Assembly: GCA_013816805.1 (NCBI GenBank)
Contig: JACDDS010000003.1
Span: 136,582-200,581, forward strand
DNA from: Chitinophagales bacterium
GTDB taxonomy: Bacteria; Bacteroidota; Bacteroidia; Chitinophagales; UBA10324
Direction of reading: 5' to 3'
DNA: 64,000 nucleotides
The notes below the pieces were generated by a model. The model searched no databases. It had not been told where the DNA came from and saw only the letters and a list, made by a program, of their open reading frames with translations. A program made the translations under genes and the position numbers. Numbering within the stretch: position 1 is the first letter of the stretch; every line of letters starts with the position of its first letter. Of the stretch, positions 1 to 64,000 are shown piece after piece.

Positions 1-703
1 ATTTTTTTACATAAGCTCCTGGAATTACAACACTTCTGGCTGGCACTTTTCCACGAAATTCTATCGGATCGTTACCTGATACATCAATAATTTTTGTGCT
101 TTGTGTAAGCACTACATTTGCACCCAAAACTGCTTCTTCTTCCACGATAACTCCCTCCACTACAATACATCGGGATCCAATAAAACAGTTGTCTTCTATT
201 ATAACAGGGTTTGCCTGAACAGGTTCTAATACACCACCTATTCCAACCCCTCCGCTAAGGTGAACATTCTTGCCAATTTGTGCACAGGAACCTACAGTTG
301 CCCATGTATCCACGAGTGTACCTTCATCCACAAAAGCTCCAATATTTATATAGGATGGCATCAGGATTACATCTTTAGCTATGTAGGATCCATAGCGTGC
401 AATACAGGTCGGTACTGCCCGAACTCCGGACTCTTTATAATTTTTCTTTATTGGAATTTTATCATAAAAATTCATAAATCCTGCTTCATATTCTTTCATC
501 GGCATAATAGAAAAATACATTAATACTCCTTTCTTAATCCAATCATTTGTGCACCATTCTCCCAACCTCTTTTCTGCAATACGAACGGTTCCTGAATCAA
601 GTTTGCTGATCAGGATTTCTATAGCTTCCCGGTATAATTTTTCCTTCAACAATTCGCGCTTATTCCAGGCTTCCTCTATTAATTTTTTTATTTCATCCAT
701 CAT
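1..703 (-). CDS. dapD: 2,3,4,5-tetrahydropyridine-2,6-dicarboxylate N-succinyltransferase (3' end outside window)
   Basis: Reading leftward from ATG at 703-701 gives about 234 codons without a stop up to the window edge. The family is about 270 residues, so the C-terminus is missing. The protein begins MMDEIKKLIEEAW and shows the left-handed beta-helix hexapeptide repeat region of trimeric acyltransferases (YINIGAFVDEGTLVDTWAT, then GSCAQIGKNVHLSGGVGIGG, then IIEDNCFIGSRC). DapD transfers succinyl from succinyl-CoA to tetrahydrodipicolinate in the cytoplasmic lysine/diaminopimelate pathway. dapA of the same pathway lies about 44 kb away in this window. A second ATG directly after the first could be the real start. 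A 20-bp palindrome lies 28 bp upstream. Identification is from recognised motifs and is firm. Confidence 0.93.
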   Translation of the reverse strand, partial: MMDEIKKLIEEAWNKRELLKEKLYREAIEILISKLDSGTVRIAEKRLGEWCTNDWIKKGVLMYFSIMPMKEYEAGFMNFYDKIPIKKNYKESGVRAVPTCIARYGSYIAKDVILMPSYINIGAFVDEGTLVDTWATVGSCAQIGKNVHLSGGVGIGGVLEPVQANPVIIEDNCFIGSRCIVVEGVIVEEEAVLGANVVLTQSTKIIDVSGNDPIEFRGKVPARSVVIPGAYVKK

Positions 704-730
704 AACTTTAATTTATGTTGTCAAAATAAT

Positions 731-750
731 CCAGATTACGCAGAATCTGG
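731..750. promoter_or_regulatory. Palindrome between dapD and the divergent lipoprotein gene
   Basis: A perfect inverted repeat, CCAGATT-N6-AATCTGG, lies in the 90-bp gap between divergently transcribed dapD and the 794 gene. No T-run follows in either direction, so an operator is more likely than a terminator. The regulator is unknown. Confidence 0.35.
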
Positions 751-793
751 AAAATCAAATAATTAAACTGGTGCTTTAAAAAATTTTGTCAGC

Positions 794-1426
794 ATGAAAA
801 ATAAATTATTGCTGTTTTTTGTCCTTGTTTCGTGCAAGCATGACGATTTACAACGGGTTATTAGTTTTTACAATTCCGAAGGGAAAATGCCACGTGAAGT
901 GTACAGCGTAATATCGGATAGCCCTAATGTAAAGCAAGGCGTTTATTTATTGTATGCCGAAGATGGAAAGCTAAAGGAAAAAAGAACATACAGCAGCAAC
1001 AGGATTGTAGACACCCTGTATCAATATTACCCATCAGGTAAATTTAGTGAACGAGCACTTTACCGTAATGGATTGCCAAATGGTTTTCGAAACGTCTATT
1101 TTGAAAATGGTGAAATGATGGTAGAAGAGCAATATCGCGATGGCTTATTAAACGGGAATTATACGTCTTATTATGAAAATCGTAAATCTAAGCAACAAGG
1201 ACAATATGTAAATGGCAACAGGGAAGGCCTCTGGAAATTTTATTATGCAACAAGTGAATTAAATGAAGAAATTAATTTTAAAAACAATGAAGCAGATGGA
1301 TCTTATAAATCTTACTATAAAATGGGTAAAGTAAAAGTTATCGGATCTTATGAAAAGGGTTTAAAATCCGGAGAGTGGAAAACGTTCTATGAAAATGGTA
1401 ACCTAATGGAAGATTTGAATTATTAA
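794..1426 (+). CDS. YwqK/MORN-repeat lipoprotein
   Basis: 210 residues. The N-terminus (KNKLLLFFVLVSCKHDD) is a lipoprotein signal with lipobox LVSC, so the mature protein should be lipid-anchored at Cys14. The rest is a run of about six repeats of the YwqK/MORN-variant type (pattern G-x-W/F-x-x-Y-Y-x-N-G-x-x-x-x-E). Such repeats are common in Bacteroidota envelope proteins and have no assigned biochemical role. Database names calling them antitoxins rest on the B. subtilis YwqK name, and nothing here supports a toxin partner. It overlaps the convergent SDR gene by 4 bp at the stop codons. Two related proteins follow at 2376 and 3196. Confidence 0.8.
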   Translation: MKNKLLLFFVLVSCKHDDLQRVISFYNSEGKMPREVYSVISDSPNVKQGVYLLYAEDGKLKEKRTYSSNRIVDTLYQYYPSGKFSERALYRNGLPNGFRNVYFENGEMMVEEQYRDGLLNGNYTSYYENRKSKQQGQYVNGNREGLWKFYYATSELNEEINFKNNEADGSYKSYYKMGKVKVIGSYEKGLKSGEWKTFYENGNLMEDLNY

Positions 1427-2238
1427 GGGAAAGGTGAACCTGGTTCTTTCGAGACTACTCTATATACCATTTTATCCATAAAGGCCGGAAAAAATTTATT
1501 TAGTAAAACAGTAATTTTCCCTTGAGATGTTAATATTAAAGTGCGGGTCTCTTTCTGAATGCCTTTTACTATTTCATTAGCAACCTCATCAGCACTCATT
1601 AACTTATTTTCATCCAAAGGTGTTTCACCTTGCTCTTTTCCTTCTTTGTTTAAAGCACTAAGACGGATGTTGGAAGAAGTATAACCAGGACAAACTATAA
1701 GCACGTGAATTCCTTTTTTGAGTGTCTCAATTCTCAATGATTCCAGGAATCCCTGCATCGCAAATTTTGAAGCGGAATAACCAGCTCGGCCTGGTAATCC
1801 TTTGAAACCTGCAATGGAAGAAACCCCTGCTATGCTTCCTTTATTTTTCAATATTTCTGTAAGCGCATATTTGGTGCAATAGACTGTTCCCCAAAAATTG
1901 GTATCCATCAATTCTCGAATTACTATTAAATCGAGATCTGCAAATAATGCCCTCATAGATATACCTGCATTATTAATGAGCACATCTATTCTCCCAAATT
2001 CTTCAACTGTTTTTTCTATAAGATTTTTGCAATCATTTTCTCTGCTTACATCAGTTTTACAAAAAGAAGCAATTCCACCTGCAGATTTTATTTCATCGCA
2101 CACCTTCTTCAGTTTGCTATCGTCACGTGCAGCTAACATTACAGCAGCATTTTTTTTTGCGAATGAAAAAGCACAGGATTTTCCAATTCCAGATGAGGCC
2201 CCTGTAATAATTACTACTTTATTTGTTAAGTCTTTCAT
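1423..2238 (-). CDS. SDR family oxidoreductase
   Basis: 271 residues, the normal length for a classical short-chain dehydrogenase/reductase. Visible motifs are the NAD(P)-binding TGASSGIG at residues 12-19, NNAG at 90-93, the catalytic Ser in the GVSSIAG segment (about 141) and the YxxxK pair (Tyr155, Lys159). These give a cytosolic NAD(P)H-dependent oxidoreductase acting on a carbonyl or alcohol. The substrate cannot be read from the sequence. It is a single-gene unit, convergent with the lipoprotein gene. The 3-oxoacyl-ACP reductase and DltE-like subfamilies are both possible. Confidence 0.88.
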   Translation of the reverse strand: MKDLTNKVVIITGASSGIGKSCAFSFAKKNAAVMLAARDDSKLKKVCDEIKSAGGIASFCKTDVSRENDCKNLIEKTVEEFGRIDVLINNAGISMRALFADLDLIVIRELMDTNFWGTVYCTKYALTEILKNKGSIAGVSSIAGFKGLPGRAGYSASKFAMQGFLESLRIETLKKGIHVLIVCPGYTSSNIRLSALNKEGKEQGETPLDENKLMSADEVANEIVKGIQKETRTLILTSQGKITVLLNKFFPAFMDKMVYRVVSKEPGSPFP

Positions 2239-2375
2239 TGCAAAACCGTATTATAATTACCTGTATGCATTCATTTAAAATAGGTGTGTTTTTGCCAAAA
2301 AGTATTACAGTCTAAAAGTAATAATCCGGTTATCTAATTGAGGTACTATTAATTCGTTCCCATAATTTCGCGGTA

Positions 2376-3167
2376 ATGAAGTCATTATTTATAATTGGTT
2401 TATTTTTCCTGCCGCTTTATCTTTTTGCCCAAACAGAACTGGAATCAGGGGGAATTTATGACACTGTGAAGGTTATTGATCCGCTTCATTCTAATTCCAT
2501 GCAACTTAGTATTTATGGTCATTACACAAGAGATCTCAGGCGTATAGGCAATATTGTAAATGGGAAAAGGGAAGGCTCCTGGCGTACTTATTATCAAAAT
2601 GGATTGCTTAGCAGCCTTCAGCAATTTCATGAAGATATATTAAACGGGGTGTTTTTAATTTTTGAGCCGGGTGCACAGCTGGCCCGCGAAGATTTCTATG
2701 AAAATGGAATACTTGAAGGGATCAGCCATGCATTTCATGGCGGGGTTATGACTTCCATTGAACCATACAAAAACGGACAACTCAATGGGTGGCGAAAAAT
2801 ATTCGTTAATGGAATCATTTCAGAAGAAGGAAATTGGAAAATGGGCATACGGGATAGTATAAGCAGATGGTACTCTGTAATCGGGAAAGTTTCTATAGAG
2901 TATTACTATACAAATGGAACATTAAATGGAAGCTCAATATCCTATTATGAAAATGGCCAGGTAAAATCATCAGGTAACTTTTTAAACAGTTATCAAAATG
3001 GTTATTGGAAAGAATTTTATGCTTCAGGAAAATTAAGTGAAGAGGGAGATTATAGTTCCGGAAAAAAGAATGGCACCTGGAGTTTTTTTAGTGAAGAGGG
3101 AATTTTGCAAAAAACAGAACAATATAGAAACGGAGATGTAGTTAAGAAAACCCGGGTAAAAAAATAA
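2376..3167 (+). CDS. Exported YwqK/MORN-repeat protein
   Basis: 263 residues with a Sec signal peptide (KSLFIIGLFFLPLYLFAQ, cleavage likely after FAQ). About eight YwqK/MORN-variant repeats follow, each around 23-24 residues with a G-x-W-x-x-Y-x-x-N-G core. There is no lipobox, so the product is periplasmic or outer-membrane associated. The next gene (3196) encodes a close paralogue with the same signal peptide ending and repeat order, only 28 bp downstream, so the two are probably a tandem duplication in one transcript. A TAATTTCG sequence at 2363-2370 is a weak match to the Bacteroidota -7 box. Function unknown. Confidence 0.82.
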   Translation: MKSLFIIGLFFLPLYLFAQTELESGGIYDTVKVIDPLHSNSMQLSIYGHYTRDLRRIGNIVNGKREGSWRTYYQNGLLSSLQQFHEDILNGVFLIFEPGAQLAREDFYENGILEGISHAFHGGVMTSIEPYKNGQLNGWRKIFVNGIISEEGNWKMGIRDSISRWYSVIGKVSIEYYYTNGTLNGSSISYYENGQVKSSGNFLNSYQNGYWKEFYASGKLSEEGDYSSGKKNGTWSFFSEEGILQKTEQYRNGDVVKKTRVKK

Positions 3168-3195
3168 TCTTGAGTGCATAAATCGATAATACTCT

Positions 3196-3981
3196 ATGAA
3201 ACAATTCTTTGTTCTTATTATTTTTTGCTTTCCGCTTTATCTGCTTGCTCAAAACAATGAGGAAACTGGTTATTCAGATACCATTCGTGTTCATGATCCG
3301 GAACATTATAATATAGAACACTTAAAAATATATAGTGTAACAGGAAAGATTGCACGCTCAGGAGATTTGCTTAATGGAAAAAAAGAAGGGATTTGGCGGG
3401 AATACTATGAAAACGGCTTTTTGAGCAGAGTGCTGCTATACCATGAGGATGTTTTAAACGGTATTACTCTCATGTTTCAAACAAGCGGAATGCTAATGCG
3501 CGAAGCAGATTTCAGCAGGGGCAAGCTGAATGGAATTTTACATGAATACACTGATAACTATTTGTCTTTAGAGGAGAATTACATAAATGGAGTTTTAAAC
3601 GGGTGGAGAAGAGTTTATAAAAACAGCGTTATTGCAGAAGAGGGTGGATGGAAAATGGGAAAACGGGACAGCATTAACAGATGGTACTATGAAGATGGAA
3701 AGGAATCTGTTGAATATAATTATACGAACGGGATGATAGAAGGGGCATCAAAATCTTTTTTTGAAAGCGGGCAATTGAAAGCGGAAGGTACTTTCAGGAA
3801 TAATTATGAAGAAGGGTTGTGGAAAGAATATTTAGAATCCGGAAAGGAAAATTCGGAAGGCCTTTATAAGGCAGGAAAAAAAAATGGCAAATGGAAAATT
3901 TTTAATGAAGACGGAAGACTTCAGAAAATGATTGAATATCTCGATGGAAAAGTTGTTAAGGAGACTGCAGTAAAGAAATAA
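3196..3981 (+). CDS. Exported YwqK/MORN-repeat protein, paralogue of the preceding gene
   Basis: 261 residues with a signal peptide (KQFFVLIIFCFPLYLLAQ). Repeat-by-repeat it resembles the 2376 protein: shared DTI/DTV..DPEH segment after the signal, shared GWR-x-x-x-x-N and WKMGxRDSI blocks, and a shared xxKKNGxWxxFxEDG terminal repeat. The pair therefore arose by duplication. It has the same type of repeats as the lipoprotein at 794. No catalytic motif is visible. Location is probably periplasmic or outer-membrane facing, and function is unknown. Confidence 0.82.
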   Translation: MKQFFVLIIFCFPLYLLAQNNEETGYSDTIRVHDPEHYNIEHLKIYSVTGKIARSGDLLNGKKEGIWREYYENGFLSRVLLYHEDVLNGITLMFQTSGMLMREADFSRGKLNGILHEYTDNYLSLEENYINGVLNGWRRVYKNSVIAEEGGWKMGKRDSINRWYYEDGKESVEYNYTNGMIEGASKSFFESGQLKAEGTFRNNYEEGLWKEYLESGKENSEGLYKAGKKNGKWKIFNEDGRLQKMIEYLDGKVVKETAVKK

Positions 3982-4115
3982 AATGCAGTAAAGCTTTAGC
4001 ATGCTTATTCATTGTACTTCAGAATTTCATTAATAGAACAATTAATCATAAAGATTTAAACCCGCGGTTTATCGTAGTCCGTCTTCCGCTATACAATCAC
4101 TTTGAATAGAATATC

Positions 4116-4123
4116 TACTTTTG
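4116..4123 (+). promoter_or_regulatory. Candidate -7 box (TACTTTTG) of the NtrC-type regulator gene
   Basis: TACTTTTG fits the Bacteroidota -7 consensus TAnnTTTG and lies 24 bp before the ATG at 4147. No TTTG -33 element is present at the usual 19-21 bp spacing, so the call is tentative. Confidence 0.35.
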
Positions 4124-4146
4124 CTTTTTAAACCACAGTCTGTTGC

Positions 4147-5517
4147 ATGGCTAACATCCTTATTATTGATGATGAAAAAAGTATACGTCGTACGTTGCGT
4201 GAAATTCTTGAATATGAAGGATATAAAGTGGAGGAAGCCAACGATGGAATTGAGGGTTTGAATATGATTAAGGATATAAGCTTTGATGCCATCCTGTTAG
4301 ATATAAAAATGCCTAAAATGGATGGCATGGAAGTACTGGATAAAATTCAGGCCCAGAATATAGATGTCCCTGTCATTATGGTATCAGGTCATGGTACCAT
4401 TGATACTGCCGTAGAGGCGGTGAAAAAAGGCGCATATGATTTTGTTGCCAAGCCAATGGATTTAAACCGACTATTGATTTCTTTACGGAATGCTTTAGAG
4501 AAAGCTTCTCTGGTAACAGAAACGAAAGTATTAAAACGTAAAGTTTCCAAAACGCGTGAGATCCTCGGAAATTCACCTGCGATAGAGAAAATAAAAGAGA
4601 AGATAAATAAAGTGGCGCCTACGGATGCACGGGTTCTTATTACCGGTGATAATGGGACCGGAAAAGAATTGGTTGCGAGATGGATCCATGAAAAAAGTAA
4701 CCGTGCAGACGGCCCTTTGGTTGAGGTGAATTGTGCGGCAATTCCTTCAGAATTGATAGAAAGTGAATTATTTGGTCATGAAAAGGGAGCGTTTACCTCG
4801 GCTATTAAACAGCGTATAGGCAAATTTGAGCAGGCACATGGTGGCACGCTGTTTCTTGATGAAATTGGAGATATGAGTTTAAGCGCACAAGCGAAGGTAC
4901 TTCGTGCTTTGCAGGAAGGTAAGGTAACACGCGTTGGTGGCGATAAAGAAATATCAGTGGATGTGCGAGTAATTGCGGCTACCAATAAGGACCTCACCCG
5001 CGAAATCGACCGTAATAATTTCAGGATGGACCTCTATCATCGCTTAGGTGTTATCATTATTCATGTACCTACACTTAATGAGCGGAAAGAAGATATTGCA
5101 ATTCTTGCTGAAAAATTTGTTATAGAAATTTGTGAAGATTATGGAATTCCAAAAAAGATAATAACTCCGCGTGCAATCCAGGAATTACAGAATATTAACT
5201 GGACGGGTAATATTCGTGAGCTGCACAATGTACTCGAGAGATTAGTGATACTTAGTGAAAACAAAATTACGGAACAGGAAGTGCTGACTTACGGAGTTGC
5301 GAATGTAATTAGAGATCCAATGGAAGCATTTTTCAATCGCTTTGATAAATTTGTTGATTTTAAAGATGAGATGGAGAAAATGTATATAGAAAACAAGCTG
5401 AAGATAAATAATTGGAATGTGTCTAAAACGGCTGATGAAATTGACGTGCAGCGCAGTCATTTATACAGTAAAATGGAAAAGTTTGGTTTGAAAAGGGAAG
5501 AAACCCACAATATGTAA
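4147..5517 (+). CDS. Sigma-54-dependent response regulator (NtrC/NtrX type)
   Basis: 456 residues in the classical order. The receiver domain (about 1-120) has phosphoacceptor Asp52 in DAILLDIKMPKMDG, acidic residues near position 8-9 and the conserved Lys in VAKPMD. The AAA+ domain (about 145-385) has Walker A GDNGTGKE at 167-174 and Walker B LFLDEIGDM. A C-terminal Fis-type helix-turn-helix ends the protein (KINNWNVSKTADEI..). The product should activate RpoN-dependent promoters on phosphorylation. The sigma-54-contacting GAFTGA loop reads GAFTSA (about residues 214-219), a substitution at the fifth position. No histidine kinase is adjacent, so the regulator is an orphan. The start is ATG with a candidate -7 box 24 bp upstream. 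Confidence 0.93.
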   Translation: MANILIIDDEKSIRRTLREILEYEGYKVEEANDGIEGLNMIKDISFDAILLDIKMPKMDGMEVLDKIQAQNIDVPVIMVSGHGTIDTAVEAVKKGAYDFVAKPMDLNRLLISLRNALEKASLVTETKVLKRKVSKTREILGNSPAIEKIKEKINKVAPTDARVLITGDNGTGKELVARWIHEKSNRADGPLVEVNCAAIPSELIESELFGHEKGAFTSAIKQRIGKFEQAHGGTLFLDEIGDMSLSAQAKVLRALQEGKVTRVGGDKEISVDVRVIAATNKDLTREIDRNNFRMDLYHRLGVIIIHVPTLNERKEDIAILAEKFVIEICEDYGIPKKIITPRAIQELQNINWTGNIRELHNVLERLVILSENKITEQEVLTYGVANVIRDPMEAFFNRFDKFVDFKDEMEKMYIENKLKINNWNVSKTADEIDVQRSHLYSKMEKFGLKREETHNM

Positions 5518-5535
5518 CGCTATTAAATTCCAATA

Positions 5536-5568
5536 AAAAATCCGCAGGGAATAACCCTGCGGATTTTT
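5536..5568. terminator. Bidirectional rho-independent terminator
   Basis: A 14-bp stem (AAAAATCCGCAGGG with its complement CCCTGCGGATTTTT) surrounds a 5-nt loop, with A-rich and T-rich flanks. It lies between the convergent regulator gene (stop 5517) and the arylsulfotransferase-like gene (stop 5584) and can serve both. Confidence 0.88.
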
Positions 5569-5583
5569 GCATACTCATCGCTG

Positions 5584-7665
5584 CTATTCTATTACCATCT
5601 TGACAATTTTCTTTGTAACAGTTGATTTTAGTTCCGCGAAATAGATGCCTTTAGGAAGGCTGGTTAAGTTTAAGTCTAATTGCTGTTCACCTTGTATTAA
5701 TTGCTGACTGGAACTTATTACTCCTTTTCCACTCAAATCATAAATGGTGAATGTTACCTGCTCACTTCTCGGTGCATCAATAGTTAGGTGAACGATTCCA
5801 TTGCTCGGATTTGGATACAGATCAAAAGTTGTTTCAGCCTGACTTAATAGCGATTCTTTCGCCGGCAGAGTGGTAAATTTTTTCGATGCTGTCCATGGAG
5901 AAACATCGCCATTGTTGCAATGGCTTTTTACCTCGTATTCATATTTAGTTGAAGAGGCAAGGTTCGTAAGTTTAATATTCGTGTTACTGGTGGACACCGT
6001 TTTCCACTTTTGATTTCCTGTTTTGCGGTACTGCACATCGTAACTAAGTGCATTTGTAGCAGGTTGCCAGCTTATTTTGGCGGTGGTGCTGGTAATGTTT
6101 GTCGCTTTTACATCGCTCGCCGTTGGACGCGCGCATGGATCCCACGTAAATCGGTGGGAACGGTAAATAGGATCCGTTTGGGCAAGCTCCATTTCCCAGA
6201 CTATTTTATTTTGTGCATCCACTTCAGTGATATTTGGATCGTCAGGAGTGGTAATTAAGCCCCAGCAGATAAAAGTATTGCCATTGCTGAGGCGCTGTAC
6301 ACTGCCCATGGCGCTCGCATAGATAAAGCCTGAACTAACGGGACGGCTGTAATTCCATACCAGCGTTGCTTTTTTATTTATCTCGTCCAGGCTGTATTCT
6401 TTTGCAAAGGATTGCGCGGGCACGTGATAATTTCCATTGTCAAAAACGGTCAGATGTCCGTTAGCTATTATGCGCGCATCATGCTGGAAACTAAACCCGC
6501 CCTGCGGATCATTCTTAATAGTAAACTGATTGTTTGCACCCCCAAGCCGCCAGATAAAATTGCCCGTATTTTTATCAATTTTTGAAATTTCATCAAGGTG
6601 CCTGGCAGAAACTACAAGATTTCCATCGCTCAATACCTCAATAGAATTCATATGAATTGCATCTATATAGCAGTTCGACAGACTGATATGCTGTGCATCG
6701 GTAATGTTGTAGTGATCCCAGCTTCTCCATTGAAACAAAACATTATTCTTCTCATCTAACTCCTGAATGATTGCACCTACAACTGTGGCATTGGGACAAT
6801 AGTTGGGGTCGTACACGGTCATGTCTACAATTTCTGGATCATAGGCAAGCATGTACCTCGTTCCATTTGAAAAAATCTGGAATTCGTGAACGTCCGCCTT
6901 ATAACCGTTTTTCATTTGGTAGTTGGCAACCTTATTATAATTCGAATCAAGCATGTCGAATACGGAATCCAGGCGGTTATATACAGTCATGTATCCATTA
7001 TGGTTGAGATCAAAATTGTTAAAATCGACTGTGTCAAATTTACCGTATACAGAGTCACCATTGTTCTTAATAATGCATATATGGCTGCTCATGTTATCTA
7101 TTAATTGAAAGTCATGAAAAAATATTTGCCCGGATGCAGGATTTGTATTTACCAGTATACTAAAGTCCGGCAATCCCGGAGGGGAAGCTGTCCGGTTGCT
7201 TTTGTTGATAGCACCAAATTCCTGTGCATAAGCTTCTTGCATCTGTCGAGCTATCAGCTGTTTTACTTCTGGTGACCGTGGCTGCCGTATTTCAAAATGG
7301 AATGACGTGCCGTGCAATGTTGCTCCTGCCGAAGTTGTAATGCCATCTGCTATTTGTACAGTTACGGTTTCACCTTCAATAAAAGGAACATCAGGCTGAA
7401 GTAAAATACTTTTATCAGCCTCGGCTAATTTCACCATTACATTATGAAGTCCGCTGATGGATCCTGTTACATGAAATAATGTTTTTGAATTAAGGAGGGA
7501 ACGATTAAGGGTATTTCCATTTCGTAATATTATGCCGGTGGCCGGATCATGATAAAGAGAACCCGGAACCGGAGAGATATATGCAAACTGCGCCTGCAGA
7601 GCTACTGTGGTAATAAAAAAAATACAGGCTGATAGCAGTGCAATACGGTTGAAAAAATTGTTCAT
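5584..7665 (-). CDS. Secreted arylsulfotransferase-like protein with FN3 and T9SS sorting domain
   Basis: About 693 residues from the preferred start at 7665. An in-frame start 13 codons earlier (7704) would put extra residues before a normal signal peptide (NNFFNRIALLSACIFF..LQAQ). An N-terminal beta domain of about 100 residues is followed by an arylsulfotransferase (ASST) type beta-propeller (DVHEFQIFSNG, DAIHMNSIEVLSDGNLVVSA, GNFIWRLGG, FQHDARI, SMGSVQRLSNGNTFI..WG). A fibronectin type III domain follows, then a type A T9SS C-terminal domain (LYPNPSNGIVHL...GIYFAELKS). It is therefore expected to be exported through T9SS. Family members transfer sulfate between phenols, but activity here is unproven. 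A decayed paralogue lies at 35892-37800. Confidence 0.85.
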   Translation of the reverse strand: MNNFFNRIALLSACIFFITTVALQAQFAYISPVPGSLYHDPATGIILRNGNTLNRSLLNSKTLFHVTGSISGLHNVMVKLAEADKSILLQPDVPFIEGETVTVQIADGITTSAGATLHGTSFHFEIRQPRSPEVKQLIARQMQEAYAQEFGAINKSNRTASPPGLPDFSILVNTNPASGQIFFHDFQLIDNMSSHICIIKNNGDSVYGKFDTVDFNNFDLNHNGYMTVYNRLDSVFDMLDSNYNKVANYQMKNGYKADVHEFQIFSNGTRYMLAYDPEIVDMTVYDPNYCPNATVVGAIIQELDEKNNVLFQWRSWDHYNITDAQHISLSNCYIDAIHMNSIEVLSDGNLVVSARHLDEISKIDKNTGNFIWRLGGANNQFTIKNDPQGGFSFQHDARIIANGHLTVFDNGNYHVPAQSFAKEYSLDEINKKATLVWNYSRPVSSGFIYASAMGSVQRLSNGNTFICWGLITTPDDPNITEVDAQNKIVWEMELAQTDPIYRSHRFTWDPCARPTASDVKATNITSTTAKISWQPATNALSYDVQYRKTGNQKWKTVSTSNTNIKLTNLASSTKYEYEVKSHCNNGDVSPWTASKKFTTLPAKESLLSQAETTFDLYPNPSNGIVHLTIDAPRSEQVTFTIYDLSGKGVISSSQQLIQGEQQLDLNLTSLPKGIYFAELKSTVTKKIVKMVIE

Positions 7666-7846
7666 TATTAAAAATTTAAGGTGAAAAAGATACATAATTG
7701 TCACTCTGGCTGAGTTTAGAGAATGACAATAATTTTTTTATGAGGTTTAATTACTCAGAGAAAGTGAGCTCAAAATTCGGATAAATGTCTTTTCCAAACA
7801 AAAAAAAGTCCTTTGATGCAACCTGAATATTGCCTTTTTATAAATT

Positions 7847-8812
7847 TTAAACTGCTGTAGTAACGGCCGTTTTTGGATTCCGGGGCCATTGGATTTCCCC
7901 GATTGAATATTTTTCTCCTTCTATTGCGACATCAGTATTGCTGAAAATACTTTGTGCTTCTTTACATATCCCGTTCAATTCGGTATATTTTGCAGAAAAG
8001 TGACCTATCAATAACCTTTTCACATTTGCTTTCCTTGCAATTAATGCGGCCTGAAACGCAGTTGAATGAAAAGTTAAAGCTGCACGTTCAACCGATTCTT
8101 CCATAAAAGTAGCTTCATGGTAAAGTAGATCGGCATTGCTTATTTGAGGTATGATATCTTCATTTGATTTAGTATCCGAGCAAAATGCATAGGAACGCGG
8201 CAAAGGTGGATCAGCAGTTACTTCCTGGTTTAATATTGAAAGTCCATTGATGGTAATATCATATCCTTTTTTTAAATCGGGAATCATCGAATATGGAATC
8301 TCGTACTCCTCCATTTTGTCAGCAAGAATTTTTCTGCCTGACTTCTTTTCACGAAAGAGAAAGCCGCAGCAGGGAATCCGATGCTTCATAGGAATAGTGG
8401 TTACGGAAATTTCATCAGAATCAAAAATTAAATTCTCGCCGTAGCTGATTTCGTGTGAAATTAATTCATATGAAAGATGAGTATCGGAATATTGAAAATT
8501 AAGATCAATCACTTCTTTTAATCCTTTTGGTCCGTAAATGTGCAACGGTTCAGGCCGTTTTAATAAATGATAAGAAGTGAGAAGGCCGATTAATCCGTAA
8601 TAATGATCACCATGGAGGTGACTGATAAAAATGTGGTTGATTTTACTTCGTTTGATTTTATAGGTACTTAGCTGCATTTGCGTACCTTCTCCGCAATCAA
8701 TAAGATAATATTTTTCGTTGTGGTTAAGTACCTGGGAAGTTGGGTGACGGCCATGTGAAGGAATAGCAGAATTGCTTCCTAAAACGGTAATCTCAAACTT
8801 ACAGGAGTTCAT
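7847..8812 (-). CDS. rnz: Ribonuclease Z
   Basis: 321 residues, full length for the RNase Z/ElaC family of metallo-beta-lactamase nucleases that process tRNA 3' ends. It shows the zinc-binding HLHGDH at 65-70, an N-terminal LGSNSAIPSHGRHPTS segment with the family glycine/proline pattern, the SDT segment (FCSDTKS) and a C-terminal GHFSAKY histidine motif. It lies 56 bp downstream of the STAS gene in the same direction, so the two are probably co-transcribed. ATG at 8812 is the only reasonable start. Confidence 0.93.
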   Translation of the reverse strand: MNSCKFEITVLGSNSAIPSHGRHPTSQVLNHNEKYYLIDCGEGTQMQLSTYKIKRSKINHIFISHLHGDHYYGLIGLLTSYHLLKRPEPLHIYGPKGLKEVIDLNFQYSDTHLSYELISHEISYGENLIFDSDEISVTTIPMKHRIPCCGFLFREKKSGRKILADKMEEYEIPYSMIPDLKKGYDITINGLSILNQEVTADPPLPRSYAFCSDTKSNEDIIPQISNADLLYHEATFMEESVERAALTFHSTAFQAALIARKANVKRLLIGHFSAKYTELNGICKEAQSIFSNTDVAIEGEKYSIGEIQWPRNPKTAVTTAV

Positions 8813-8868
8813 TGCGTTTTTTGTTGAGGCTTTATAATATCCAATGTCATGGTAGGGTAATTATTTCC

Positions 8869-9249
8869 TTATGCTTCAATTCCGTCACTTAAGTCGCGCT
8901 CTATTTCTTCCATTAATACAAGGTCTTTCGCTTCCTGAAGAGACGGAACAATATGAAGAATAGTGTCTAACTGAGATATCTTTATCAGCCGCATTACTTG
9001 TTCTGAAACACTCGATAATACAAGAGTTCCTTTTGCATTATTACATAACCTGTTGGTGATCAGAATCGAGCTTAATCCGCTGGAGTCAACAAATTTTATA
9101 GGGCCCATATCAAAAATTATATTTCTGATCCCTTCTGCATTTAATAATATCATCTCCGATTTCAGCAATGGTGCAACCTGTGCGTTCAATTTTTCTTCAT
9201 CCAGGGTGAATACACTGAACTTTTCCTGTTTATCAATTCCGAACTTCAT
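8869..9249 (-). CDS. STAS-domain protein, anti-sigma factor antagonist-like
   Basis: 126 residues, essentially one STAS domain of the SpoIIAA/RsbV type. The segment IKFVDSSGLSSIL carries the serine that is phosphorylated in that family, and hydrophobic strands VFTLD and NIIFDMG precede it. A short acidic tail (EEIERDLSDGIEA) extends beyond the domain. Such proteins usually bind an anti-sigma kinase, but no RsbW-like kinase or alternative sigma factor gene is nearby, so the partner is unknown. Followed by rnz after 56 bp. Confidence 0.85.
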   Translation of the reverse strand: MKFGIDKQEKFSVFTLDEEKLNAQVAPLLKSEMILLNAEGIRNIIFDMGPIKFVDSSGLSSILITNRLCNNAKGTLVLSSVSEQVMRLIKISQLDTILHIVPSLQEAKDLVLMEEIERDLSDGIEA

Positions 9250-9568
9250 AACCCTTCTTATTGTTTTGTTTGCAAAATAATTAAAAATTAATCTATAAGC
9301 AGTGCAGCCGGTTAAAAGAGAGAAGTAAGCTCAAAGAATCACTGAAGTAAGCTCAAAGAATCATTGAAGTGACTAATGGTATAATCGAACTTTTTTATTA
9401 CATTTTCATTTAAATCTATTTTAGCAGACATTAGACATATTTTTGTTGAAAACAAATCCACTGCGCCGTCAAATTTGTAAATAACTTTAATCTTGTTAAT
9501 TTAACCCACTGTAGCCTGCCATATTGTTCATGAAACATTCTTGGTTCGTGCTTTGTTAAACTATATAC
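9250..9568. other. Intergenic region upstream of clpC and the STAS gene, with a short tandem repeat
   Basis: 319 bp between divergent genes with no coding potential. It contains a 22-bp unit in two tandem copies (9322-9343 and 9344-9365) plus a partial third, with core AAGTAAGCTCAAAGAATCA. A TATTTTTG sequence at 9438-9445 matches the Bacteroidota -7 consensus but has no good -33 element and lies about 125 bp before clpC. Confidence 0.6.
9322..9371. repeat. 22-bp tandem repeat, two copies plus partial
   Basis: Two consecutive near-identical 22-bp units (one mismatch at the end) are followed by the start of a third (GAAGT). No symmetry within the unit. Probably slippage duplication. Confidence 0.8.
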
Positions 9569-12106
9569 ATGGAAGCAAAATTTTCACCTAAGGTAAAAGA
9601 AGTCATCACCTATAGCAGAGAGGAAGCTTTGAGGCTGGGTCATGATTTTATTGGAACAGAGCATCTGTTGCTGGGGCTTATTCGTGAGGGAGAGGGACTT
9701 GCAATCAAAGTGTTAAAATCGATGGATGTCGATATTATTCTTCTTCGCAAGGCAATAGAAGATTCAATACGCGACAGGGCCATTCACAACCATAATGTAA
9801 ATGTGAATAATCTGCCACTTACCAAACAGGCAGAAAAAGTTTTAAAGATTACTATACTTGAAGCAAAAGTGCTGAAGTCAGATACTATTGGCACTGAACA
9901 TTTAATTCTTTCTATACTGAAAAACAAAGATAATGTAGTTTCAGAGGTGCTTTCCCGGTTTGAGCTCGATTATGATGCCTTTAAATCAGAGCTTGATTTT
10001 TTACAGCAGGAAATCAAGTCAGAAACGCCTCATGAGCATCAGGAAGAAGATGATAGCTTTGAAGAGGAAAAATCACGCGGAGGAAGCACTACCCGCAAAG
10101 CTCCGGCAGCAAAATCGAGGACGCCGGTTCTGGATAATTTCGGAAGAGATATAACCAAACAGGCGGAAGAGGGAACGCTGGATCCTATTGTTGGGCGCGA
10201 TATTGAAATTGAGCGGGTCTCTCAAATCTTAAGCAGGAGAAAAAAGAATAACCCCATTCTTATTGGTGAGCCGGGTGTAGGTAAAACAGCAATTGTAGAA
10301 GGCCTTGCTTTAAGGATACATCAGCGCAAAGTTTCGCGTGTCTTATTTGATAAGAGAATCGTAATGCTCGATTTGGCGGCCCTGGTAGCAGGTACTAAAT
10401 ACCGTGGCCAGTTTGAAGAGCGCATGAAAGCGATAATGAATGAATTGGAGAAGAACCGCGATGTAATACTGTTCATCGATGAGATTCATACCATTGTAGG
10501 TGCAGGCGGCGCCACTGGTTCCCTGGATGCATCTAACATATTTAAACCAGCCCTTGCGCGCGGTGAGCTGCAGTGCATCGGCGCTTCCACATTGGACGAA
10601 TACCGTCAGTATATTGAAAAGGATGGTGCACTCGATCGTCGCTTTCAAAAAGTACTGATTGATCCGCCTTCAGCTGAAGAAACGATCATTATTCTTAACA
10701 ACATTAAAAGCAAATACGAAGACTTCCATAATGTATCTTATGTGGGCGATGCCATTGATGCCTGCGTTAAGCTGAGTAACCGCTATATAACGGATCGTCT
10801 ATTACCCGATAAGGCTATTGATGTAATGGATGAGGTTGGCGCGAAGGTTCACTTAAAAAATATTCATGTTCCTCAAAGCATCCTGGATCTCGAAAAGAAA
10901 ATAGAAGATATTAAGGTTGAAAAAAACAGGGTGGTAAAAAGTCAGCGGTATGAGGAAGCTGCTAAATTGCGTGATACAGAAAAGAAATTGATAGAAGAAC
11001 TGGAGCATGCCAAGAACATGTGGGAGGAAGAAACCAAAGTAAAAAGATATCCTGTTACAGAAGAAGATATAGCTGAAGTGGTAGCTATGATGACGGGTAT
11101 TCCGGTAAAGCGTGTTGCCCAGAGTGAAAGCCATAAATTATTGAATATGGCAGATGAGCTTAAAGGCAGCGTGGTTGGTCAGCAGGAAGCCATTCTTAAA
11201 ATCACGAAAGCTATTCAGCGAAACCGTGCCGGCCTCAAAGATCCCAAAAAGCCAATTGGCTCATTTGTGTTCCTCGGACCAACGGGTGTAGGTAAAACAG
11301 AGCTGGCTAAAGTGCTGGCACGCTATCTTTTCGATAGTGAAGATGCTTTGGTTCGCATTGATATGAGTGAGTATATGGAAAAATTTTCCGTGTCCAGATT
11401 GATTGGTGCTCCTCCAGGATATGTGGGATATGAAGAAGGCGGTCAGCTTACTGAAAAGGTCCGGCGCAAACCTTACTGTGTCATTCTTCTCGATGAAATT
11501 GAAAAAGCGCACCCCGATGTTTACGGCATTTTGTTACAGGTGCTTGATGATGGAATTTTAACAGATGGCTTAGGTAGAAAAGTGGATTTCAAAAATTCAC
11601 TGATCATCATGACTTCCAACATTGGTGCCCGCCAGTTGAAGGATTTCGGACAGGGAATTGGATTTGCGACGGCTACCAAAGAAGACCAGGCTGATACCCA
11701 TTCGAAAGTAGTGATTGAGAATGCGCTTAAGCGTACCTTCTCTCCTGAATTTCTGAATCGTATTGACGACGTGGTAATATTTAATTCTCTTACTAAAGAA
11801 CATATCTTCCAGATTATAGATATCATGCTGAAAGATGTTTATAAACGTATGACTAGCCTCGGTTACAAGCTTGATATCTCCGATAAAGCAAAGGAATTTA
11901 TTGCGGAACGTGGCTATGATTCTAAGTATGGTGCAAGGCCATTACTGCGTGCAATTCAAAAATACCTGGAAGATCCATTGGCGGAAGAATTGCTTAATTC
12001 TGCGATGAAGCCCGGCGATACAATAGTAGTAGATTTAGATCCTGCAGATAGTGAAAAATTAAAGACCATAGTATCTCTGCCTAAAGAAGAGAAGATGGAC
12101 GCGTAG
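9569..12106 (+). CDS. clpC: ATP-dependent Clp protease ATP-binding subunit ClpC
   Basis: 845 residues, a complete HSP100 chaperone. Two Clp N repeats occupy about 1-150, followed by a charged linker (about 150-185). NBD1 has Walker A GEPGVGKT at 233-240 and Walker [11 protein letters not shown]. The UVR/coiled-coil middle segment (about 440-475, [15 protein letters not shown]) marks ClpC rather than ClpA/ClpB. NBD2 has GPTGVGKTE near 570 and [13 protein letters not shown]. It unfolds substrates and feeds them to ClpP in the cytoplasm. clpP is not in this window. Single-gene unit closed by a strong terminator at 12136. Confidence 0.96.
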
Positions 12107-12135
12107 CAGATAAATAAATAAAATTAAGTTTAGAG

Positions 12136-12161
12136 AGCCCTTCAAAGAGGGCTTTTTTTTT
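12136..12161 (+). terminator. Rho-independent terminator of clpC
   Basis: Stem AGCCCT/AGGGCT with a 6-nt loop, followed by eight Ts, about 30 bp after the clpC stop. Confidence 0.88.
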
Positions 12162-12354
12162 AGGACATTAGTTTAAATAAGCACTTTATCATGCAATATT
12201 GAAATGCATACTTAACCGCTAAATCACAAATCAGCATATACAGGGTTAGAGTTTTTAGATAAAATGCTTGGAATTCAGTCTAAGAATTAAAGTAATATTT
12301 TGATCGCGGTAAAGGAATTCCTATTTTTCAAAAAATACACCATGCCTAAAATAA

Positions 12355-12594
12355 TTGTTCCCGGCGGCAGGGTTGCAGGTAAACACTGCCGCACGCATGC
12401 AGCAAAATGGGGAAGCCGGTCAGATCAACATCAGTGGCACTACCCATGATCTGGTAAAGCATCGCTTCCGTTCTGTTCCTCGAGGGCGAATTGAAGTGAA
12501 AAACAAGGGATTGATAGAAATGTATTTGTTGAGGGAAAAAAATAAAACTGATAAAAGAACACTAGCAATTATTGATAAATTTTACTACGAATGA
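12355..12594 (+). pseudogene. C-terminal remnant of a class III adenylate/guanylate cyclase
   Basis: Only about 79 codons remain, reading VNTAARMQQNGEAGQINISG and then a KNKGLIEMYLL end. This is the last third of a class III cyclase catalytic domain, including the NTAAR motif used in substrate binding. The metal-binding and remaining catalytic segments are absent, and an in-frame stop lies just upstream (12352). The first available starts are TTG at 12355 or ATG at 12397, so it cannot encode an active cyclase. Its end overlaps the start of the HD-domain gene by 4 bp (ATGA), implying that the intact cyclase was once translationally coupled to it. A second damaged cyclase lies at 55196. Confidence 0.75.
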
Positions 12595-13175
12595 CAGACT
12601 ATATTTCGGCAGAACAGTTTATCCTCAGCAAGCTGAAAAAGGAATTACCCCAAAACCTAACTTACCATGGGTTGCTTCATGTATATGATGTGCTTGAGGC
12701 GGCAATGAGGATAGCTGGGGCAGAGAAAGTTACTGAGGAAGAGCGGAATTTAATTCGCATTGCCGTGGTCATTCATGACTCAGGATTTATAACACTTTAC
12801 CGGGGGCATGAGGAAAAGGGATGCGATCTGGCGCGCCAGATCTTGCCGCAATACGGATTTAGCGGGCAACAGATTGAGACTATTAATGGAATGATAATGG
12901 CAACACGCCTTCCACAGCAGCCTCACGCAAAATTAGAGCGAATTATAGCAGATGCCGATTTAGATTATTTGGGAAGAGAAGATTTTTATACTATAGGTAA
13001 TACGCTCTTTTCAGAATTTATAGAATATGGTTTCGTAAAAAATGAGCGTGAATGGAATGAACTTCAGCTGAAATTTCTGCGAAACCATCATTACCATACC
13101 TCTTATTGTAAAAAGCTGCGGGAAGGTGAAAAGCAGCAGCGCATTCTGGAAATTGAAAAACTGCTGAATGATTAA
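12591..13175 (+). CDS. HD-domain metal-dependent phosphohydrolase
   Basis: 194 residues. It has the HD superfamily metal ligands in order: H near 27 in LTYHGLLHVYDV, the HD pair in VVIHDSG (about 62-63), HE in YRGHEEKG and a later Asp in IADADLDYLGRED. Family members hydrolyse nucleotides or cyclic nucleotides, but the substrate cannot be assigned here. The start ATG overlaps the cyclase remnant stop by 4 bp, so it probably belonged to a cyclase-HD operon. It is convergent with a cyclic-nucleotide-binding protein, overlapping by 4 bp at the ends. A role in degrading a cyclic or hyperphosphorylated nucleotide is an inference from this context. Confidence 0.82.
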   Translation: MTDYISAEQFILSKLKKELPQNLTYHGLLHVYDVLEAAMRIAGAEKVTEEERNLIRIAVVIHDSGFITLYRGHEEKGCDLARQILPQYGFSGQQIETINGMIMATRLPQQPHAKLERIIADADLDYLGREDFYTIGNTLFSEFIEYGFVKNEREWNELQLKFLRNHHYHTSYCKKLREGEKQQRILEIEKLLND

Positions 13176-13633
13176 GTTGACGGAAGCGCTTGGCCCATCT
13201 CAAACAACTTCTGATTTATAGCACGGATTCTTCTGCACAAAATTTTTAAAATACCCTGCACCACCTCTGGCCGCGATTCAAAAAGGTCATACATTGGTTC
13301 CTGGTCAAGCTTTAGTAAAAAACAATCTGTGGCTGCAGTGGCCGTGGCTGATCGTGTTTCAGGATCCAGTAAGGAAAGCTCACCAAAAAATTCCTTTTCA
13401 TTAAATGTAGTTAATGTTTGCCCACCCTTGTGTATCCTTACTGAACCACGGAAGATAATGTACATACAGTTGCCAATATCCCCTTCTTTAAATATAATAA
13501 AACCGGAAAGTACTTCCACCTCTTCAACCAGATGTGCGATCTCAGCCAGAATGGTCTCCGGAGTGTCGGCAAAAATGGAAAGTGATTTAAGCACAATTAC
13601 TTTCTCAATTAAAAGGAGCTTTGGCGTTTGCAT
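13172..13633 (-). CDS. Cyclic nucleotide-binding (CNB) domain protein
   Basis: About 153 residues from the preferred ATG at 13633-13631 (MQTPKLLLIEKVIVLKS). An upstream in-frame start at 13813 would overlap the preceding transporter gene by 145 bp, and its extra residues look like antisense coding. One CNB fold is visible: FKEGDIGNCMYII, then the phosphate-binding cassette FFGELSLLDPETRSATATA with Glu and Arg in place for cAMP/cGMP binding. There is no DNA-binding domain, so it is not a complete CRP-type regulator. The 35-bp gap after the transporter-HEAT gene suggests one operon. In related Bacteroidota this module can be fused to such transporters, so the protein may act with it. Confidence 0.85.
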   Translation of the reverse strand: MQTPKLLLIEKVIVLKSLSIFADTPETILAEIAHLVEEVEVLSGFIIFKEGDIGNCMYIIFRGSVRIHKGGQTLTTFNEKEFFGELSLLDPETRSATATAATDCFLLKLDQEPMYDLFESRPEVVQGILKILCRRIRAINQKLFEMGQALPST

Positions 13634-13668
13634 TATTTTTTTGAAAAGTGTGTTTAAGTTGGTTGCAG

Positions 13669-16524
13669 TTATGACATTGCTCTTGCATCCAAAGCAAAGT
13701 TGGCTATTTCCCTGAGTAATGCATTCACAGAAAACCTTAATGGTTCCAATAGATAAACATCTACCGGTGCTTTCTTTTTTACCATAGAATATATTACACA
13801 GGCTTTGGTCCATGAGGCATAATCATGAGACTTATCGCGTAATATATCGTCATAAATAAGCGATACGGAGAGATAAGGTTCCCGGAAGCTTTTTTTCAGT
13901 TCTGCACATATAAGCCCTATATCTTTCTGCTCGTAAAGGCAAATAAAGGGATGAGAAAACTCCTTAACCGTTATCTGATCAATAAGCTCCAATGCATTCG
14001 CAATACTTTCACGAGTGTTTACCTTAAGTCCTGTTTTTGCCCTCTGGATTTTGTCACCATCGTAAAGCAATGTAAATACCGATAGCAGTTGATCACGAAG
14101 TGAAGCCAGTTCAAGGTGCAACGCGTTTATCAGTAATTCACTTTCGCTTTGCTGCTTCAGAAATAATATTTTAAAGGGTAATTGTACTGCAGCTTCAAGA
14201 TAATTCCGTGCAATGTTTTCATACTTATTCTGCAGCGCATGGTTGACATGAAATCTGGAAAGATGCAGTGCATGTAATATCTGGCTTTGACACAATGGTA
14301 ACTGATCGATCATAAGATCAAGTATACGATGCGATTCAGACCCGCCGTTCATACCAATGATATTAATAAGCTTACCTGCAGATTCATTCCTCGGATTGTT
14401 AAGAATAAAATTTGCGATAACAGGAACCGCAGCGATTCCGCATGCTTCAAGCATTTTAAAAACAAGGGTTTTATTTTTTCCTGCGAAACTTTTAAGAATA
14501 GTTTCTGCAATCTCAGGACTTTTCATCCTGCGTGCAGACTGCAAAGCAGTTCGAACCACCTCATCATTTGGATCATTGAGAAGATTCAGTATTAAAGGTT
14601 GCAGCGTTTTATTATTTATTTCACCAAGAATTTCTGCTGCACATTTCCTGTTTATTGGATTTAGAGAAGAAGCAAGCCGACGGAGTTTTTTTTCAGCCTC
14701 ATCAAGTTGCAATGGAAATCTTCCATTGATAATTCCGCTTATGGCCGCACAGATAATTTGGGGATCTTCATGATGAAGATACGGGCTAAAATCAATAATA
14801 GATTCTATGTGCGAAAGCATTCTAACGGCAGCGGCCTTAATACCGGGATCCGCATCTTCCCTAAAGAGATAATGAAGATGATTGTTTGCTTCCTGTTTTG
14901 AAATTTCTGCTATAGCGTTTATCGCCTCATGTTTTACTATCGGACTGGAATGCTTCAATCCGATAACAATTAAATCACTTTTGTTTGCGAGATGCTGATT
15001 CTTAATTAACCTTAAAACAAAGGCCGCATCACTTTCATCATTACCAGCAACCTTTTCTCGCAATACTTCAAAAGATTCTGCATCGCTAAGCTGGATGTCA
15101 CGCTCATTTACGGAACGGTTACGGATAGCAGCGCTTAGTGTGAGGATATAGTTTTTATCAGCACTAAAAATCCAGATTATCCATAGCGAAATCATTACAA
15201 GTATTATCGCGCTGAGGATACGAAAATTGAGATTGTTATCGAAATGATAAAGTACATAAAGCAACACTCCAATAATAAAAAAGGCGACCGGATCCATAAT
15301 CCCTTTCATAATCGTGTGACCCTGCAGTCGCTGGTGAAGTGAAAGCGGCTGGAGGGTGGCCAGCAGTACAGGAGACTGTATGGCAGAGCGCAAAACCTCG
15401 ATTATGATTGCCATGGTACCAAACAGATAAAAAAGAACATTGTCATTTCCAAAGAAAGAAATAACTGCTATAATTGCAACTATAACAGGGGTGATCAGGA
15501 GAGAACGAATGATTCCATACTGGTTAACAATACGGTTACTGAAAAGAACCTTGATAATAAGTGTGATTGCGGTGCTTGCTGCAAGAAACCACGCAATAAA
15601 TTCAGCAAGCGAGCTGTCAGTTTCAAATCGCTTTTTAACATATCCATAGAAAACAAAATTGACTATGAGAAAGCAGCAAAGGGTGAAAAAAGAAATGATA
15701 GCCACCTGCCTTATTAATTTGTTTCCCATAATCAGGTTATAGAATTCTTTTGCCGAATTGGAGGATGTTGTATGCACTGTATGCGGAACATGTAATGTGT
15801 GTAACTCCGTTTGAAAAATATCCAGGGAAATTAAACGGTGAAAAAAAAGGAGTGAAAGAAGCGATGCCCCTGAAGCTATCCACAATAATTCCTGACTACC
15901 GATCTGGTGCACTAAAGCTGCTGCCACAAATCCAATAAATTTAGCCGGGATATCCCCAGCACTTACAATGGCAAATAACCTTCTGCTTTGACGTACATCA
16001 AATAAACGGGAAGCAAGGCCCCAGAATTCCAGGTTATTTAAAAGGTACAGCACATAAAACCAGGCAAGCATCACGTAATAAAACCATCCAGATTCATTGC
16101 CTGAAATGAATAGCATAAAAAGGAATATGCTCAGGGCATTGAAAACTAATACGCCGAGGGTAATATGTTTTACTGACAACATATTTTCCAGTTTATTGTA
16201 TAACCAGCCGAAAAACCAGAGCAGAAAAGAGGTGAGAATAAAGACTTTCGAAAGCTCTGAAATTGGCAGCTCTGCCTGTTTGAGATAATTTATAAACAGC
16301 GGGAAAGATGATGTTAAAAATAGTGCAATGGAAGCTCCCTGAAAAAATTCGAAGGCAAACATGCGGGTTACCAATACCCATTCTTCATCCCGAATGAGCA
16401 GCAATCGTTTAAAAGCAGCAGGGACTTGCAACGGTATATAGTTTAGATTCCCTCCACGAAAGTAATAAATACGGTAACCTGCTTTTGCAGAGATAGGAAA
16501 ATAATGTAATTTATGGTTCTGCAA
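13669..16524 (-). CDS. Npt1/Npt2-like (MFS-type) transporter with C-terminal HEAT repeats
   Basis: 951 residues. The N-terminal half (about 1-450) has about 12 hydrophobic segments in the style of the ATP/ADP-translocase (Npt) or MFS fold: MFAFEFFQGASIALFLTSSF, then VFILTSFLLWFFGWLY, and later VAFFIIGVLLYVLYHF. The C-terminal half (about 480-850) is a HEAT/PBS-lyase-like helical solenoid (KHEAINAIAEISKQ, GIKAAAVRMLSHIES, NDEVVRTALQSARRMKS). True nucleotide import is unproven. A downstream CNB-domain gene suggests regulation by a cyclic nucleotide. The start at 16524 is uncertain because the first 50 residues are only weakly hydrophobic. Confidence 0.75.
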   Translation of the reverse strand: MQNHKLHYFPISAKAGYRIYYFRGGNLNYIPLQVPAAFKRLLLIRDEEWVLVTRMFAFEFFQGASIALFLTSSFPLFINYLKQAELPISELSKVFILTSFLLWFFGWLYNKLENMLSVKHITLGVLVFNALSIFLFMLFISGNESGWFYYVMLAWFYVLYLLNNLEFWGLASRLFDVRQSRRLFAIVSAGDIPAKFIGFVAAALVHQIGSQELLWIASGASLLSLLFFHRLISLDIFQTELHTLHVPHTVHTTSSNSAKEFYNLIMGNKLIRQVAIISFFTLCCFLIVNFVFYGYVKKRFETDSSLAEFIAWFLAASTAITLIIKVLFSNRIVNQYGIIRSLLITPVIVAIIAVISFFGNDNVLFYLFGTMAIIIEVLRSAIQSPVLLATLQPLSLHQRLQGHTIMKGIMDPVAFFIIGVLLYVLYHFDNNLNFRILSAIILVMISLWIIWIFSADKNYILTLSAAIRNRSVNERDIQLSDAESFEVLREKVAGNDESDAAFVLRLIKNQHLANKSDLIVIGLKHSSPIVKHEAINAIAEISKQEANNHLHYLFREDADPGIKAAAVRMLSHIESIIDFSPYLHHEDPQIICAAISGIINGRFPLQLDEAEKKLRRLASSLNPINRKCAAEILGEINNKTLQPLILNLLNDPNDEVVRTALQSARRMKSPEIAETILKSFAGKNKTLVFKMLEACGIAAVPVIANFILNNPRNESAGKLINIIGMNGGSESHRILDLMIDQLPLCQSQILHALHLSRFHVNHALQNKYENIARNYLEAAVQLPFKILFLKQQSESELLINALHLELASLRDQLLSVFTLLYDGDKIQRAKTGLKVNTRESIANALELIDQITVKEFSHPFICLYEQKDIGLICAELKKSFREPYLSVSLIYDDILRDKSHDYASWTKACVIYSMVKKKAPVDVYLLEPLRFSVNALLREIANFALDARAMS

Positions 16525-16574
16525 TTTCCAGCTATCGCATTAACCGCATCGGTTACTGTAAACGTTTGGAAATC

Positions 16575-17399
16575 CTATTTCTCTTCCATATTCCTGAACA
16601 TCTCCAGAATCTTTTCACTTACTCCCGTATTGGAGTAACCCCCATCATGAAAAAGATTTTGCATGGTTATCTTTTTGGAAAGATCTGAAAACATGAACAC
16701 ACAATAGTTAGCGCACTCTTCTGCAGTGGCATTACCGAGAGGAGACATTGCTTCAGCATAATTAAAAAAAATATCAAAACCGGCTACACCTGAGCCTGCA
16801 GTAGTATATGTGGGGGACTGGGAAATAGTATTGATTCTAACTTTTTTCTTTATGCCATAGTGATATCCCCAGCTTCGGGAAACAGATTCGAGCAACGCTT
16901 TTGCATCTGCCATGTCATTATAATTAGGAAATACGCGCTGTGCAGCCATATATGTAAGAGCAACTATAGATCCCCAATCACAAATTGCATCAAGCTGGTA
17001 AGCAGTCTGAATTATTTTATGAAAAGAGGAGGCGGAAATATCCAGAGTTTTTGCAAGAAACTCATAATTCAAATCAGTGTACGGTTTGTTCTTTCGCACA
17101 TTGGGCGACATTCCGATGGAGTGCAAAACAAAATCTATTGGTCCTCCATGAATTTCGATCGTTTTCTGAAAAAGTTTTTGAAGGTCGTCAGTGCTCGTTG
17201 CATCGGCAGCAATCACTTCAGCATTCGTCGCCTTTGCAAGCTCTGTAATCTTCCCCATGCGCATAGCAATGGGAGCATTCGAAAGCGTTATGGATGCACC
17301 TTCCTCAAAACAGTGCATTGCTACCTTCCAGGCAATTGACTGTTCATCTAAAGCGCCGAAGATTAATCCTTTTTTCCCTTTCAGTAAGTTATATGCCAT
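16575..17399 (-). CDS. fabI: Enoyl-[acyl-carrier-protein] reductase (NADH)
   Basis: 274 residues. The FabI hallmarks are the divergent nucleotide-binding start (LLKGKKGLIFGALDEQSIAW) and the active-site Tyr and Lys in YNDMADAK (Y-x6-K spacing), preceded by LTYMAAQRV. FabI performs the last reduction of each cycle of type II fatty acid elongation, in the cytosol. It lies downstream of recN in the same direction with an 87-bp gap that contains a TACATTTG -7 candidate, so it may have its own promoter. Length and motifs are normal. Confidence 0.95.
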   Translation of the reverse strand: MAYNLLKGKKGLIFGALDEQSIAWKVAMHCFEEGASITLSNAPIAMRMGKITELAKATNAEVIAADATSTDDLQKLFQKTIEIHGGPIDFVLHSIGMSPNVRKNKPYTDLNYEFLAKTLDISASSFHKIIQTAYQLDAICDWGSIVALTYMAAQRVFPNYNDMADAKALLESVSRSWGYHYGIKKKVRINTISQSPTYTTAGSGVAGFDIFFNYAEAMSPLGNATAEECANYCVFMFSDLSKKITMQNLFHDGGYSNTGVSEKILEMFRNMEEK

Positions 17400-17414
17400 T
17401 TAATCTTGTTTTGA

Positions 17415-17422
17415 CAAATGTA
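17415..17422 (-). promoter_or_regulatory. Candidate -7 box of fabI
   Basis: Read on the minus strand the sequence is TACATTTG, matching TAnnTTTG, 15 bp before the fabI ATG. The -33 region has only GTTT at a suitable distance, so support is partial. Confidence 0.35.
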
Positions 17423-17486
17423 ATTTATGAAATCGGATTGCTGAAACATTGGATCTATCAAGGTAATCAACAACCTCAATCAGGCT

Positions 17487-19145
17487 TTAATTAAGCAATT
17501 CTTTTGCGCTTTCCAGGGCGGCTGCGGTAACTTTTTCACCGCTTATCATTTGTGCAATAGCTTTTACCTTTTCCTGGGCGTTGAGTTCTTTAACACGGGT
17601 ATAGGTTCGTCCTTCCAAAAGCTCTTTATATATAAAATAATGCATATTTCCCTTTGCAGCAAGTTGGGGGAGGTGCGTAATACATATTACCTGGTGTTTT
17701 GAGCTGAGTTGTTTAAGGATTCTTGAAACCTTCATTGCCGTTTCTCCTGAAATACCTGAATCAATTTCATCAAAAATAAGAGTGGGTAAGGAGGTAGAAG
17801 CTGCAATAAGCGATTTAAAACAAAGCATTAAACGTGATAATTCACCACCTGACGCAATTTTTCGGATCTCGTGAAATTCGCTGCCTTTATTTGATGCAAA
17901 CAGGAATTGAAAATGATCGAGCCCAAGAGAAGTCATCTGATTTTCACTGAGCATCCTGTGATTAATTTTAATTTGTGCGTGAGGCATACCTACTTCTTTC
18001 AGCATACTGTTCACAGTCTGTTCTACCCGTGTAACTTCTTTCAGACGGGCAGCGGAAATTTTTTGCGATACTTCAATTAAATGCTTTTTTTCTGATGTTA
18101 TTTTTAATTCCAGGCTTTTTAGTTCTTCAGTCTGCAGGTGTATCGATTCAATCTTAGTTCTTAAGTTGTTTGCAATTTCTAAAAGATCTGAAACCGAATT
18201 TACATGATGTTTTTTCTCGAGCCTGTAAATCGAATCAAGCCGCTGCTGTATTTCCTTAAGTCGTACCGGATCCATTTGCAATTCCATCTGCCTTTCATCG
18301 AGTTCGGAAGCAATATCATCGAGCTCAATCCGGCAGCTGTCCAGCCGGTCAAGTAACTGGTCTGCCTGTGCGGAATATTTTTTTATACTATTCAGAAGGC
18401 TTGAAACATCTTTTAATTGTTTTATTATAGAGATCTCTCTGTCTGCAAGCAATTGACTGGCAGATGAAAACTGCTGTTTGATCTCTTCAGCATGTTCCAA
18501 TTGCTTTTGTTCTTCTTCGAGAAGAACCTGATCGTCTACTTTCAGAGATACTGATGAAAATTCTTTAAGCTGGAAATTTAAATAGTCCAGTTCTTTATTT
18601 TCACGGATGTTTTGCTCATCAAGCTCTTTCCACCTTCTTAAATGAGCCTGGTAATCCTGGAACAGACGTGTAAAATTTTTTACAGCATCTCCCTGTTTTG
18701 ACAATGAATCAAGTAATAGTAATGGGAAAAGTGAAGAATTCAATTCCTGGGATTGATGTTGGCTGTGCATATCAACCAGCTGGTCGCCCAGTTCTTTCAT
18801 GACAGAAAGGTTTACCGGAGTATCGTTAATAAAAGCACGTGATTTTCCGGAAGCAGAAACTTCCCGCCTGAAAATAAGCCGTGCATCTTCATCCAAATCA
18901 TATTGCTTAAAGAAGCCACTTAAATTTAAGCGGCTTGCATCAAAATAACCTTCTACCACACATTTTTTTTCACGGTCAAAAAGTACACTCTGATCTGCCC
19001 GTTCTCCAAGTACAAGTGACAAAGCCTCCATAACAATTGATTTGCCTGCACCCGTTTCCCCGGTAATTACGGATAACTCTTCTGAAAAAAATAGCTCCAA
19101 ACGTTCGATGATCGCGTAATTTTGAATGAGGAGTTTCAAGAGCAT
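17487..19145 (-). CDS. recN: DNA repair protein RecN
   Basis: 552 residues, the usual length of RecN. The SMC-like ATPase has Walker A GETGAGKS at about 29-36, long coiled-coil arms (about 150-370, rich in Glu/Leu/Lys heptads), a signature near GGELSRLMLCFKSL, and Walker B LIFDEIDSGISGETA. It acts in recombinational repair of double-strand breaks at the nucleoid. It is the first gene of a possible recN-fabI unit. ATG at 19145 fits the conserved MLLKLLIQNYAII start. Confidence 0.95.
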   Translation of the reverse strand: MLLKLLIQNYAIIERLELFFSEELSVITGETGAGKSIVMEALSLVLGERADQSVLFDREKKCVVEGYFDASRLNLSGFFKQYDLDEDARLIFRREVSASGKSRAFINDTPVNLSVMKELGDQLVDMHSQHQSQELNSSLFPLLLLDSLSKQGDAVKNFTRLFQDYQAHLRRWKELDEQNIRENKELDYLNFQLKEFSSVSLKVDDQVLLEEEQKQLEHAEEIKQQFSSASQLLADREISIIKQLKDVSSLLNSIKKYSAQADQLLDRLDSCRIELDDIASELDERQMELQMDPVRLKEIQQRLDSIYRLEKKHHVNSVSDLLEIANNLRTKIESIHLQTEELKSLELKITSEKKHLIEVSQKISAARLKEVTRVEQTVNSMLKEVGMPHAQIKINHRMLSENQMTSLGLDHFQFLFASNKGSEFHEIRKIASGGELSRLMLCFKSLIAASTSLPTLIFDEIDSGISGETAMKVSRILKQLSSKHQVICITHLPQLAAKGNMHYFIYKELLEGRTYTRVKELNAQEKVKAIAQMISGEKVTAAALESAKELLN

Positions 19146-19349
19146 AAATCAAAATTAGGTAGCAGAACCCGATTTAAACAAGTATAGATAAAGAATTAAC
19201 AATTAGGACGAATTTTTATGCACGATCAGCCATAATTTAAGTAATCTGCATTATAGATAGTAACAAGTCTTTACAGCGTTGAGGCCATATTTAATTCTTA
19301 GATAAAGTTTTAATGAAAGTTCAATATGTAAATGGATTGATATCATCTA

Positions 19350-19381
19350 ATAGTTCAAGCTTTTGATAGTTCAAGCTTTAA
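19350..19381. repeat. 16-bp tandem duplication at the start of the T9SS-B gene
   Basis: The unit ATAGTTCAAGCTTTTG (19350-19365) is repeated at 19366-19381 with one difference near its end. The only plausible start codon of the downstream gene (TTG 19363) lies inside it. Confidence 0.85.
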
Positions 19382-20856
19382 AATTGGGAATTAGAAAAAA
19401 TATATTCTTTATTATACTTCTAATGCTGGGCGGAAGCAAGGTGCAGTCGCAAAATCTCGTTCCAAATTTCAGCTTCGAGAATTATTTTCATTGTCCAAAA
19501 GGATTTAATTCTATGGATACTTCTGCAGTTATATTTCCATCCGTAGATCGGTGGTATAATCCAAATAATGGTACTGCCGATTATTTTAATGTTTGTGGAG
19601 ATGAGCTTGACAGTATTCCTTTAAATGTTAATGGATTTCAATATCCCCATAGCGGCAATGCTTATTGCGGTATCATCTGTTATTCGTCAGAGATTAAAAA
19701 TTACCGGGAATATCTGCAGGTAAAGCTTCTTAGTGCTTTGGAGGGCGGAAGAATCTATTGCGTACAGTTTTATGTTTCTAACGCAGGTGCACGGATTTTG
19801 AATGAAGCTTCGGGCCTCTTATATTATAAATCTTATGCTATCAATTCTTTAGGGATGAATATATCACAGGGAAGGCCAGTAAATTATAATATAGGAGATA
19901 ATATTCTAAGAATTTCGCCGCAGATAGTCAATGATAAAGATAGCATACTCGAAGACACACTAAACTGGACATTGGTATCCGGTCTGTACTTTGCGAAAGG
20001 GGGTGAACAGTATCTTACTATCGGCAACTTTATTAGTGACGATAACCTTAATAAAAAAATAATTGCAGAAGGAAACGGACATGAAATATATTCCTTATCC
20101 TATTATTTTATCGATGATGTTTTTGTAGTACCGACAGACATCATTTTCAAAGATATAGGACCCGATACAAGCCTTTGCAAAGGAGATTCAATGTTGCTTA
20201 ATATCACCAATCCCCTGGCAACAGGTTATTTGTGGCAAGACGGAATTACTAATCCTATTTATAATGTCCATGAATCAGGCGAATATCTTGCAAAAATATT
20301 TTTTGGCGATTGCGGCAGCATTTCGGATTCTTTGAAAATTAACTTTGTTTCTCAACCGCAAATATTTTTAGGAACCGATACCTCCATTTGTGAATCAACT
20401 GCATTAAACCTTAAAGCTTCCGTTGAAGGCAATGCGCAGTATCAGTGGCAGGATGGATCCGGCAGTAACTTTTTCACTGCTTCTGCCAGCGGTACCTACT
20501 GGCTAAATGCAACGAATGAATGCGGAAATGATCAGGATACCATCCACCTTGATTTTATTAATTGTAATTGCAGAGCGGTGGTTCCTAATGTTTTTACTCC
20601 TAATGGAGATGGTGTGAATGATTTTATGAAGCCTGTTATGGAATGCAATGAACTGACTTCCTATAATTTGAAAATTTTTAACCGCTGGGGTGAATTGGTT
20701 TTCGAGACCAATAATGTAAGCGACGGGTGGAATGGAAGGTATAAAAGTCAACCTGCAGAAACAGGCACTTATATATATTTGATCAACTACAGTGGTATGA
20801 TAGAAAGCCGCTCTCTTTCGAAAACTAAAAGTGGAAATTTTATTTTGATGAGATGA
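19363..20856 (+). CDS. Secreted protein with gliding-motility-type (T9SS type B) C-terminal domain
   Basis: About 497 residues. After a signal-peptide-like hydrophobic stretch (IFFIILLMLGGSKVQSQ) comes a beta-rich N-terminal part beginning NLVPNFSFENY, two SprB/PKD-like or Ig-like stretches (CKGDSMLLNITNP..YLWQDG, CESTALNLKASV..YQWQDG), and a CHU_C/gliding-motility-associated C-terminal domain (VVPNVFTPNGDGVND...FNRWGELVFE...YIYLINYSG). It should be exported by T9SS and attached to or released from the cell surface, possibly as an adhesin. There is no ATG: frame and signal peptide require TTG at 19363 or 19384. A 16-bp duplication covers this start and may have altered it. Confidence 0.78.
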   Translation: MIVQALKLGIRKNIFFIILLMLGGSKVQSQNLVPNFSFENYFHCPKGFNSMDTSAVIFPSVDRWYNPNNGTADYFNVCGDELDSIPLNVNGFQYPHSGNAYCGIICYSSEIKNYREYLQVKLLSALEGGRIYCVQFYVSNAGARILNEASGLLYYKSYAINSLGMNISQGRPVNYNIGDNILRISPQIVNDKDSILEDTLNWTLVSGLYFAKGGEQYLTIGNFISDDNLNKKIIAEGNGHEIYSLSYYFIDDVFVVPTDIIFKDIGPDTSLCKGDSMLLNITNPLATGYLWQDGITNPIYNVHESGEYLAKIFFGDCGSISDSLKINFVSQPQIFLGTDTSICESTALNLKASVEGNAQYQWQDGSGSNFFTASASGTYWLNATNECGNDQDTIHLDFINCNCRAVVPNVFTPNGDGVNDFMKPVMECNELTSYNLKIFNRWGELVFETNNVSDGWNGRYKSQPAETGTYIYLINYSGMIESRSLSKTKSGNFILMR

Positions 20857-20900
20857 TTACTTTCATCCATAACCTTTGCAGCATTCCTCTATGTTACGGA

Positions 20901-22340
20901 TTACTGCGTGAGTATTTTTTCCAGGTCTGAAAGTATATTCATGTAATAAATGGCAGCATCATAAGGAGAATTAAATGGCGAAAAATATTTATGTACATCA
21001 CCATCCGACCAGAATTTTGTACTCATATAATAAAAATGATCTGATGTTTGCAGCTTTCCCCAAACTTTCAGCAGGTCTGCATCCTGAGTTTGCTTTACCG
21101 CATTTTCCAAAGCATAAATTCTGTTAAAAGCTTCCTTTTGCATTTCATTTTCATTCCAGGCTGAAATATCCCTGTCCGCATCAGCCCATGAAGTATAGTC
21201 AGGAACATCGTAAATGTCCCGCACAGGATATAATTCCAATACTTCGGAAGCGGTTCTGAAATGAAAGTCAGGATGCTTTAAAATCAATGGCGGTAAATTG
21301 CTAATAAAATTGAAGATGCCTGTTTCTTTCCATTGATGCTCGCCAAAAGTTTCATAGTCCATAAATAAATTTATAGTTTCAGCGGCGCCTGCATGCTTAT
21401 GGATCCAGTTTGTAAACTTCTCTGCGGTAAGCGGCCAGTGTTCCCATCCGCTGTTCGAGAACCTGAAAGCAATGTCATCGCTCAGCCTGTAATTTTTCAG
21501 TAACAATCCAAAATTCTCTTTGCCCGGAACTGCAAAAACCTGGTTTGGTGAACGACCGTTCAGCCATTTATCTGCACCTTCACACAGCATGCCTCTGTAT
21601 CCAAGGCCCGCTATGTGATCAGCAATATCATTGTTGAAAATAAGTTCTGTATTTCTGAATATGGTTGGTTCTGCACTAAACAATTCTTTTACTTTATCAT
21701 GGTGCATTTGTACCTGCCGGTCGAATTCATTTTTAGAAAAGATATAACTGAGAGAATGATAATAAGTTTCTTCTAAAATTTCAACGTATCCGGATGCCAC
21801 CAATGCCTGAAACGATTCCAGCACATCCGGGCGGTATAATTGCAATTGTTCCAGTACTACACCTGAAAAAGAATAAGTCAGCTTGAATTTACCCTTGTAC
21901 AGCGAAAGTAATTCCAGAAACTTTTTATTGGCAGGCAAATAACATTTTTCTGAAACCTGATTTAAAATAGCAATATTCTGTTCGTAATTTTCATAGAAGT
22001 GATCATTGCCAATATGTGTAAAGCTGTATTCCCTTAAGCGAAAAGGTTGATGGACCTGGAAGTATATACATACTGCTGTGCCTGAATTATTTTCAACTTT
22101 TTTTATAGCACCTTCTCCCTGATTTTCTGTCCTTATCCCACCGGTTTGCAAATACTTTTTACCAGGTATAAAACTTGCACTTTTTTCTTCCAGGTTATCA
22201 ACTTTCTCTTTTTTGTCAGCGGGTCGTGTAATTTCATTATTGGTTACTATGGCATCTGATTTATTTTCCGGATTAAACAAAGGCAGTGACTGATCGCTCT
22301 TCCTTGCCGGTTTATTATTTTTTTTATTATTCATTTTCAA
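20901..22340 (-). CDS. Glycoside hydrolase family 57 alpha-amylase-type enzyme
   Basis: 479 residues. An N-terminal charged, probably disordered extension of about 85 residues (Asn/Lys/Glu-rich, with KKNNKPARKSDQSLPLF) precedes the GH57 barrel. The first conserved GH57 motif is YFQVHQPFRLREY, the next is the YHS / EETYYHSLSYIF region, and the fourth is LFMDYETFGEHQW with the family acid. GH57 enzymes act on alpha-1,4-glucans by retaining hydrolysis or transfer. There is no signal peptide, so it is cytoplasmic. The gene follows the GT4 glycogen-synthase-like gene with a 4-bp gap, pointing to joint storage-glucan metabolism. Confidence 0.88.
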   Translation of the reverse strand: MKMNNKKNNKPARKSDQSLPLFNPENKSDAIVTNNEITRPADKKEKVDNLEEKSASFIPGKKYLQTGGIRTENQGEGAIKKVENNSGTAVCIYFQVHQPFRLREYSFTHIGNDHFYENYEQNIAILNQVSEKCYLPANKKFLELLSLYKGKFKLTYSFSGVVLEQLQLYRPDVLESFQALVASGYVEILEETYYHSLSYIFSKNEFDRQVQMHHDKVKELFSAEPTIFRNTELIFNNDIADHIAGLGYRGMLCEGADKWLNGRSPNQVFAVPGKENFGLLLKNYRLSDDIAFRFSNSGWEHWPLTAEKFTNWIHKHAGAAETINLFMDYETFGEHQWKETGIFNFISNLPPLILKHPDFHFRTASEVLELYPVRDIYDVPDYTSWADADRDISAWNENEMQKEAFNRIYALENAVKQTQDADLLKVWGKLQTSDHFYYMSTKFWSDGDVHKYFSPFNSPYDAAIYYMNILSDLEKILTQ

Positions 22341-22344
22341 TCAG

Positions 22345-23631
22345 CTATACAACATCAACCTGAGGCACCATTCGCTTGTAAGACTTAAGCACTTCCCGTG
22401 CTGAATTATCCCAGCTTATGTTCCTGATATCATTTGCAGTAAGGCGAACCATAGTGTCGCGCAATCCGGCATAATTTAATACACCGTATAAATAATCAGA
22501 CAGCTTATTGGTATCCCAGCAATCTGCCTTTAAAACATTAAATAGAACTTCGTTTACCCCGGATTGTTTTGAAATAACACAGGGCACATTAAATTGAGCA
22601 GCTTCCAATGCAGATAGTCCAAATGGTTCGGAGACAGAGGGCATAAAATAAGCATCTGCAGAAGCGAGCAGCTCTTCAATTTTCTGCCGGTTAATGAACC
22701 CCGTAAAGACAACTGCATCATTTAATCCTGCATTTGCCACCTTTATTTTTAAATCTTCTGCCAAATCTCCTGATCCGGCTATATAGAATTTTACATTAGT
22801 CATCCGGCGGCTAAGTTTTACTATAGTTTCGAACAAAAATTCCGGACCTTTTTGCCGTGTAATTCGCCCCAGAAATAAAACCCATTTTTGACCATCTGTC
22901 CGCTGTATTTTATACACATGGGCCGCTTCAATAGCATTATAGACCGGTGAAATTTTATCAGGATTTATGCCATAATAATTAATAATAGAGTGCTTGGTAT
23001 ACTCGCTCACCGGCAATATATGATCAGCAGCTTCAAGGCCATTTTTTTCAATAAAGTACACCTGGTTTCGTACATCCGGATTTGCACGGTCTGTTTCCAG
23101 GGAATGAACGTGAACCAATAAAGGTTTTCCTGTTTTTTCTTTAAGTTTTATGCCGGCAGGATAGGTGATCCAGTCGTGTGCATGTATCAGATCAAAGTCA
23201 ATTGTATCCGCTAGTTTTTCAACCACTTCAGCATAAGCCTGCACTTTGCGAATAACATTTATTCCGTAAGAATCAGATTCATTAAAAAGCGATATAGCTT
23301 CAAAGCCGCTGATATCGTAACTATAGTAAGGTACCCGAAGCTCCGCCAGTTGGTTATTTAGTTCATGTGTTAAAAATTCAGTAGCTAAAAAAGTACGGTA
23401 GTCGGCTAAAAAAAGCTCATTCCCAATAGGGTCAAAAGTAAAATGGTTGAGACCAAGAATATTTACTTTTCTCATCTTAAAATTCAAATCGCTTTTCGGA
23501 AGAATAATTTTAAGATCCGTAAAGCCTGCAAGTGCTTTTGCAAGACCGTAACAGGCCGGACCCAATCCACCAGTAACTATTGGAGGAAATTCCCAGCCAA
23601 GCATCAATACCCTGATCTTACCATAATCCAC
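22345..23631 (-). CDS. Glycosyltransferase family 4, glycogen synthase-like
   Basis: 428 residues. It has a GT-B fold with an N-terminal GWEFPPIVTGGLGPACYGLA donor-loop motif typical of glycogen/starch synthase-like enzymes, HAHDWITYPAG, and the C-terminal nucleotide-sugar site LGRITRQKGPEFL..SEPFGLSALEAAQ. It probably makes an alpha-glucan or glucan primer in the cytoplasm. The nucleotide-sugar donor is not determinable. It is 4 bp upstream of the GH57 gene, a common pairing in Bacteroidota. It is shorter than classical GlgA (about 480), so a GlgA assignment is not made. Confidence 0.87.
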   Translation of the reverse strand: MDYGKIRVLMLGWEFPPIVTGGLGPACYGLAKALAGFTDLKIILPKSDLNFKMRKVNILGLNHFTFDPIGNELFLADYRTFLATEFLTHELNNQLAELRVPYYSYDISGFEAISLFNESDSYGINVIRKVQAYAEVVEKLADTIDFDLIHAHDWITYPAGIKLKEKTGKPLLVHVHSLETDRANPDVRNQVYFIEKNGLEAADHILPVSEYTKHSIINYYGINPDKISPVYNAIEAAHVYKIQRTDGQKWVLFLGRITRQKGPEFLFETIVKLSRRMTNVKFYIAGSGDLAEDLKIKVANAGLNDAVVFTGFINRQKIEELLASADAYFMPSVSEPFGLSALEAAQFNVPCVISKQSGVNEVLFNVLKADCWDTNKLSDYLYGVLNYAGLRDTMVRLTANDIRNISWDNSAREVLKSYKRMVPQVDVV

Positions 23632-23727
23632 AAAAAGTGATTTATAATTTTGTGAGTCTCGTAAACCTACAGGATTGTAACGAAATATAAAAAGTCTTCA
23701 AAAGGCTTGTGTAATTTTATAGCGAAT

Positions 23728-24003
23728 CTAAACAGGCGTAGAAGTAGCTGGTGGTTCTGATTTGAAGCCCTCGCTTAATTTTTTATTGGCTGCTTTTAGC
23801 TGTTGATTTTTTTTCCATATAGCGGGAAGTTCGGCAAATATCCCGGAAATAAAACCTGCTAAAAATATCAGGAAAACGGTGAGTGCCTGGGATTGATAAA
23901 AATGCCAGATAAGAAAATTTATAGCCACTGTGGCTGTATTCTGGATGGCAAAAATAAGAGAAACAATAAGGATGAAAATGGTAACAAGGTAAATACGGTT
24001 CAT
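23728..24003 (-). CDS. LapA-family (DUF1049) small membrane protein
   Basis: About 91 residues from the preferred ATG at 24003-24001 (MNRIYLVTIFILIVSLIFAIQN). A longer in-frame reading from 24114 adds a Lys/Asn-rich stretch that does not look conserved. Two transmembrane helices (about 3-20 and 40-60, with the conserved AIQNTATVAINFLIW between them) and a cytoplasmic tail (KKNQQLKAANKKL) match the LapA domain, linked to lipopolysaccharide assembly in E. coli. Function here is not established. The tail ends Pro/Thr/Ser-rich. Confidence 0.82.
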   Translation of the reverse strand: MNRIYLVTIFILIVSLIFAIQNTATVAINFLIWHFYQSQALTVFLIFLAGFISGIFAELPAIWKKNQQLKAANKKLSEGFKSEPPATSTPV

Positions 24004-24495
24004 GGCAAAAAATTGTACTGCAAAATACGAATTAGATAAAATCTCTGCAGCTTTATTCTTGTTAAAAGTTCTTATATATTTACAGATGATATAGTTCTGT
24101 AACCCTTTCAACATCTATGTTGCATTTAACAGATTCTTTTAGATAAATTTAATTGAGCCAAGACTAAACAAAAGATAGCAAATAATAACAAAAGTATTTT
24201 TGGACAACACCATACAGAAACCTTTTTTATAGCCTTTCATAGACTTGCCCAATTACTGCAATGCAGAGCTGTATTTTATAAATTCAATTGATTTATATTC
24301 GGGGAATTGCGTTCGTGGAATTTTTCCAAATTTCAAGCGGAAAAATATAAAATACAGAAATTGTTAACTTTTACGGTGATTTGGACTGTTTCTGCTCTAT
24401 TTTAGATACCGCGAACACCTAAAATTATAAATAGAATATTATTTTTACCAACAGCGATTATCTGCCCTAAGCACCTCAGAGTAAAATTAGCCCCC
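24004..24495. other. Non-coding gap between the LapA-like gene and the sulfatase gene
   Basis: About 490 bp of AT-rich sequence between divergent genes. I see no convincing reading frame, tRNA, repeat or terminator. It must hold the promoters of both flanking genes, but no clear TTTG-N19-21-TAnnTTTG match was found. Confidence 0.55.
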
Positions 24496-26739
24496 ATGAA
24501 ACACCATGTACTCCTATTGCTATTAATAAGTGTCTTTAATTTTATCGTAATTCAAGAATCATTTGCAGCCTGCAATCCGGGAATAGCCACTAATCTTAAG
24601 CTTTCTGATAAAAAGAGCTGTTCCATAAAATTATCGTGGAGTCCTTCCACAGGTCAGGTAAATTACTATAAAGTAAAATACAGAGTTACAGGTACTACCG
24701 GCTGGAACTCTGCTAAAAAGGTTGACCTTGACTTATCTTATACCTTTACCGATCTTAATCCCTCTACTTCATACGATTTTGCTGTAACGGCCTATTGCAA
24801 AGATGGTACGTCAGGTGAAAATGCAATAAAAACAGGATCTACCACTTCGTGCACCATTCCGGAGACAACCACATTAAATGTCTTTAATAATCATTCCGCC
24901 ATCATCAGCTGGAGTGGCTGTCCCTCATCTTTTAATCAGTTGCGCTATAGAAAAGCATCGTCCTCCACCTGGTTCTATGTTTCCACAGGGTCTTTGCAAA
25001 CGGTTACCTTGACTACGCTCAGCACAAATACTGCGTATGTATATCAGTTAGTGGCATGTAAAGATACCGCTGATAATTGGTCAAAGATTGACTCATTTAC
25101 TACCACCGTAGCAAGGCCTAATATTTTATTTATTATACTTGATGATTCGAGGTACGACAGTTTTAGTTCCAATGGTGGTCCTTCCTGGTTTCATACTTCC
25201 AATATGGATCGTATAAGTAAAGAAGGAGCCAATTTTAAAGTAAGCTGTGTTGTTTTTTCCTTTTGCGTTCCCAGCCGTGCATCCATTGTAACAGGACTGT
25301 ACCCTCATAAGAATGGAGCAGTTTCCAATACTTCAGATATTACTCCCGGCTTGCCTACTACCGCTACCATTTTAGACAGTGCCGGCTATTACACCGGGTG
25401 GATTGGTAAATATCATATCGATGTGAGTCCTCAGCCCGGATATGATTATTGGTTGGGTACAAAGGTGAACAGCGGTACGGATGAATTCAATAACCTGCAA
25501 TACAATTATAATGGAACGCTAAAAACTATTAACGGACATGATACCAAAACAGTAACGGATTCTTCAGCTGTTTTTGTAGACCGGCATTATACCCAAAACT
25601 TTTTTCTTACAGTAGCATATCATGGACCGCATAATCCTTTTATTCCGCAACCGCAGTATTCTGGCATCTATGCCGACGATCCAATGCCGGTTCCTCCGAA
25701 CACTGCTCCTTATACCGTAAACTATCCGTCATTTTTATATAAGCAGCTTCCTCCTACATGGTATATTGCTCCTTCTGATATTCCACCGCTTTATGAAGGG
25801 TATTTTGAAATGTTAGCAGGTATCGATGAAGGCATAGGTGAAATTCTTCAGAAACTTACCGATTACGACATACTTGATAATACACTGGTGATTTTTACAA
25901 GTGATAATGGCTATATTTTTGGAGAACATGGCTTATTTAATAAGCGCCTTGCCTACGATCCTTCAATTCGTGTTCCACTCTTTGTGAGGTATCCTGCTTG
26001 GTATAGTGCCAATACAGTTATCAATAACCAGATAGCTTTAAATGTGGATTTTGCGCCTACCATACTGGCTGCAGCAGGAATTAAAACTCCTTACAATTTT
26101 GACGGGGCGTCTCTTAAAGATCTTTCTGACGGTTTAGTAAACAGGCAATATATTTATTATGAATACATTTATTCATCTGCAGTAGTAAAATTACCCTATA
26201 TAAGAGCTGTTCGTTCCTTAAATGACATGTATATCAGCTATGGATGCAATAGCCAAACGGAAGAGTTCTTCGACCTTACAATCGATCCGCTAGAAAACAC
26301 CAATCAGATAAATAAATCATCGTACTCTTCATTAATAAATACTTTCAGAAATCAGCTTGCTACTTTCGAAACTACCCTTCATGATAACTATCTTACCCCT
26401 ATCTCTACATGTTCCCTTTTAAACCCCCAGAAAAATGAAGAGGTGAATTATACAGACAGTGATTTAGATATTGATCCATCTCAGCTTATAGTATATCCTG
26501 TGCCTGCTACAAAGGAAATAGACTATTACTTTATTTCCAGATCCGATGATGCTAATGCAAAGCTGGTTTTGACTAATTTATATGGAGAGGTCGTGCAACA
26601 ACAGCCACTAAATGTTGCTCATGGTGAAAACGCTGGTAACCTGAACCTGAACCCGAATTTAACTTCCGGGCTTTATTATCTGACAGTAAATTGCGCATCA
26701 GCAAGGTTAACCAGCCGTATAGTGATTAACCCGGAATAA
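24496..26739 (+). CDS. Secreted sulfatase with two FN3 domains and T9SS sorting domain
   Basis: 747 residues. The signal peptide (KHHVLLLLLISVFNF..FAA) is followed by two fibronectin type III domains (about 25-115 and 118-205), then a type I sulfatase domain (about 210-600) and a type A sorting domain (YPVPATKEIDYYFISR...SGLYYLTVNC). The sulfatase carries N-terminal metal ligands in ILFIILDDSRYD and the formylglycine signature CVPSRASIVTGLYP. Other family motifs are WIGKYHID, YHGPHNPF and FTSDNGYIFGEHG. It should hydrolyse sulfate esters outside the cell once the Cys is modified. No anaerobic or FGE-type maturase gene is nearby. An alkaline-phosphatase-like substrate outside sulfates cannot be excluded. 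Confidence 0.88.
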   Translation: MKHHVLLLLLISVFNFIVIQESFAACNPGIATNLKLSDKKSCSIKLSWSPSTGQVNYYKVKYRVTGTTGWNSAKKVDLDLSYTFTDLNPSTSYDFAVTAYCKDGTSGENAIKTGSTTSCTIPETTTLNVFNNHSAIISWSGCPSSFNQLRYRKASSSTWFYVSTGSLQTVTLTTLSTNTAYVYQLVACKDTADNWSKIDSFTTTVARPNILFIILDDSRYDSFSSNGGPSWFHTSNMDRISKEGANFKVSCVVFSFCVPSRASIVTGLYPHKNGAVSNTSDITPGLPTTATILDSAGYYTGWIGKYHIDVSPQPGYDYWLGTKVNSGTDEFNNLQYNYNGTLKTINGHDTKTVTDSSAVFVDRHYTQNFFLTVAYHGPHNPFIPQPQYSGIYADDPMPVPPNTAPYTVNYPSFLYKQLPPTWYIAPSDIPPLYEGYFEMLAGIDEGIGEILQKLTDYDILDNTLVIFTSDNGYIFGEHGLFNKRLAYDPSIRVPLFVRYPAWYSANTVINNQIALNVDFAPTILAAAGIKTPYNFDGASLKDLSDGLVNRQYIYYEYIYSSAVVKLPYIRAVRSLNDMYISYGCNSQTEEFFDLTIDPLENTNQINKSSYSSLINTFRNQLATFETTLHDNYLTPISTCSLLNPQKNEEVNYTDSDLDIDPSQLIVYPVPATKEIDYYFISRSDDANAKLVLTNLYGEVVQQQPLNVAHGENAGNLNLNPNLTSGLYYLTVNCASARLTSRIVINPE

Positions 26740-26784
26740 AAAGTTTTATAAAGTGTATTTACTTTCTGAGTTGTATAGCAAGTG

Positions 26785-29700
26785 CTACCGCATCAGGTAC
26801 ATTTTGCCTATTCCCTTTTTGAAATATGAATCCGTGCTGCTTCCATAATGATCTAAGGATTTACCGTTAAGTATGGCCGTTACCCTGTAAAAATAGAGCC
26901 CATTTGCGAGCTTATCACCATATTGGTCAGTGCCATTCCAGGTGTAATCAGTAATGTTGTTTCCGATATGAATATGACCAAGCTCATTCATAAAAATCTC
27001 TTTCACCACTCTTCCGGTAATGGTCATGATTTCAATCTTTAATGATTGTGGAACGATGCTTCCGGTCAATGTAAAAACAAATTGGGTAGAAGTGGAAAAA
27101 GGGTTGGGGTAATTAAGCACGTTAGAAATCATAGCAGCATTTATAACCTCGAAAGAAATTTTATAGGAATTAGATCCTGAAGCATTACCGCTACGATCGA
27201 ATCCCTGTACCACTAACTGGTATTTTCCATCAACCGGAAATGACTTTAGTACAGAGATCCGGGCCGTATTGTTTTTAGCAAGCTGGTCCTGGTTAGCTGG
27301 AAAAAATATAGCACTGGTATTGTCAAAAGTTACGGCGTGGTTAGAACCGTCAGGATAGATGAAGTAAAGCTTGAAAAGTGAAGTGTCGTTCAATGCGAGG
27401 AATTTATTTTCATCCTTAAGCATAATTTCTATATCCGGCTTTGCTGAAATCAGGTCACCATCCAGAATATGCATACCATCAAAGGTTACATCAAGCAAAG
27501 GGTTCTCCCGATCCCGCGAAAGAGAATACTTCACTACTCCAAAATTATTGAAATGCGTTTGTTCAGGCTGATCATTGTCAGGATTGGCTTCTGCATATAA
27601 ATAATTCAGACCTGCATAGCAATCACAGCCCGTATCAAATGAATAGGAAACATGAATAGTATCATTTGCCGGCAAGGGCTTATATCTTTTATAAAAGAGG
27701 TGTTTTGCATTGCTGATATCGGTTATCTCATACTTCATAAGCAAGCTGTCCATATTCCATGGTGATAAATTTTCAACCGCGACGGTTAAATTCTGCGGAA
27801 TAAACTGTTGAGCTGTATCCTTAAAACTAAAGTACGCAGAAGGGTTCAATGCAGCTTCCGGCACAGGCTGATAGTACACCTGCCATTCATCGAGCTGAAC
27901 TGGAGTTCTTTGGGAAGTATCGAGAGTATTTAAACGCAATTTCAAAAATGGATATAACAGGGAATTGATAGCCGTAAGCACCGTGTCGTTTGCAATAATG
28001 TTATTGGACAAAATAGTTTCAATTCCTTCGGAATTTACGCCAATAAGCTGCAGTGAAATGTGATCCTTTCCATTTTCAAGCTCATGAGCTTTCCAGTGTA
28101 AAGATGACCATGATTTCGCCGGCCCAATTAACGGTGATTCAATTGAACCCTGGTCCCAGTGGCCGGTAATAACAAAGCTTGGATTCAGAATGGAAGTAAA
28201 AGTATCCCCCACAACTTCATATACAGGATAGCGAAAATCATTTTTCTTTAGAAAAAAAACATACGGTACAATACTGTCTATAGAAGTAATTTTAGTAAGC
28301 CCCAGCTTTGTAAAAGCATTCAACATCGTTGCATCCCAGTTCCTGATATTAGCATCATTAATAGTCATCATCAGAATGTAATCACCATTAGGAATGGTAT
28401 CTAAAAAATGAATCACATCAAGATTTTCTGCAGACAGTGTATTGTATAAAAACATATTACGTGGATTGGGCTTGCATTGGATGCTTCCGTATAAACCCGT
28501 GGTACCACCGAGGTTCGGATTCATCCATTGTATACCGGTAGCAGAATCAATAACTGCAAACAAGACAGATGTTCCATACCCCCCGCAGTCCCATCTTGCC
28601 ATCAGCACACCGTTTATATAATAAGCGGGCTGATCAAGGGATAGCGGCCCTCCAATCCAGGTAGTGACTCCGTCGAATGCACTAACTGTTTTTACATCAC
28701 TCACGAAACTAAAAACCCTATTGCTTCCGAGTTGAACATTTACCAGGGGATCCTTTAAAAATTGAAAATAATGAGACTGGCTCCATCCTGTTGCGCTACC
28801 GTTGATGTGTGTGAATGAAGAAGTGTGCCAGCTTAAATGATTCCCATATAAAGTATCTAAGCTGGTACGCCAGTAGTAAACAACACTATCTTGTAATAGG
28901 GTGGCGGGGGCCCACTTAATTACGCCACCCTTTTGAGAAATCTTAATAGTGTGCAGTTGCAGGCTATTAAAATTTTCTGTTGTATCAATTTGGATAACAT
29001 ACTGCTTTATTCCCGCAAAGGGGTTAACGGTAGAGGCCTTTAAAATAACTCCTTGCGAGTTTACAATGGAATATTCATAGGGATAAACGGGAAGAATATC
29101 ATCAGTGAGTATTAGAAGAGGTACTGTTATTTCATTGTTTATTTCCGAGAGTTCTTCAATTTCTCCTGTAGCAGAAATGCTGTCCCCGGCATCCACCTTA
29201 ATGTCGAATTGGTTTATACCAAGTGAAAGGGAGGATTCCGTTTTAACCATTAGTGAAACGGTATCTGTGTAATACGGTGCTTTGATCCTATAGTGATATA
29301 AAAATTCTTCATCACCATTTGATAATTTCCTGTGTACATCTATGTAGATAGAATCGTTTATTGCTTCGCCGATATTTGTAATTATAATCTTAAGGTGAAA
29401 GGAATCTAGGCCGGCCGAAATAGTGGGTGGGTCAAAACTTACTGACTGGGCCTCTATTACATAATCAGGCTTTGCATGAGTATTTAATTTTAGAGAGGGA
29501 TCACAATCAAGCAGCATTTGTTCAGCTACGGCTTTATCTGTGGAAGAGGTTGATTGCGCAGCGATATTCTGGATAGTTCCAGCAATCACGGTGCCCACCG
29601 ATTTATTGTAATTTTTAACAGAAAGATTCTGGTAAAAATTGGTACTGTACAGATCTAGACTCGTAGAAAGAGAAAATTGAGAAGGAGCAAGAAATCCAAT

Positions 29701-31773
29701 TGCCGCTTTCCCTTCCTCAAAAATAAAGTTCTCACTTATGCCGTGTGTACTCGTAAAAAGGTTTCCAATAAGACAACCATTCGTAAGCATAAAGGGATAC
29801 TTGCCATAGTTATCGTATTGATCCGGCTTATCGAGGTTAAAGTCAAATGAGTTATAGGAAGAATGGCCAAAAAACGTGATCATGGAAACACCGCTTTTCA
29901 GGATAGAATCCACATAGGTAGAAGTAACATATTGTATAGGGGAACTGCTGGATTTAAAAAATGAAAATACGTGACCGCCGTATAAGGTATCTTGTATAAT
30001 CAATTTGTATTTATTGAGGAAGTATTCGTAAACCGATTGCTCTGCAGCATTCAAACCTCCGGCAAGATGTACCACATTTTTCATCCACGCCATATTTTCT
30101 ATGGTCTGAAAAGGAATGGATTGGGCGCTCATAAAAAGCTTTGCCTTATCTAAATAAATCCGGATTTCATTTGCGCTAAGGCATGAAATTCTGCCAATTG
30201 GAATACGGGGTACGGGTGAAGCATTCGTAGCAGTTAACAAATTATCAGAGCCAGGATTTCCAAAAGTGGGAACATAGCAAAGCGACCGGTTGACAGAGTT
30301 GCTCCAAATACTGGTGTATTCTATTCCCTTTCCAATTAAAAAAAGGTGACGCTCATCAGGCGGCCATTTGCTTAAAATGTAATCCGCAAAATTTCTTATT
30401 GCGAGTGGATGAAGCCGGATTCCATAAGCAAATTGATCATAGAGCTGATTCACATCAACCACAATGGACTTATAACCATAAGAATTTTTAAAATCACGGT
30501 AGTCATTAATATAGTTATGTCCTGTTCCGTCATTAAAAAAAAATGGATGTGTGATGATGATAAAATTGCCCTGATTAAGAGGAATTGAAAAGTCAGTGAA
30601 CTGAACAGAAAACAGGGAGTCCACTTTTTTTATAACTTCCGAAGTATCTTCTGATATTAATAATAGTTGCCGCTCCGATATAGAAGCCGGCAGAACAAAT
30701 TTTTCCGTATCGTTTTGTACGATAGCTTCCATTCTCAGATGATTGGTGAAATCAAATAAAACAGGCTCCGCACCACGTTCATCGAAATTTACAATCTCAA
30801 TATATTTATTCGATGGTCCACCATTGACATTAAAAAGAAAGGAGGAACTATTGCCGGCATTAAATTGCCTTGGATATTTCAATTCCTGCCAGGCGACAGA
30901 GTTGTAATCTGTAACCTCAGTGGAGGCTGCATTGGAATAAGTAACCGCCGTATTATCTGTGAGCCAGCTATTGGAAGGCAACGAAGCCTTTATCTCCTGG
31001 GTAACAAATCCAAACGAATTCCCTGTGTAAAGCGTGTTCCCATTTATAGAAATGCTGAGTACGTGGTTTGTCAGTCCTGCAGCCACCGCATATGCATTGA
31101 AAACCGCTGGCGGGCCTGCAACGTAGAGATAGGGGGTGCTTAGTGCATAGCTTATCTGGCTCTTGTTAAATGCTGCATCCGTATAACCTTCCGTAGTGTT
31201 AAAATCTGATTCGTAAACGGCTTGCCCTGTGTATGTTGTAGGGCCGATGCCGTAATTTGCCGGGGCTCGGTCTCTGCCAAAAGTATCACCGGAAATGTAC
31301 CAGCAATAAGATTCTTTCTGTGGATGGTTTAACAGGTTATCAGCAATGGTATCGAACCGAAGATGATTCGGCTGACTGTTCCATGTTAGATAATAGCACG
31401 CAGTATCGTTAAACATGCTCAGGCGCTCATTTGCCTGCCAGCTTTTGTCAAGATAAAGACTAGAATCAAGTGAACCATCGTTATGTCGGGCATAAAATTC
31501 TATGTAGTCATTCGTTGCGAATGCGCCTTCAGCGGTGGCATAAACAGGGATTTCGGCGCCACGGCTAAAAATTTGAAATTCGTTTCCGGTTATCGTGGTA
31601 AGCGGTACACCAAACTTTACAAGCGTTTCATAATCCAGGTGATAAAAACCATCATTAATGATCTTGAATTTGAAATAAGATTGCTGAAAGCTGATCCATT
31701 CATTGCCTGTTAGCTGGGCAAAGGCATCTAAAGAAAATATTAAAAGTGCAACGCTAAGTACAATCTTTTTCAT
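26785..31773 (-). CDS. Large C25 (gingipain/PorU-like) peptidase with T9SS-type C-terminus
   Basis: 1662 residues with a signal peptide (KKIVLSVALLIFSLDAFAQ). The PorU-like N-terminal beta region starts IINDGFYHLDYETLVKFG. The C25 peptidase domain has the catalytic His in FFGHSSYNSFDF (about 637) and Cys in MLTNGCLIGNLFTS (about 667). CARDB/Ig-like domains follow (ISAGLDSFHLKIIITNIGEA). The C-terminus is FlgD-Ig-like (NYPNPFSTSTQFVF...DYTWNGTDQYGDKLANGLYFYR). Classical PorU, the T9SS sortase, is about 1150-1300 residues, so this is either an extended PorU-like protein or a secreted C25 relative. The start overlaps the end of the PorV/PorQ-family gene by 4 bp, indicating translational coupling. 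The T9SS link is strong, the sortase identity is not. Confidence 0.8.
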   Translation of the reverse strand: MKKIVLSVALLIFSLDAFAQLTGNEWISFQQSYFKFKIINDGFYHLDYETLVKFGVPLTTITGNEFQIFSRGAEIPVYATAEGAFATNDYIEFYARHNDGSLDSSLYLDKSWQANERLSMFNDTACYYLTWNSQPNHLRFDTIADNLLNHPQKESYCWYISGDTFGRDRAPANYGIGPTTYTGQAVYESDFNTTEGYTDAAFNKSQISYALSTPYLYVAGPPAVFNAYAVAAGLTNHVLSISINGNTLYTGNSFGFVTQEIKASLPSNSWLTDNTAVTYSNAASTEVTDYNSVAWQELKYPRQFNAGNSSSFLFNVNGGPSNKYIEIVNFDERGAEPVLFDFTNHLRMEAIVQNDTEKFVLPASISERQLLLISEDTSEVIKKVDSLFSVQFTDFSIPLNQGNFIIITHPFFFNDGTGHNYINDYRDFKNSYGYKSIVVDVNQLYDQFAYGIRLHPLAIRNFADYILSKWPPDERHLFLIGKGIEYTSIWSNSVNRSLCYVPTFGNPGSDNLLTATNASPVPRIPIGRISCLSANEIRIYLDKAKLFMSAQSIPFQTIENMAWMKNVVHLAGGLNAAEQSVYEYFLNKYKLIIQDTLYGGHVFSFFKSSSSPIQYVTSTYVDSILKSGVSMITFFGHSSYNSFDFNLDKPDQYDNYGKYPFMLTNGCLIGNLFTSTHGISENFIFEEGKAAIGFLAPSQFSLSTSLDLYSTNFYQNLSVKNYNKSVGTVIAGTIQNIAAQSTSSTDKAVAEQMLLDCDPSLKLNTHAKPDYVIEAQSVSFDPPTISAGLDSFHLKIIITNIGEAINDSIYIDVHRKLSNGDEEFLYHYRIKAPYYTDTVSLMVKTESSLSLGINQFDIKVDAGDSISATGEIEELSEINNEITVPLLILTDDILPVYPYEYSIVNSQGVILKASTVNPFAGIKQYVIQIDTTENFNSLQLHTIKISQKGGVIKWAPATLLQDSVVYYWRTSLDTLYGNHLSWHTSSFTHINGSATGWSQSHYFQFLKDPLVNVQLGSNRVFSFVSDVKTVSAFDGVTTWIGGPLSLDQPAYYINGVLMARWDCGGYGTSVLFAVIDSATGIQWMNPNLGGTTGLYGSIQCKPNPRNMFLYNTLSAENLDVIHFLDTIPNGDYILMMTINDANIRNWDATMLNAFTKLGLTKITSIDSIVPYVFFLKKNDFRYPVYEVVGDTFTSILNPSFVITGHWDQGSIESPLIGPAKSWSSLHWKAHELENGKDHISLQLIGVNSEGIETILSNNIIANDTVLTAINSLLYPFLKLRLNTLDTSQRTPVQLDEWQVYYQPVPEAALNPSAYFSFKDTAQQFIPQNLTVAVENLSPWNMDSLLMKYEITDISNAKHLFYKRYKPLPANDTIHVSYSFDTGCDCYAGLNYLYAEANPDNDQPEQTHFNNFGVVKYSLSRDRENPLLDVTFDGMHILDGDLISAKPDIEIMLKDENKFLALNDTSLFKLYFIYPDGSNHAVTFDNTSAIFFPANQDQLAKNNTARISVLKSFPVDGKYQLVVQGFDRSGNASGSNSYKISFEVINAAMISNVLNYPNPFSTSTQFVFTLTGSIVPQSLKIEIMTITGRVVKEIFMNELGHIHIGNNITDYTWNGTDQYGDKLANGLYFYRVTAILNGKSLDHYGSSTDSYFKKGIGKMYLMR

Positions 31774-32870
31774 CTGCCATAACCAGCTTTGGGTTTATCA
31801 GCTACGCCAAACCTTATTGAAAATACGTGTGAGTATAGGGAGCCTGAAAGGTCACCTAAATTAGTAAGCGCATAATCTATATCAACTGTTTTTATCCTCA
31901 AACCTATACCTATATTAGGCTGAACGGTAAGCGCCTTAGAGCTGTCTATATTTCTAACCCGTTGAAAATTCCCGACTCCGGCACGTAGATAGATGGTTTT
32001 CCCGTAACCGGCTTCCAGGCCAATATGAGGATCAAAGGAAAAAGGCTTCGCACTGATGAGCACGTTTCTTTTTCCATCGGTGGTTACATCCACATCAATT
32101 TCAGGCAGTAATGATATTTTATTCGTCTTGCCAAATTCAAAGTTATATGCCGCTCCAAGAATAATTTTCGGTGCCGTGAGCTCAATAGAATTTCCAGGGA
32201 TAATATTATTTGTCTCAGAAAAAATGGTTTGTTCCTGGTCGGTAAAATCAAAGTTCCATGCATTAAAGGTTGTGGTGATGTCTTTCCCCAGGGCGCCAAA
32301 CCTCCAATTTTTTAACTGGTACTGGGCACCAATATCGATGCCTACGCCCCATGAATGTGCAAAGCTTCCGGCGGTGCGATGTATAATTTTAAGGGTGCCA
32401 CCTGCTCTTAATCCTTCAATCGGCAATGATTGTGCATAGGAAAATAGAGCTGCATAATCGGCAACTGAAAAGGTGGTTACATTATTATAATTGATACTGC
32501 CATCCGGTTCAATCAGAAATAAAGTGTTAGGGATGTCATCCACTCCAAAGCGAATCAGGGAGAGCGCCATTACGCGATTCTTATCCTGGAGTGGAAGTGC
32601 CACGGATGCATAATCATATTTGGCGATGCCGGCAAAATATTCGGAATGCATCAGCCCCACTTCAAATTTCTTATCCATCAGCGATAATCCGGCAGGATTC
32701 CAGAAACCGGCCGTAACATCGCTCACCGTCGCCACTTGCGCGCCCGACATACCTAAAGCACGCGCACCCACACCAATACTCAGGAATTCATTACTGTACT
32801 TATAGAATTGAGCAAACGCTGAAGAACCAAAGCATACTGCAATTGCAAAAGGTAAAAATATTTTTTTCAT
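31770..32870 (-). CDS. PorV/PorQ family outer-membrane beta-barrel protein
   Basis: 366 residues with signal peptide KKIFLPFAIAVCFGSSAFAQ. The mature start, EFLSIGVGARALGMSGAQ followed by DVTAGFWNPAGLS, is the hallmark of the PorV/PorQ/UPF0164 family, FadL-like barrels. PorV works with PorU as the T9SS attachment complex and PorQ with PorZ. Which subtype this is cannot be settled by eye. Coupling to the C25 peptidase (4-bp overlap, ATGA) supports a functional pair in the outer membrane. Alternating aromatic beta strands run to the C-terminus (SHVFSIRFGV). Confidence 0.83.
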   Translation of the reverse strand: MKKIFLPFAIAVCFGSSAFAQFYKYSNEFLSIGVGARALGMSGAQVATVSDVTAGFWNPAGLSLMDKKFEVGLMHSEYFAGIAKYDYASVALPLQDKNRVMALSLIRFGVDDIPNTLFLIEPDGSINYNNVTTFSVADYAALFSYAQSLPIEGLRAGGTLKIIHRTAGSFAHSWGVGIDIGAQYQLKNWRFGALGKDITTTFNAWNFDFTDQEQTIFSETNNIIPGNSIELTAPKIILGAAYNFEFGKTNKISLLPEIDVDVTTDGKRNVLISAKPFSFDPHIGLEAGYGKTIYLRAGVGNFQRVRNIDSSKALTVQPNIGIGLRIKTVDIDYALTNLGDLSGSLYSHVFSIRFGVADKPKAGYGR

Positions 32871-32985
32871 TAAAGTATATCCGTGAGAGATATGAAACGC
32901 AGCCCTTATACGTGTATTGTAAAAGTAAAAATTAATAATGGAATGGAAATGTTGAAAACGCTTTAGAATTTATAATAAAGCGCAA

Positions 32986-33411
32986 TTACCTGGTGCCTAA
33001 ACTCTGCAATAAGATTTCGTGAAATTCGAAAGCATTGACGACATTAATTGGAGGAAAAGAGTGTTTTTTAAGAATATCAAAGTGTTTATCGTGTGTAATC
33101 AGGTAATCGGCTGCAGCTGAAATTGCACAATCGGCAAACTTATTATCATCAATATCATGCTCTATTAGATTCCATCGGAAAAATGGTTCATGATGTACCA
33201 CATTGGAGGCTTCACTAAGAATAAGTAAAAAGGTGGCTACAGCTGAATCATCATAGCGGAAACGGATTTGCTCTTCAAATTCCAGCTATATATCATTACT
33301 CACTATTAAAATGAAATCTCCGGAAATTAAGCTCTTATATAGCCAGTGTAAATTACTTCGGGGACTAATTGTAACCATCATTACGTTGGTATCAATAACA
33401 ATAGATATCAT
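32986..33411 (-). pseudogene. PIN-domain toxin (TA system) interrupted by an in-frame TAG
   Basis: From ATG at 33411-33409 the frame encodes a complete PIN protein of about 141 residues, except that codon 42 is TAG (33288-33286). Upstream it reads MISIVIDTNVMMVTISPRS and ends SNDI, then stop, then LEFEEQIRFRY. The metal ligands are otherwise intact: DTN near the start, a conserved Glu in LEFEEQ, and DNKFADCAISA with LITHDKHF. This matches the putative PIN-family toxins (ribonucleases) of type II systems, and in relatives the stop position is normally a hydrophobic or Trp residue. The ATG overlaps the antitoxin stop by 4 bp. Only the 71-residue C-terminal part from 33201 remains open, so the toxin is probably inactive. 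Confidence 0.78.
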
Positions 33412-33620
33412 TGTTTTGGATCACTGAGCCAACTATCAAAATCTTTTTCAGTATAGCCTTTTTTATCACTTATATTCCCGATTTTTTTTGTAAATTTTTC
33501 TGATAAATGTCGCACCAAAAGCGACTTAATGTCATATAATTCCTGTTCGCTCAAGGGTTGCGAAAAAAGTTTAAGAATCTCTAACTGTGTTTTATTCAAT
33601 GGGGTTTTGAAATCATTCAT
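33408..33620 (-). CDS. Small antitoxin-like protein of the PIN toxin pair
   Basis: 70 residues, mostly charged and helical (NKTQLEILKLFSQPLSEQELYDI), ending in an acidic tail (YTEKDFDSWLSDPKQ). It lies immediately upstream of the PIN frame with a 4-bp stop/start overlap, the usual antitoxin-first order. This small-protein family occurs beside PIN toxins in Bacteroidota and Cyanobacteria. It is intact while its toxin carries a nonsense codon. In type II systems the antitoxin binds and blocks the RNase and often represses its own promoter, which I infer rather than see. Confidence 0.7.
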   Translation of the reverse strand: MNDFKTPLNKTQLEILKLFSQPLSEQELYDIKSLLVRHLSEKFTKKIGNISDKKGYTEKDFDSWLSDPKQ

Positions 33621-33790
33621 ACTTAATATTTAATACAAAAGTAAAAGCAATTTTTAAAAAAACTGAATTTCTGGTTTTAGTAAAATCTATAACCTAAGCA
33701 TTTGTTGTGTTTGTCTGATTGAATAATTACAATAGCAGGACTATACAAATGCGATAAACCGGTCCTTTATCTTTACTAAAAATTTTAAAA

Positions 33791-35065
33791 ATGAATTTTA
33801 TCGAAGAATTGAAATGGCGGGGATTGCTGTTTGATACTACTCCCGATACGGAACATCACCTGAATTCAGGTTCCCGGTCAGGTTATATTGGATTCGATCC
33901 TTCGGCACCTTCACTCCATATCGGTAACCTGATGCAGATCATGCTGCTGGTTCATTTTCAGCGGTCAGGCCATAAGCCGATAGCTTTGGTAGGAGGTGCT
34001 ACGGGGATGATCGGCGATCCATCCGGTAAATCGGAGGAACGGAAATTATTAAGTGAAGAAAAAATCCGTGAGTATGAAGTTAAAATTAAAGAGCAGCTAA
34101 GCCGGTTCCTGGATTTTGGACAAAAATCAAACAGCGCTTCCATTGAAAATAATTACGAGTGGTATAAAAATATGAATGTGCTGGAATTCCTGCGCGACGT
34201 GGGAAAATACCTTACGGTAAATTATATGATGGCAAAGGATTCGGTAAAGAACCGATTGGAAACGGGAATTTCATTTACTGAATTTTCATACCAGCTGCTG
34301 CAGGGTTACGATTTCTTCTGGCTGAACCAGAACAGGAATTGTACACTGCAGATGGGTGGTTCCGATCAATGGGGAAATATTGTTGCAGGAATAGAGCTTA
34401 CCAGGAAAAAATCCGGCAATGAATTATTTGCAGTCACCAGTCCGCTTGTGACACGTGCCGATGGAAAAAAATTCGGTAAAACAGAAGAAGGCACTATCTG
34501 GCTCGATAAGACCATGACATCACCCTATAAGTTTTACCAGTTCTGGCTAAACATCGGCGATGAGGAGGCCACAAAGTACATACGGTACTTTTCTTTATTC
34601 GAAGAAGAAGAAGTGCAGGAGCTGGAAAAAAACCATGTTGCTTCACCTCACCTGCGCCTGCTTCAGCAGGTACTTGCAAAAGATATTACCATCCGCGTCC
34701 ATTCAGAAGATGATTATCAGCAGGCGCTGCAGGCTTCTAAGATCCTGTTCGGACAAGCAACAGCGGAAGAGCTCCGATCACTGAGCAATCGTGATTTTGA
34801 GGAAATTTTTGAAGGCGTTCCAACCACAAAATTAAGCAGATCGGATTTTGATAATGGAATGGAGGTGATGAAATTATTGGTGGATGAAACTCATTTTTTT
34901 CCTACAAGAAGTGATGCTCGCCGCACCATTCAGGGCAATGGAGCCGGAATCAACAAGCAGCAAATTACCCTTGACCAGGTAGTGAACGCAGATCAGCTCA
35001 TTAACAATCGCTACCTGCTGTTGCAAAAAGGAAAGAAGAATTATTTCCTGGTGATTGCAGAATGA
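33791..35065 (+). CDS. tyrS: Tyrosine--tRNA ligase
   Basis: 424 residues. A class I synthetase with the HIGH-type motif in APSLHIGNLMQ (about 43-47), tyrosine-binding residues in the QLLQGYDFFWL and QMGGSDQWGNI segments, and the KMSKS equivalent KFGKT in DGKKFGKTEEG. The C-terminal S4-like RNA-binding domain ends VNADQLINNRYLLLQKGKKNYFLV. It charges tRNA-Tyr in the cytoplasm. The Nudix gene begins about 30 bp after its stop and is probably co-transcribed. Confidence 0.97.
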   Translation: MNFIEELKWRGLLFDTTPDTEHHLNSGSRSGYIGFDPSAPSLHIGNLMQIMLLVHFQRSGHKPIALVGGATGMIGDPSGKSEERKLLSEEKIREYEVKIKEQLSRFLDFGQKSNSASIENNYEWYKNMNVLEFLRDVGKYLTVNYMMAKDSVKNRLETGISFTEFSYQLLQGYDFFWLNQNRNCTLQMGGSDQWGNIVAGIELTRKKSGNELFAVTSPLVTRADGKKFGKTEEGTIWLDKTMTSPYKFYQFWLNIGDEEATKYIRYFSLFEEEEVQELEKNHVASPHLRLLQQVLAKDITIRVHSEDDYQQALQASKILFGQATAEELRSLSNRDFEEIFEGVPTTKLSRSDFDNGMEVMKLLVDETHFFPTRSDARRTIQGNGAGINKQQITLDQVVNADQLINNRYLLLQKGKKNYFLVIAE

Positions 35066-35096
35066 TATCCATTTGAAAATAATAATTGGTGATCAA

Positions 35097-35747
35097 ATGC
35101 AAATGGATTTTTCAACCTTCATCGAAAGACTAACGATACAGCTCAGTCATTCGCTTCCGGGTGAAGAAGTCCAGCTAATTATGGCGCCGGAGACTCGACT
35201 TCGGTACCGGGAATATTATTCTTCCATTCCAAATCCAAAAAAAAGCGGTGTGCTCATCTGCATCTATCCTAAAAAAGGTATTGCGCATACCGTACTGATG
35301 CTGCGGCCTGACAAGCAGGGTATACACAGTGGTCAGGTTAGCTTCCCTGGCGGAAGGCAAGATAAGCAGGACACGGATCTGGAGGCAACGGCTTTGCGTG
35401 AAGCAAATGAAGAGATTGGCATTCAAAAAAATGACGTGGTTATCATTGGGAAGCTCACGCCTTTACTAATTCCTGTAAGCAGTTTCCATGTGGAGCCTTT
35501 CATTGGCTACCTTAATTACGCCCCGGTATTTAGTTTAAATAAAGCCGAAGTGATGGATGTTATTGAAATGGAAGTGCAGGAATTGCTGGAAGAGAGAATG
35601 GTGCTTCGGGATGAATTTTTATCTGGAACCGGCTTGAAGATAAACGCTCCGTATTATCTGGTTGCAGGCCACAAGGTATGGGGCGCAACGGCAATGATGC
35701 TTCGGGAGCTGGAAGAGCTGTTGAGGGCGGTTTACAATTTAGATTAA
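35097..35747 (+). CDS. Nudix hydrolase, coenzyme A pyrophosphatase type
   Basis: About 217 residues from ATG at 35097. An earlier TTG at 35055 would overlap tyrS and give a less convincing N-terminus. The Nudix box is GGRQDKQDTDLEATALREAN followed by EEIG, matching Gx5Ex7REUxEExGU. Just upstream is the LMLRPDKQGIHSGQVSFPGG segment typical of CoA pyrophosphatases (NUDT7/YeaB class). It probably cleaves CoA or another nucleoside-diphosphate derivative. Located directly downstream of tyrS. Confidence 0.87.
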   Translation: MQMDFSTFIERLTIQLSHSLPGEEVQLIMAPETRLRYREYYSSIPNPKKSGVLICIYPKKGIAHTVLMLRPDKQGIHSGQVSFPGGRQDKQDTDLEATALREANEEIGIQKNDVVIIGKLTPLLIPVSSFHVEPFIGYLNYAPVFSLNKAEVMDVIEMEVQELLEERMVLRDEFLSGTGLKINAPYYLVAGHKVWGATAMMLRELEELLRAVYNLD

Positions 35748-35837
35748 GCTGTCAGTTGTCAGCAATCAGCAAAATAACCTTCCATGCCAAGTCATGGTAT
35801 TTATTAAGTATTTAAACTTATCTCTGAACAAGTAAAA

Positions 35838-35879
35838 AACCGGCTGCGCTATTGAATTAAGTCAATGGCACAGCCGGCT
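35838..35879. terminator. Hairpin between the Nudix gene and the arylsulfotransferase-like pseudogene
   Basis: Imperfect stem AACCGGCTGCGCTATTGA against TCAATGGCACAGCCGGCT, with an 8-bp AT loop. An A-run precedes it (35834-35839), giving a T-run on the minus strand. It probably ends transcription of the convergent genes. Confidence 0.7.
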
Positions 35880-35891
35880 AAAATGAGATAA

Positions 35892-37800
35892 TTATTCCTT
35901 AACCCACTTCGAAGTGATCTGTGTAGCACCTATTGTAATGCGAATGAAATAAAGTCCTTTCGTAATTGAAGAAGTTGGCAGTGTCCATTCATTATTGCCT
36001 TCATTGGAAATAATATTCTTTTCCATTACTACCTGTCCCATATAATTTAAAATTTGAATAGCGGAAACCTGATCAGCCGAGTTTGTTTGTGTCCAATGTG
36101 CTGTTACGGCATCAGTTCCGGGATTTGGGAACAGGATAAAGGATTCTATAGTATTTGCCGAAAGATCCTGCATCCTTGCTGCTGCAGTAGTGAAAGTTTT
36201 GGTAGCCGTTAAGCCGGAAGTTTTTGTTCCTTTTTTATTGCACCACGTTTGAATGCGCCATTCATATTTCTTGTCCGATAATAGATTTGTTAGTGTGTAC
36301 GTAGTTGCTGGAGAAGATACTTTTACATTCTTCCAGTTTGCAGCCCCTTTCTTGCGGTATTCCACATAATACTTAACAGCGCCGGTTGAGGCATTCCAGT
36401 TCAATGTAGCAGACGTTGCAGTAATATCTGTAGTTGTTAATTTTGAATCCGTCGGACGGGAGCATGGATCCCACGTATAGCGGTGTGCCCGGTAGATGTA
36501 TTCATTATTCTGATATTTGAGCTCCCACACTATATTAAAGCTGGGATCAATTTCAGTCATGTTTGGGAATTCTCCTGAATAAGGCGGTATTCCCCAGTCC
36601 CCAAGCGTATTGCCATTGTCGAACCGTTGTACGCTGCCCATCGCGCTGCTGGCAAGCGGTTTTCCATTTATGGCAGGATGCGTATAAGACCACACAAGGG
36701 TTGCTTTTAGCTTTACTTCATCCAGCTGGTATTCCTTGGCATACGAAGTATTTGGATTTCCCCAATCATTGTTGTCAAATAAGGTGACGTCACCATTGGC
36801 AAGCCTGCGGATATCATGCTGGTAGTTGAACTTAGCGGGATCATTAGTAAAGACAAATTGGTTAGAATCGCCGCCATGTCTCCAAATAAAGTGCCCGTTA
36901 TTAAGGTTAAGCTTAAAGACCTGATCGAGGTGGCGACATGAAACCAGCAGGTTCCCATCGTTGTCCTGTTCCAAAGCATTCATGTGCACGGCATCCACAT
37001 ATCCATTTGTAAAATTTTCATGAGGAGCTTCGCTTACGATGATATGATCGAAGGTCCGCCATTCAAAAAGCAAATTATCATTGCCGTCAAACTCCTGGAT
37101 CACATTTCCGGTAACGGTGGCATTTGAATTATAGCTCGGGTCGAATTGTGTTAAGTCCATTACCTGGAATTCATCAGCAATTAAAAAATAATGTCCGTTC
37201 GGGAAAAGTTGAAGCTCATGCACATCAGTCAAATACCCGTTTACGGCAGAAACAGAACGAACCTTTACGTAGTTAGAATTATAAATATCGAAGCTTGCAC
37301 TGGTATTATAGGCGGTCATGTAACCCGTTATGATTTAGCTTCCAGTCAAAGCCGACACTTGGTGACTTCTTTTAAAAACAGAATCACCATTATTTTCAAC
37401 AATCCAGAGACTTTGATCGGTGAACCCTCTGTTGCTGAAAAATACCTGTCCTGCCGTTGGATTTGTATTCACTAAAATCTGGTATGCGGAAGCCGCAGGA
37501 GCATTAGACTGTATTACATTGTTAACTCCGGGAGATGCTTCAGCCGCTTGCATTTTTTGAATTGCAGCCTGCATCTGTTCCTGTTCATCCATGGTATATT
37601 GCCTGTGAGTGAAGAAGGAAAAAGAATAGCCAGCGTACTGCGTGCCATTAATCGCCTGCAGTCGTGCCTTAACGGTTACATCCACCTTTTCACCAAATGC
37701 AAAAAGTTGCAAAGGCTTCAGGTTAATAGTTTTGCCATCGGTTGCCAGTATCAATTTAAAATCATGGTTTCCTTACCCTTCACTATAATACTGGGCATGT
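35892..37800 (-). pseudogene. Decayed arylsulfotransferase-like/FN3/T9SS gene (paralogue of 5584-7665)
   Basis: The frame from 37319 to 35892 encodes the ASST-type propeller, FN3 and T9SS C-terminal domain (SMGSVQRFDNGNTLGDWG, LFPNPGTDAVTAHW). The preceding part (37754-37335) matches the paralogue N-terminal region but ends in a stop. Comparison shows two compensating one-base changes: one base missing in the A-run near 37369 and one extra G near 37331. Between them the third frame reads KKSPSVGFDWKLNHNG, exactly the expected sequence. A further frame break lies near 37779, where GNHDFKLILATDGK is preceded by a stop. No signal peptide and none of the paralogue's first 60-70 residues can be found. 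The gene is truncated at its 5' end and frameshifted, so it is probably not expressed as an exported enzyme. Confidence 0.8.
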
Positions 37801-37904
37801 GCTGTAACACATTTTCTTAACATTACCAGGCAATATTATTAAGGGATTTATTCAGGAACATTATAGTTTGCCAAACGATGATACAATTACAATGCTGTAC
37901 AGGA

Positions 37905-38162
37905 CTATACCAAAGATCTGATCATCCTGGTGCTGTAAGAAAAAACTATAACCACCGAAATAAAGAATCCTGCAAGGCTCATCAGGAAGCTGATCCCAAT
38001 TCCAATAAAAGCAATGGTAGCTAAAAATTCGCTGAAGGCACCTGGCGACTTATCCGTGGTCACGAACAAAATAGCTGAAATCAGGAATACCGTAACGGTT
38101 ATTAATACTCTTTTAAAAGTTAGGGAGCGTATAACATTGGGATTCGGTATGCCTTCCGCCAT
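37905..38162 (-). CDS. Small membrane protein of unknown function
   Basis: 85 residues with two hydrophobic helices (FKRVLITVTVFLISAILFV and IAFIGIGISFLMSLAGFF), the second continuing into VVIVFSYSTRM. It starts 6 bp after pruA, so it is the downstream partner of that gene on the minus strand. I do not recognise a family. A role beside proline catabolism is only a neighbour-based guess. Confidence 0.65.
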   Translation of the reverse strand: MAEGIPNPNVIRSLTFKRVLITVTVFLISAILFVTTDKSPGAFSEFLATIAFIGIGISFLMSLAGFFISVVIVFSYSTRMIRSLV

Positions 38163-38168
38163 CTAAAT

Positions 38169-39800
38169 TTATTTATCCTCCATGAATGAATACCGGTAGC
38201 TTGTAGCAGGTAAAAAGTTTTCTTTTATGGAGCGCGGCGAAACCCATCTCAATAAATTTACCATAGAACCTGCTTTATCATTTGTTCCGGAAGCTCTTGC
38301 ACCACCGAAAGGCTGCTGCCCCACCACTGCACCCGTTGGCTTATCGTTGATGTAGAAATTACCGGCAGCATTCACCAGCCGTTTGGTAGCCACTTCAATA
38401 GCATTGCGGTCCTGTGAAAAAATAGCACCTGTCAATGCATAGTTCGAGGTGCGGTCAACCAGGTCAAGGGTCTCTTCAAACTTCATTTCATCATACACAT
38501 ATAACGTTAAAACAGGCCCGAACAATTCTGTGCACATGGTAGTGTACAAAGGATCTTTTACCTTCAAAACGGTCGGGTGAATAAAATATCCTTCAGATTT
38601 ATCAAAAGTTCCTCCTGCAACAATTCTTACATCAGAGTCTTCTTTTGCGCGCGTGATAAAGTCTGAAAGACTATCGAATGATTTCTCATCAATTACAGCA
38701 TTAATAAAATTACGGAAATCCTCAGGATTTCCCATTTTAAAAGATTCGATGTCCTCCACCATGCTGGCTTCCACCTGCCTCCAGAGATTAGAAGGAATAT
38801 ATGCTCTTGAAGCGGCTGAGCATTTTTGTCCCTGGTATTCAAATGCACCACGGCAAAGGGCAGTCACTAATTCGTTAACCGAGGCACTCGGATGCGCGAT
38901 TATAAAATCTTTTCCTCCCGTTTCTCCAACAATGCGGGGATAAGATTTATACTTGTCGATATTGTCACCGATGGATTTCCAAAAGCTATGAAAGACGGGC
39001 GTTGATCCTGTAAAATGAATTCCTCCAAAATCAGGATCGTTGAATATGATATTACTGGTTTCTGCACCACCTGTATAAATCAGGTTAATCACGCCGTCCG
39101 GTAATCCTGATTTTCGCAATACATCCATAATTACCCAGGCGGAATAAATCTGTGTTTGAGAAGGCTTCCAGACCACCGTATTTCCCATTATGGCTGCGCT
39201 GGTTGGTAAGTTTCCAGCTATGGAAGTGAAGTTGAATGGTGTAATTGCAAAAACAAAACCTTCAAGGGGCCGCCATTGCATCCTGTTCCAGATGCCATGG
39301 GAAGAAAGAGGCTGCATCTGATAGATCTCCTCAGCGAAAGAAACATTGAACCTTAAAAAATCAATGAATTCACAGGCGGCATCTATCTCTGCCTGGAAAA
39401 CATTTTTTGATTGCCCCAGCATGGTTGCTGCATTGATCTTAGCGCGGTATGGGCCTGCCAGTAAATCTGCAGCCTTTAAAAAAATAGAAGCCCGGTTCTC
39501 CCACGACATATTTTCCCAACTTCTTTTTGCATCCATCGCCGCACTAATAGCCATCCTTATGTGTGAGGCATTTCCTTTATGGTAATAACCCAGTAAATGC
39601 GCGGTTTCATGAGGGGGATGGATCTCAGCTTTATCACCGGTGTAGATTTCCTTTCCGCCAATGAATATAGGAAGGTCTGCCTCTTCCGATTTCATATGTT
39701 TCAGTGCGTGCTTTAAAGTAGTCCGCTCCGGTGAACCGGGTGCATATAATAGATTGAGTTCATTAAAAGGCGGCGGCGCCTTATAGAATCCCTGGCTCAT
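38169..39800 (-). CDS. pruA: L-glutamate gamma-semialdehyde dehydrogenase
   Basis: 543 residues, the usual length of the Bacteroidota 1-pyrroline-5-carboxylate dehydrogenase. The ALDH fold shows NAD-binding FTGSTPVFHSFWKSIG, the catalytic Glu motif GETGGKDF, catalytic Cys in YQGQKCSAASRAY, and FGGARASGTNDKAG near the end. It oxidises glutamate semialdehyde to glutamate in proline degradation. The proline dehydrogenase partner is not in the window. Followed after 6 bp by a small membrane protein gene. Confidence 0.94.
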   Translation of the reverse strand: MSQGFYKAPPPFNELNLLYAPGSPERTTLKHALKHMKSEEADLPIFIGGKEIYTGDKAEIHPPHETAHLLGYYHKGNASHIRMAISAAMDAKRSWENMSWENRASIFLKAADLLAGPYRAKINAATMLGQSKNVFQAEIDAACEFIDFLRFNVSFAEEIYQMQPLSSHGIWNRMQWRPLEGFVFAITPFNFTSIAGNLPTSAAIMGNTVVWKPSQTQIYSAWVIMDVLRKSGLPDGVINLIYTGGAETSNIIFNDPDFGGIHFTGSTPVFHSFWKSIGDNIDKYKSYPRIVGETGGKDFIIAHPSASVNELVTALCRGAFEYQGQKCSAASRAYIPSNLWRQVEASMVEDIESFKMGNPEDFRNFINAVIDEKSFDSLSDFITRAKEDSDVRIVAGGTFDKSEGYFIHPTVLKVKDPLYTTMCTELFGPVLTLYVYDEMKFEETLDLVDRTSNYALTGAIFSQDRNAIEVATKRLVNAAGNFYINDKPTGAVVGQQPFGGARASGTNDKAGSMVNLLRWVSPRSIKENFLPATSYRYSFMEDK

Positions 39801-40164
39801 GAAAATTGGTTTTTTGTTGAATTATGCTTGCTATATTTTAACTTCCGATTACACATTATAGTTGCAATAAAGCACCATTTATCAAACATAGCTATTTTAA
39901 TGTAGGTACCTGATACAGCGTATATATTTGATTGAACAATTCAGTGATTTATGCTACTCTGAATAGGTTTAGAATATCCGTTAAAATATTGCTTTATGAA
40001 AACAGTAAGCCTTTCGAGTGCGTAATTAGCGGCGGGAGAAAATACCATTCCCGGATAGACGTTTTACGGTTTATGCTCAGCACGGGTGTTGAAAACTTTA
40101 TCGGCTGCCACCCGGGCTGGCTTTCTATTAAACTAATTTTACCTGTTATCCTTAAGTTATTTTC
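39801..40164. other. Non-coding gap between pruA and ftsK
   Basis: 364 bp between divergent genes. The 85-codon open frame in it (39932-40189) overlaps ftsK and has no signal, motif or family resemblance, so I treat it as non-coding. TAATTTTA at 40133-40140 is a weak -7-like sequence before ftsK. Nothing else is recognisable. Confidence 0.5.
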
Positions 40165-42609
40165 ATGGTTGACAATACAAATAAATTAAAAGCAGTTCTG
40201 AAAGAGCCTGCTGCCGAAAAAGCGGAAGATAAGACGGTACCTGGTGCTTCCAAAAGAACGAGGAAAAAATCTAAGGATCCTGCAAAGCCATGGCTGGATG
40301 AACGAATCCCTAAAGCAGTTGGACTAATATTCCTCCTTTTTTCGATATACCTTTTTATTGCGCTTGCTTCTTATCTTTTTACATGGAAGCAGGACCAGGA
40401 CAAAGTCTTTCAATTCTCCTGGACTAATTTCTTTTCGCAAAGCTTCAAGGTTGAAAACACACTTGGAAGATTAGGAGCATACCTGTCGCATTTTATTATG
40501 TACAATGGTTTCGGGCTTGCCTCATTCCTATTTGTCGGGTTCTTCTGTGAGGGAGGAATTAACTTATTATTCCGGAAGAAAATATATCCTGTTCCAAAAT
40601 ATGCAAAGACGATGCTCTTTGGATTGGTGGTGATTTCTACCTTACTAAGTTATCTTTTTCAGCACTATGATTTTCCTTTTGGCGGTGCGGTAGGAAACTA
40701 TACCAGCTCCTGGCTGGTGGCTTTTCTTGGTACCGTAGGAACAGGAGTTTTGCTTGTTTTTGCTGGGTTGCTCTATCTCGTTATTGCATTCAACTACAAT
40801 TTTAATTTCAACCTTAAATTTCCTGCTAAGAAAAAAGAAGAGCGGTTGTTAAGAAGGGAAGAGGTAACGGTAGCAGAGATTGAAAAAGAACAGGATACGC
40901 GGCTTGATTTCGATTTACCATTAGAAGAAAACGCTGTTACCAATTTTGAATTGAGAGAAACGGATCCTGTACTGCAGGACATAGATGAAAAGAAATCTGC
41001 ATTGGCAGTTGAAGACTCCGATATTGATTTTAAAATTGAAGAGGCAAAGGAAGAAGAGATCATAGAACATGAGACTGCAGTAAGGGAAAATTATGATCCT
41101 ACCATCGATTTACCCAAATACAAATACCCGACCCTTGACCTGCTGGAACACTACGGAACAGAAAAGATCAGGATCGATTCTGATGAACTGATGCGCAATA
41201 AGGATCAGATCGTAAAGACGCTTCAAAACTATGGCATCGACATTCAAAATATCAAGGCAACCGTTGGACCAACCGTTACGCTTTACGAGATCGTTCCCGC
41301 ACCCGGTGTTCGAATTTCAAAGATCAAGAACCTGGAAGATGATATTGCGCTGAGCTTATCTGCTCTCGGCATCCGTATTATTGCACCTATTCCCGGCAAA
41401 GGAACCATTGGTATTGAAGTGCCAAACGTGCACAAAGAGATTGTCTCCATGCGCACGCTGCTTGCTTCTGAAAAATTTCAGAATGCGCAAATGGATCTCC
41501 CGATAGCGCTCGGTAAAACCATTTCCAACGAAATCTATATTACCGATCTGGCTAAAATGCCGCACCTGTTGCTGGCCGGTGCAACTGGCCAGGGGAAATC
41601 GGTGGGAGTAAATGAAATCCTTGTATCGCTGCTTTACAAAAAGCATCCGTCACAGATTAAATTTATATTGATCGATCCAAAGAAGGTGGAGCTCAGTCTC
41701 TATTCCACTATTGAAAAACATTTTCTTGCGAAGCTTCCTGGTGAAGAAGAGCCAATTATTGTAGATACAAAAAAGGTGGTGCACACCCTTAAAGCGCTGA
41801 CCGTTGAAATGGATCTGCGCTACGACCTACTCAAAGATGCTCAGGTACGAAACATAAAGGAATACAATGAGAAGTTTGTTTCGCGAAGATTAAATCCCAA
41901 TAAAGGACATCGCTTTCTTCCATATATGATACTGGTGATCGACGAGTTCGCAGATCTGATCATGACGGCAGGAAAAGAGATTGAGATGCCAATTGCACGC
42001 CTGGCCCAGCTCGCCCGCGCCATCGGCATTCACCTCATCATTGCCACGCAGCGCCCTTCTGTAAATATTATAACGGGCACCATTAAAGCAAATTTTCCTG
42101 CGCGTATTGCTTTTAAGGTAACCTCCAAGGTGGATTCACGCACCATAATAGATACGGGCGGTGCAGACCAGCTGATAGGCAGGGGAGACATGCTGCTTTC
42201 CACTGGCGGTGATATCATTCGCCTGCAGTGCGGATTTGTCGATACCCCTGAAGTAGAAAGAGTCTGTGACTTTATCAGCAGCCAGCACGGTTACCCGGAA
42301 GCACACTTGCTGCCTGAAGTGAAAGAAGAAGATGGTGAAGGCAATGAATTCTTCGATGCAAACGAACGCGATGAATTATTTGATGAGGCCGCCTATATCA
42401 TTGTCCAGCATCAGCAGGGTTCCACCTCTTTATTGCAGCGGAGGTTAAAGCTTGGCTACAACAGGGCGGGCCGTTTAATGGATCAGCTGGAAGCAGCGGG
42501 CATCGTAGGTCCTAACCAGGGCAGTAAGGCGCGCGATGTATTGATTAAAGACGAGCTTCAGTTGGAACAGTTTTTGACTTCCCTCCGTCAGAAAGCAGGA
42601 ACCTTCTGA
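40165..42609 (+). CDS. ftsK: DNA translocase FtsK/SpoIIIE
   Basis: 814 residues. A short Lys-rich N-terminus is followed by four or five membrane helices (VGLIFLLFSIYLFIALASYLF, HFIMYNGFGLASFLFVGFF, TMLFGLVVISTLLSYLF, LGTVGTGVLLVFAGLLYLV). An acidic linker (about 215-320) leads to the motor domain with Walker A LLAGATGQGKSVGVNEIL and Walker B MILVIDEFADLIM. The winged-helix gamma domain at the C-terminus (SLLQRRLKLGYNRAGRLMDQLE) reads chromosomal orientation sequences. It links chromosome dimer resolution to division. The lolA gene follows 108 bp later. Confidence 0.96.
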   Translation: MVDNTNKLKAVLKEPAAEKAEDKTVPGASKRTRKKSKDPAKPWLDERIPKAVGLIFLLFSIYLFIALASYLFTWKQDQDKVFQFSWTNFFSQSFKVENTLGRLGAYLSHFIMYNGFGLASFLFVGFFCEGGINLLFRKKIYPVPKYAKTMLFGLVVISTLLSYLFQHYDFPFGGAVGNYTSSWLVAFLGTVGTGVLLVFAGLLYLVIAFNYNFNFNLKFPAKKKEERLLRREEVTVAEIEKEQDTRLDFDLPLEENAVTNFELRETDPVLQDIDEKKSALAVEDSDIDFKIEEAKEEEIIEHETAVRENYDPTIDLPKYKYPTLDLLEHYGTEKIRIDSDELMRNKDQIVKTLQNYGIDIQNIKATVGPTVTLYEIVPAPGVRISKIKNLEDDIALSLSALGIRIIAPIPGKGTIGIEVPNVHKEIVSMRTLLASEKFQNAQMDLPIALGKTISNEIYITDLAKMPHLLLAGATGQGKSVGVNEILVSLLYKKHPSQIKFILIDPKKVELSLYSTIEKHFLAKLPGEEEPIIVDTKKVVHTLKALTVEMDLRYDLLKDAQVRNIKEYNEKFVSRRLNPNKGHRFLPYMILVIDEFADLIMTAGKEIEMPIARLAQLARAIGIHLIIATQRPSVNIITGTIKANFPARIAFKVTSKVDSRTIIDTGGADQLIGRGDMLLSTGGDIIRLQCGFVDTPEVERVCDFISSQHGYPEAHLLPEVKEEDGEGNEFFDANERDELFDEAAYIIVQHQQGSTSLLQRRLKLGYNRAGRLMDQLEAAGIVGPNQGSKARDVLIKDELQLEQFLTSLRQKAGTF

Positions 42610-42717
42610 GACAGTATTTACTAAATTTTCTCTTTTTGAAATGAATTTAGAAAGAAAGAGAAAAATTTTCACACTTCATGCGGTCGTTTAAATAAAAAGC
42701 TTAACCATTTAATTTCC

Positions 42718-43368
42718 ATGAAAATTTTCCCTGCAATTTTTTGTTGCCTTGTCTTTATCACTACATTTTCTTTCGCGCAAAAAAAGGATAAAAAGGCACA
42801 GGAAATTTTGGATGGTGTAAGTGCCAAATACAAAAGCTACAAATCGGTACAGGCAGATTTTGTTTTGAAGGCAGAGGCGGCGCAAACCAATATGACCGAT
42901 CAGCAGGCTGGAACATTATATGTAAGAGGTGATAAGTACAAGATTGAACTGAAAGATCAGGACATTATTTCCGATGGTAAAACAATGTGGACTTACGTCC
43001 GGAAGGCGAACGAGGTGCAGGTGAATTCCGTGGATCCAGGCGATGAGGAAACCATGACTCCAAACCAGATTTTTACGATCTATGAAAAGAATTTCCTCTA
43101 TGCGTATATTGAAGATCAGAAGGTAAACGGAAAAACACTGCAGATCATCGACCTTACTCCCAATGATAAATCGAAGCCCTATAGTAAAATCCGTCTTGCA
43201 ATAGACCAGGCATCGAAGACCATTCAAAGTGCTGCCTTATTTAACCGGAATGGAAACAGGTACACCTACGAGATTAAGAAGTTTACTGCTGATCCTGCTA
43301 TCAGTGATGACCTTTTTACCTTTAATAAAGCAAACTATCCGGGAGTGGAAGTGAACGATCTGCGATAA
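42718..43368 (+). CDS. lolA: Outer-membrane lipoprotein carrier protein LolA
   Basis: 216 residues with a Sec signal peptide (KIFPAIFCCLVFITTFSFAQ). The mature LolA fold has the characteristic periplasmic beta-sheet segments (YKSVQADFVLKAEA, GTLYVRGDKYKIELKDQDIISDGKTMW, NQIFTIYEKNFLY). LolA shuttles lipoproteins from the inner to the outer membrane. Probably co-transcribed with ftsK. The 3' flank is directly followed by the palindromic repeat array. Confidence 0.9.
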   Translation: MKIFPAIFCCLVFITTFSFAQKKDKKAQEILDGVSAKYKSYKSVQADFVLKAEAAQTNMTDQQAGTLYVRGDKYKIELKDQDIISDGKTMWTYVRKANEVQVNSVDPGDEETMTPNQIFTIYEKNFLYAYIEDQKVNGKTLQIIDLTPNDKSKPYSKIRLAIDQASKTIQSAALFNRNGNRYTYEIKKFTADPAISDDLFTFNKANYPGVEVNDLR

Positions 43369-43446
43369 GTCTAATCCTGGACATTCATAATAGTTATTGT
43401 AAAACTAAGTTTGAGATTCCCGCTTTCGCGGAAACCCTACGAGCCT

Positions 43447-43519
43447 GTCATTCCCAACTTGATTGGGCATCTCCTAATAGCCATTTAAGTTTGGGATTCC
43501 CGCTTTCGCGGGAATGACG
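43447..43519. repeat. Short composite unit B-spacer-A (73 bp)
   Basis: Type B palindrome (43447-43473), spacer with CTAATAGCCATTTAAG, then type A palindrome (43493-43519) ending ATGACG. Outer ends are GTCAT / ATGAC inverted repeats. It closely resembles the unit at 44071-44144. Confidence 0.82.
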
Positions 43520-43674
43520 TTTAAATGGTCATCATCATACTTATCTTGATTGGGCATCTCCCGCTTTTCTGGCTCACCAACTCGCCGTCATGCCCAACTT
43601 GATTGGGCATCTCCAAGGTAATGAGGTGTAAAGGGAACTATCGTCATGCTCAACCTGATTGGAGCATCTCATTT

Positions 43675-43965
43675 TTATAAGTTTTCAAATAAATCTTTCC
43701 ATACAGGGTTCATTTTTGAAATTAATTCATCTTTCCATGCTCTGTTCCATTTCTTTAATTGTTTTTCTCTTGCAATTGCATCTTCTATTCTTCCATAAGT
43801 TTCATAATAAACCAACTTACTGCAATTATATTTAGCCGTAAAAGAATTAGGATACGCTTTATTTTTATGTTCGAGCATTCTTTTAAATAAATCAGAGGTT
43901 ACACCTATATACAGAACGCTTCCATGTTTATTTGCCGTCATATAAACTGTGCCGCCGTATTGCAT
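43675..43965 (-). CDS. GIY-YIG nuclease domain protein embedded in the repeat array
   Basis: 96 residues from ATG at 43965-43963 (MQYGGTVYMTANKHG). This single GIY-YIG domain looks complete: the VYM / LYIGVTSDLFKR core with catalytic Arg, HKNKAYPNSFTAKYN, LVYYETYGRIEDAIAREKQL with the metal-binding Glu, and the terminal MNPVWKDLFENL. A longer frame to 44109 runs through repeats (PIKLGMT, RESGN) and is not protein-like. This family of small nucleases is common in Bacteria, but its function is mostly unknown. The gene ends 4 bp from a type B palindrome (43642-43670) and begins 12 bp from a type A palindrome (43978-44004), so it takes the place of the 20-bp spacer of the short units. That points to a role in repeat mobility, which is inference. 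Confidence 0.85.
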   Translation of the reverse strand: MQYGGTVYMTANKHGSVLYIGVTSDLFKRMLEHKNKAYPNSFTAKYNCSKLVYYETYGRIEDAIAREKQLKKWNRAWKDELISKMNPVWKDLFENL

Positions 43966-44070
43966 AGTATAAATTATGAGATTCCCGCTTTCGCGGGAAT
44001 GACGTGTAAAAGGAATTATTGTCATGCCCAACTTGATTGGACCTGCGCTTTCTCGGACACCCCACGCACC

Positions 44071-44144
44071 CGTCATGCCCAACTTGATTGGGCATCTCAT
44101 AATAACCATTTACATTTGGGATTCCCGCTTTCGCGGGAATGACG
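44071..44144. repeat. Short composite unit B-spacer-A (74 bp), second copy
   Basis: Type B (44071-44098), spacer with ATAATAACCATTTACA, type A (44118-44144). It differs from the 43447 unit at only a few positions. The outer ends are CGTCAT and ATGACG. Confidence 0.82.
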
Positions 44145-44294
44145 GGTAAAGGGAATTATCGTCATACCAAACTTGATTGGCCTTCCGCTTTCTCAAATAC
44201 CGACCTGCCATCATGCCCAACTTGATTGCGCATCTCTGCCTTCGCTGAACACTACGAAAACATGCCCGTCATGACCAACTTGATTGGGCATCTC

Positions 44295-45185
44295 CTAATA
44301 GTCATTTGCAATGGCCGCTTTAATCTTTTCATAAAGTGCCCTGCTCACTTCTGTAAGTGGCAACCGAACGGTCTCTTCGCAAAGGCCCAGTATATTCAAG
44401 GCTGCTTTCACCCCGGGCGGACTGCCTTCCTCAAAAAATAATTCCATAAAAGGAAACAGTTTATAGTGCAGCTTTTGTGCAGGTCTAAAATTTCCGTCCA
44501 GCGCTTCTGATACCATAGCAGAAAAATCTTTGGGAAATGCCTGCGCCACCACGGAGATCACGCCATCCATGCCGAAGCTGATGCCCGGCAAGGTGATGAG
44601 ATCGTCGCCTGAGATCACGGAAAAATCTTTCGGCTTATTTTTTATGATCTGCATCATCTGCGCCAGGTTACCGGATGCTTCTTTGATTCCGATAATTTTT
44701 TGGCTAGCCGCAGCAAGCCGCAGCGTAGTTTCAGCGGTGATGTTTGAGGCCGTCCTGCCGGGCACATTATAAAGGATGATGGGCAACGGTGAGCGCGCTG
44801 CAAGCTGCATGTAGTGCCGGTAAATACCTTCCTGTGATGGCTTGTTGTAATAGGGGCTTACAGAAAGGATGGCATCAAACAGCGATGCATCAATACTTTC
44901 AATCTGAGCTGATATCTCCCCGGTATTATTTCCGCCTATTCCTGCAACAAGAGGAACACGCTTTTTCACAATTGAAGCAGTAAAATTCCATACTTCTATT
45001 TTTTCTGCTGCGGAAAGGGTAGCAGACTCGCCCGTAGTACCCAGCGAGACAAAATAGTTGATGCCATTTTCAATGTTGAAATCCAGCAATTTTTCCAATG
45101 CCACGTGATCGACAGAAAGATCTTTTTTAAACGGTGTGATGAGCGCAACGCCGGTGCCGCGAAATTTTGAGTGATCCATAGCCAA
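44295..45185 (-). CDS. dapA: 4-hydroxy-tetrahydrodipicolinate synthase
   Basis: 296 residues. A TIM-barrel N-acetylneuraminate lyase superfamily member with LGTTGESATLS (pyruvate-binding Thr pair), catalytic Tyr in IILYNVPGRTASN and Schiff-base Lys in IIGIKEASGN. It condenses pyruvate with aspartate semialdehyde in lysine/DAP synthesis. The stop codon TAG (44297-44295) touches the end of the last type B palindrome of the array, and the last codons (AATGACTAT) resemble the array spacer. The C-terminus may therefore have been set by a repeat insertion. The start could be 45185 or 45179. Confidence 0.94.
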   Translation of the reverse strand: MAMDHSKFRGTGVALITPFKKDLSVDHVALEKLLDFNIENGINYFVSLGTTGESATLSAAEKIEVWNFTASIVKKRVPLVAGIGGNNTGEISAQIESIDASLFDAILSVSPYYNKPSQEGIYRHYMQLAARSPLPIILYNVPGRTASNITAETTLRLAAASQKIIGIKEASGNLAQMMQIIKNKPKDFSVISGDDLITLPGISFGMDGVISVVAQAFPKDFSAMVSEALDGNFRPAQKLHYKLFPFMELFFEEGSPPGVKAALNILGLCEETVRLPLTEVSRALYEKIKAAIANDY

Positions 45186-45215
45186 TACAGAGAAAATTTA
45201 TTCTGTAAATATAAT

Positions 45216-45794
45216 TCAGGAGTTAGGAGCAACACCTTTGCCATTCGATTCTACCATGCTCAGGTACCTCTTTATTTCCTCCGTCAGCTTGCCCAGGTTT
45301 TTATCACCCTTCAGGTCAATCATCATATCGTAAGCATAGATCTTCTCAGGGTGATAGTGACCGATCCGGAAGCCGGCCTGCGACATGGAGGAGATAAATT
45401 CCAGCGGAAGGTTTTCCTCTATATAGGCATTTATCAGGATGTCGAACTTCCGCGACATAAAATCATCTACCAGCAGACCCTGCGGCTCCCGGTACCAGTT
45501 CAGGTTTTTCTTATTGAAATAAGGAAAATTTAAATTAAGCGCAGGCTTTGAAAAATTATAAAAGCCAAGCATCATCAGCTTCTTTCTTTGCTTTCTGAGC
45601 GAATCGGCAAACGTATTTACAATAGCCGTCTGGTCCGTATCGGAAGCATCGAAGAGGATGCCGATCTCACGTGCATTTTCCAGCCCGCTAACCTTGCGCA
45701 CTGCATGGTGAAACCGCAGCTGCTTTTTCAGCAGGTAAAGATGGATGTAGCGCAGGAAAGATTTAATCATCTCAAACAGGTTAGTTCTCTTCAT
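45216..45794 (-). CDS. DUF6913-like hypothetical protein
   Basis: About 192 residues from the preferred ATG at 45794-45792 ([17 protein letters not shown]). An earlier start at 45833 would overlap accA by 53 bp. Mixed alpha/beta soluble protein with segments [28 protein letters not shown] and [18 protein letters not shown]. This resembles a conserved Bacteroidota family (DUF6913) of unknown function, usually near dapA. It overlaps the end of accA by 14 bp and is followed by dapA after 30 bp, so accA, this gene and dapA probably form one operon. Confidence 0.75.
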
Positions 45795-46734
45795 AGAATC
45801 CCATGGAAGAGAATTTTTTAATGCGGGCATCAATGCGCTCTTTGGCGGTCATGTCTTTAAGGTCGATGAGGTGTTTTTTTATTTCGCGCTTTAAGATCTT
45901 CGCAGCCTCCTCCGGGTAAAGATGCGCACCGCCCAATGGCTCTTTAATGGTGCCGTCGATCAGTTTAAAATCAAACATGTGCTTTGCATCGAGCTTCAGC
46001 TGCTCCGCTGCCTGCTCCTTAAAGTTCCAGCTGTGCCATAAGATCGACGAGCAGGATTCCGGTGAGATCACAGAGTACCAGGTGTTCTCCATCATCAGCA
46101 CGCGGTCGCCGATGCCGATGCCCAAAGCTCCTCCGGATGCGCCTTCTCCTATGATGACACAGATCACCGGCACCTTCAGTGTCGTCATCTCGAACAGGTT
46201 GCGCGCGATGGCTTCCGCCTGCCCGCGCTCTTCCGCCTCGAGACCTGGGAACGCGCCCGGCGTATCGATGAGCGTGACTATGGGTATGTTGAATTTCTCC
46301 GCCAGCTTCATCAGCCGCAGCGCCTTCCGGTATCCTTCCGGGTTTGCCATGCCGAAGTTGCGGTACTGCCGCTGCTTGGTATTGGTGCCCTTCTGCTGAC
46401 CGATGAACATCACGGTTTCATTGTCCATCTTTCCTAACCCGCCCACCATTGCCTTATCGTCGCCTACGTTGCGATCGCCGTGCAGCTCAATAAACGTGCT
46501 GCACATCTGCGAAATGTAATATAAGGTGTAAGGCCGCTCGGGATGGCGCGACAGCTGCACCTTCTGCCAGCCGGTGAGGTTGCTGTAGATCACCTTGCGC
46601 GTCTCAGAGATTTTATCCTCGATCTCCTTTACGGCAGACTTCATATCCACCTTTCCATTTTCGCCAATCTTTTTCAGCTTCTCCAGCTGCTCATTCAGCT
46701 CTTCAATCGGCTTCTCAAAATCCAGGTATGTCAT
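45781..46734 (-). CDS. accA: Acetyl-CoA carboxylase carboxyltransferase subunit alpha
   Basis: 317 residues. Crotonase-like carboxyltransferase with [36 protein letters not shown] and [12 protein letters not shown], the AccA hallmarks. It pairs with AccD (not in the window) to transfer the carboxyl group from biotin to acetyl-CoA in fatty acid synthesis. Base composition is strikingly GC-rich compared with flanking genes, at some stretches above 70 percent by eye, which fits a strongly expressed gene with optimised codons. First gene of the likely accA-DUF6913-dapA operon. Confidence 0.96.
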
Positions 46735-46805
46735 CTGCGGCGTTTGTTTAAGGGGGGAAACAAATTTATATAATTATGGTGAAGAGAGGGATCGAACTGT
46801 AAGTT

Positions 46806-47262
46806 GTGAAAAACTTATCAAAATCAATAAAAGATGCTTTGATAAACCAAAGACATTATAATTTCAGTTTTGATAGAAGTAGTCTCCATTCGAAATATGA
46901 TTATGTACGAGTGAAGGATATTGCGGAAGCGCAAACAGGATTTCCATTTTCAAAAACCTATTTTACTGATGACAATTCGGATAATGCCATGCCTTTGATA
47001 AGAATAAGGGATTTAAAAAATAACGTAACAAACTTTTTATACAGGACCATATGATGAAAAGTTTGTTGTAAATAATGGAGACTATTTAATAAGCATTGAT
47101 GGTGAGTTTAATATTTTAATTGGCACAGTGGTAAGGCATTATGTGCTTATAAACATAAATAATATAGGAGGTTATAAGACAGGACACGCAGGTACTGCAA
47201 GTTTTGATGAACCTTTGAAAAAGGGTGAGGTCCTGAAAATTGTTGCCCCGTTTTTTGCGTGA
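46806..47262 (+). pseudogene. Fragment of a type I restriction specificity subunit (HsdS)
   Basis: A GTG-started frame of 82 codons encodes the beginning of a target-recognition domain (YDYVRVKDIAEAQTGFPFSK, then PLIRIRDLKNNVTNFLY) and stops at 47054. The continuation is found in another frame (TGPYDEKFVVNNGDYLISID), and a further shift gives NWHSGKALCAYKHK. Both are typical of HsdS. The protein is therefore frameshifted at least twice and lacks the second recognition domain. No hsdR or hsdM is nearby. It is a dead remnant and marks the left edge of a disturbed region. Confidence 0.75.
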
Positions 47263-47294
47263 TTTAATATTTCCCGCATGACAATCTAAACGGT

Positions 47295-47948
47295 TTAATC
47301 AACCAGTAAACTTTCTGCAAATTTGTTGGACACCGTTGTTTTAAAATCTTTACCGATTAGAATATTCATTGACCCATCAAAAGCAACTTTATCAATCACT
47401 TTTATTTTAGTGCCAATGCTTACGGACAATTGAAGCAAATATTGCAGAAATATAGTGGAAGTATCTTTTACAGCCGCAACACGACAAGTTTTTCCAACTT
47501 CTATTTGAGATAACAGTGTTTTAAAAGTATTCGGCATTTCGCCGTTAGACTTTGGTATCGGGTCGCCATGCGGATCGTAGTTGGGATAGCCTAAAAACTT
47601 ATTCAACCTATCAGCTAAATCTTCACGCTGTATATGTTCCAACTGTTCAGCTATTTCATGTATCTCCTCCCAACCATAACCCAGTTTATCTTGTAAAAAA
47701 ACTTCCCATAAACGATGCTTCCGGAGTATTAATAATGCAGCTTTATTTCCCTTTTCAGTAAGCTTTGCCCCCTTTACTTTGTCGTAATTGATTAATTTTT
47801 TTTCTGTAAGTTTCTTAATCATATCAATTACCGACGCTGCATTTACATTCACTGCCTCTGCTATTGATGTGGGGGTTATTTTATTGCCGTCAATTTCAGA
47901 TAATCTGTAAATAGCTTTTAAATAGTTTTCTTCTGTTAATGAGTGCAT
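47295..47948 (-). CDS. DtxR/MntR-family metal-dependent transcriptional regulator
   Basis: 217 residues. The N-terminal winged helix (LTEENYLKAIYRLSE, then TSIAEAVNVNAASVIDMIKKL) is followed by the metal-binding/dimerisation domain with ligands in HRLWEVFLQDKLGY, HEIAEQLEHI and DPHGDPIP. A FeoA/SH3-like C-terminal domain ends it (IEVGKTCRVAAVKD...). It should repress target genes when loaded with Mn(II) or Fe(II). It is divergent from the dihaem oxidoreductase operon, with a 20-bp palindrome in the 119-bp gap that is its most likely operator. Confidence 0.9.
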   Translation of the reverse strand: MHSLTEENYLKAIYRLSEIDGNKITPTSIAEAVNVNAASVIDMIKKLTEKKLINYDKVKGAKLTEKGNKAALLILRKHRLWEVFLQDKLGYGWEEIHEIAEQLEHIQREDLADRLNKFLGYPNYDPHGDPIPKSNGEMPNTFKTLLSQIEVGKTCRVAAVKDTSTIFLQYLLQLSVSIGTKIKVIDKVAFDGSMNILIGKDFKTTVSNKFAESLLVD

Positions 47949-47991
47949 AGTGGTATTTTTTTTAAAGGTAATTAATCTGAAAAAAGATAAT

Positions 47992-48011
47992 TTATTAGGT
48001 AAGTCTAATAA
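47992..48011. promoter_or_regulatory. Palindromic DtxR-type operator
   Basis: Perfect inverted repeat TTATTAG-N6-CTAATAA, with the core resembling known DtxR/MntR boxes (TTAGGT...CTAA). It lies 6 bp upstream of the -33 element of the 48068 promoter and between the regulator and its probable target operon, the normal position for a repressor site. Confidence 0.75.
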
Positions 48012-48016
48012 AAATA

Positions 48017-48047
48017 TTTGATTAGTAAAATTTAATTAATAAGTTTG
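48017..48047 (+). promoter_or_regulatory. Bacteroidota-type promoter of the dihaem oxidoreductase operon
   Basis: -33 element TTTG (48017-48020), 19-bp spacer and -7 element TAAGTTTG (48040-48047), an exact match to the TTTG-N19-21-TAnnTTTG consensus. The ATG follows at 48068. The DtxR-type palindrome lies just upstream. Confidence 0.72.
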
Positions 48048-48067
48048 CTCTATTAAATTTTTAGGGC

Positions 48068-49267
48068 ATGTACAAAAGATACGTCCTCGTTATTACCTTT
48101 CTCTTTTTGGCAGTTATATTTACCGTTTCCTGCGAAAAAATTCTACCACCTTCACCAGCAAATGATGAATTGTTAGATGGCCCCGTAGAAGGGTTAACTA
48201 CTGCGCAAGCAGCGCAGCATCATGCCGGAGATGTGGCATTTAACGACCAGGTTTTTACAAGAGAAACCGGGCTTGGGCCAATATTTGTTGCCACAAGCTG
48301 CGGCAGTTGCCATGCCGGTGATGGTAAGGGACATCCATTTAGCACGCTTACAAGATTTGGCATAAATGATAGCTTGGGAAGAAACGAATTTGACAACGGA
48401 CCCCAATTGCAAAACAGAGCTCTGCCGGGTTACATGCCGGAGCAGTTGCCCCCCGGAACCCCGTTTGCAAGTTTTACTCCGCCTGCTAATACAGGCTTAG
48501 GCTTTCTTGAACTGGTAAGCGAAGATGATTTATTAGCAATGGCTGCTGCTAATACCACCAACCCCGATGGAGTAAGGGGGCATCCAAACTGGTCGGCGCT
48601 TCCAACATTCGTATCGCCCAACCCAAATAGCTATACGCAAAACGGCAGGTACATCACCCGTTTCGGGAAAAAAGCAGCCACCTATAATTTGTTTCATCAA
48701 ACGGTGCAGGCATATAATCAGGATATCGGTATTACATCAACTTTTAACCCAAGCGATGTTTATTCCCACTTAGATATTGATCCTGAAGTTTCTGATAAAA
48801 TTGTAAGAGATGTTATTTTCTATCTTCAAACACTTAAAGCGCCTATTCAGCGTAATCAAAGCGACCCTGATGTTATTCAGGGTGGTGCCTTATTCGCCCA
48901 GGTGGGTTGCGAAAGCTGCCATAAGCAAACCTTAACTACAGGCTTTTCACCGGTTGAAGCGCTTTCCAATAAACAGTTTCACCCTTATACAGATCTGTTG
49001 CTGCATGATATGGGACCGGGTTTAGATGATGGTTTGATAGAAGGTACTTCTAAAACAAGTGAGTGGAGAACGCCGCCACTGTGGGGTTTAGGACTTTCAA
49101 AAAACTCCCAGGGGGGAAAATACTTTTTATTGCACGATGGCAGGGCAAAGAGCATTGACGAAGCCATTCAGCTTCATGGCGGTGAGGCTGCCACGGCTAA
49201 AAATAAATTTAATGCACTCAAGGCAGCAGAAAGACAGCAGTTGATTAAATATTTGGAAAGTTTATAG
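48068..49267 (+). CDS. Di-haem oxidoreductase (DHOR/DUF1111 family) lipoprotein
   Basis: 399 residues. Lipoprotein signal with lipobox-like VSC (Cys22). Two c-type haem motifs are present: CGSCH at 78-82 and CESCH at about 281-285. The family segments FGINDSLGRNEF and TPPLWGLGLSKNSQGG..FLHDGRA are those of DHOR (DUF1111) proteins, peroxidase/thiol-oxidoreductase-like dihaem proteins facing the periplasm. Members are often found with iron-regulated imelysin-type genes. Here the partners are a Rieske protein and a porin. The start is a clear ATG after a consensus promoter. Electron acceptor and substrate are unknown. Confidence 0.85.
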   Translation: MYKRYVLVITFLFLAVIFTVSCEKILPPSPANDELLDGPVEGLTTAQAAQHHAGDVAFNDQVFTRETGLGPIFVATSCGSCHAGDGKGHPFSTLTRFGINDSLGRNEFDNGPQLQNRALPGYMPEQLPPGTPFASFTPPANTGLGFLELVSEDDLLAMAAANTTNPDGVRGHPNWSALPTFVSPNPNSYTQNGRYITRFGKKAATYNLFHQTVQAYNQDIGITSTFNPSDVYSHLDIDPEVSDKIVRDVIFYLQTLKAPIQRNQSDPDVIQGGALFAQVGCESCHKQTLTTGFSPVEALSNKQFHPYTDLLLHDMGPGLDDGLIEGTSKTSEWRTPPLWGLGLSKNSQGGKYFLLHDGRAKSIDEAIQLHGGEAATAKNKFNALKAAERQQLIKYLESL

Positions 49268-49281
49268 TGTCTTATAGTAAT

Positions 49282-49722
49282 ATGAATAGAAGAAAATTTA
49301 TAACAACCGGCTGTATCAGTTGTATTAGCGGCGGTTTAATGATGTCGCTGATAGAAGGTTGCACCACTGCAAAAATAGCAACAATAACAATTGAAGGGTC
49401 TGACATGATTGTGCCACTTGCAGCTTTTAGGATAAAGAAAAGCAATCAAACATCTTATAAACAATATCTCGTAGTGCAAAATGATAAGTTGAAGTATCCC
49501 ATTTGCGTATTTCGTTTTGATGAAAATCATTACGAAGCCTTGTTAATGAGATGCACACATCAGGGGACAGAGCTGCAGGTATTTGGCGATAAACTGCAAT
49601 GCCCGGCACATGGCAGTGAATTTAATAATCGTGGTGATGTAAAACATGGTCCGGCAGCTACAGCTTTAAGAAAATTTCCGGTAACAATAACCAATAACCA
49701 ACTAAAAATATCATTGATATGA
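49282..49722 (+). CDS. Rieske [2Fe-2S] protein with Tat-like signal
   Basis: 146 residues from ATG at 49282 (MNRRKFITTGCISC), 14 bp after the dihaem gene stop. A GTG at 49267 is less likely. The N-terminus carries an RRKF twin-arginine-like motif with a Cys in a possible lipobox (LIEGCTT). The Rieske cluster ligands are both present: CTHQG and CPAHGSEF. It would sit in the periplasm or on a membrane and pass electrons. It overlaps the porin start by 4 bp (ATGA), so the three genes are tightly coupled. Confidence 0.87.
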   Translation: MNRRKFITTGCISCISGGLMMSLIEGCTTAKIATITIEGSDMIVPLAAFRIKKSNQTSYKQYLVVQNDKLKYPICVFRFDENHYEALLMRCTHQGTELQVFGDKLQCPAHGSEFNNRGDVKHGPAATALRKFPVTITNNQLKISLI

Positions 49723-50948
49723 GCTTGAAATTTTTTGCAGTTGCTTTTCTTGCAACCACCAGCTTTTTTGCAACAGCACAAATAGACCCAAGCCTCTTGA
49801 AACGGACAACATCTGATACCTTAAAACAAATAATGAACATGGATGCTATCTATAACCGTCCGGCATTAAAGTATGATAAATTGCCGGTCTCTTTGGGGGG
49901 TTATGTAGAAGCCAACTACCAGTACCTGGGTACGGATGGTATTTCCGAAGGTCACCAGTTCCAGTTCAGAAGGCTTACGCTATTTGTTTCTTCCACTATT
50001 TCTAAACGGATAAAATTTCTGTCGGAGATAGAATTTGAACCGGCTGATAAAGAAATTGCTATTGAGTTTGCCGCTGTAGATGTAGAGTTTCACCCGCTGC
50101 TGAATTTAAGGGGCGGCATGATTGTAAACCCGATTGGAGCTTTCAATCAAAACCATGATGGGCCGAAATGGGAATTTATTGACCGTCCTATTTCTGCAAC
50201 GCAAATGCTCCCTGCAACCTGGAGCAATGCAGGCTTTGGCTTATATGGCAAGTACTATAAAAAAGACTGGATGTTTGGCTATGAATTGTACGCTACCAGC
50301 GGTTTTGATAATTCAATTATTGAAAACGATCAAAACAGGACTTCTTTGCCGGCGGCAAAAGAAAATGCAGAACGGTTTGAAGAAAACAATAGTGGGGAAC
50401 CATTAATAACAGGAAAGATAGCCGTAAAAAATACTAAAGTTGGTGAGGTTGGTTTATCATACATGGGCGGAGCATATAATAAATTTCAGGATGATGGTTT
50501 ACAACTGGATGATAAACGAAAAGTAAATGTATTTGCAGTTGACCTGAAAACGACCATTAATAAAACTAAAACAAATTTCATAGGGGAATGGGCCTGGGTT
50601 TTTGTTGATGTTCCAGAAACGTACAGCCAGCAATTTGGTAATAAACAGCGAGGCGGTTTTCTGGATATTGTGCAACCCGTTTTGAACAGGACTATTTTAG
50701 GCTGGAACAATTCAGTCTTAAATCTTGCTTGCCGTCTTGAATATGTAGATTATAATGTTGGAAAGTTTACTGAAACGAAAGAAAAAATTGCCGACGATGT
50801 TTGGAGTGTGATGCCAGCCATAAGTTTCAGACCGAGTGCCCAAACTGTTTTCCGTTTAAACTATCGTATCCAAAAGCAACGGGATTTGTTAGGTAATCCA
50901 CCTGCAAATACTGCCGGGATTAGTTTTGGAATTTCAACTTACTTCTAA
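49719..50948 (+). CDS. Phosphate-selective porin O/P-like outer-membrane protein
   Basis: 409 residues with a signal peptide (SLKFFAVAFLATTSFFATAQ). Beta-barrel pattern of the OprO/OprP (OprO_OprP) family: GGYVEANYQYLG, QFRRLTLFVSSTISKRIKFLSE, MIVNPIGAFNQNHDG and a terminal RLNYRIQKQRDLL..ISFGISTYF ending in an aromatic residue. It forms a passive pore for an anion or small solute. Substrate is uncertain. Co-regulation with a DtxR-type repressor hints at metal or metal-linked anion transport, but that is inferred. Confidence 0.82.
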   Translation: MSLKFFAVAFLATTSFFATAQIDPSLLKRTTSDTLKQIMNMDAIYNRPALKYDKLPVSLGGYVEANYQYLGTDGISEGHQFQFRRLTLFVSSTISKRIKFLSEIEFEPADKEIAIEFAAVDVEFHPLLNLRGGMIVNPIGAFNQNHDGPKWEFIDRPISATQMLPATWSNAGFGLYGKYYKKDWMFGYELYATSGFDNSIIENDQNRTSLPAAKENAERFEENNSGEPLITGKIAVKNTKVGEVGLSYMGGAYNKFQDDGLQLDDKRKVNVFAVDLKTTINKTKTNFIGEWAWVFVDVPETYSQQFGNKQRGGFLDIVQPVLNRTILGWNNSVLNLACRLEYVDYNVGKFTETKEKIADDVWSVMPAISFRPSAQTVFRLNYRIQKQRDLLGNPPANTAGISFGISTYF

Positions 50949-50984
50949 AAATCTATGAATCAAATCAGCAAACTATGTCTTTGT

Positions 50985-51343
50985 CACAATTAAAACCGTT
51001 AGACAGTGCCTGGCAGAGTGAAATGCAATAGGGTTATGACAAAACTGTAATAATCGGAACTGATTGCCTGATTTGAGTGCAGGAATAATTATGAATGCTT
51101 TTGCATACTTGAATTTGCATTATGTAGTGATTGGTCTTGCTGAAGACAGCGGATATTATTTGTTAGTAATGAAACAATTTTATCCTGCATTATTTGAGAA
51201 CGTTATTTGGAGCACCGGCAGGGTTCTTGACGAGACGGTTAAGAAGTGTGCTGCTTTTACAATTAGACTATTGCTTGTGACCTGTACTAAAAGACATTGA
51301 CGAAGAAAAAGATTTGCAAACTTTTAATCTGCAAAGGCAATGA
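50985..51343 (+). pseudogene. Broken TIGR04282 family glycosyltransferase (DUF2064)
   Basis: Scattered but ordered pieces match TIGR04282: GYDKTVIIGTDC, then in another frame PDLSAGIIMNAFAYLN and VVIGLAEDSGYYLLVMKQFY. The last piece, PVLKDIDEEKDLQ, is in a further frame and ends with TGA at 51341-51343, overlapping the next gene start by 4 bp. At least three frame changes and an in-frame TAG (51029) are needed, and the N-terminal 80-90 residues are absent. Such proteins accompany TIGR04283 enzymes (here at 51694) in clusters linked by database names to arsenosugar synthesis. The gene is not functional. Confidence 0.72.
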
Positions 51344-51653
51344 AAGAGCAACTCATATTTGTTTACAATGTCAATAGTGATTTATTCAGCACTGTTACTG
51401 ACTTTGTTCATAAAATCTTATCGCCATCCACCTATCAATGCAAATTGTGTGCATTGACGTACGGCAACTTTTCACTAAAGCAGGAATGGAAAGCTTTTAT
51501 TGAAAGCCTGCTGATAGAAACAGTTTTTCTTTGTAAAGACGAATTTGGAAACAGCATAAAATACAACCTGCTCTGCCAGCCGTTTTTACTTCTGCCAACG
51601 GAGCAGTCAAGGAAATAATAACAAAGCATGCAATAGAAAGTTTTCGGTCTTAA
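51340..51653 (+). pseudogene. Small conserved protein between TIGR04282 and TIGR04283, frameshifted near its end
   Basis: The frame from ATG 51340 gives KEQLIFVYNVNSDLFSTV..TYGNFSLKQEWKAFIESL, which resembles a small Bacteroidota family found beside TIGR04283 genes and sometimes named as a GTPase without evidence. Around 51555 the continuing frame loses similarity, while another frame reads LPAVFTSANGAVKEIITKHA and ends at 51653. I infer a one-base shift. The open form ends at 51618 (92 residues). Function unknown. Confidence 0.55.
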
Positions 51654-51693
51654 AACGAACTGAAAAAATTAGTGACAGAAAAATTAAAAGAAC

Positions 51694-52395
51694 ATGTTCA
51701 GCATCATCATTCCCACATACAATGAAGCTGACCAGATTGCACAGACAATCAATAAAACACATGCAGCCATTGGTGAGCATGAAGCAGAAATCATTGTTGT
51801 TGATGGTGGCAGCAGTGATGATACGGTTGCTATTGCACAGCAATGCGGTGCTACTATAGTAAAGAGTGAAAGCAAAGGAAGAGCAGCACAAATGAATAAA
51901 GGTGCATCTGTTGCCAAACATGATATTCTATACTTTCTTCATGCTGACAGCATTCCCCCACCAGATTTTACAAACCAGATTTTAAATGCTTACAATAAAG
52001 GAATTAAAAGCGGATGCTTCAGACTTGCATTTGACAACCAGCATTGGTTTCTAAAAGCTAATGCATGGTTTGCAAGATTTAATGTAAATGCTGTTCGCTT
52101 CGGCGACCAGAGCTTGTTTGCAACCTGGGAAGTATTTGATAAAGCAGGCGGGTTTAGAGAAAATTTGCTGATGATGGAAGACCAGGAAATTATTTATCGC
52201 CTGAAGAAACATGGGAAGTTTAAAGTATTGAATGATGTTGTCATTACTTCTGCAAGAAAATATTTGGACAACGGTGTGTACCGGATGCAGGGAATATTCT
52301 ATCGCATTTGGGCTATGTATTATTTAGGATATTCACAGGAGCAAATGCTGAAGGTTCACACAAAATTAATTAAGAAAACAAATTGTAACATGTAA
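51694..52395 (+). CDS. TIGR04283 family glycosyltransferase (GT2)
   Basis: 233 residues, complete. GT2 fold with FSIIIPTYNEADQIAQTI, IIVVDGGSSDDTV, the DXD-like HADS (LHADSIPPPDF) and LMMEDQEIIYRLKKHGK. The name arsenosugar biosynthesis glycosyltransferase comes from its family (TIGR04283), but no arsenic methyltransferase is present here. The P-type ATPase gene starts 11 bp later, so it may be in one transcript with it. Confidence 0.83.
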   Translation: MFSIIIPTYNEADQIAQTINKTHAAIGEHEAEIIVVDGGSSDDTVAIAQQCGATIVKSESKGRAAQMNKGASVAKHDILYFLHADSIPPPDFTNQILNAYNKGIKSGCFRLAFDNQHWFLKANAWFARFNVNAVRFGDQSLFATWEVFDKAGGFRENLLMMEDQEIIYRLKKHGKFKVLNDVVITSARKYLDNGVYRMQGIFYRIWAMYYLGYSQEQMLKVHTKLIKKTNCNM

Positions 52396-52406
52396 AAATC
52401 AAAAAA

Positions 52407-54860
52407 ATGCATACTCAGGATTTTATAAATAATAACATACACGAAAGCAATAGAGAAGACAAATATTACTGCCCGATGCATTGTGAAGGTGATAAGGTTT
52501 ACGATAAGCCCGGGGACTGTCCTGTATGCGGAATGAACCTTGTAAAAGTTTCTTCTGCTGAAAAGCAAAACTCCCTACATACACATGCAAAAGATACACA
52601 GGATAAATGTTATTGCCCCATGCATTGCGAAGGTGATAAAGTTTACGAAAAACCGGGCAACTGTCCTGTATGTGGAATGAACCTGGTGAAAGTTCCTGCA
52701 GTTCCAAAAAAAACTAGTCCGGCACAAACAACTGCTCCTGATACGGGTGGAAAATACACCTGCCCGATGCATCCGGAAATTATAAAAGATGCACCAGGCT
52801 CTTGTCCTATCTGCGGTATGGATTTGGTTCCGCTTCAACCTTCAGAAAATGAAGAAGAAAAACTTTATAAAGAACTCTCAAAAAAGTTTAAAGTGGCAGT
52901 GCTTCTTACTTTTTTCATTTTAATTATTGCCATGTCAGACATGCTTACTGCCAACCCGTTTTTTAAAATAATGAGCCAGGCAGAATGGAATTGGGTTCAG
53001 CTTGTATTTTCATTACCGGTGGTGTTTTACAGTGGATGGATGTTTTTTCGAAGAGCATGGAAATCCATCATCAGTCGCAACTTCAATATGTTTACTTTAA
53101 TTGGCATAGGCACAGGAGTAGCGTTTTTATTTAGTGTGGTGGCTATGCTTTTTCCATACATTTTTCCCAATCAGTTTAAAACTGAAAGCGGAACTGTGTT
53201 TGTTTATTTTGAATCTACAACGGTTATTCTCACCTTAGTTTTATTAGGTCAGTTGCTCGAAGCAAGAGCACACTCTAAAACCAGCGGCGCTATAAAAGAG
53301 TTATTAAAATTAGTTCCATCAGAAGCCACAGTTATTATAGATGGAAATGAAAAGATTATTCCTATAGAGGAAATAATAGAGAAGCAACTGATCAGAGTTA
53401 AGCCCGGCGAAAAGATTGCTGTTGATGGTAAAGTAGTAGAAGGGGAAGCAAGCATAGATGAAAGTATGATTACCGGAGAGCCTATACCTGTGGATAAAAA
53501 AACAGGTGATAAGGTTTCTTCGGGAACAATAAACACTACCAAATCTTTTGTGATGGAAGCAGAAAAAGTGGGTTCGGAAACATTGCTTTCACAAATAATA
53601 AAAATGGTGAATGATGCAAGCCGTTCAAAAGCTCCCATTCAAAAATTAGCCGACAAAATATCCAAGTATTTCGTTCCGGCTGTTGTCATTGTATCAGTTC
53701 TCACCTTTGTTATCTGGGCACTGTTTGGTCCTGAACCAAAATATGTGTATGCCTTTGTAAATGCTATAGCTGTATTAATTATTGCCTGCCCATGCGCTTT
53801 GGGATTGGCTACGCCTATGTCTGTAATGGTGGGTGTTGGTCGTGGAGCACAATCAGGTGTATTAATTAAAAATGCAGAAGCAATTGAAAAAATGAACGGG
53901 ATTGATACACTTATCATTGACAAAACAGGCACCATTACAGAAGGCAAGCCATCAGTAGAAAATATTGCAGCGATTGAAAATTATAATACTGATGATCTGT
54001 TGCAGAAAATTGCTTCTCTAAATAAATATAGCGAGCATCCTTTAGCTGAAGCGGTAGTCAATTATGCTGTTCAAAAAAATATCTCTTTCTCTGCTGTAAA
54101 AGATTTTAATGCCGTAGCAGGTAAAGGTGTTGTAGGAACTCTTGGTGAAAAAAAGATAGCACTTGGCAATAGAAAATTAATGGAAGAAACGCATTCAAGT
54201 ATATCTGAAGATCTGGAGAAGCAGGTAAATGCTGAACAAACAAAAGGCAAAACAGTTTCCTACATTTCTGTTGACGGCATCGCAGCAGGATATATAACCA
54301 TTACAGACAAAATAAAGGAAACGAGCAAAGATGCAGTTCAGCAACTAATTGCTGACAAAATATCAGTCATAATGCTCACAGGAGATAATCAAAGCACTGC
54401 AAAAGCTGTTGCCGATACGTTGAACTTGACGGGTTATAAAGCAGAATATCTTCCGAATGATAAATTGGAAGAAGTAAAACGGTTGCAGAAAGAAGGAAAA
54501 AAGGTAGCGATGGCAGGTGATGGCATTAATGACGCACCTGCATTGGCACAAGCCGATGTGGGCATTGCAATGGGTACAGGTACCGATGTGGCAATAGAAA
54601 GTGCTGCTATTACATTGGTAAAAGGCAATTTGCAGGGCATTGTAAAAGCAAAAAAGTTAAGTCATGCTGTGATGAAAAACATTAAACAAAATCTGTTCTT
54701 CGCTTTTATTTACAATGTTGTTGGTGTTCCTGTTGCAGCCGGCATTTTGTATCCTTTTTTTGGTTTGTTATTATCACCGATGATTGCTGCAGCAGCAATG
54801 AGTGTGAGTTCCGTTTCTGTTATCGGTAATTCACTGCGGTTAAGAAATGTCATTCTCTAA
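52407..54860 (+). CDS. Copper-type P-ATPase with three N-terminal CPMH/CPVCGM modules
   Basis: 817 residues. Three heavy-metal binding modules (PF19335-type) occur at about 20-48, 68-96 and 114-141: YCPMHCEGDKVYDKPGDC..CGMNLVKV, a near copy, and YTCPMHPEIIKDAPGS..CGMDLVPL. The P1B-ATPase core follows, with TGEP (SMITGEPIPV), the transmembrane metal site CPCALGLATPMSVMVG (near 462), phosphorylation site DKTGT (near 506), HP in SEHPLAEAV, and GDGINDAPALAQAD. It exports Cu(I) or a related soft metal across the inner membrane. The first two modules are a 144-bp tandem duplication. No MerR-type regulator or chaperone gene is adjacent. Confidence 0.92.
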   Translation: MHTQDFINNNIHESNREDKYYCPMHCEGDKVYDKPGDCPVCGMNLVKVSSAEKQNSLHTHAKDTQDKCYCPMHCEGDKVYEKPGNCPVCGMNLVKVPAVPKKTSPAQTTAPDTGGKYTCPMHPEIIKDAPGSCPICGMDLVPLQPSENEEEKLYKELSKKFKVAVLLTFFILIIAMSDMLTANPFFKIMSQAEWNWVQLVFSLPVVFYSGWMFFRRAWKSIISRNFNMFTLIGIGTGVAFLFSVVAMLFPYIFPNQFKTESGTVFVYFESTTVILTLVLLGQLLEARAHSKTSGAIKELLKLVPSEATVIIDGNEKIIPIEEIIEKQLIRVKPGEKIAVDGKVVEGEASIDESMITGEPIPVDKKTGDKVSSGTINTTKSFVMEAEKVGSETLLSQIIKMVNDASRSKAPIQKLADKISKYFVPAVVIVSVLTFVIWALFGPEPKYVYAFVNAIAVLIIACPCALGLATPMSVMVGVGRGAQSGVLIKNAEAIEKMNGIDTLIIDKTGTITEGKPSVENIAAIENYNTDDLLQKIASLNKYSEHPLAEAVVNYAVQKNISFSAVKDFNAVAGKGVVGTLGEKKIALGNRKLMEETHSSISEDLEKQVNAEQTKGKTVSYISVDGIAAGYITITDKIKETSKDAVQQLIADKISVIMLTGDNQSTAKAVADTLNLTGYKAEYLPNDKLEEVKRLQKEGKKVAMAGDGINDAPALAQADVGIAMGTGTDVAIESAAITLVKGNLQGIVKAKKLSHAVMKNIKQNLFFAFIYNVVGVPVAAGILYPFFGLLLSPMIAAAAMSVSSVSVIGNSLRLRNVIL

Positions 54861-55195
54861 CAATAAAAATTCCGTATAAACAATAAACCTTCTGTAATCA
54901 ATTCGATGTAAATGAAACCTGCCGGACATGCCGTCATTAAAGAAGATCAATTCTCTTTTAGATAGCAACAAAGTTTAGCATTTGGATTGGAATGCTGTTG
55001 CAGTACTCTCTTGTTGATAATTGCACCAACAACTATCACAACTATACGCAAATAGCTGATGCAACATTAGAGATGGCTGCTAAAGCGCTTAAAGCAGATA
55101 AAGAAGTTGGCTGGCTGTGAAAAATCAATCATGGCAATTGTTGAACTGCGAAAAGGGAGTCAGTCATCTTAAAGCTGCTGTCCGAATGGGTAATC
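54861..55195. other. Region of decayed sequence after the P-ATPase
   Basis: 335 bp without an intact gene. Short open stretches in changing frames (IADATLEMAAKALKADKEVG near 55060-55115, and MKPAGHAVIKEDQ near 54912) look like remnants of a coding sequence, but I cannot name the family. Confidence 0.45.
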
Positions 55196-55887
55196 TCACT
55201 TCACCTCCACCGTGCTCAGCGCCACCTTGTTCCCTTTTCCTTTCAGTTCAATTTCGCCGATAGGAATTTGCTGAAAAGATTTGTCAAAGGCAGCAATCCA
55301 AGCAGCTCATCCGAACAAAGAATTTTCACCTGGTATTCGTTGCATTTGCTTTGGATGCGTGCAGTGGTATTTAATACGTCACCGGAATAGGTGATGTCGC
55401 GCTTGATGATGCCCACTTCTCCGGCGATCACTTTGCCGTAATGGAGGCCGGCTTTAAATTCCGGTACCAGGCCATAAATGGATTCGTACTTCTCTTTCAT
55501 TTCATAAATTTTTTTTCTCATGTCGAAGAAGCAGTTAAGGCATTGGTTGTTGTCGATTCCGTTTTTCAATTTCCAGGAGATCACAATTTCATCTCCAACA
55601 TACTGGTAGATTTCTCCCTTGTTGTGGATGATGGGATTGGTGATGTCTGCAAAAAAATCTTTGAGCAGGCTGTGGTAATTTTTATTTCCTAATTTTCCGG
55701 CAATGGTGGTGGAAGAGGCTAAGTCAACAAACATGAACATGTGCTCCTCTTCTCTTGGTGAATGGTATTTTCCCATGATGAAGCTCCACAAGATGCCTTG
55801 TCCGAACTTATCACTGATCTGGAGAAAAAACTGCGTAAGCGCTACTGCGCCGGACCAGGCTACTATATTTTGGGCTGTCCTGATCAC
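55196..55887 (-). pseudogene. Class III adenylate/guanylate cyclase, frameshifted and N-terminally shortened
   Basis: The frame from 55887 to 55243 encodes most of a cyclase catalytic domain: MFVDLASSTTIAGKLG with metal-binding Asp, GEIYQYVGDEIVISW with the second Asp, and GDVLNTTARIQSKC. It lacks the usual multi-helix membrane part ahead of ISDKFGQGILWSFIMGKYH. At about 55285 the frame is lost. The true C-terminus, DKSFQQIPIGEIELKGKGNK, continues in another frame to a stop at 55198-55196. Family members sense an unknown signal and make cAMP or cGMP. One base change would restore the domain, so sequence error cannot be excluded, but the missing N-terminus suggests decay. Confidence 0.72.
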
Positions 55888-56046
55888 TTTACTTTATATC
55901 ATTTTGTTTTTTTTCATAAATCTATCGCAGATATATGTTGCACTTTTTATTCTAAGTATTTTCAACCTATAAATAATGATTGATAGCTGGAAATTGTATA
56001 AAAGCACAAATGAAGCATTAAACCTTTTAATTCTTTAAGTGAGGAG

Positions 56047-56318
56047 TTGCAAAAAATTATAACGGTTTTCAAACTGGTGAAAACTGCAGGGTTATTTGTT
56101 TACCCCATTTGGGCAGCCGGTGGCTTTATCTTAGGTGGCTTTTGGGGTTTGGGTAAATCTGTAGATGCAATTTTATATAACACCAGGATGATAACATTTT
56201 CAGGTATAACTGTTTTAGTTTTGGTTCCTATATGTTATTATACTTCAAAATGGAGGTTCATTATGCTTAGGGGAAACACCTGAAAAAGTTGAAAAACCTG
56301 ATTGATGGATTAAGCTAA
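56047..56318 (+). pseudogene. Small two-helix membrane protein, frameshifted and with an internal stop
   Basis: A TTG-started frame (78 codons) with hydrophobic helices (KTAGLFVYPIWAAGGFILGG, FSGITVLVLVPICYY) ends at 56283. In another frame the 3' part reads HYA, a TAG, then GKHLKKLKNLIDGLS ending at 56318, which looks like the natural C-terminus. Family not recognised. No ATG start is available. Confidence 0.5.
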
Positions 56319-56333
56319 AAAACCAAAAATCAA

Positions 56334-57261
56334 ATGCAGACAATAATCGGATCCGGTGGAACTATTGGGTTTCCATTAGCGAAAGAGTTAAAAAAATATA
56401 CCAATGACATCAGGCTGGTAAGTCGCCACCCAAAAAAAGTAAACGAAAACGATGAACTTTTTCCAATGGATGTAAACGATTTAAACCTGCTGGATAAAGC
56501 AATAGCTGGTAGCGAAATAGTGTATATCACTATTGGTTTTGATTACAATCTTAAAGTTTGGCAAACAACATGGGTGCCTTTCATGCAGGCTATTATCAGT
56601 GCGTGTAAAAAACACCATTCAAAATTGGTTTTCTTTGATAACGTGTACATGTATGCAAAGTCCGCCATACCCCATATGACTGAAAATTCTCCAATACAAC
56701 CACCAAGCAAGAAAGGAGAAGTAAGAAGGCAAATACATGAAATGATCATGACCGAAGCTGAGCAAAACAGTCTTTCTGCATTTATAGCGAGGTCAGCCGA
56801 TTTTTATGGTCCCGATACAAACAAAAGCGTGCTTGGAGAAGTTGTTTTGAAAAATTTAATGAAGGGAAAAAAGGCACAGGCATTCGGCAGCTTAGACAAA
56901 ATTCATACATACACTTATACAACGGATGCGGCTAAAGCAACAGCGATACTTGGCAACACAGAAGATGCTTATAACCAGGTTTGGCATGTACCTACAACAA
57001 AGAAAAAATTAACCTCCAAACAATGGATTGAGTTAACTGCAAGCGAACTTAAAGTGGAGCCAAAAATTCAAAAGGTTCCTACATGGCTGCTGTACGCTCT
57101 GGGAATATTTAATCCGTTGATGAAAGAATTCGGAGATGATGTATCAGAATGAACTGGATTATATTTTTGACAGCAGTAAATTTGAGAACAGATTTGGCAT
57201 ATATTCTACCACTCCTGAAGAAGGCATCAGAACCACTATTGAATATTTAAAGCGTGGCTGA
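56334..57261 (+). pseudogene. NAD(P)-dependent epimerase/dehydratase, frameshifted near the C-terminus
   Basis: 272 intact codons from ATG 56334 with the Rossmann motif IGSGGTIGFPLAKELKK (GxxGxxG), LVFFDNVYMY and RSADFYGP. The frame stops at 57152 after FGDDVSE, but the next frame continues MMYQNELDYIFDSSKFENRF then TTPEEGIRTTIEYLKRG to a stop at 57261, exactly the expected extended-SDR ending. One base changed near 57132. Most of the domain, including the cofactor site, remains, so the shortened protein might fold. Substrate unknown. Confidence 0.72.
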
Positions 57262-57383
57262 ATAGTTATTACTTTAATAATTATAAAGAACGAAACCACT
57301 GCTTATCGAAGTGCATCACCATCCACATTATCCAATTTAGAAAGTAAGATCAACTTCACTTTGTAATATATAGACAGAGAAGC

Positions 57384-57441
57384 TCAAATAAAAAAGCACA
57401 TCTGCCGACGAACCTTCAGGTTGTCAGCATTGATGTGCTTT
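57384..57441 (-). terminator. Rho-independent terminator of the tRNA-Asp gene
   Basis: Long hairpin with outer stem AAAGCACATC/GATGTGCTTT and a further inner stem (TGCCGAC with GTCAGCA, one mismatch). On the minus strand it is followed by a T-rich run. It begins 2 bp past the tRNA 3' end. Confidence 0.8.
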
Positions 57442-57442
57442 G

Positions 57443-57516
57443 CGGTCCGGATGGGACTCGAACCCACGACCTCCGCCGTGACAGGGCAGCATTCTAACCA
57501 ACTAAACTACCGGACC
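57443..57516 (-). tRNA. tRNA-Asp (anticodon GTC)
   Basis: On the minus strand it reads GGTCCGG at the 5' end pairing with CCGGACC at the 3' end, discriminator G, D-arm with TTGG, and anticodon loop CTGTCAC with GTC. The T-arm is GTGGGTTCGAGTCCCAT. 74 nt, no encoded CCA. All arms fold normally. Confidence 0.95.
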
Positions 57517-57646
57517 AAAATATAAGGCGACAAAAATAATATTTTTCTACACAGAAACCGAATCGTTCCAATTAATTTGAAATATCTTGCCGCTCATAGA
57601 AAAAATAAAAATAGGAACAGCTATTAACTTAATTTAAAAAAATAAA

Positions 57647-57979
57647 ATGGATCATCAGAAAATAACAACAGCATTTATATTAGATGGATATAAAATTTCA
57701 AAAAGCCTGGGTGTTGTTCGGGGTATTACCGTGCGTTCAAGGAACATACTGGAAAACATTGGTGCCATGTTTCAAACACTTGCAGGTGGAAATATTTCTA
57801 TCTACACAGAATTATGTGAAAAAACAAGAGAAGAGGCATTGGAATTAATGGTTGGCCACGCCGAACAACTAGGCGCCAATGCAATCATAGGTTTCCGTTA
57901 CGATGCCAATGAAGTGATGGATGGCGTTACCGAGGTGCTAGCTTATGGAACAGCAGTAATAGTGGAAGTTTCCCTCTAA
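57647..57979 (+). CDS. YbjQ/UPF0145 family protein (PF01906)
   Basis: 110 residues, the full length of the family. It shows the conserved start GYKISKSLGVVRGITVRSRN and the core LVGHAEQLGANAIIGFRYD-like segment (MVGHAEQLGANAIIGFRYDA) ending YGTAVIVE. The structure forms a pentameric ring, and it is sometimes annotated as heavy-metal binding, a weakly supported role. ATG at 57647, single-gene unit. Confidence 0.85.
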   Translation: MDHQKITTAFILDGYKISKSLGVVRGITVRSRNILENIGAMFQTLAGGNISIYTELCEKTREEALELMVGHAEQLGANAIIGFRYDANEVMDGVTEVLAYGTAVIVEVSL

Positions 57980-58030
57980 TATGTAATGGAAAATATTTAA
58001 AATTAGTCCTCAGCAATCATTTCCAATCCA

Positions 58031-59377
58031 TCAATGCTGCAACACTTCTTCTTTTTTTACCGTCATCAGCAGTAAGAGCCCGGCCACAAAAAATACAATC
58101 AGGACTAAAACGGTGTTGCGCATATTTCCGGTAAGCTCTGTAATTAAACCGTAGAGCAATGTTCCGCAGACAGTAGCTACCTTTTCCGTAGCGTCATAAA
58201 AGCTGAAGAAAGAAGCCGTGTCTCTGGTTTGAGGAAGCAGCTTTGAATAGGTGGAGCGTGACAGCGATTGAATACCACCCATCACCATTCCCACGGCAAA
58301 GGCAACTCCATAAAACTGATATTCTGTTTGAAGGAAATAAGCTGCAATGCAGATTCCTATCCAGATAAATATAGCAAGGGTAAGACCGGCTATGTTACCA
58401 AACCTCCTGGAGATGCGCGCAAATAACGTAGCGCCTATAATGGCAACCAGCTGGATAATCAGAACCGTGATAATTAACTTCGACTGATCCAATTTTAAAA
58501 CATCCGTCCCGAAGATGGTGGCGAGGTACATAACCGTTTGCACGGCACTGTTGTAAAAAAAGAATGCTGTCAGGAATTTTTTTAAGCTTGGATGCAGACG
58601 CAGCTCGAGCCATACTTTCCGTAATTCGGAGTAGCCTCCGAAGAAGGAGCTCATTTGTGATTTCGGTTTCTCTTTTAAGTGATTATCAGTTACAGGCTCA
58701 TACTTGAATCGCTTTAATGCTCTAAATGGAATCTGTGCAAATCCAGCCCACCATATTCCCACCATCAGGAATGAAATCTTTGTAGGCATGCCCGGATCAG
58801 TAAAACCAAAGACACCGTAAAACTGGATCATCACCAGGTTGATGATCAGCAAAATCACACTGCCGATGTAACCCAATGAAAATCCTTTAGCGCTTACCCG
58901 ATCCTGCTCTGGTTCATCTGCAATTTCCTTGAGGTAGGCATTGTAATAAACGAGGCTTCCTGCAAAGCCAATGCTTGCCAAAACAAAGAAGCTGATGCCC
59001 CAGGTGATGTTTTCCCCCGTAAACCAATAGAGTGCCGCGCAACTGGCAGAACCCATGTAGCAAAAAAACTTCATGAAGCTTAACTTATTTCCGCGGAAAT
59101 CTGCGATGGGAGCAAGGAGGGGAGAAATGAGTGCAACCATTAAAAAGGAAAAAGAAAGGGCGTACGCATATAGTGCCCCATTATTAAAAGACCTTCCGAG
59201 AAATGCTACGTTTCCATTATTTATGTTTCCTGTTACAGTGGTATAATAAATAGGAAATATTGCCGTGGTGATGGAGAGCGAATAGACAGAATTTGCCCAG
59301 TCGTACATTGCCCAGCCGTTGATGAGTTTCTTATCCCCGCGTTTTAATATTTTACTCATGCTGATGGTCTTCTGCAC
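58031..59377 (-). CDS. MFS transporter, UMF1/Atg22-like family
   Basis: 448 residues with about 12 membrane helices. The N-terminal motif INGWAMYDWANSVYSLSITT is the UMF1 signature, and the cytoplasmic loop between helices 6 and 7 is charged (FKYEPVTDNHLKEKPKSQ). Later helices include MGGIQSLSRSTYSKLLPQTR. It moves an unknown solute at the inner membrane. The start at 59377 lies just 12 bp after the T-run of the upstream terminator. ATG at 59359 (MSKILKRGDKK) is also possible. Confidence 0.86.
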   Translation of the reverse strand: MQKTISMSKILKRGDKKLINGWAMYDWANSVYSLSITTAIFPIYYTTVTGNINNGNVAFLGRSFNNGALYAYALSFSFLMVALISPLLAPIADFRGNKLSFMKFFCYMGSASCAALYWFTGENITWGISFFVLASIGFAGSLVYYNAYLKEIADEPEQDRVSAKGFSLGYIGSVILLIINLVMIQFYGVFGFTDPGMPTKISFLMVGIWWAGFAQIPFRALKRFKYEPVTDNHLKEKPKSQMSSFFGGYSELRKVWLELRLHPSLKKFLTAFFFYNSAVQTVMYLATIFGTDVLKLDQSKLIITVLIIQLVAIIGATLFARISRRFGNIAGLTLAIFIWIGICIAAYFLQTEYQFYGVAFAVGMVMGGIQSLSRSTYSKLLPQTRDTASFFSFYDATEKVATVCGTLLYGLITELTGNMRNTVLVLIVFFVAGLLLLMTVKKEEVLQH

Positions 59378-59388
59378 AATATCGCAGA

Positions 59389-59429
59389 AAAAAAATAATC
59401 CTCTTTAGGCAATTTGCTTAAAGAGGATT
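59389..59429 (-). terminator. Rho-independent terminator of the antiporter gene
   Basis: 11-bp perfect stem AATCCTCTTTA/TAAAGAGGATT with an 11-nt loop. On the minus strand a T-run (about eight Ts) follows. It lies 18 bp after the antiporter stop and directly before the MFS gene start. Confidence 0.85.
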
Positions 59430-59446
59430 ACACCAACCATTATATT

Positions 59447-60754
59447 TTATACAATGGATTCCACTTCTGGGTTTACTATTACCCGCATTTTCTTCGGAAT
59501 CACCACTTCACCATGCTTTACTTCATGTCTCAGAAGGAATACTTTCATCATGGGTCCTGCCATAAGTATGGTCACCATCGTCATTACTACCAGGCCAACG
59601 AAAATACGTTCGTCAATAATTTTTGCCTGAAGCGCAAGTAAGCCAAGAACAATTTCCATTGATCCGCGTGCATTCATCCCAAATGCAACTGCCAGTGACT
59701 CATTTTTATTTAACCCTCCCACACGAGCCCCGATACCTGCGCCTACCAATTTGGCAATGCAGGCCACTGTAAGAATAAACAGGACTACAGTAAGATCAAA
59801 ATTGGCAACGAAATTGACCCGTAAGCCAATGGATGCAAAGAATAAAGGAGCAAAAATATTAGTGATAAACTGATGTAAAATATTTTTATTCTTTTCTGTA
59901 AAATGCTTTGAATCACCAACAGCAACACCCATTAAAAACGCACCAAACACGCCGCGTATGCCCAGGTATTCGGTAACCAATGCTCCTATCAAACAGAAAA
60001 TGATGCCTGCTGTAAGAGAGCCGCCGGGTTGGTTTAAATTGTTGTTTGACCATTGCAGCGCTTTATTAATAAACCATCTTCCGGCCGTCATTACCAAAGC
60101 AACAAAAACCAATACCATTCCTACAGATCCGAATGCGTTCCCTTCGGATTTATTCATCAATTGCAGGATAATGGAAAATAATATCCAACCAAAGAAGTCA
60201 TCGATCATGGCTGCAGTTAAAGTAAGCATGCCAATTTTGGTTTTAAGAATATTAAGATCCATAAGGATTTTCGCACAAACCGAAAGCGCCGTAATAGAAA
60301 GTGCTGTGCCGAAGAACATAGCTGGAATAAGAAGGCTTCCGGATGATGCAGGGAAAAGCAGGTCATGAAAAAACCATACCGTTGCAAAGCCGAGGGTAAA
60401 CGGAAATAAAAGGCCGGCCAGGCTGATGGATGCAGCATGCCTGCCATATTTCCGGATCTTACCTAATTCTACTTCTAATCCTGCAACAAACATCAGGATG
60501 ATGATACCGATATTTGCAAGGCCGTCGAATGCAGAATATGATTTTGGCTGGCTTAAGAAGATGGAGTGGAACAAATCAGGAACATAGGTCCCAATCAGCG
60601 AAGGACCAAGAATGACGCCTGCAAGAATTTCACCTATAACGGCAGGCTGATTAAATTTACGGAACAGCTCGCCAAGCAATCGCGCTGAAATGAACACGAT
60701 GCTTACAATAATTAGAAAGTTTAAAGTTTCTGCTGAGGAAAGTTTGGAGACCAT
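59447..60754 (-). CDS. Cation:proton antiporter, CPA2 (KefB/NhaS3-type) family
   Basis: 435 residues with about 12 helices. Conserved segments are QPAVIGEILAGVILGPSLIG, the ion-binding-type region LTAAMIDDFFGWILFSI with adjacent acidic residues, LIGALVTEYLGIRGVFGAFLMG and FGMNARGSMEIVLGLLALQ. It exchanges Na+ or K+ for protons across the inner membrane. There is no TrkA-N regulatory domain, so it is a short CPA2 form. Terminated by a strong hairpin. Confidence 0.88.
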   Translation of the reverse strand: MVSKLSSAETLNFLIIVSIVFISARLLGELFRKFNQPAVIGEILAGVILGPSLIGTYVPDLFHSIFLSQPKSYSAFDGLANIGIIILMFVAGLEVELGKIRKYGRHAASISLAGLLFPFTLGFATVWFFHDLLFPASSGSLLIPAMFFGTALSITALSVCAKILMDLNILKTKIGMLTLTAAMIDDFFGWILFSIILQLMNKSEGNAFGSVGMVLVFVALVMTAGRWFINKALQWSNNNLNQPGGSLTAGIIFCLIGALVTEYLGIRGVFGAFLMGVAVGDSKHFTEKNKNILHQFITNIFAPLFFASIGLRVNFVANFDLTVVLFILTVACIAKLVGAGIGARVGGLNKNESLAVAFGMNARGSMEIVLGLLALQAKIIDERIFVGLVVMTMVTILMAGPMMKVFLLRHEVKHGEVVIPKKMRVIVNPEVESIV

Positions 60755-61029
60755 AGGCTAAGCGTTTAAAATTAAAAGTGGTTAAGTGGTTAGAATTTTT
60801 AAGGGAATAATAATTAGACAAAAATTTTGTTCAGTAGGACTACTATTGACGCGATAAAAATAAAAGTAATAATTTAAAATCCTACTAATTTGGTAGAATT
60901 AATCTATCATATAGATTAAAGGATTTTAAGAATTGCACTATCTATCGTTTAATTGCTTTCATACATTTCATTATCAGATATGTATAGATGGTTTATTAAA
61001 TTATGGTGTGTTTTCATAAAGCTCATTAT
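60755..61029. other. Gap upstream of the antiporter gene and the small 61030 gene
   Basis: 275 bp, very AT-rich. The stretches GTAGGACTACTAT (60834) and ATCCTACTAATTTGGTAG (60879) contain short inverted matches that may form a weak hairpin. No coding frame or clear promoter is visible. Confidence 0.4.
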
Positions 61030-61233
61030 ATGTACATAATTAAGATTAAAGGAAAAGTTAAGATCCCGGATTACATACAACTGCGGGATGACCAGTTTAC
61101 TTTACTTGCCTATTTCAGGGCAGACCGGCCGCAGGAGACATTGAAAAAACTAGGATTGAGTGACAAGGAAGAGCACATTAAAAAATTGATTTCTGAAATT
61201 CCGTATGGGAAAATCAAAAAGGTTACCATCTGA
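61030..61233 (+). CDS. Small conserved hypothetical protein upstream of ftsE
   Basis: 67 residues from ATG at 61030 (MYIIKIKGKVKIPDYIQL). A longer start at 61003 adds nine residues that look unnatural. A compact, charged alpha/beta protein ending IPYGKIKKVTI, with a repeated helix KEEHIKKLI. It resembles small soluble proteins preceding ftsE in Bacteroidota, but I do not know a family name or function. An 88-bp gap separates it from ftsE. Confidence 0.65.
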   Translation: MYIIKIKGKVKIPDYIQLRDDQFTLLAYFRADRPQETLKKLGLSDKEEHIKKLISEIPYGKIKKVTI

Positions 61234-61321
61234 AAATGTTAAATGATCTGATGGTAAATTGCATTCATAATTTCAGTTTAATCAAGGTTAAACCTCTTAT
61301 AAGTAAAATTTAAAAGAAACA

Positions 61322-62014
61322 ATGGAGACTATTATTGAATTGAGGGATGTCCAGATTTTCCAGCAGGAAACATTAGTGCTCAGTCATGTGAACCTGACTG
61401 TAAGAGAGGGTGAATTTGCATATGTTGTCGGGAAAACAGGAAGCGGGAAAAGCTCATTATTAAAGATATTATATGGTGATCTGCACCTTTCAAATGGCCA
61501 TGGTGTAGTAGCTGGCTATGATCTGAAGAAGCTTACATGGAAACATTTGCCATACCTGAGAAGAAAGCTTGGAATAATTTTTCAGGACTTTCAATTGTTG
61601 ACCGACCGGAGCGTAGAAAGTAACCTGAGCTTTACATTGCATGCAACAGGTTGGAAGGATAAGAAAAAAATGCAGGAGCGCATACATGAAGTGCTTGACC
61701 TTGTTGGGCTGCGAACGAAAGGCTTTAAAATGCCTCACGAGCTTTCAGGCGGAGAGCAGCAGCGGGTAGTAATAGCGAGAGCACTGCTTAACCATCCTGA
61801 AATTATTCTGGCAGACGAGCCAACAGGAAACCTGGACCCGGATACCTCAGATGAAATCCTGAAATTACTTCTTGAGATAACTCAGAGATCCAAGACAGCG
61901 ATATTATTTGCTTCCCATGATTTTTTAACGATACAGAAATGGTCATCGAGAACTTTAAAATGTGAAAATGGCAGGGTCATTGACTCACTGCAAACAGCAG
62001 CGGAAGCAGTTTAG
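61322..62014 (+). CDS. ftsE: Cell division ATP-binding protein FtsE
   Basis: 230 residues. ABC ATPase with Walker [17 protein letters not shown]-loop [11 protein letters not shown], signature [16 protein letters not shown] and Walker [17 protein letters not shown] followed by H-loop ASHD. The NLDPDTS and short length identify FtsE, partner of the membrane protein FtsX that controls cell-wall hydrolysis at division. ftsX is not next to it. Its end overlaps the convergent glycosyltransferase by 38 bp. Confidence 0.86.
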
Positions 62015-63104
62015 CAGCATTCTCTTTATTTGAATATAGTTTTCCCAAAACCAATTTCCTGTTTTCAATTTCATTTTCACCAAAGGACTCGTTCATTAAC
62101 TCCATCACTGTTTTACGCATATCATCTGCTGTATCCCGAATGGTGCACAATTGCTCTAAGCCTGTGTTCTCCACCATAGGTGAATTAGCAACCACAAACC
62201 GTCCGTTAAACAATGCATTCAGTAATTTCAATTTGGTACCTGTATTTTGAAAGGTTGGAAGCAGGTTAATGTGTGCCCTTCGTATTAATCGCATCATTTC
62301 CACTTCCCCGGGGTTAATGCGCAATTCTATATTGCGATTTTTCTTCACCGCATCTACCAGCATGTTCGAAGGATCGGAGCCGGCAATGATGAGCTTCAGG
62401 TCCGTATTTAAAAAAACTTTCGATACTAAAAAAATAGCAGCCTGGTTATTTTCAACTACCGAAAGATTTCCATGATACAGAATGTAATCGCCTTTACCGG
62501 TTATGGATATCACTTCCTCGTTAGGATGAAAAGCAGGGAGATAAGTTACGTTATGGTATCTCTGATCTAAATAATCATAATCATTCCTGGATATCGGAAG
62601 CAGGTGATCTGCCTTTAATAGAATTTTTTCAAAATTTTTCAGCTTGATCGATTCTGTAAAAAAATAAAAGCGACGAAACATTCCGCTCTCATTTTTTCCG
62701 AGATGGCGGTAATAGTCCCACTCTACATTGTGCATGCGTACTGCTTTCACCCGGTCTTTCAGCGATTCGTTATCCAGGTAATAACAGGTGTGCAATCCTT
62801 CAAAAAGAATGGGGTATACATCGAGCTCCAGGTTCTTTAATAGCTGGTCACTTTTCCTGGTCTTTACAATATATGGTTTCGGGGATGTGAAATCCCGAAG
62901 GCTGTGTTCCCGCTTGTAATAGCAAACGGATTCACAAAGCTGATCGAGCACCTCCGACTCTTTGCGACCATATTCAAAGCAATGAAGATGAATTTTTACT
63001 CCGTAATCGTGAAGTGCTTTTATTTTATAAAAAACATCCATTACACCTCCATAGTCGGGTGGATAAGGGACGTTGAAGGATATAATGTGAAGATGATAGC
63101 TCAT
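61977..63104 (-). CDS. Glycosyltransferase, family 4-like
   Basis: 375 residues. The N-terminus HLHIISFNVPYPPDYGGVMD is the donor-domain start of GT4 enzymes. Later come AVRMHNVEWDYYRHL, ADHLLPISRNDYDYL and DYILYHGNLSVVENNQAAIFL, with the C-terminal acceptor/donor region ending TGTKLKLLNALFNGRFVVAN. Probably adds a sugar to a surface polysaccharide. The start overlaps the upstream GT gene end by 4 bp, so they form an operon. The 3' end overlaps ftsE on the opposite strand by 38 bp. Confidence 0.85.
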   Translation of the reverse strand: MSYHLHIISFNVPYPPDYGGVMDVFYKIKALHDYGVKIHLHCFEYGRKESEVLDQLCESVCYYKREHSLRDFTSPKPYIVKTRKSDQLLKNLELDVYPILFEGLHTCYYLDNESLKDRVKAVRMHNVEWDYYRHLGKNESGMFRRFYFFTESIKLKNFEKILLKADHLLPISRNDYDYLDQRYHNVTYLPAFHPNEEVISITGKGDYILYHGNLSVVENNQAAIFLVSKVFLNTDLKLIIAGSDPSNMLVDAVKKNRNIELRINPGEVEMMRLIRRAHINLLPTFQNTGTKLKLLNALFNGRFVVANSPMVENTGLEQLCTIRDTADDMRKTVMELMNESFGENEIENRKLVLGKLYSNKENAAKLLPLLFAVSQ

Positions 63105-64000
63105 TTAAGATTTCTGTAGAAAGAAACAAGCTTCACTTCTTCTTTCTGCCAGTTCCATTCAGCACTTGCCCGGATGCAATTTTCACGCAGACGAAAATAA
63201 TACTCTTTGTCGTTGATAAGACGATTCAGTGCGTTAACAATTGTTAATGTTTCGAGGTTATCGATTAACACTGCTACTTTAAACTGAGCATTCAAAGCTT
63301 CATATTCCGGGTAATTCATTGAGATCTGCGGCACCTGTGCGTGCACGTAATCGAAAAACTTATTAGCAAGGGAAAGATAGTAGCTCATTCCCAAATTCTC
63401 AAGTAAGTTTAACCCGATAAAGCTTTGTTTGGTTAGTTCCCTCAATTCACCGGGCTTCTTCATTCCCAGGAATGTTACTTTGTTGTGTAGTTTTTCTTTT
63501 TTTACAAGTTCGCGTAATGAATCAGACAAATCACCTTCGCCGGAAATTTTTAAGTTGAGAGGAATATCTTTTAATGCTATGATTAATTGTTCTAATCCGC
63601 GACCTAGATTGAGTGCCCCCTGGTAAAAAATAAATTTGTCACCATCAAAAGATTTACTCTCTGCGATAGAAAATATTTCGCTTGTATTTAATTTCGGTTC
63701 TTTTATTTCAAGCAAAGGAACATTCCGTATTACGCCGAAATCTCTGCCGTATTTGTTTTTAAAATAAGTGGCGATGCCAAAGCTTACGGTATAGCAATTA
63801 TGTATTCGTTTTACGGCATATCTTTCAATAAGCAACCATATCTTTTTTATTAGCGGGCGGTTAATCACTTCAGGAACTTCCGGAAACAGTTCGTGGGCAT
63901 CATAAACACACTTTGCCTCTTTTATTTTAGAAATTATATAGCAGGGAATAATGGTATCCAGGTCTATTCCGCAGATAATATCGGCCTTTTGAAACAACAG
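63101..64000 (-). CDS. Glycosyltransferase family 4 (5' end outside window)
   Basis: About 299 codons remain, and the open frame reaches the window edge. It begins in the middle of the N-terminal domain (ADIICGIDLDTIIPCYII, AKCVYDAHELFPEVPEV), so roughly 90 residues are missing upstream. The C-terminal GT-B domain has FIFYQGALNLGRGLEQLI, LKISGEGDLSDSL and a later IGLNLLENLGMSYYLSLANK donor-binding stretch. Surface polysaccharide synthesis is likely. It is coupled to the following GT by a 4-bp overlap. Confidence 0.85.
   Translation of the reverse strand: MLFQKADIICGIDLDTIIPCYIISKIKEAKCVYDAHELFPEVPEVINRPLIKKIWLLIERYAVKRIHNCYTVSFGIATYFKNKYGRDFGVIRNVPLLEIKEPKLNTSEIFSIAESKSFDGDKFIFYQGALNLGRGLEQLIIALKDIPLNLKISGEGDLSDSLRELVKKEKLHNKVTFLGMKKPGELRELTKQSFIGLNLLENLGMSYYLSLANKFFDYVHAQVPQISMNYPEYEALNAQFKVAVLIDNLETLTIVNALNRLINDKEYYFRLRENCIRASAEWNWQKEEVKLVSFYRNLK

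Follow-up and report, generated by a model that had tools for sequence, protein, structure and literature searches.

Why does a nuclease gene fill the spacer of a palindromic repeat unit, and do the gene and its palindromes belong together? These questions are raised by a locus in the window, i.e. the whole stretch of 64,000 nucleotides from a Chitinophagales bacterium that was analyzed here. The original prediction had interpreted this locus as a full-length mobile element accompanied by its non-autonomous derivatives. To judge from sequence comparisons with homologue loci, the gene and its two outward-facing palindromes very probably constitute one mobile or losable unit, the nuclease of which recognizes its own palindromes. 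Below, we describe the locus, its counterparts in other genomes and the sites at which the unit is present or absent, and weigh the alternatives against this reading.

A nuclease gene between two palindromes

A gene for a GIY-YIG nuclease of 96 amino acids plus stop (43675-43965, minus strand), identified by its open reading frame, Pfam match, residues and AlphaFold model, takes up the spacer between a B and an A palindrome. The interval of 307 bp between the B palindrome (CGTCATGCTCAACCTGATTGGAGCATCTC, 43642-43670) and the A palindrome (GAGATTCCCGCTTTCGCGGGAATGACG, 43978-44004) is occupied by this reading frame, with 4 bp between the end of the stop codon and B and 12 bp between the MQYGG start and A, exactly to the base as had been predicted. 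Both palindromes face outward, with CGTCAT/ATGACG ends. In the orientation of the gene, A is the 5' terminal REP of the unit (minus strand, CGTC tag, stem ATTCCCGC, 4-nt loop GAAA). B is the 3' terminal REP (plus strand, CGTC tag), with a consensus stem of ATGCCCAA and a 5-nt loop of the TCAAG type; in this copy the stem is imperfect and the loop is about 5 nt long. The two ends of the unit have the tag and the fold in common, but their stems are different. A longer open reading frame of 144 amino acids was rejected as a real gene, because its N-terminal 48 residues come from reading through the palindromes (e.g. RHSRESGNL).

Besides the gene unit, the array contains two B-spacer-A units, six B copies that stand alone and a remnant of A. 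The two short units, each consisting of B, a spacer of about 20 bp and A, lie where they had been claimed to lie: the first (43447-43519) is a head-to-head REP dimer with outward tags, and the second (44071-44144) adopts a branched hairpin fold with its tags paired. The 108 bp containing each short unit are 87% identical between the two. Folding of these units as single-stranded DNA gave z values of -4.3 and -5.4, with the outer CGTCA/TGACG ends pairing together. The A remnant (approximately 43416-43435, minus strand) has two mismatches and has lost its tag. The lone B copies, all on the plus strand, comprise an intact one (43587-43614), degenerate ones at 43535-43561 and 44161-44188, one with a degenerate 3' half (44021-44048), one with an ATCAT tag (44211-44237) and the final copy of the array, which abuts dapA (44268-44295). 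The tag is on the plus strand in all complete B copies and on the minus strand in all A copies.

When all 3.57 Mb of the assembly were searched, allowing up to 3 mismatches, we found five matches to B, all of them in the array, and five matches to A, namely four in the array and one, with 3 mismatches, elsewhere. Because the matches are confined in this way and the reversed control patterns of A and B gave 0 matches in the same search, the palindrome array is not a product of chance. The original prediction is borne out in part. Its unit of gene and palindromes held up, whereas the short units are at most putative mobile miniatures: in this genome they never occur outside the array, and local duplication or deletion explains them equally well.

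All units stand in one array and in one orientation, between a convergent lolA-like gene and dapA, and longer blocks of the array are duplicated too. Such a layout might have arisen by accident if terminator palindromes between the convergent genes had expanded by slippage and a nuclease gene had landed inside. This scenario accounts for the size of the array but not for the association of the gene with the palindromes, and dozens of loci scattered over the phylogeny show the same arrangement with matched ends. We therefore give an accident of this kind almost no credence. A comparable local event is seen in Sinorhizobium meliloti Ak57 (L119, about 1250-1500), where the gene end and the 3' REP are repeated just upstream of an intact gene, a local duplication in tandem that resembles the window array. 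Elsewhere in the window, an open reading frame of 82 amino acids (46806-47054, plus strand; translation by eye) resembles the start of HsdS, a type I restriction specificity subunit, and is apparently truncated.

The 96-residue protein matches the Pfam GIY-YIG family (E = 3e-15), and no NCBIfam model scored above its cut-off. Its conserved catalytic-type residues are Y8, Y19, G21, R29, H33 and E67. Alignment of 45 homologues showed no variation at Y8, Y19, G21, H33 and E67 or in the stretch R66-R75, and this invariance of GIY-YIG residues speaks for an active nuclease. The nearest solved folds to the AlphaFold model (pLDDT 95) are UPF0213 and the GIY-YIG domains of UvrC/Slx1, all of them weak matches; the UPF0213 structure 1zg2 is nearest both by profile (E = 3.5e-5) and by structure. 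A scan of species genomes yielded 538 relatives, the best 80 of which belong to Bacteroidota, Proteobacteria, Patescibacteria, Ignavibacteria, Zixibacteria, Nitrospirae, Chloroflexi and other groups. A phage origin was rejected, as a search of a phage collection gave no match. Membership of a known defence system was likewise rejected, as PADLOC gave no match for the window protein and weak ones for a few homologues. On the Planktothrix agardhii plasmid p1 (L120, 1486-1770), a homologue flanked by repeats of the GTCATTCTGAG type has an MmeI-type restriction enzyme on one side and the DISARM helicase gene drmA on the other.

One homologue is found in Neisseria gonorrhoeae (50% identity, tblastn E = 1e-20), where CGTC-1/dRS3-like palindromes lie on both sides of the gene within 250 bp. 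This protein is probably Ssn, which is reported to be a site-specific single-stranded GIY-YIG nuclease of Neisseria that acts on repeats (said to come from the Veyrier laboratory, in Nature Communications in 2025). It reportedly modulates transformation by acting on dispersed repeat sites.

Palindromes and protein across homologue loci

When the flanks of homologue loci were read by eye, the order GTCAT-hairpin, gene, hairpin-ATGAC appeared in many of them. Among 132 homologue loci, which are biased toward close relatives of the query and mutually related, so that the counts are non-independent (p-values overstate certainty; effect sizes are unaffected), 98 had an outward GTCAT upstream and 89 had one downstream; 72 had it on both sides. 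The background was 15.9% of windows per side, and control words gave about 15%. The roughly 45% of loci without the tag on at least one side reflect partly decay and partly a detector limited to GTCAT. A de novo hairpin detector (80 loci, ≤150 bp) located tag-out hairpins on the upstream side of 41 loci and on the downstream side of 37, compared with 13 and 13 for tag-in hairpins; the background density was 0.26 per kb in the rest of the loci and 0.05 per kb after shuffling of the sequence. Tails of the form CCA were present in many of the loci.

The two flanks also match each other. Comparison of the upstream flank with the reverse-complemented downstream flank exceeded the 99% shuffle level for 70% of loci when both flanks were taken from the same locus and for 17% when the loci were mismatched. 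Moreover, the 5' and 3' stem words were equal in 42 of 73 loci (permutation mean 14.8, maximum 24). None of the window genome's five further GIY-YIG hits, two of them UvrC-like, had an outward tag pair. UvrC and the other GIY-YIG hits of the same genome were used as controls because another small GIY-YIG family gave 9 hits, which is too few. A gene bounded by matched terminal inverted repeats is thus found at the level of the family, and its members are mostly flanked by palindromes rather than bare, in line with the original prediction.

We then compared palindrome type with protein, using as stem word the four bases after the tag. Among cross-phylum locus pairs, which may be inflated by MAG binning errors although several loci come from isolates, the stem word was common to 0-4% of pairs at <50% protein identity, to 43% at 55-60%, to 65% at 60-65% and to 79% at ≥65%. 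The same trend was observed for pairs within phyla. The window nuclease, for example, goes with stems of the ATTCCC/ATGCCC type, and a Pedobacter nuclease with the ATTTCGAG type. By these comparisons the palindrome type tracks the protein and not the host, a pattern that may reflect linked inheritance rather than recognition. It is also seen within single genomes. Specifically, a genome of the window's order (G036) encodes three related paralogues with GTCATTGCGA-type ends and a distant fourth with GTCATCCCGAG-type ends, each of them bounded by its own long inverted repeat, and in three of four further multi-copy genomes identical tag words stand on both sides of at least one paralogue. In a search of 150 Flavobacterium-group genomes for the CGTC-1 palindrome, 6 were positive, 4 of them among the 7 carriers of a close homologue (Fisher p = 2.5e-5, which overstates certainty because the loci are related). 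Within this set of genomes, the palindrome is therefore not abundant where the gene is lacking, as had been expected of a genuine link.

The tracking also bears on the possibility that a RAYT-type (Y1/HUH) transposase encoded elsewhere mobilizes the palindromes, with the GIY-YIG gene as a passenger between REPs. Y1_Tnp-related sequences do occur in 14 of the 17 genomes checked, including weak ones in the window genome. However, no Y1_Tnp match lies near the array, the REP-rich genomes G085 (62 copies) and G100 (25 copies) are devoid of Y1_Tnp matches, and it is the GIY-YIG protein that the palindrome type tracks. Moreover, a survey of CGTC REPs states that these repeats are without a dedicated transposase and that no RAYT flanked by them was found (Di Nocera, De Gregorio, Rocco, 2013; PMC3733652). 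We consider mobilization by a RAYT highly improbable, and continue with the reading that gene and palindromes form one unit.

Occupied and empty sites

If the unit is mobile or losable, close relatives should differ in carrying it. Empty sites in close relatives, which the original prediction had suggested looking for, do exist, but at other loci: in relatives of the window genome the lolA-dapA neighbourhood is not kept and synteny is lost, and a site on a Rhizobium plasmid offered no readable empty counterpart. In Azospirillum lipoferum 4B, the gene lies between sufB and sufC with a REP dimer on each side (L186, AZO_p3, 1870-2430). In A. ramasamyi, A. oryzae and A. sp. B510, sufB and sufC are found without the insert, and in further Azospirillum records both flanks align with the insert not spanned. 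Since A. lipoferum is alone among the listed Azospirillum records in carrying the insert, an insertion is the best reading of its case.

On Sphingobium plasmids, seven records have the unit between fnrL and the gene of a response regulator, and at least four relatives lack it. A palindrome tagged on both sides is retained at two of the empty sites (CCGTCACCCCGGGTCAAGCCCGGGGTGACGG in TomTYG64), a scar in which the 5' REP's outer arm is fused to the 3' REP. The TomTYG64 scar, with its GTC...GAC double tag, is located at about 930-960 of locus L194, corresponding to plasmid positions 94032-94058. Across seven Sphingobium plasmids, double-tagged palindromes were rare, being present at 2 of 29 sites, one of which is exactly the fnrL site. 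In the plasmid collection at large, the records NZ_CP119142.1, CP090106.1 and NZ_AP026896.1 are of chromosome size (2.2-4.9 Mb) and probably mislabelled. In Flavobacterium, five close species carry the unit between a DUF4286-like gene and ksgA, three lack it without a trace, and one empty site has a double-tagged degenerate palindrome upstream of ksgA (L156, G200). These scars show that the unit leaves as a whole but not what removes it, because ordinary slippage between the palindromes yields identical scars. Among 19 copies in four genomes, no near-identical paralogues were found that could be fresh insertions, the best being about 81% identical. Likewise, no fresh transposition in the form of identical copies or a clean target duplication was seen; the insertion boundaries are too blurred for a duplication to be read.

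The empty sites also speak to homing, in which the nuclease, in the manner of free-standing GIY-YIG homing endonucleases, would cut gene-less REP dimers and double-strand-break repair would copy the gene in, making the B-spacer-A units targets and not derivatives. Homing would fit the position of the window gene exactly in a dimer spacer with the empty dimer form beside it, the A. lipoferum gene between REP dimers, and the match of one homologue to a homing-endonuclease profile. Yet two intact empty dimers adjoining the window gene remain unfilled, divergent paralogues have different ends, and the Azospirillum empty sites and some of those in Flavobacterium contain no dimer at all. Homing is in our view an improbable explanation, although less so than a RAYT mobilizer.

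A further alternative is that the nuclease serves the host. In such an Ssn-type system, it would cut single-stranded copies of the repeat and thereby tune natural transformation or recombination, and the unit would be neither selfish nor self-moving. The gonococcal homologue among dRS3-like repeats points in this direction, as do the reported nature of Ssn, a site-specific nuclease of single-stranded DNA whose repeat sites are said to affect transformation, and the dispersal of the repeats in some homologue genomes, with up to 111 copies. The patchy presence at orthologous sites and the sufB-sufC insertion, however, have the look of selfish turnover. Single genomes can encode several divergent paralogues, each with ends of its own, and decayed gene copies with in-frame stops (L063, Vibrio breoganii chromosome 2, 3001-3267; L208, G171:C38) are as expected under selfish turnover. 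In addition, the window genome and F. paronense have hardly any repeats outside the array of the gene. We regard a host-serving system as unlikely, though the strongest of the rival accounts, and think just as little of the related idea that the flanking palindromes are regulatory or recognition sites of such a nuclease.

A proposed element and its known relatives

To explain the recurrent arrangement, its matched ends, the cross-phylum tracking and the presence or absence of the unit with scars, we propose a 'REP-GIY-YIG' element. This element would consist of a 5'-(C)GTCAT-stem-loop, a GIY-YIG nuclease of 90-110 amino acids and a stem-loop-ATGAC(G)-3', its palindromes being CGTC-type REP hairpins. 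The nuclease would most likely recognize and cut its own palindromes when these are single-stranded and folded, which may happen on the lagging-strand template, during repair or in incoming DNA. After the cut, host repair or recombination would copy, insert or remove the unit. The B-spacer-A dimers may be gene-less by-products, multiplied only locally around the gene in this genome. We infer recognition and cutting from the protein family, the tracking of palindrome type and the reported precedent in Neisseria. The cut would in turn drive gain and loss, so that the nuclease itself would power movement, and could provide the route of entry into a new site. GIY-YIG enzymes act on DNA by hydrolysis, and no strand-joining activity is known for them; true transposition would therefore need help from the host. 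Taken as a whole, including the cutting of its own palindromes and a turnover completed by the host, we consider this explanation reasonably probable.

A broader claim is that CGTC REPs form the termini of mobile units powered by a GIY-YIG nuclease, with the B-spacer-A units as miniature derivatives. We put this forward more tentatively, as a possibility that falls somewhat short of probable. If true, it would amount to an analogue of the RAYT-REP system that needs no transposase: a hydrolytic nuclease would cleave the hairpins at its own ends, leaving the joining to host repair. The recurrence of the arrangement across many bacterial phyla makes the GIY-YIG enzyme a candidate for the partner that these repeats, a large class, are said to lack. 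The 2013 survey that defined CGTC REPs, which are widespread in bacteria, left open what moves them (PMC3733652), and a nuclease gene bounded by CGTC palindromes, together with the tracking and the empty sites, now makes this question testable. Such a system would unite dRS3, RPE and the Bacteroidota repeats of the GTCATTGCGA and GTCATTTCGA types, which have so far been described separately. It would also supply many natural enzyme-target pairs, i.e. nucleases of 90-110 amino acids with predictable recognition hairpins.

According to the same survey, the super-family of CGTC-tagged REPs includes Neisseria dRS3 and Rickettsia RPE and is reported in five phyla, among them Bacteroidetes and Proteobacteria. 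Its members are defined by an unpaired CGTC/TGTC tag at one end, a stem of 8-9 bp that starts from AT and a loop of 4-5 nt; their tail is mostly CCA, which is typical but not universal, and they form head-to-head dimers (PMC3733652). The window palindromes match this description in their tag, as A and B carry (C/T)GTC, and in the stem starting with AT, the loop size and the head-to-head dimers. Their tail, however, is CTC(A) rather than the typical CCA, and instead of a high dispersed copy number they are few and local, around the GIY-YIG gene. The survey text examined makes no mention of a GIY-YIG gene (PMC3733652).

The protein itself has its nearest solved fold in UPF0213 (1zg2, 1ywl), yet identity to these proteins is low (about 25%). 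Free-standing homing endonucleases of the I-TevI type are alike in their catalytic fold and in having a gene inside what may be its own target, but the unit described here has terminal inverted palindromes and the structural match is weak (rank 33). In the literature searched, we found no paper that pairs GIY-YIG with REP sequences, nor any account of gene and REPs as a bounded, losable, cross-phylum unit. What is known, separately, are CGTC REPs and, reportedly, a GIY-YIG nuclease that targets REPs. A GIY-YIG partner for such repeats may accordingly not be wholly new, given the reported Neisseria nuclease. Like the window protein, Ssn is a GIY-YIG protein of about 90-100 amino acids, and the window protein shows both homology to the Ssn family, through the Neisseria homologue that is probably Ssn, and its conserved GIY-YIG catalytic residues. 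Ssn is reportedly a modulator of transformation at dispersed repeats; the empty sites, the scars, the link to CGTC REPs and the cross-phylum tracking are added here. Finally, the unit resembles RAYT/REPtron/REPIN systems in that the gene for a DNA-cutting enzyme is flanked by REP hairpins, which also exist as gene-less dimers, but differs from them in its enzyme and its tag: an HUH/Y1 fold and GTAG there, GIY-YIG and CGTC here.
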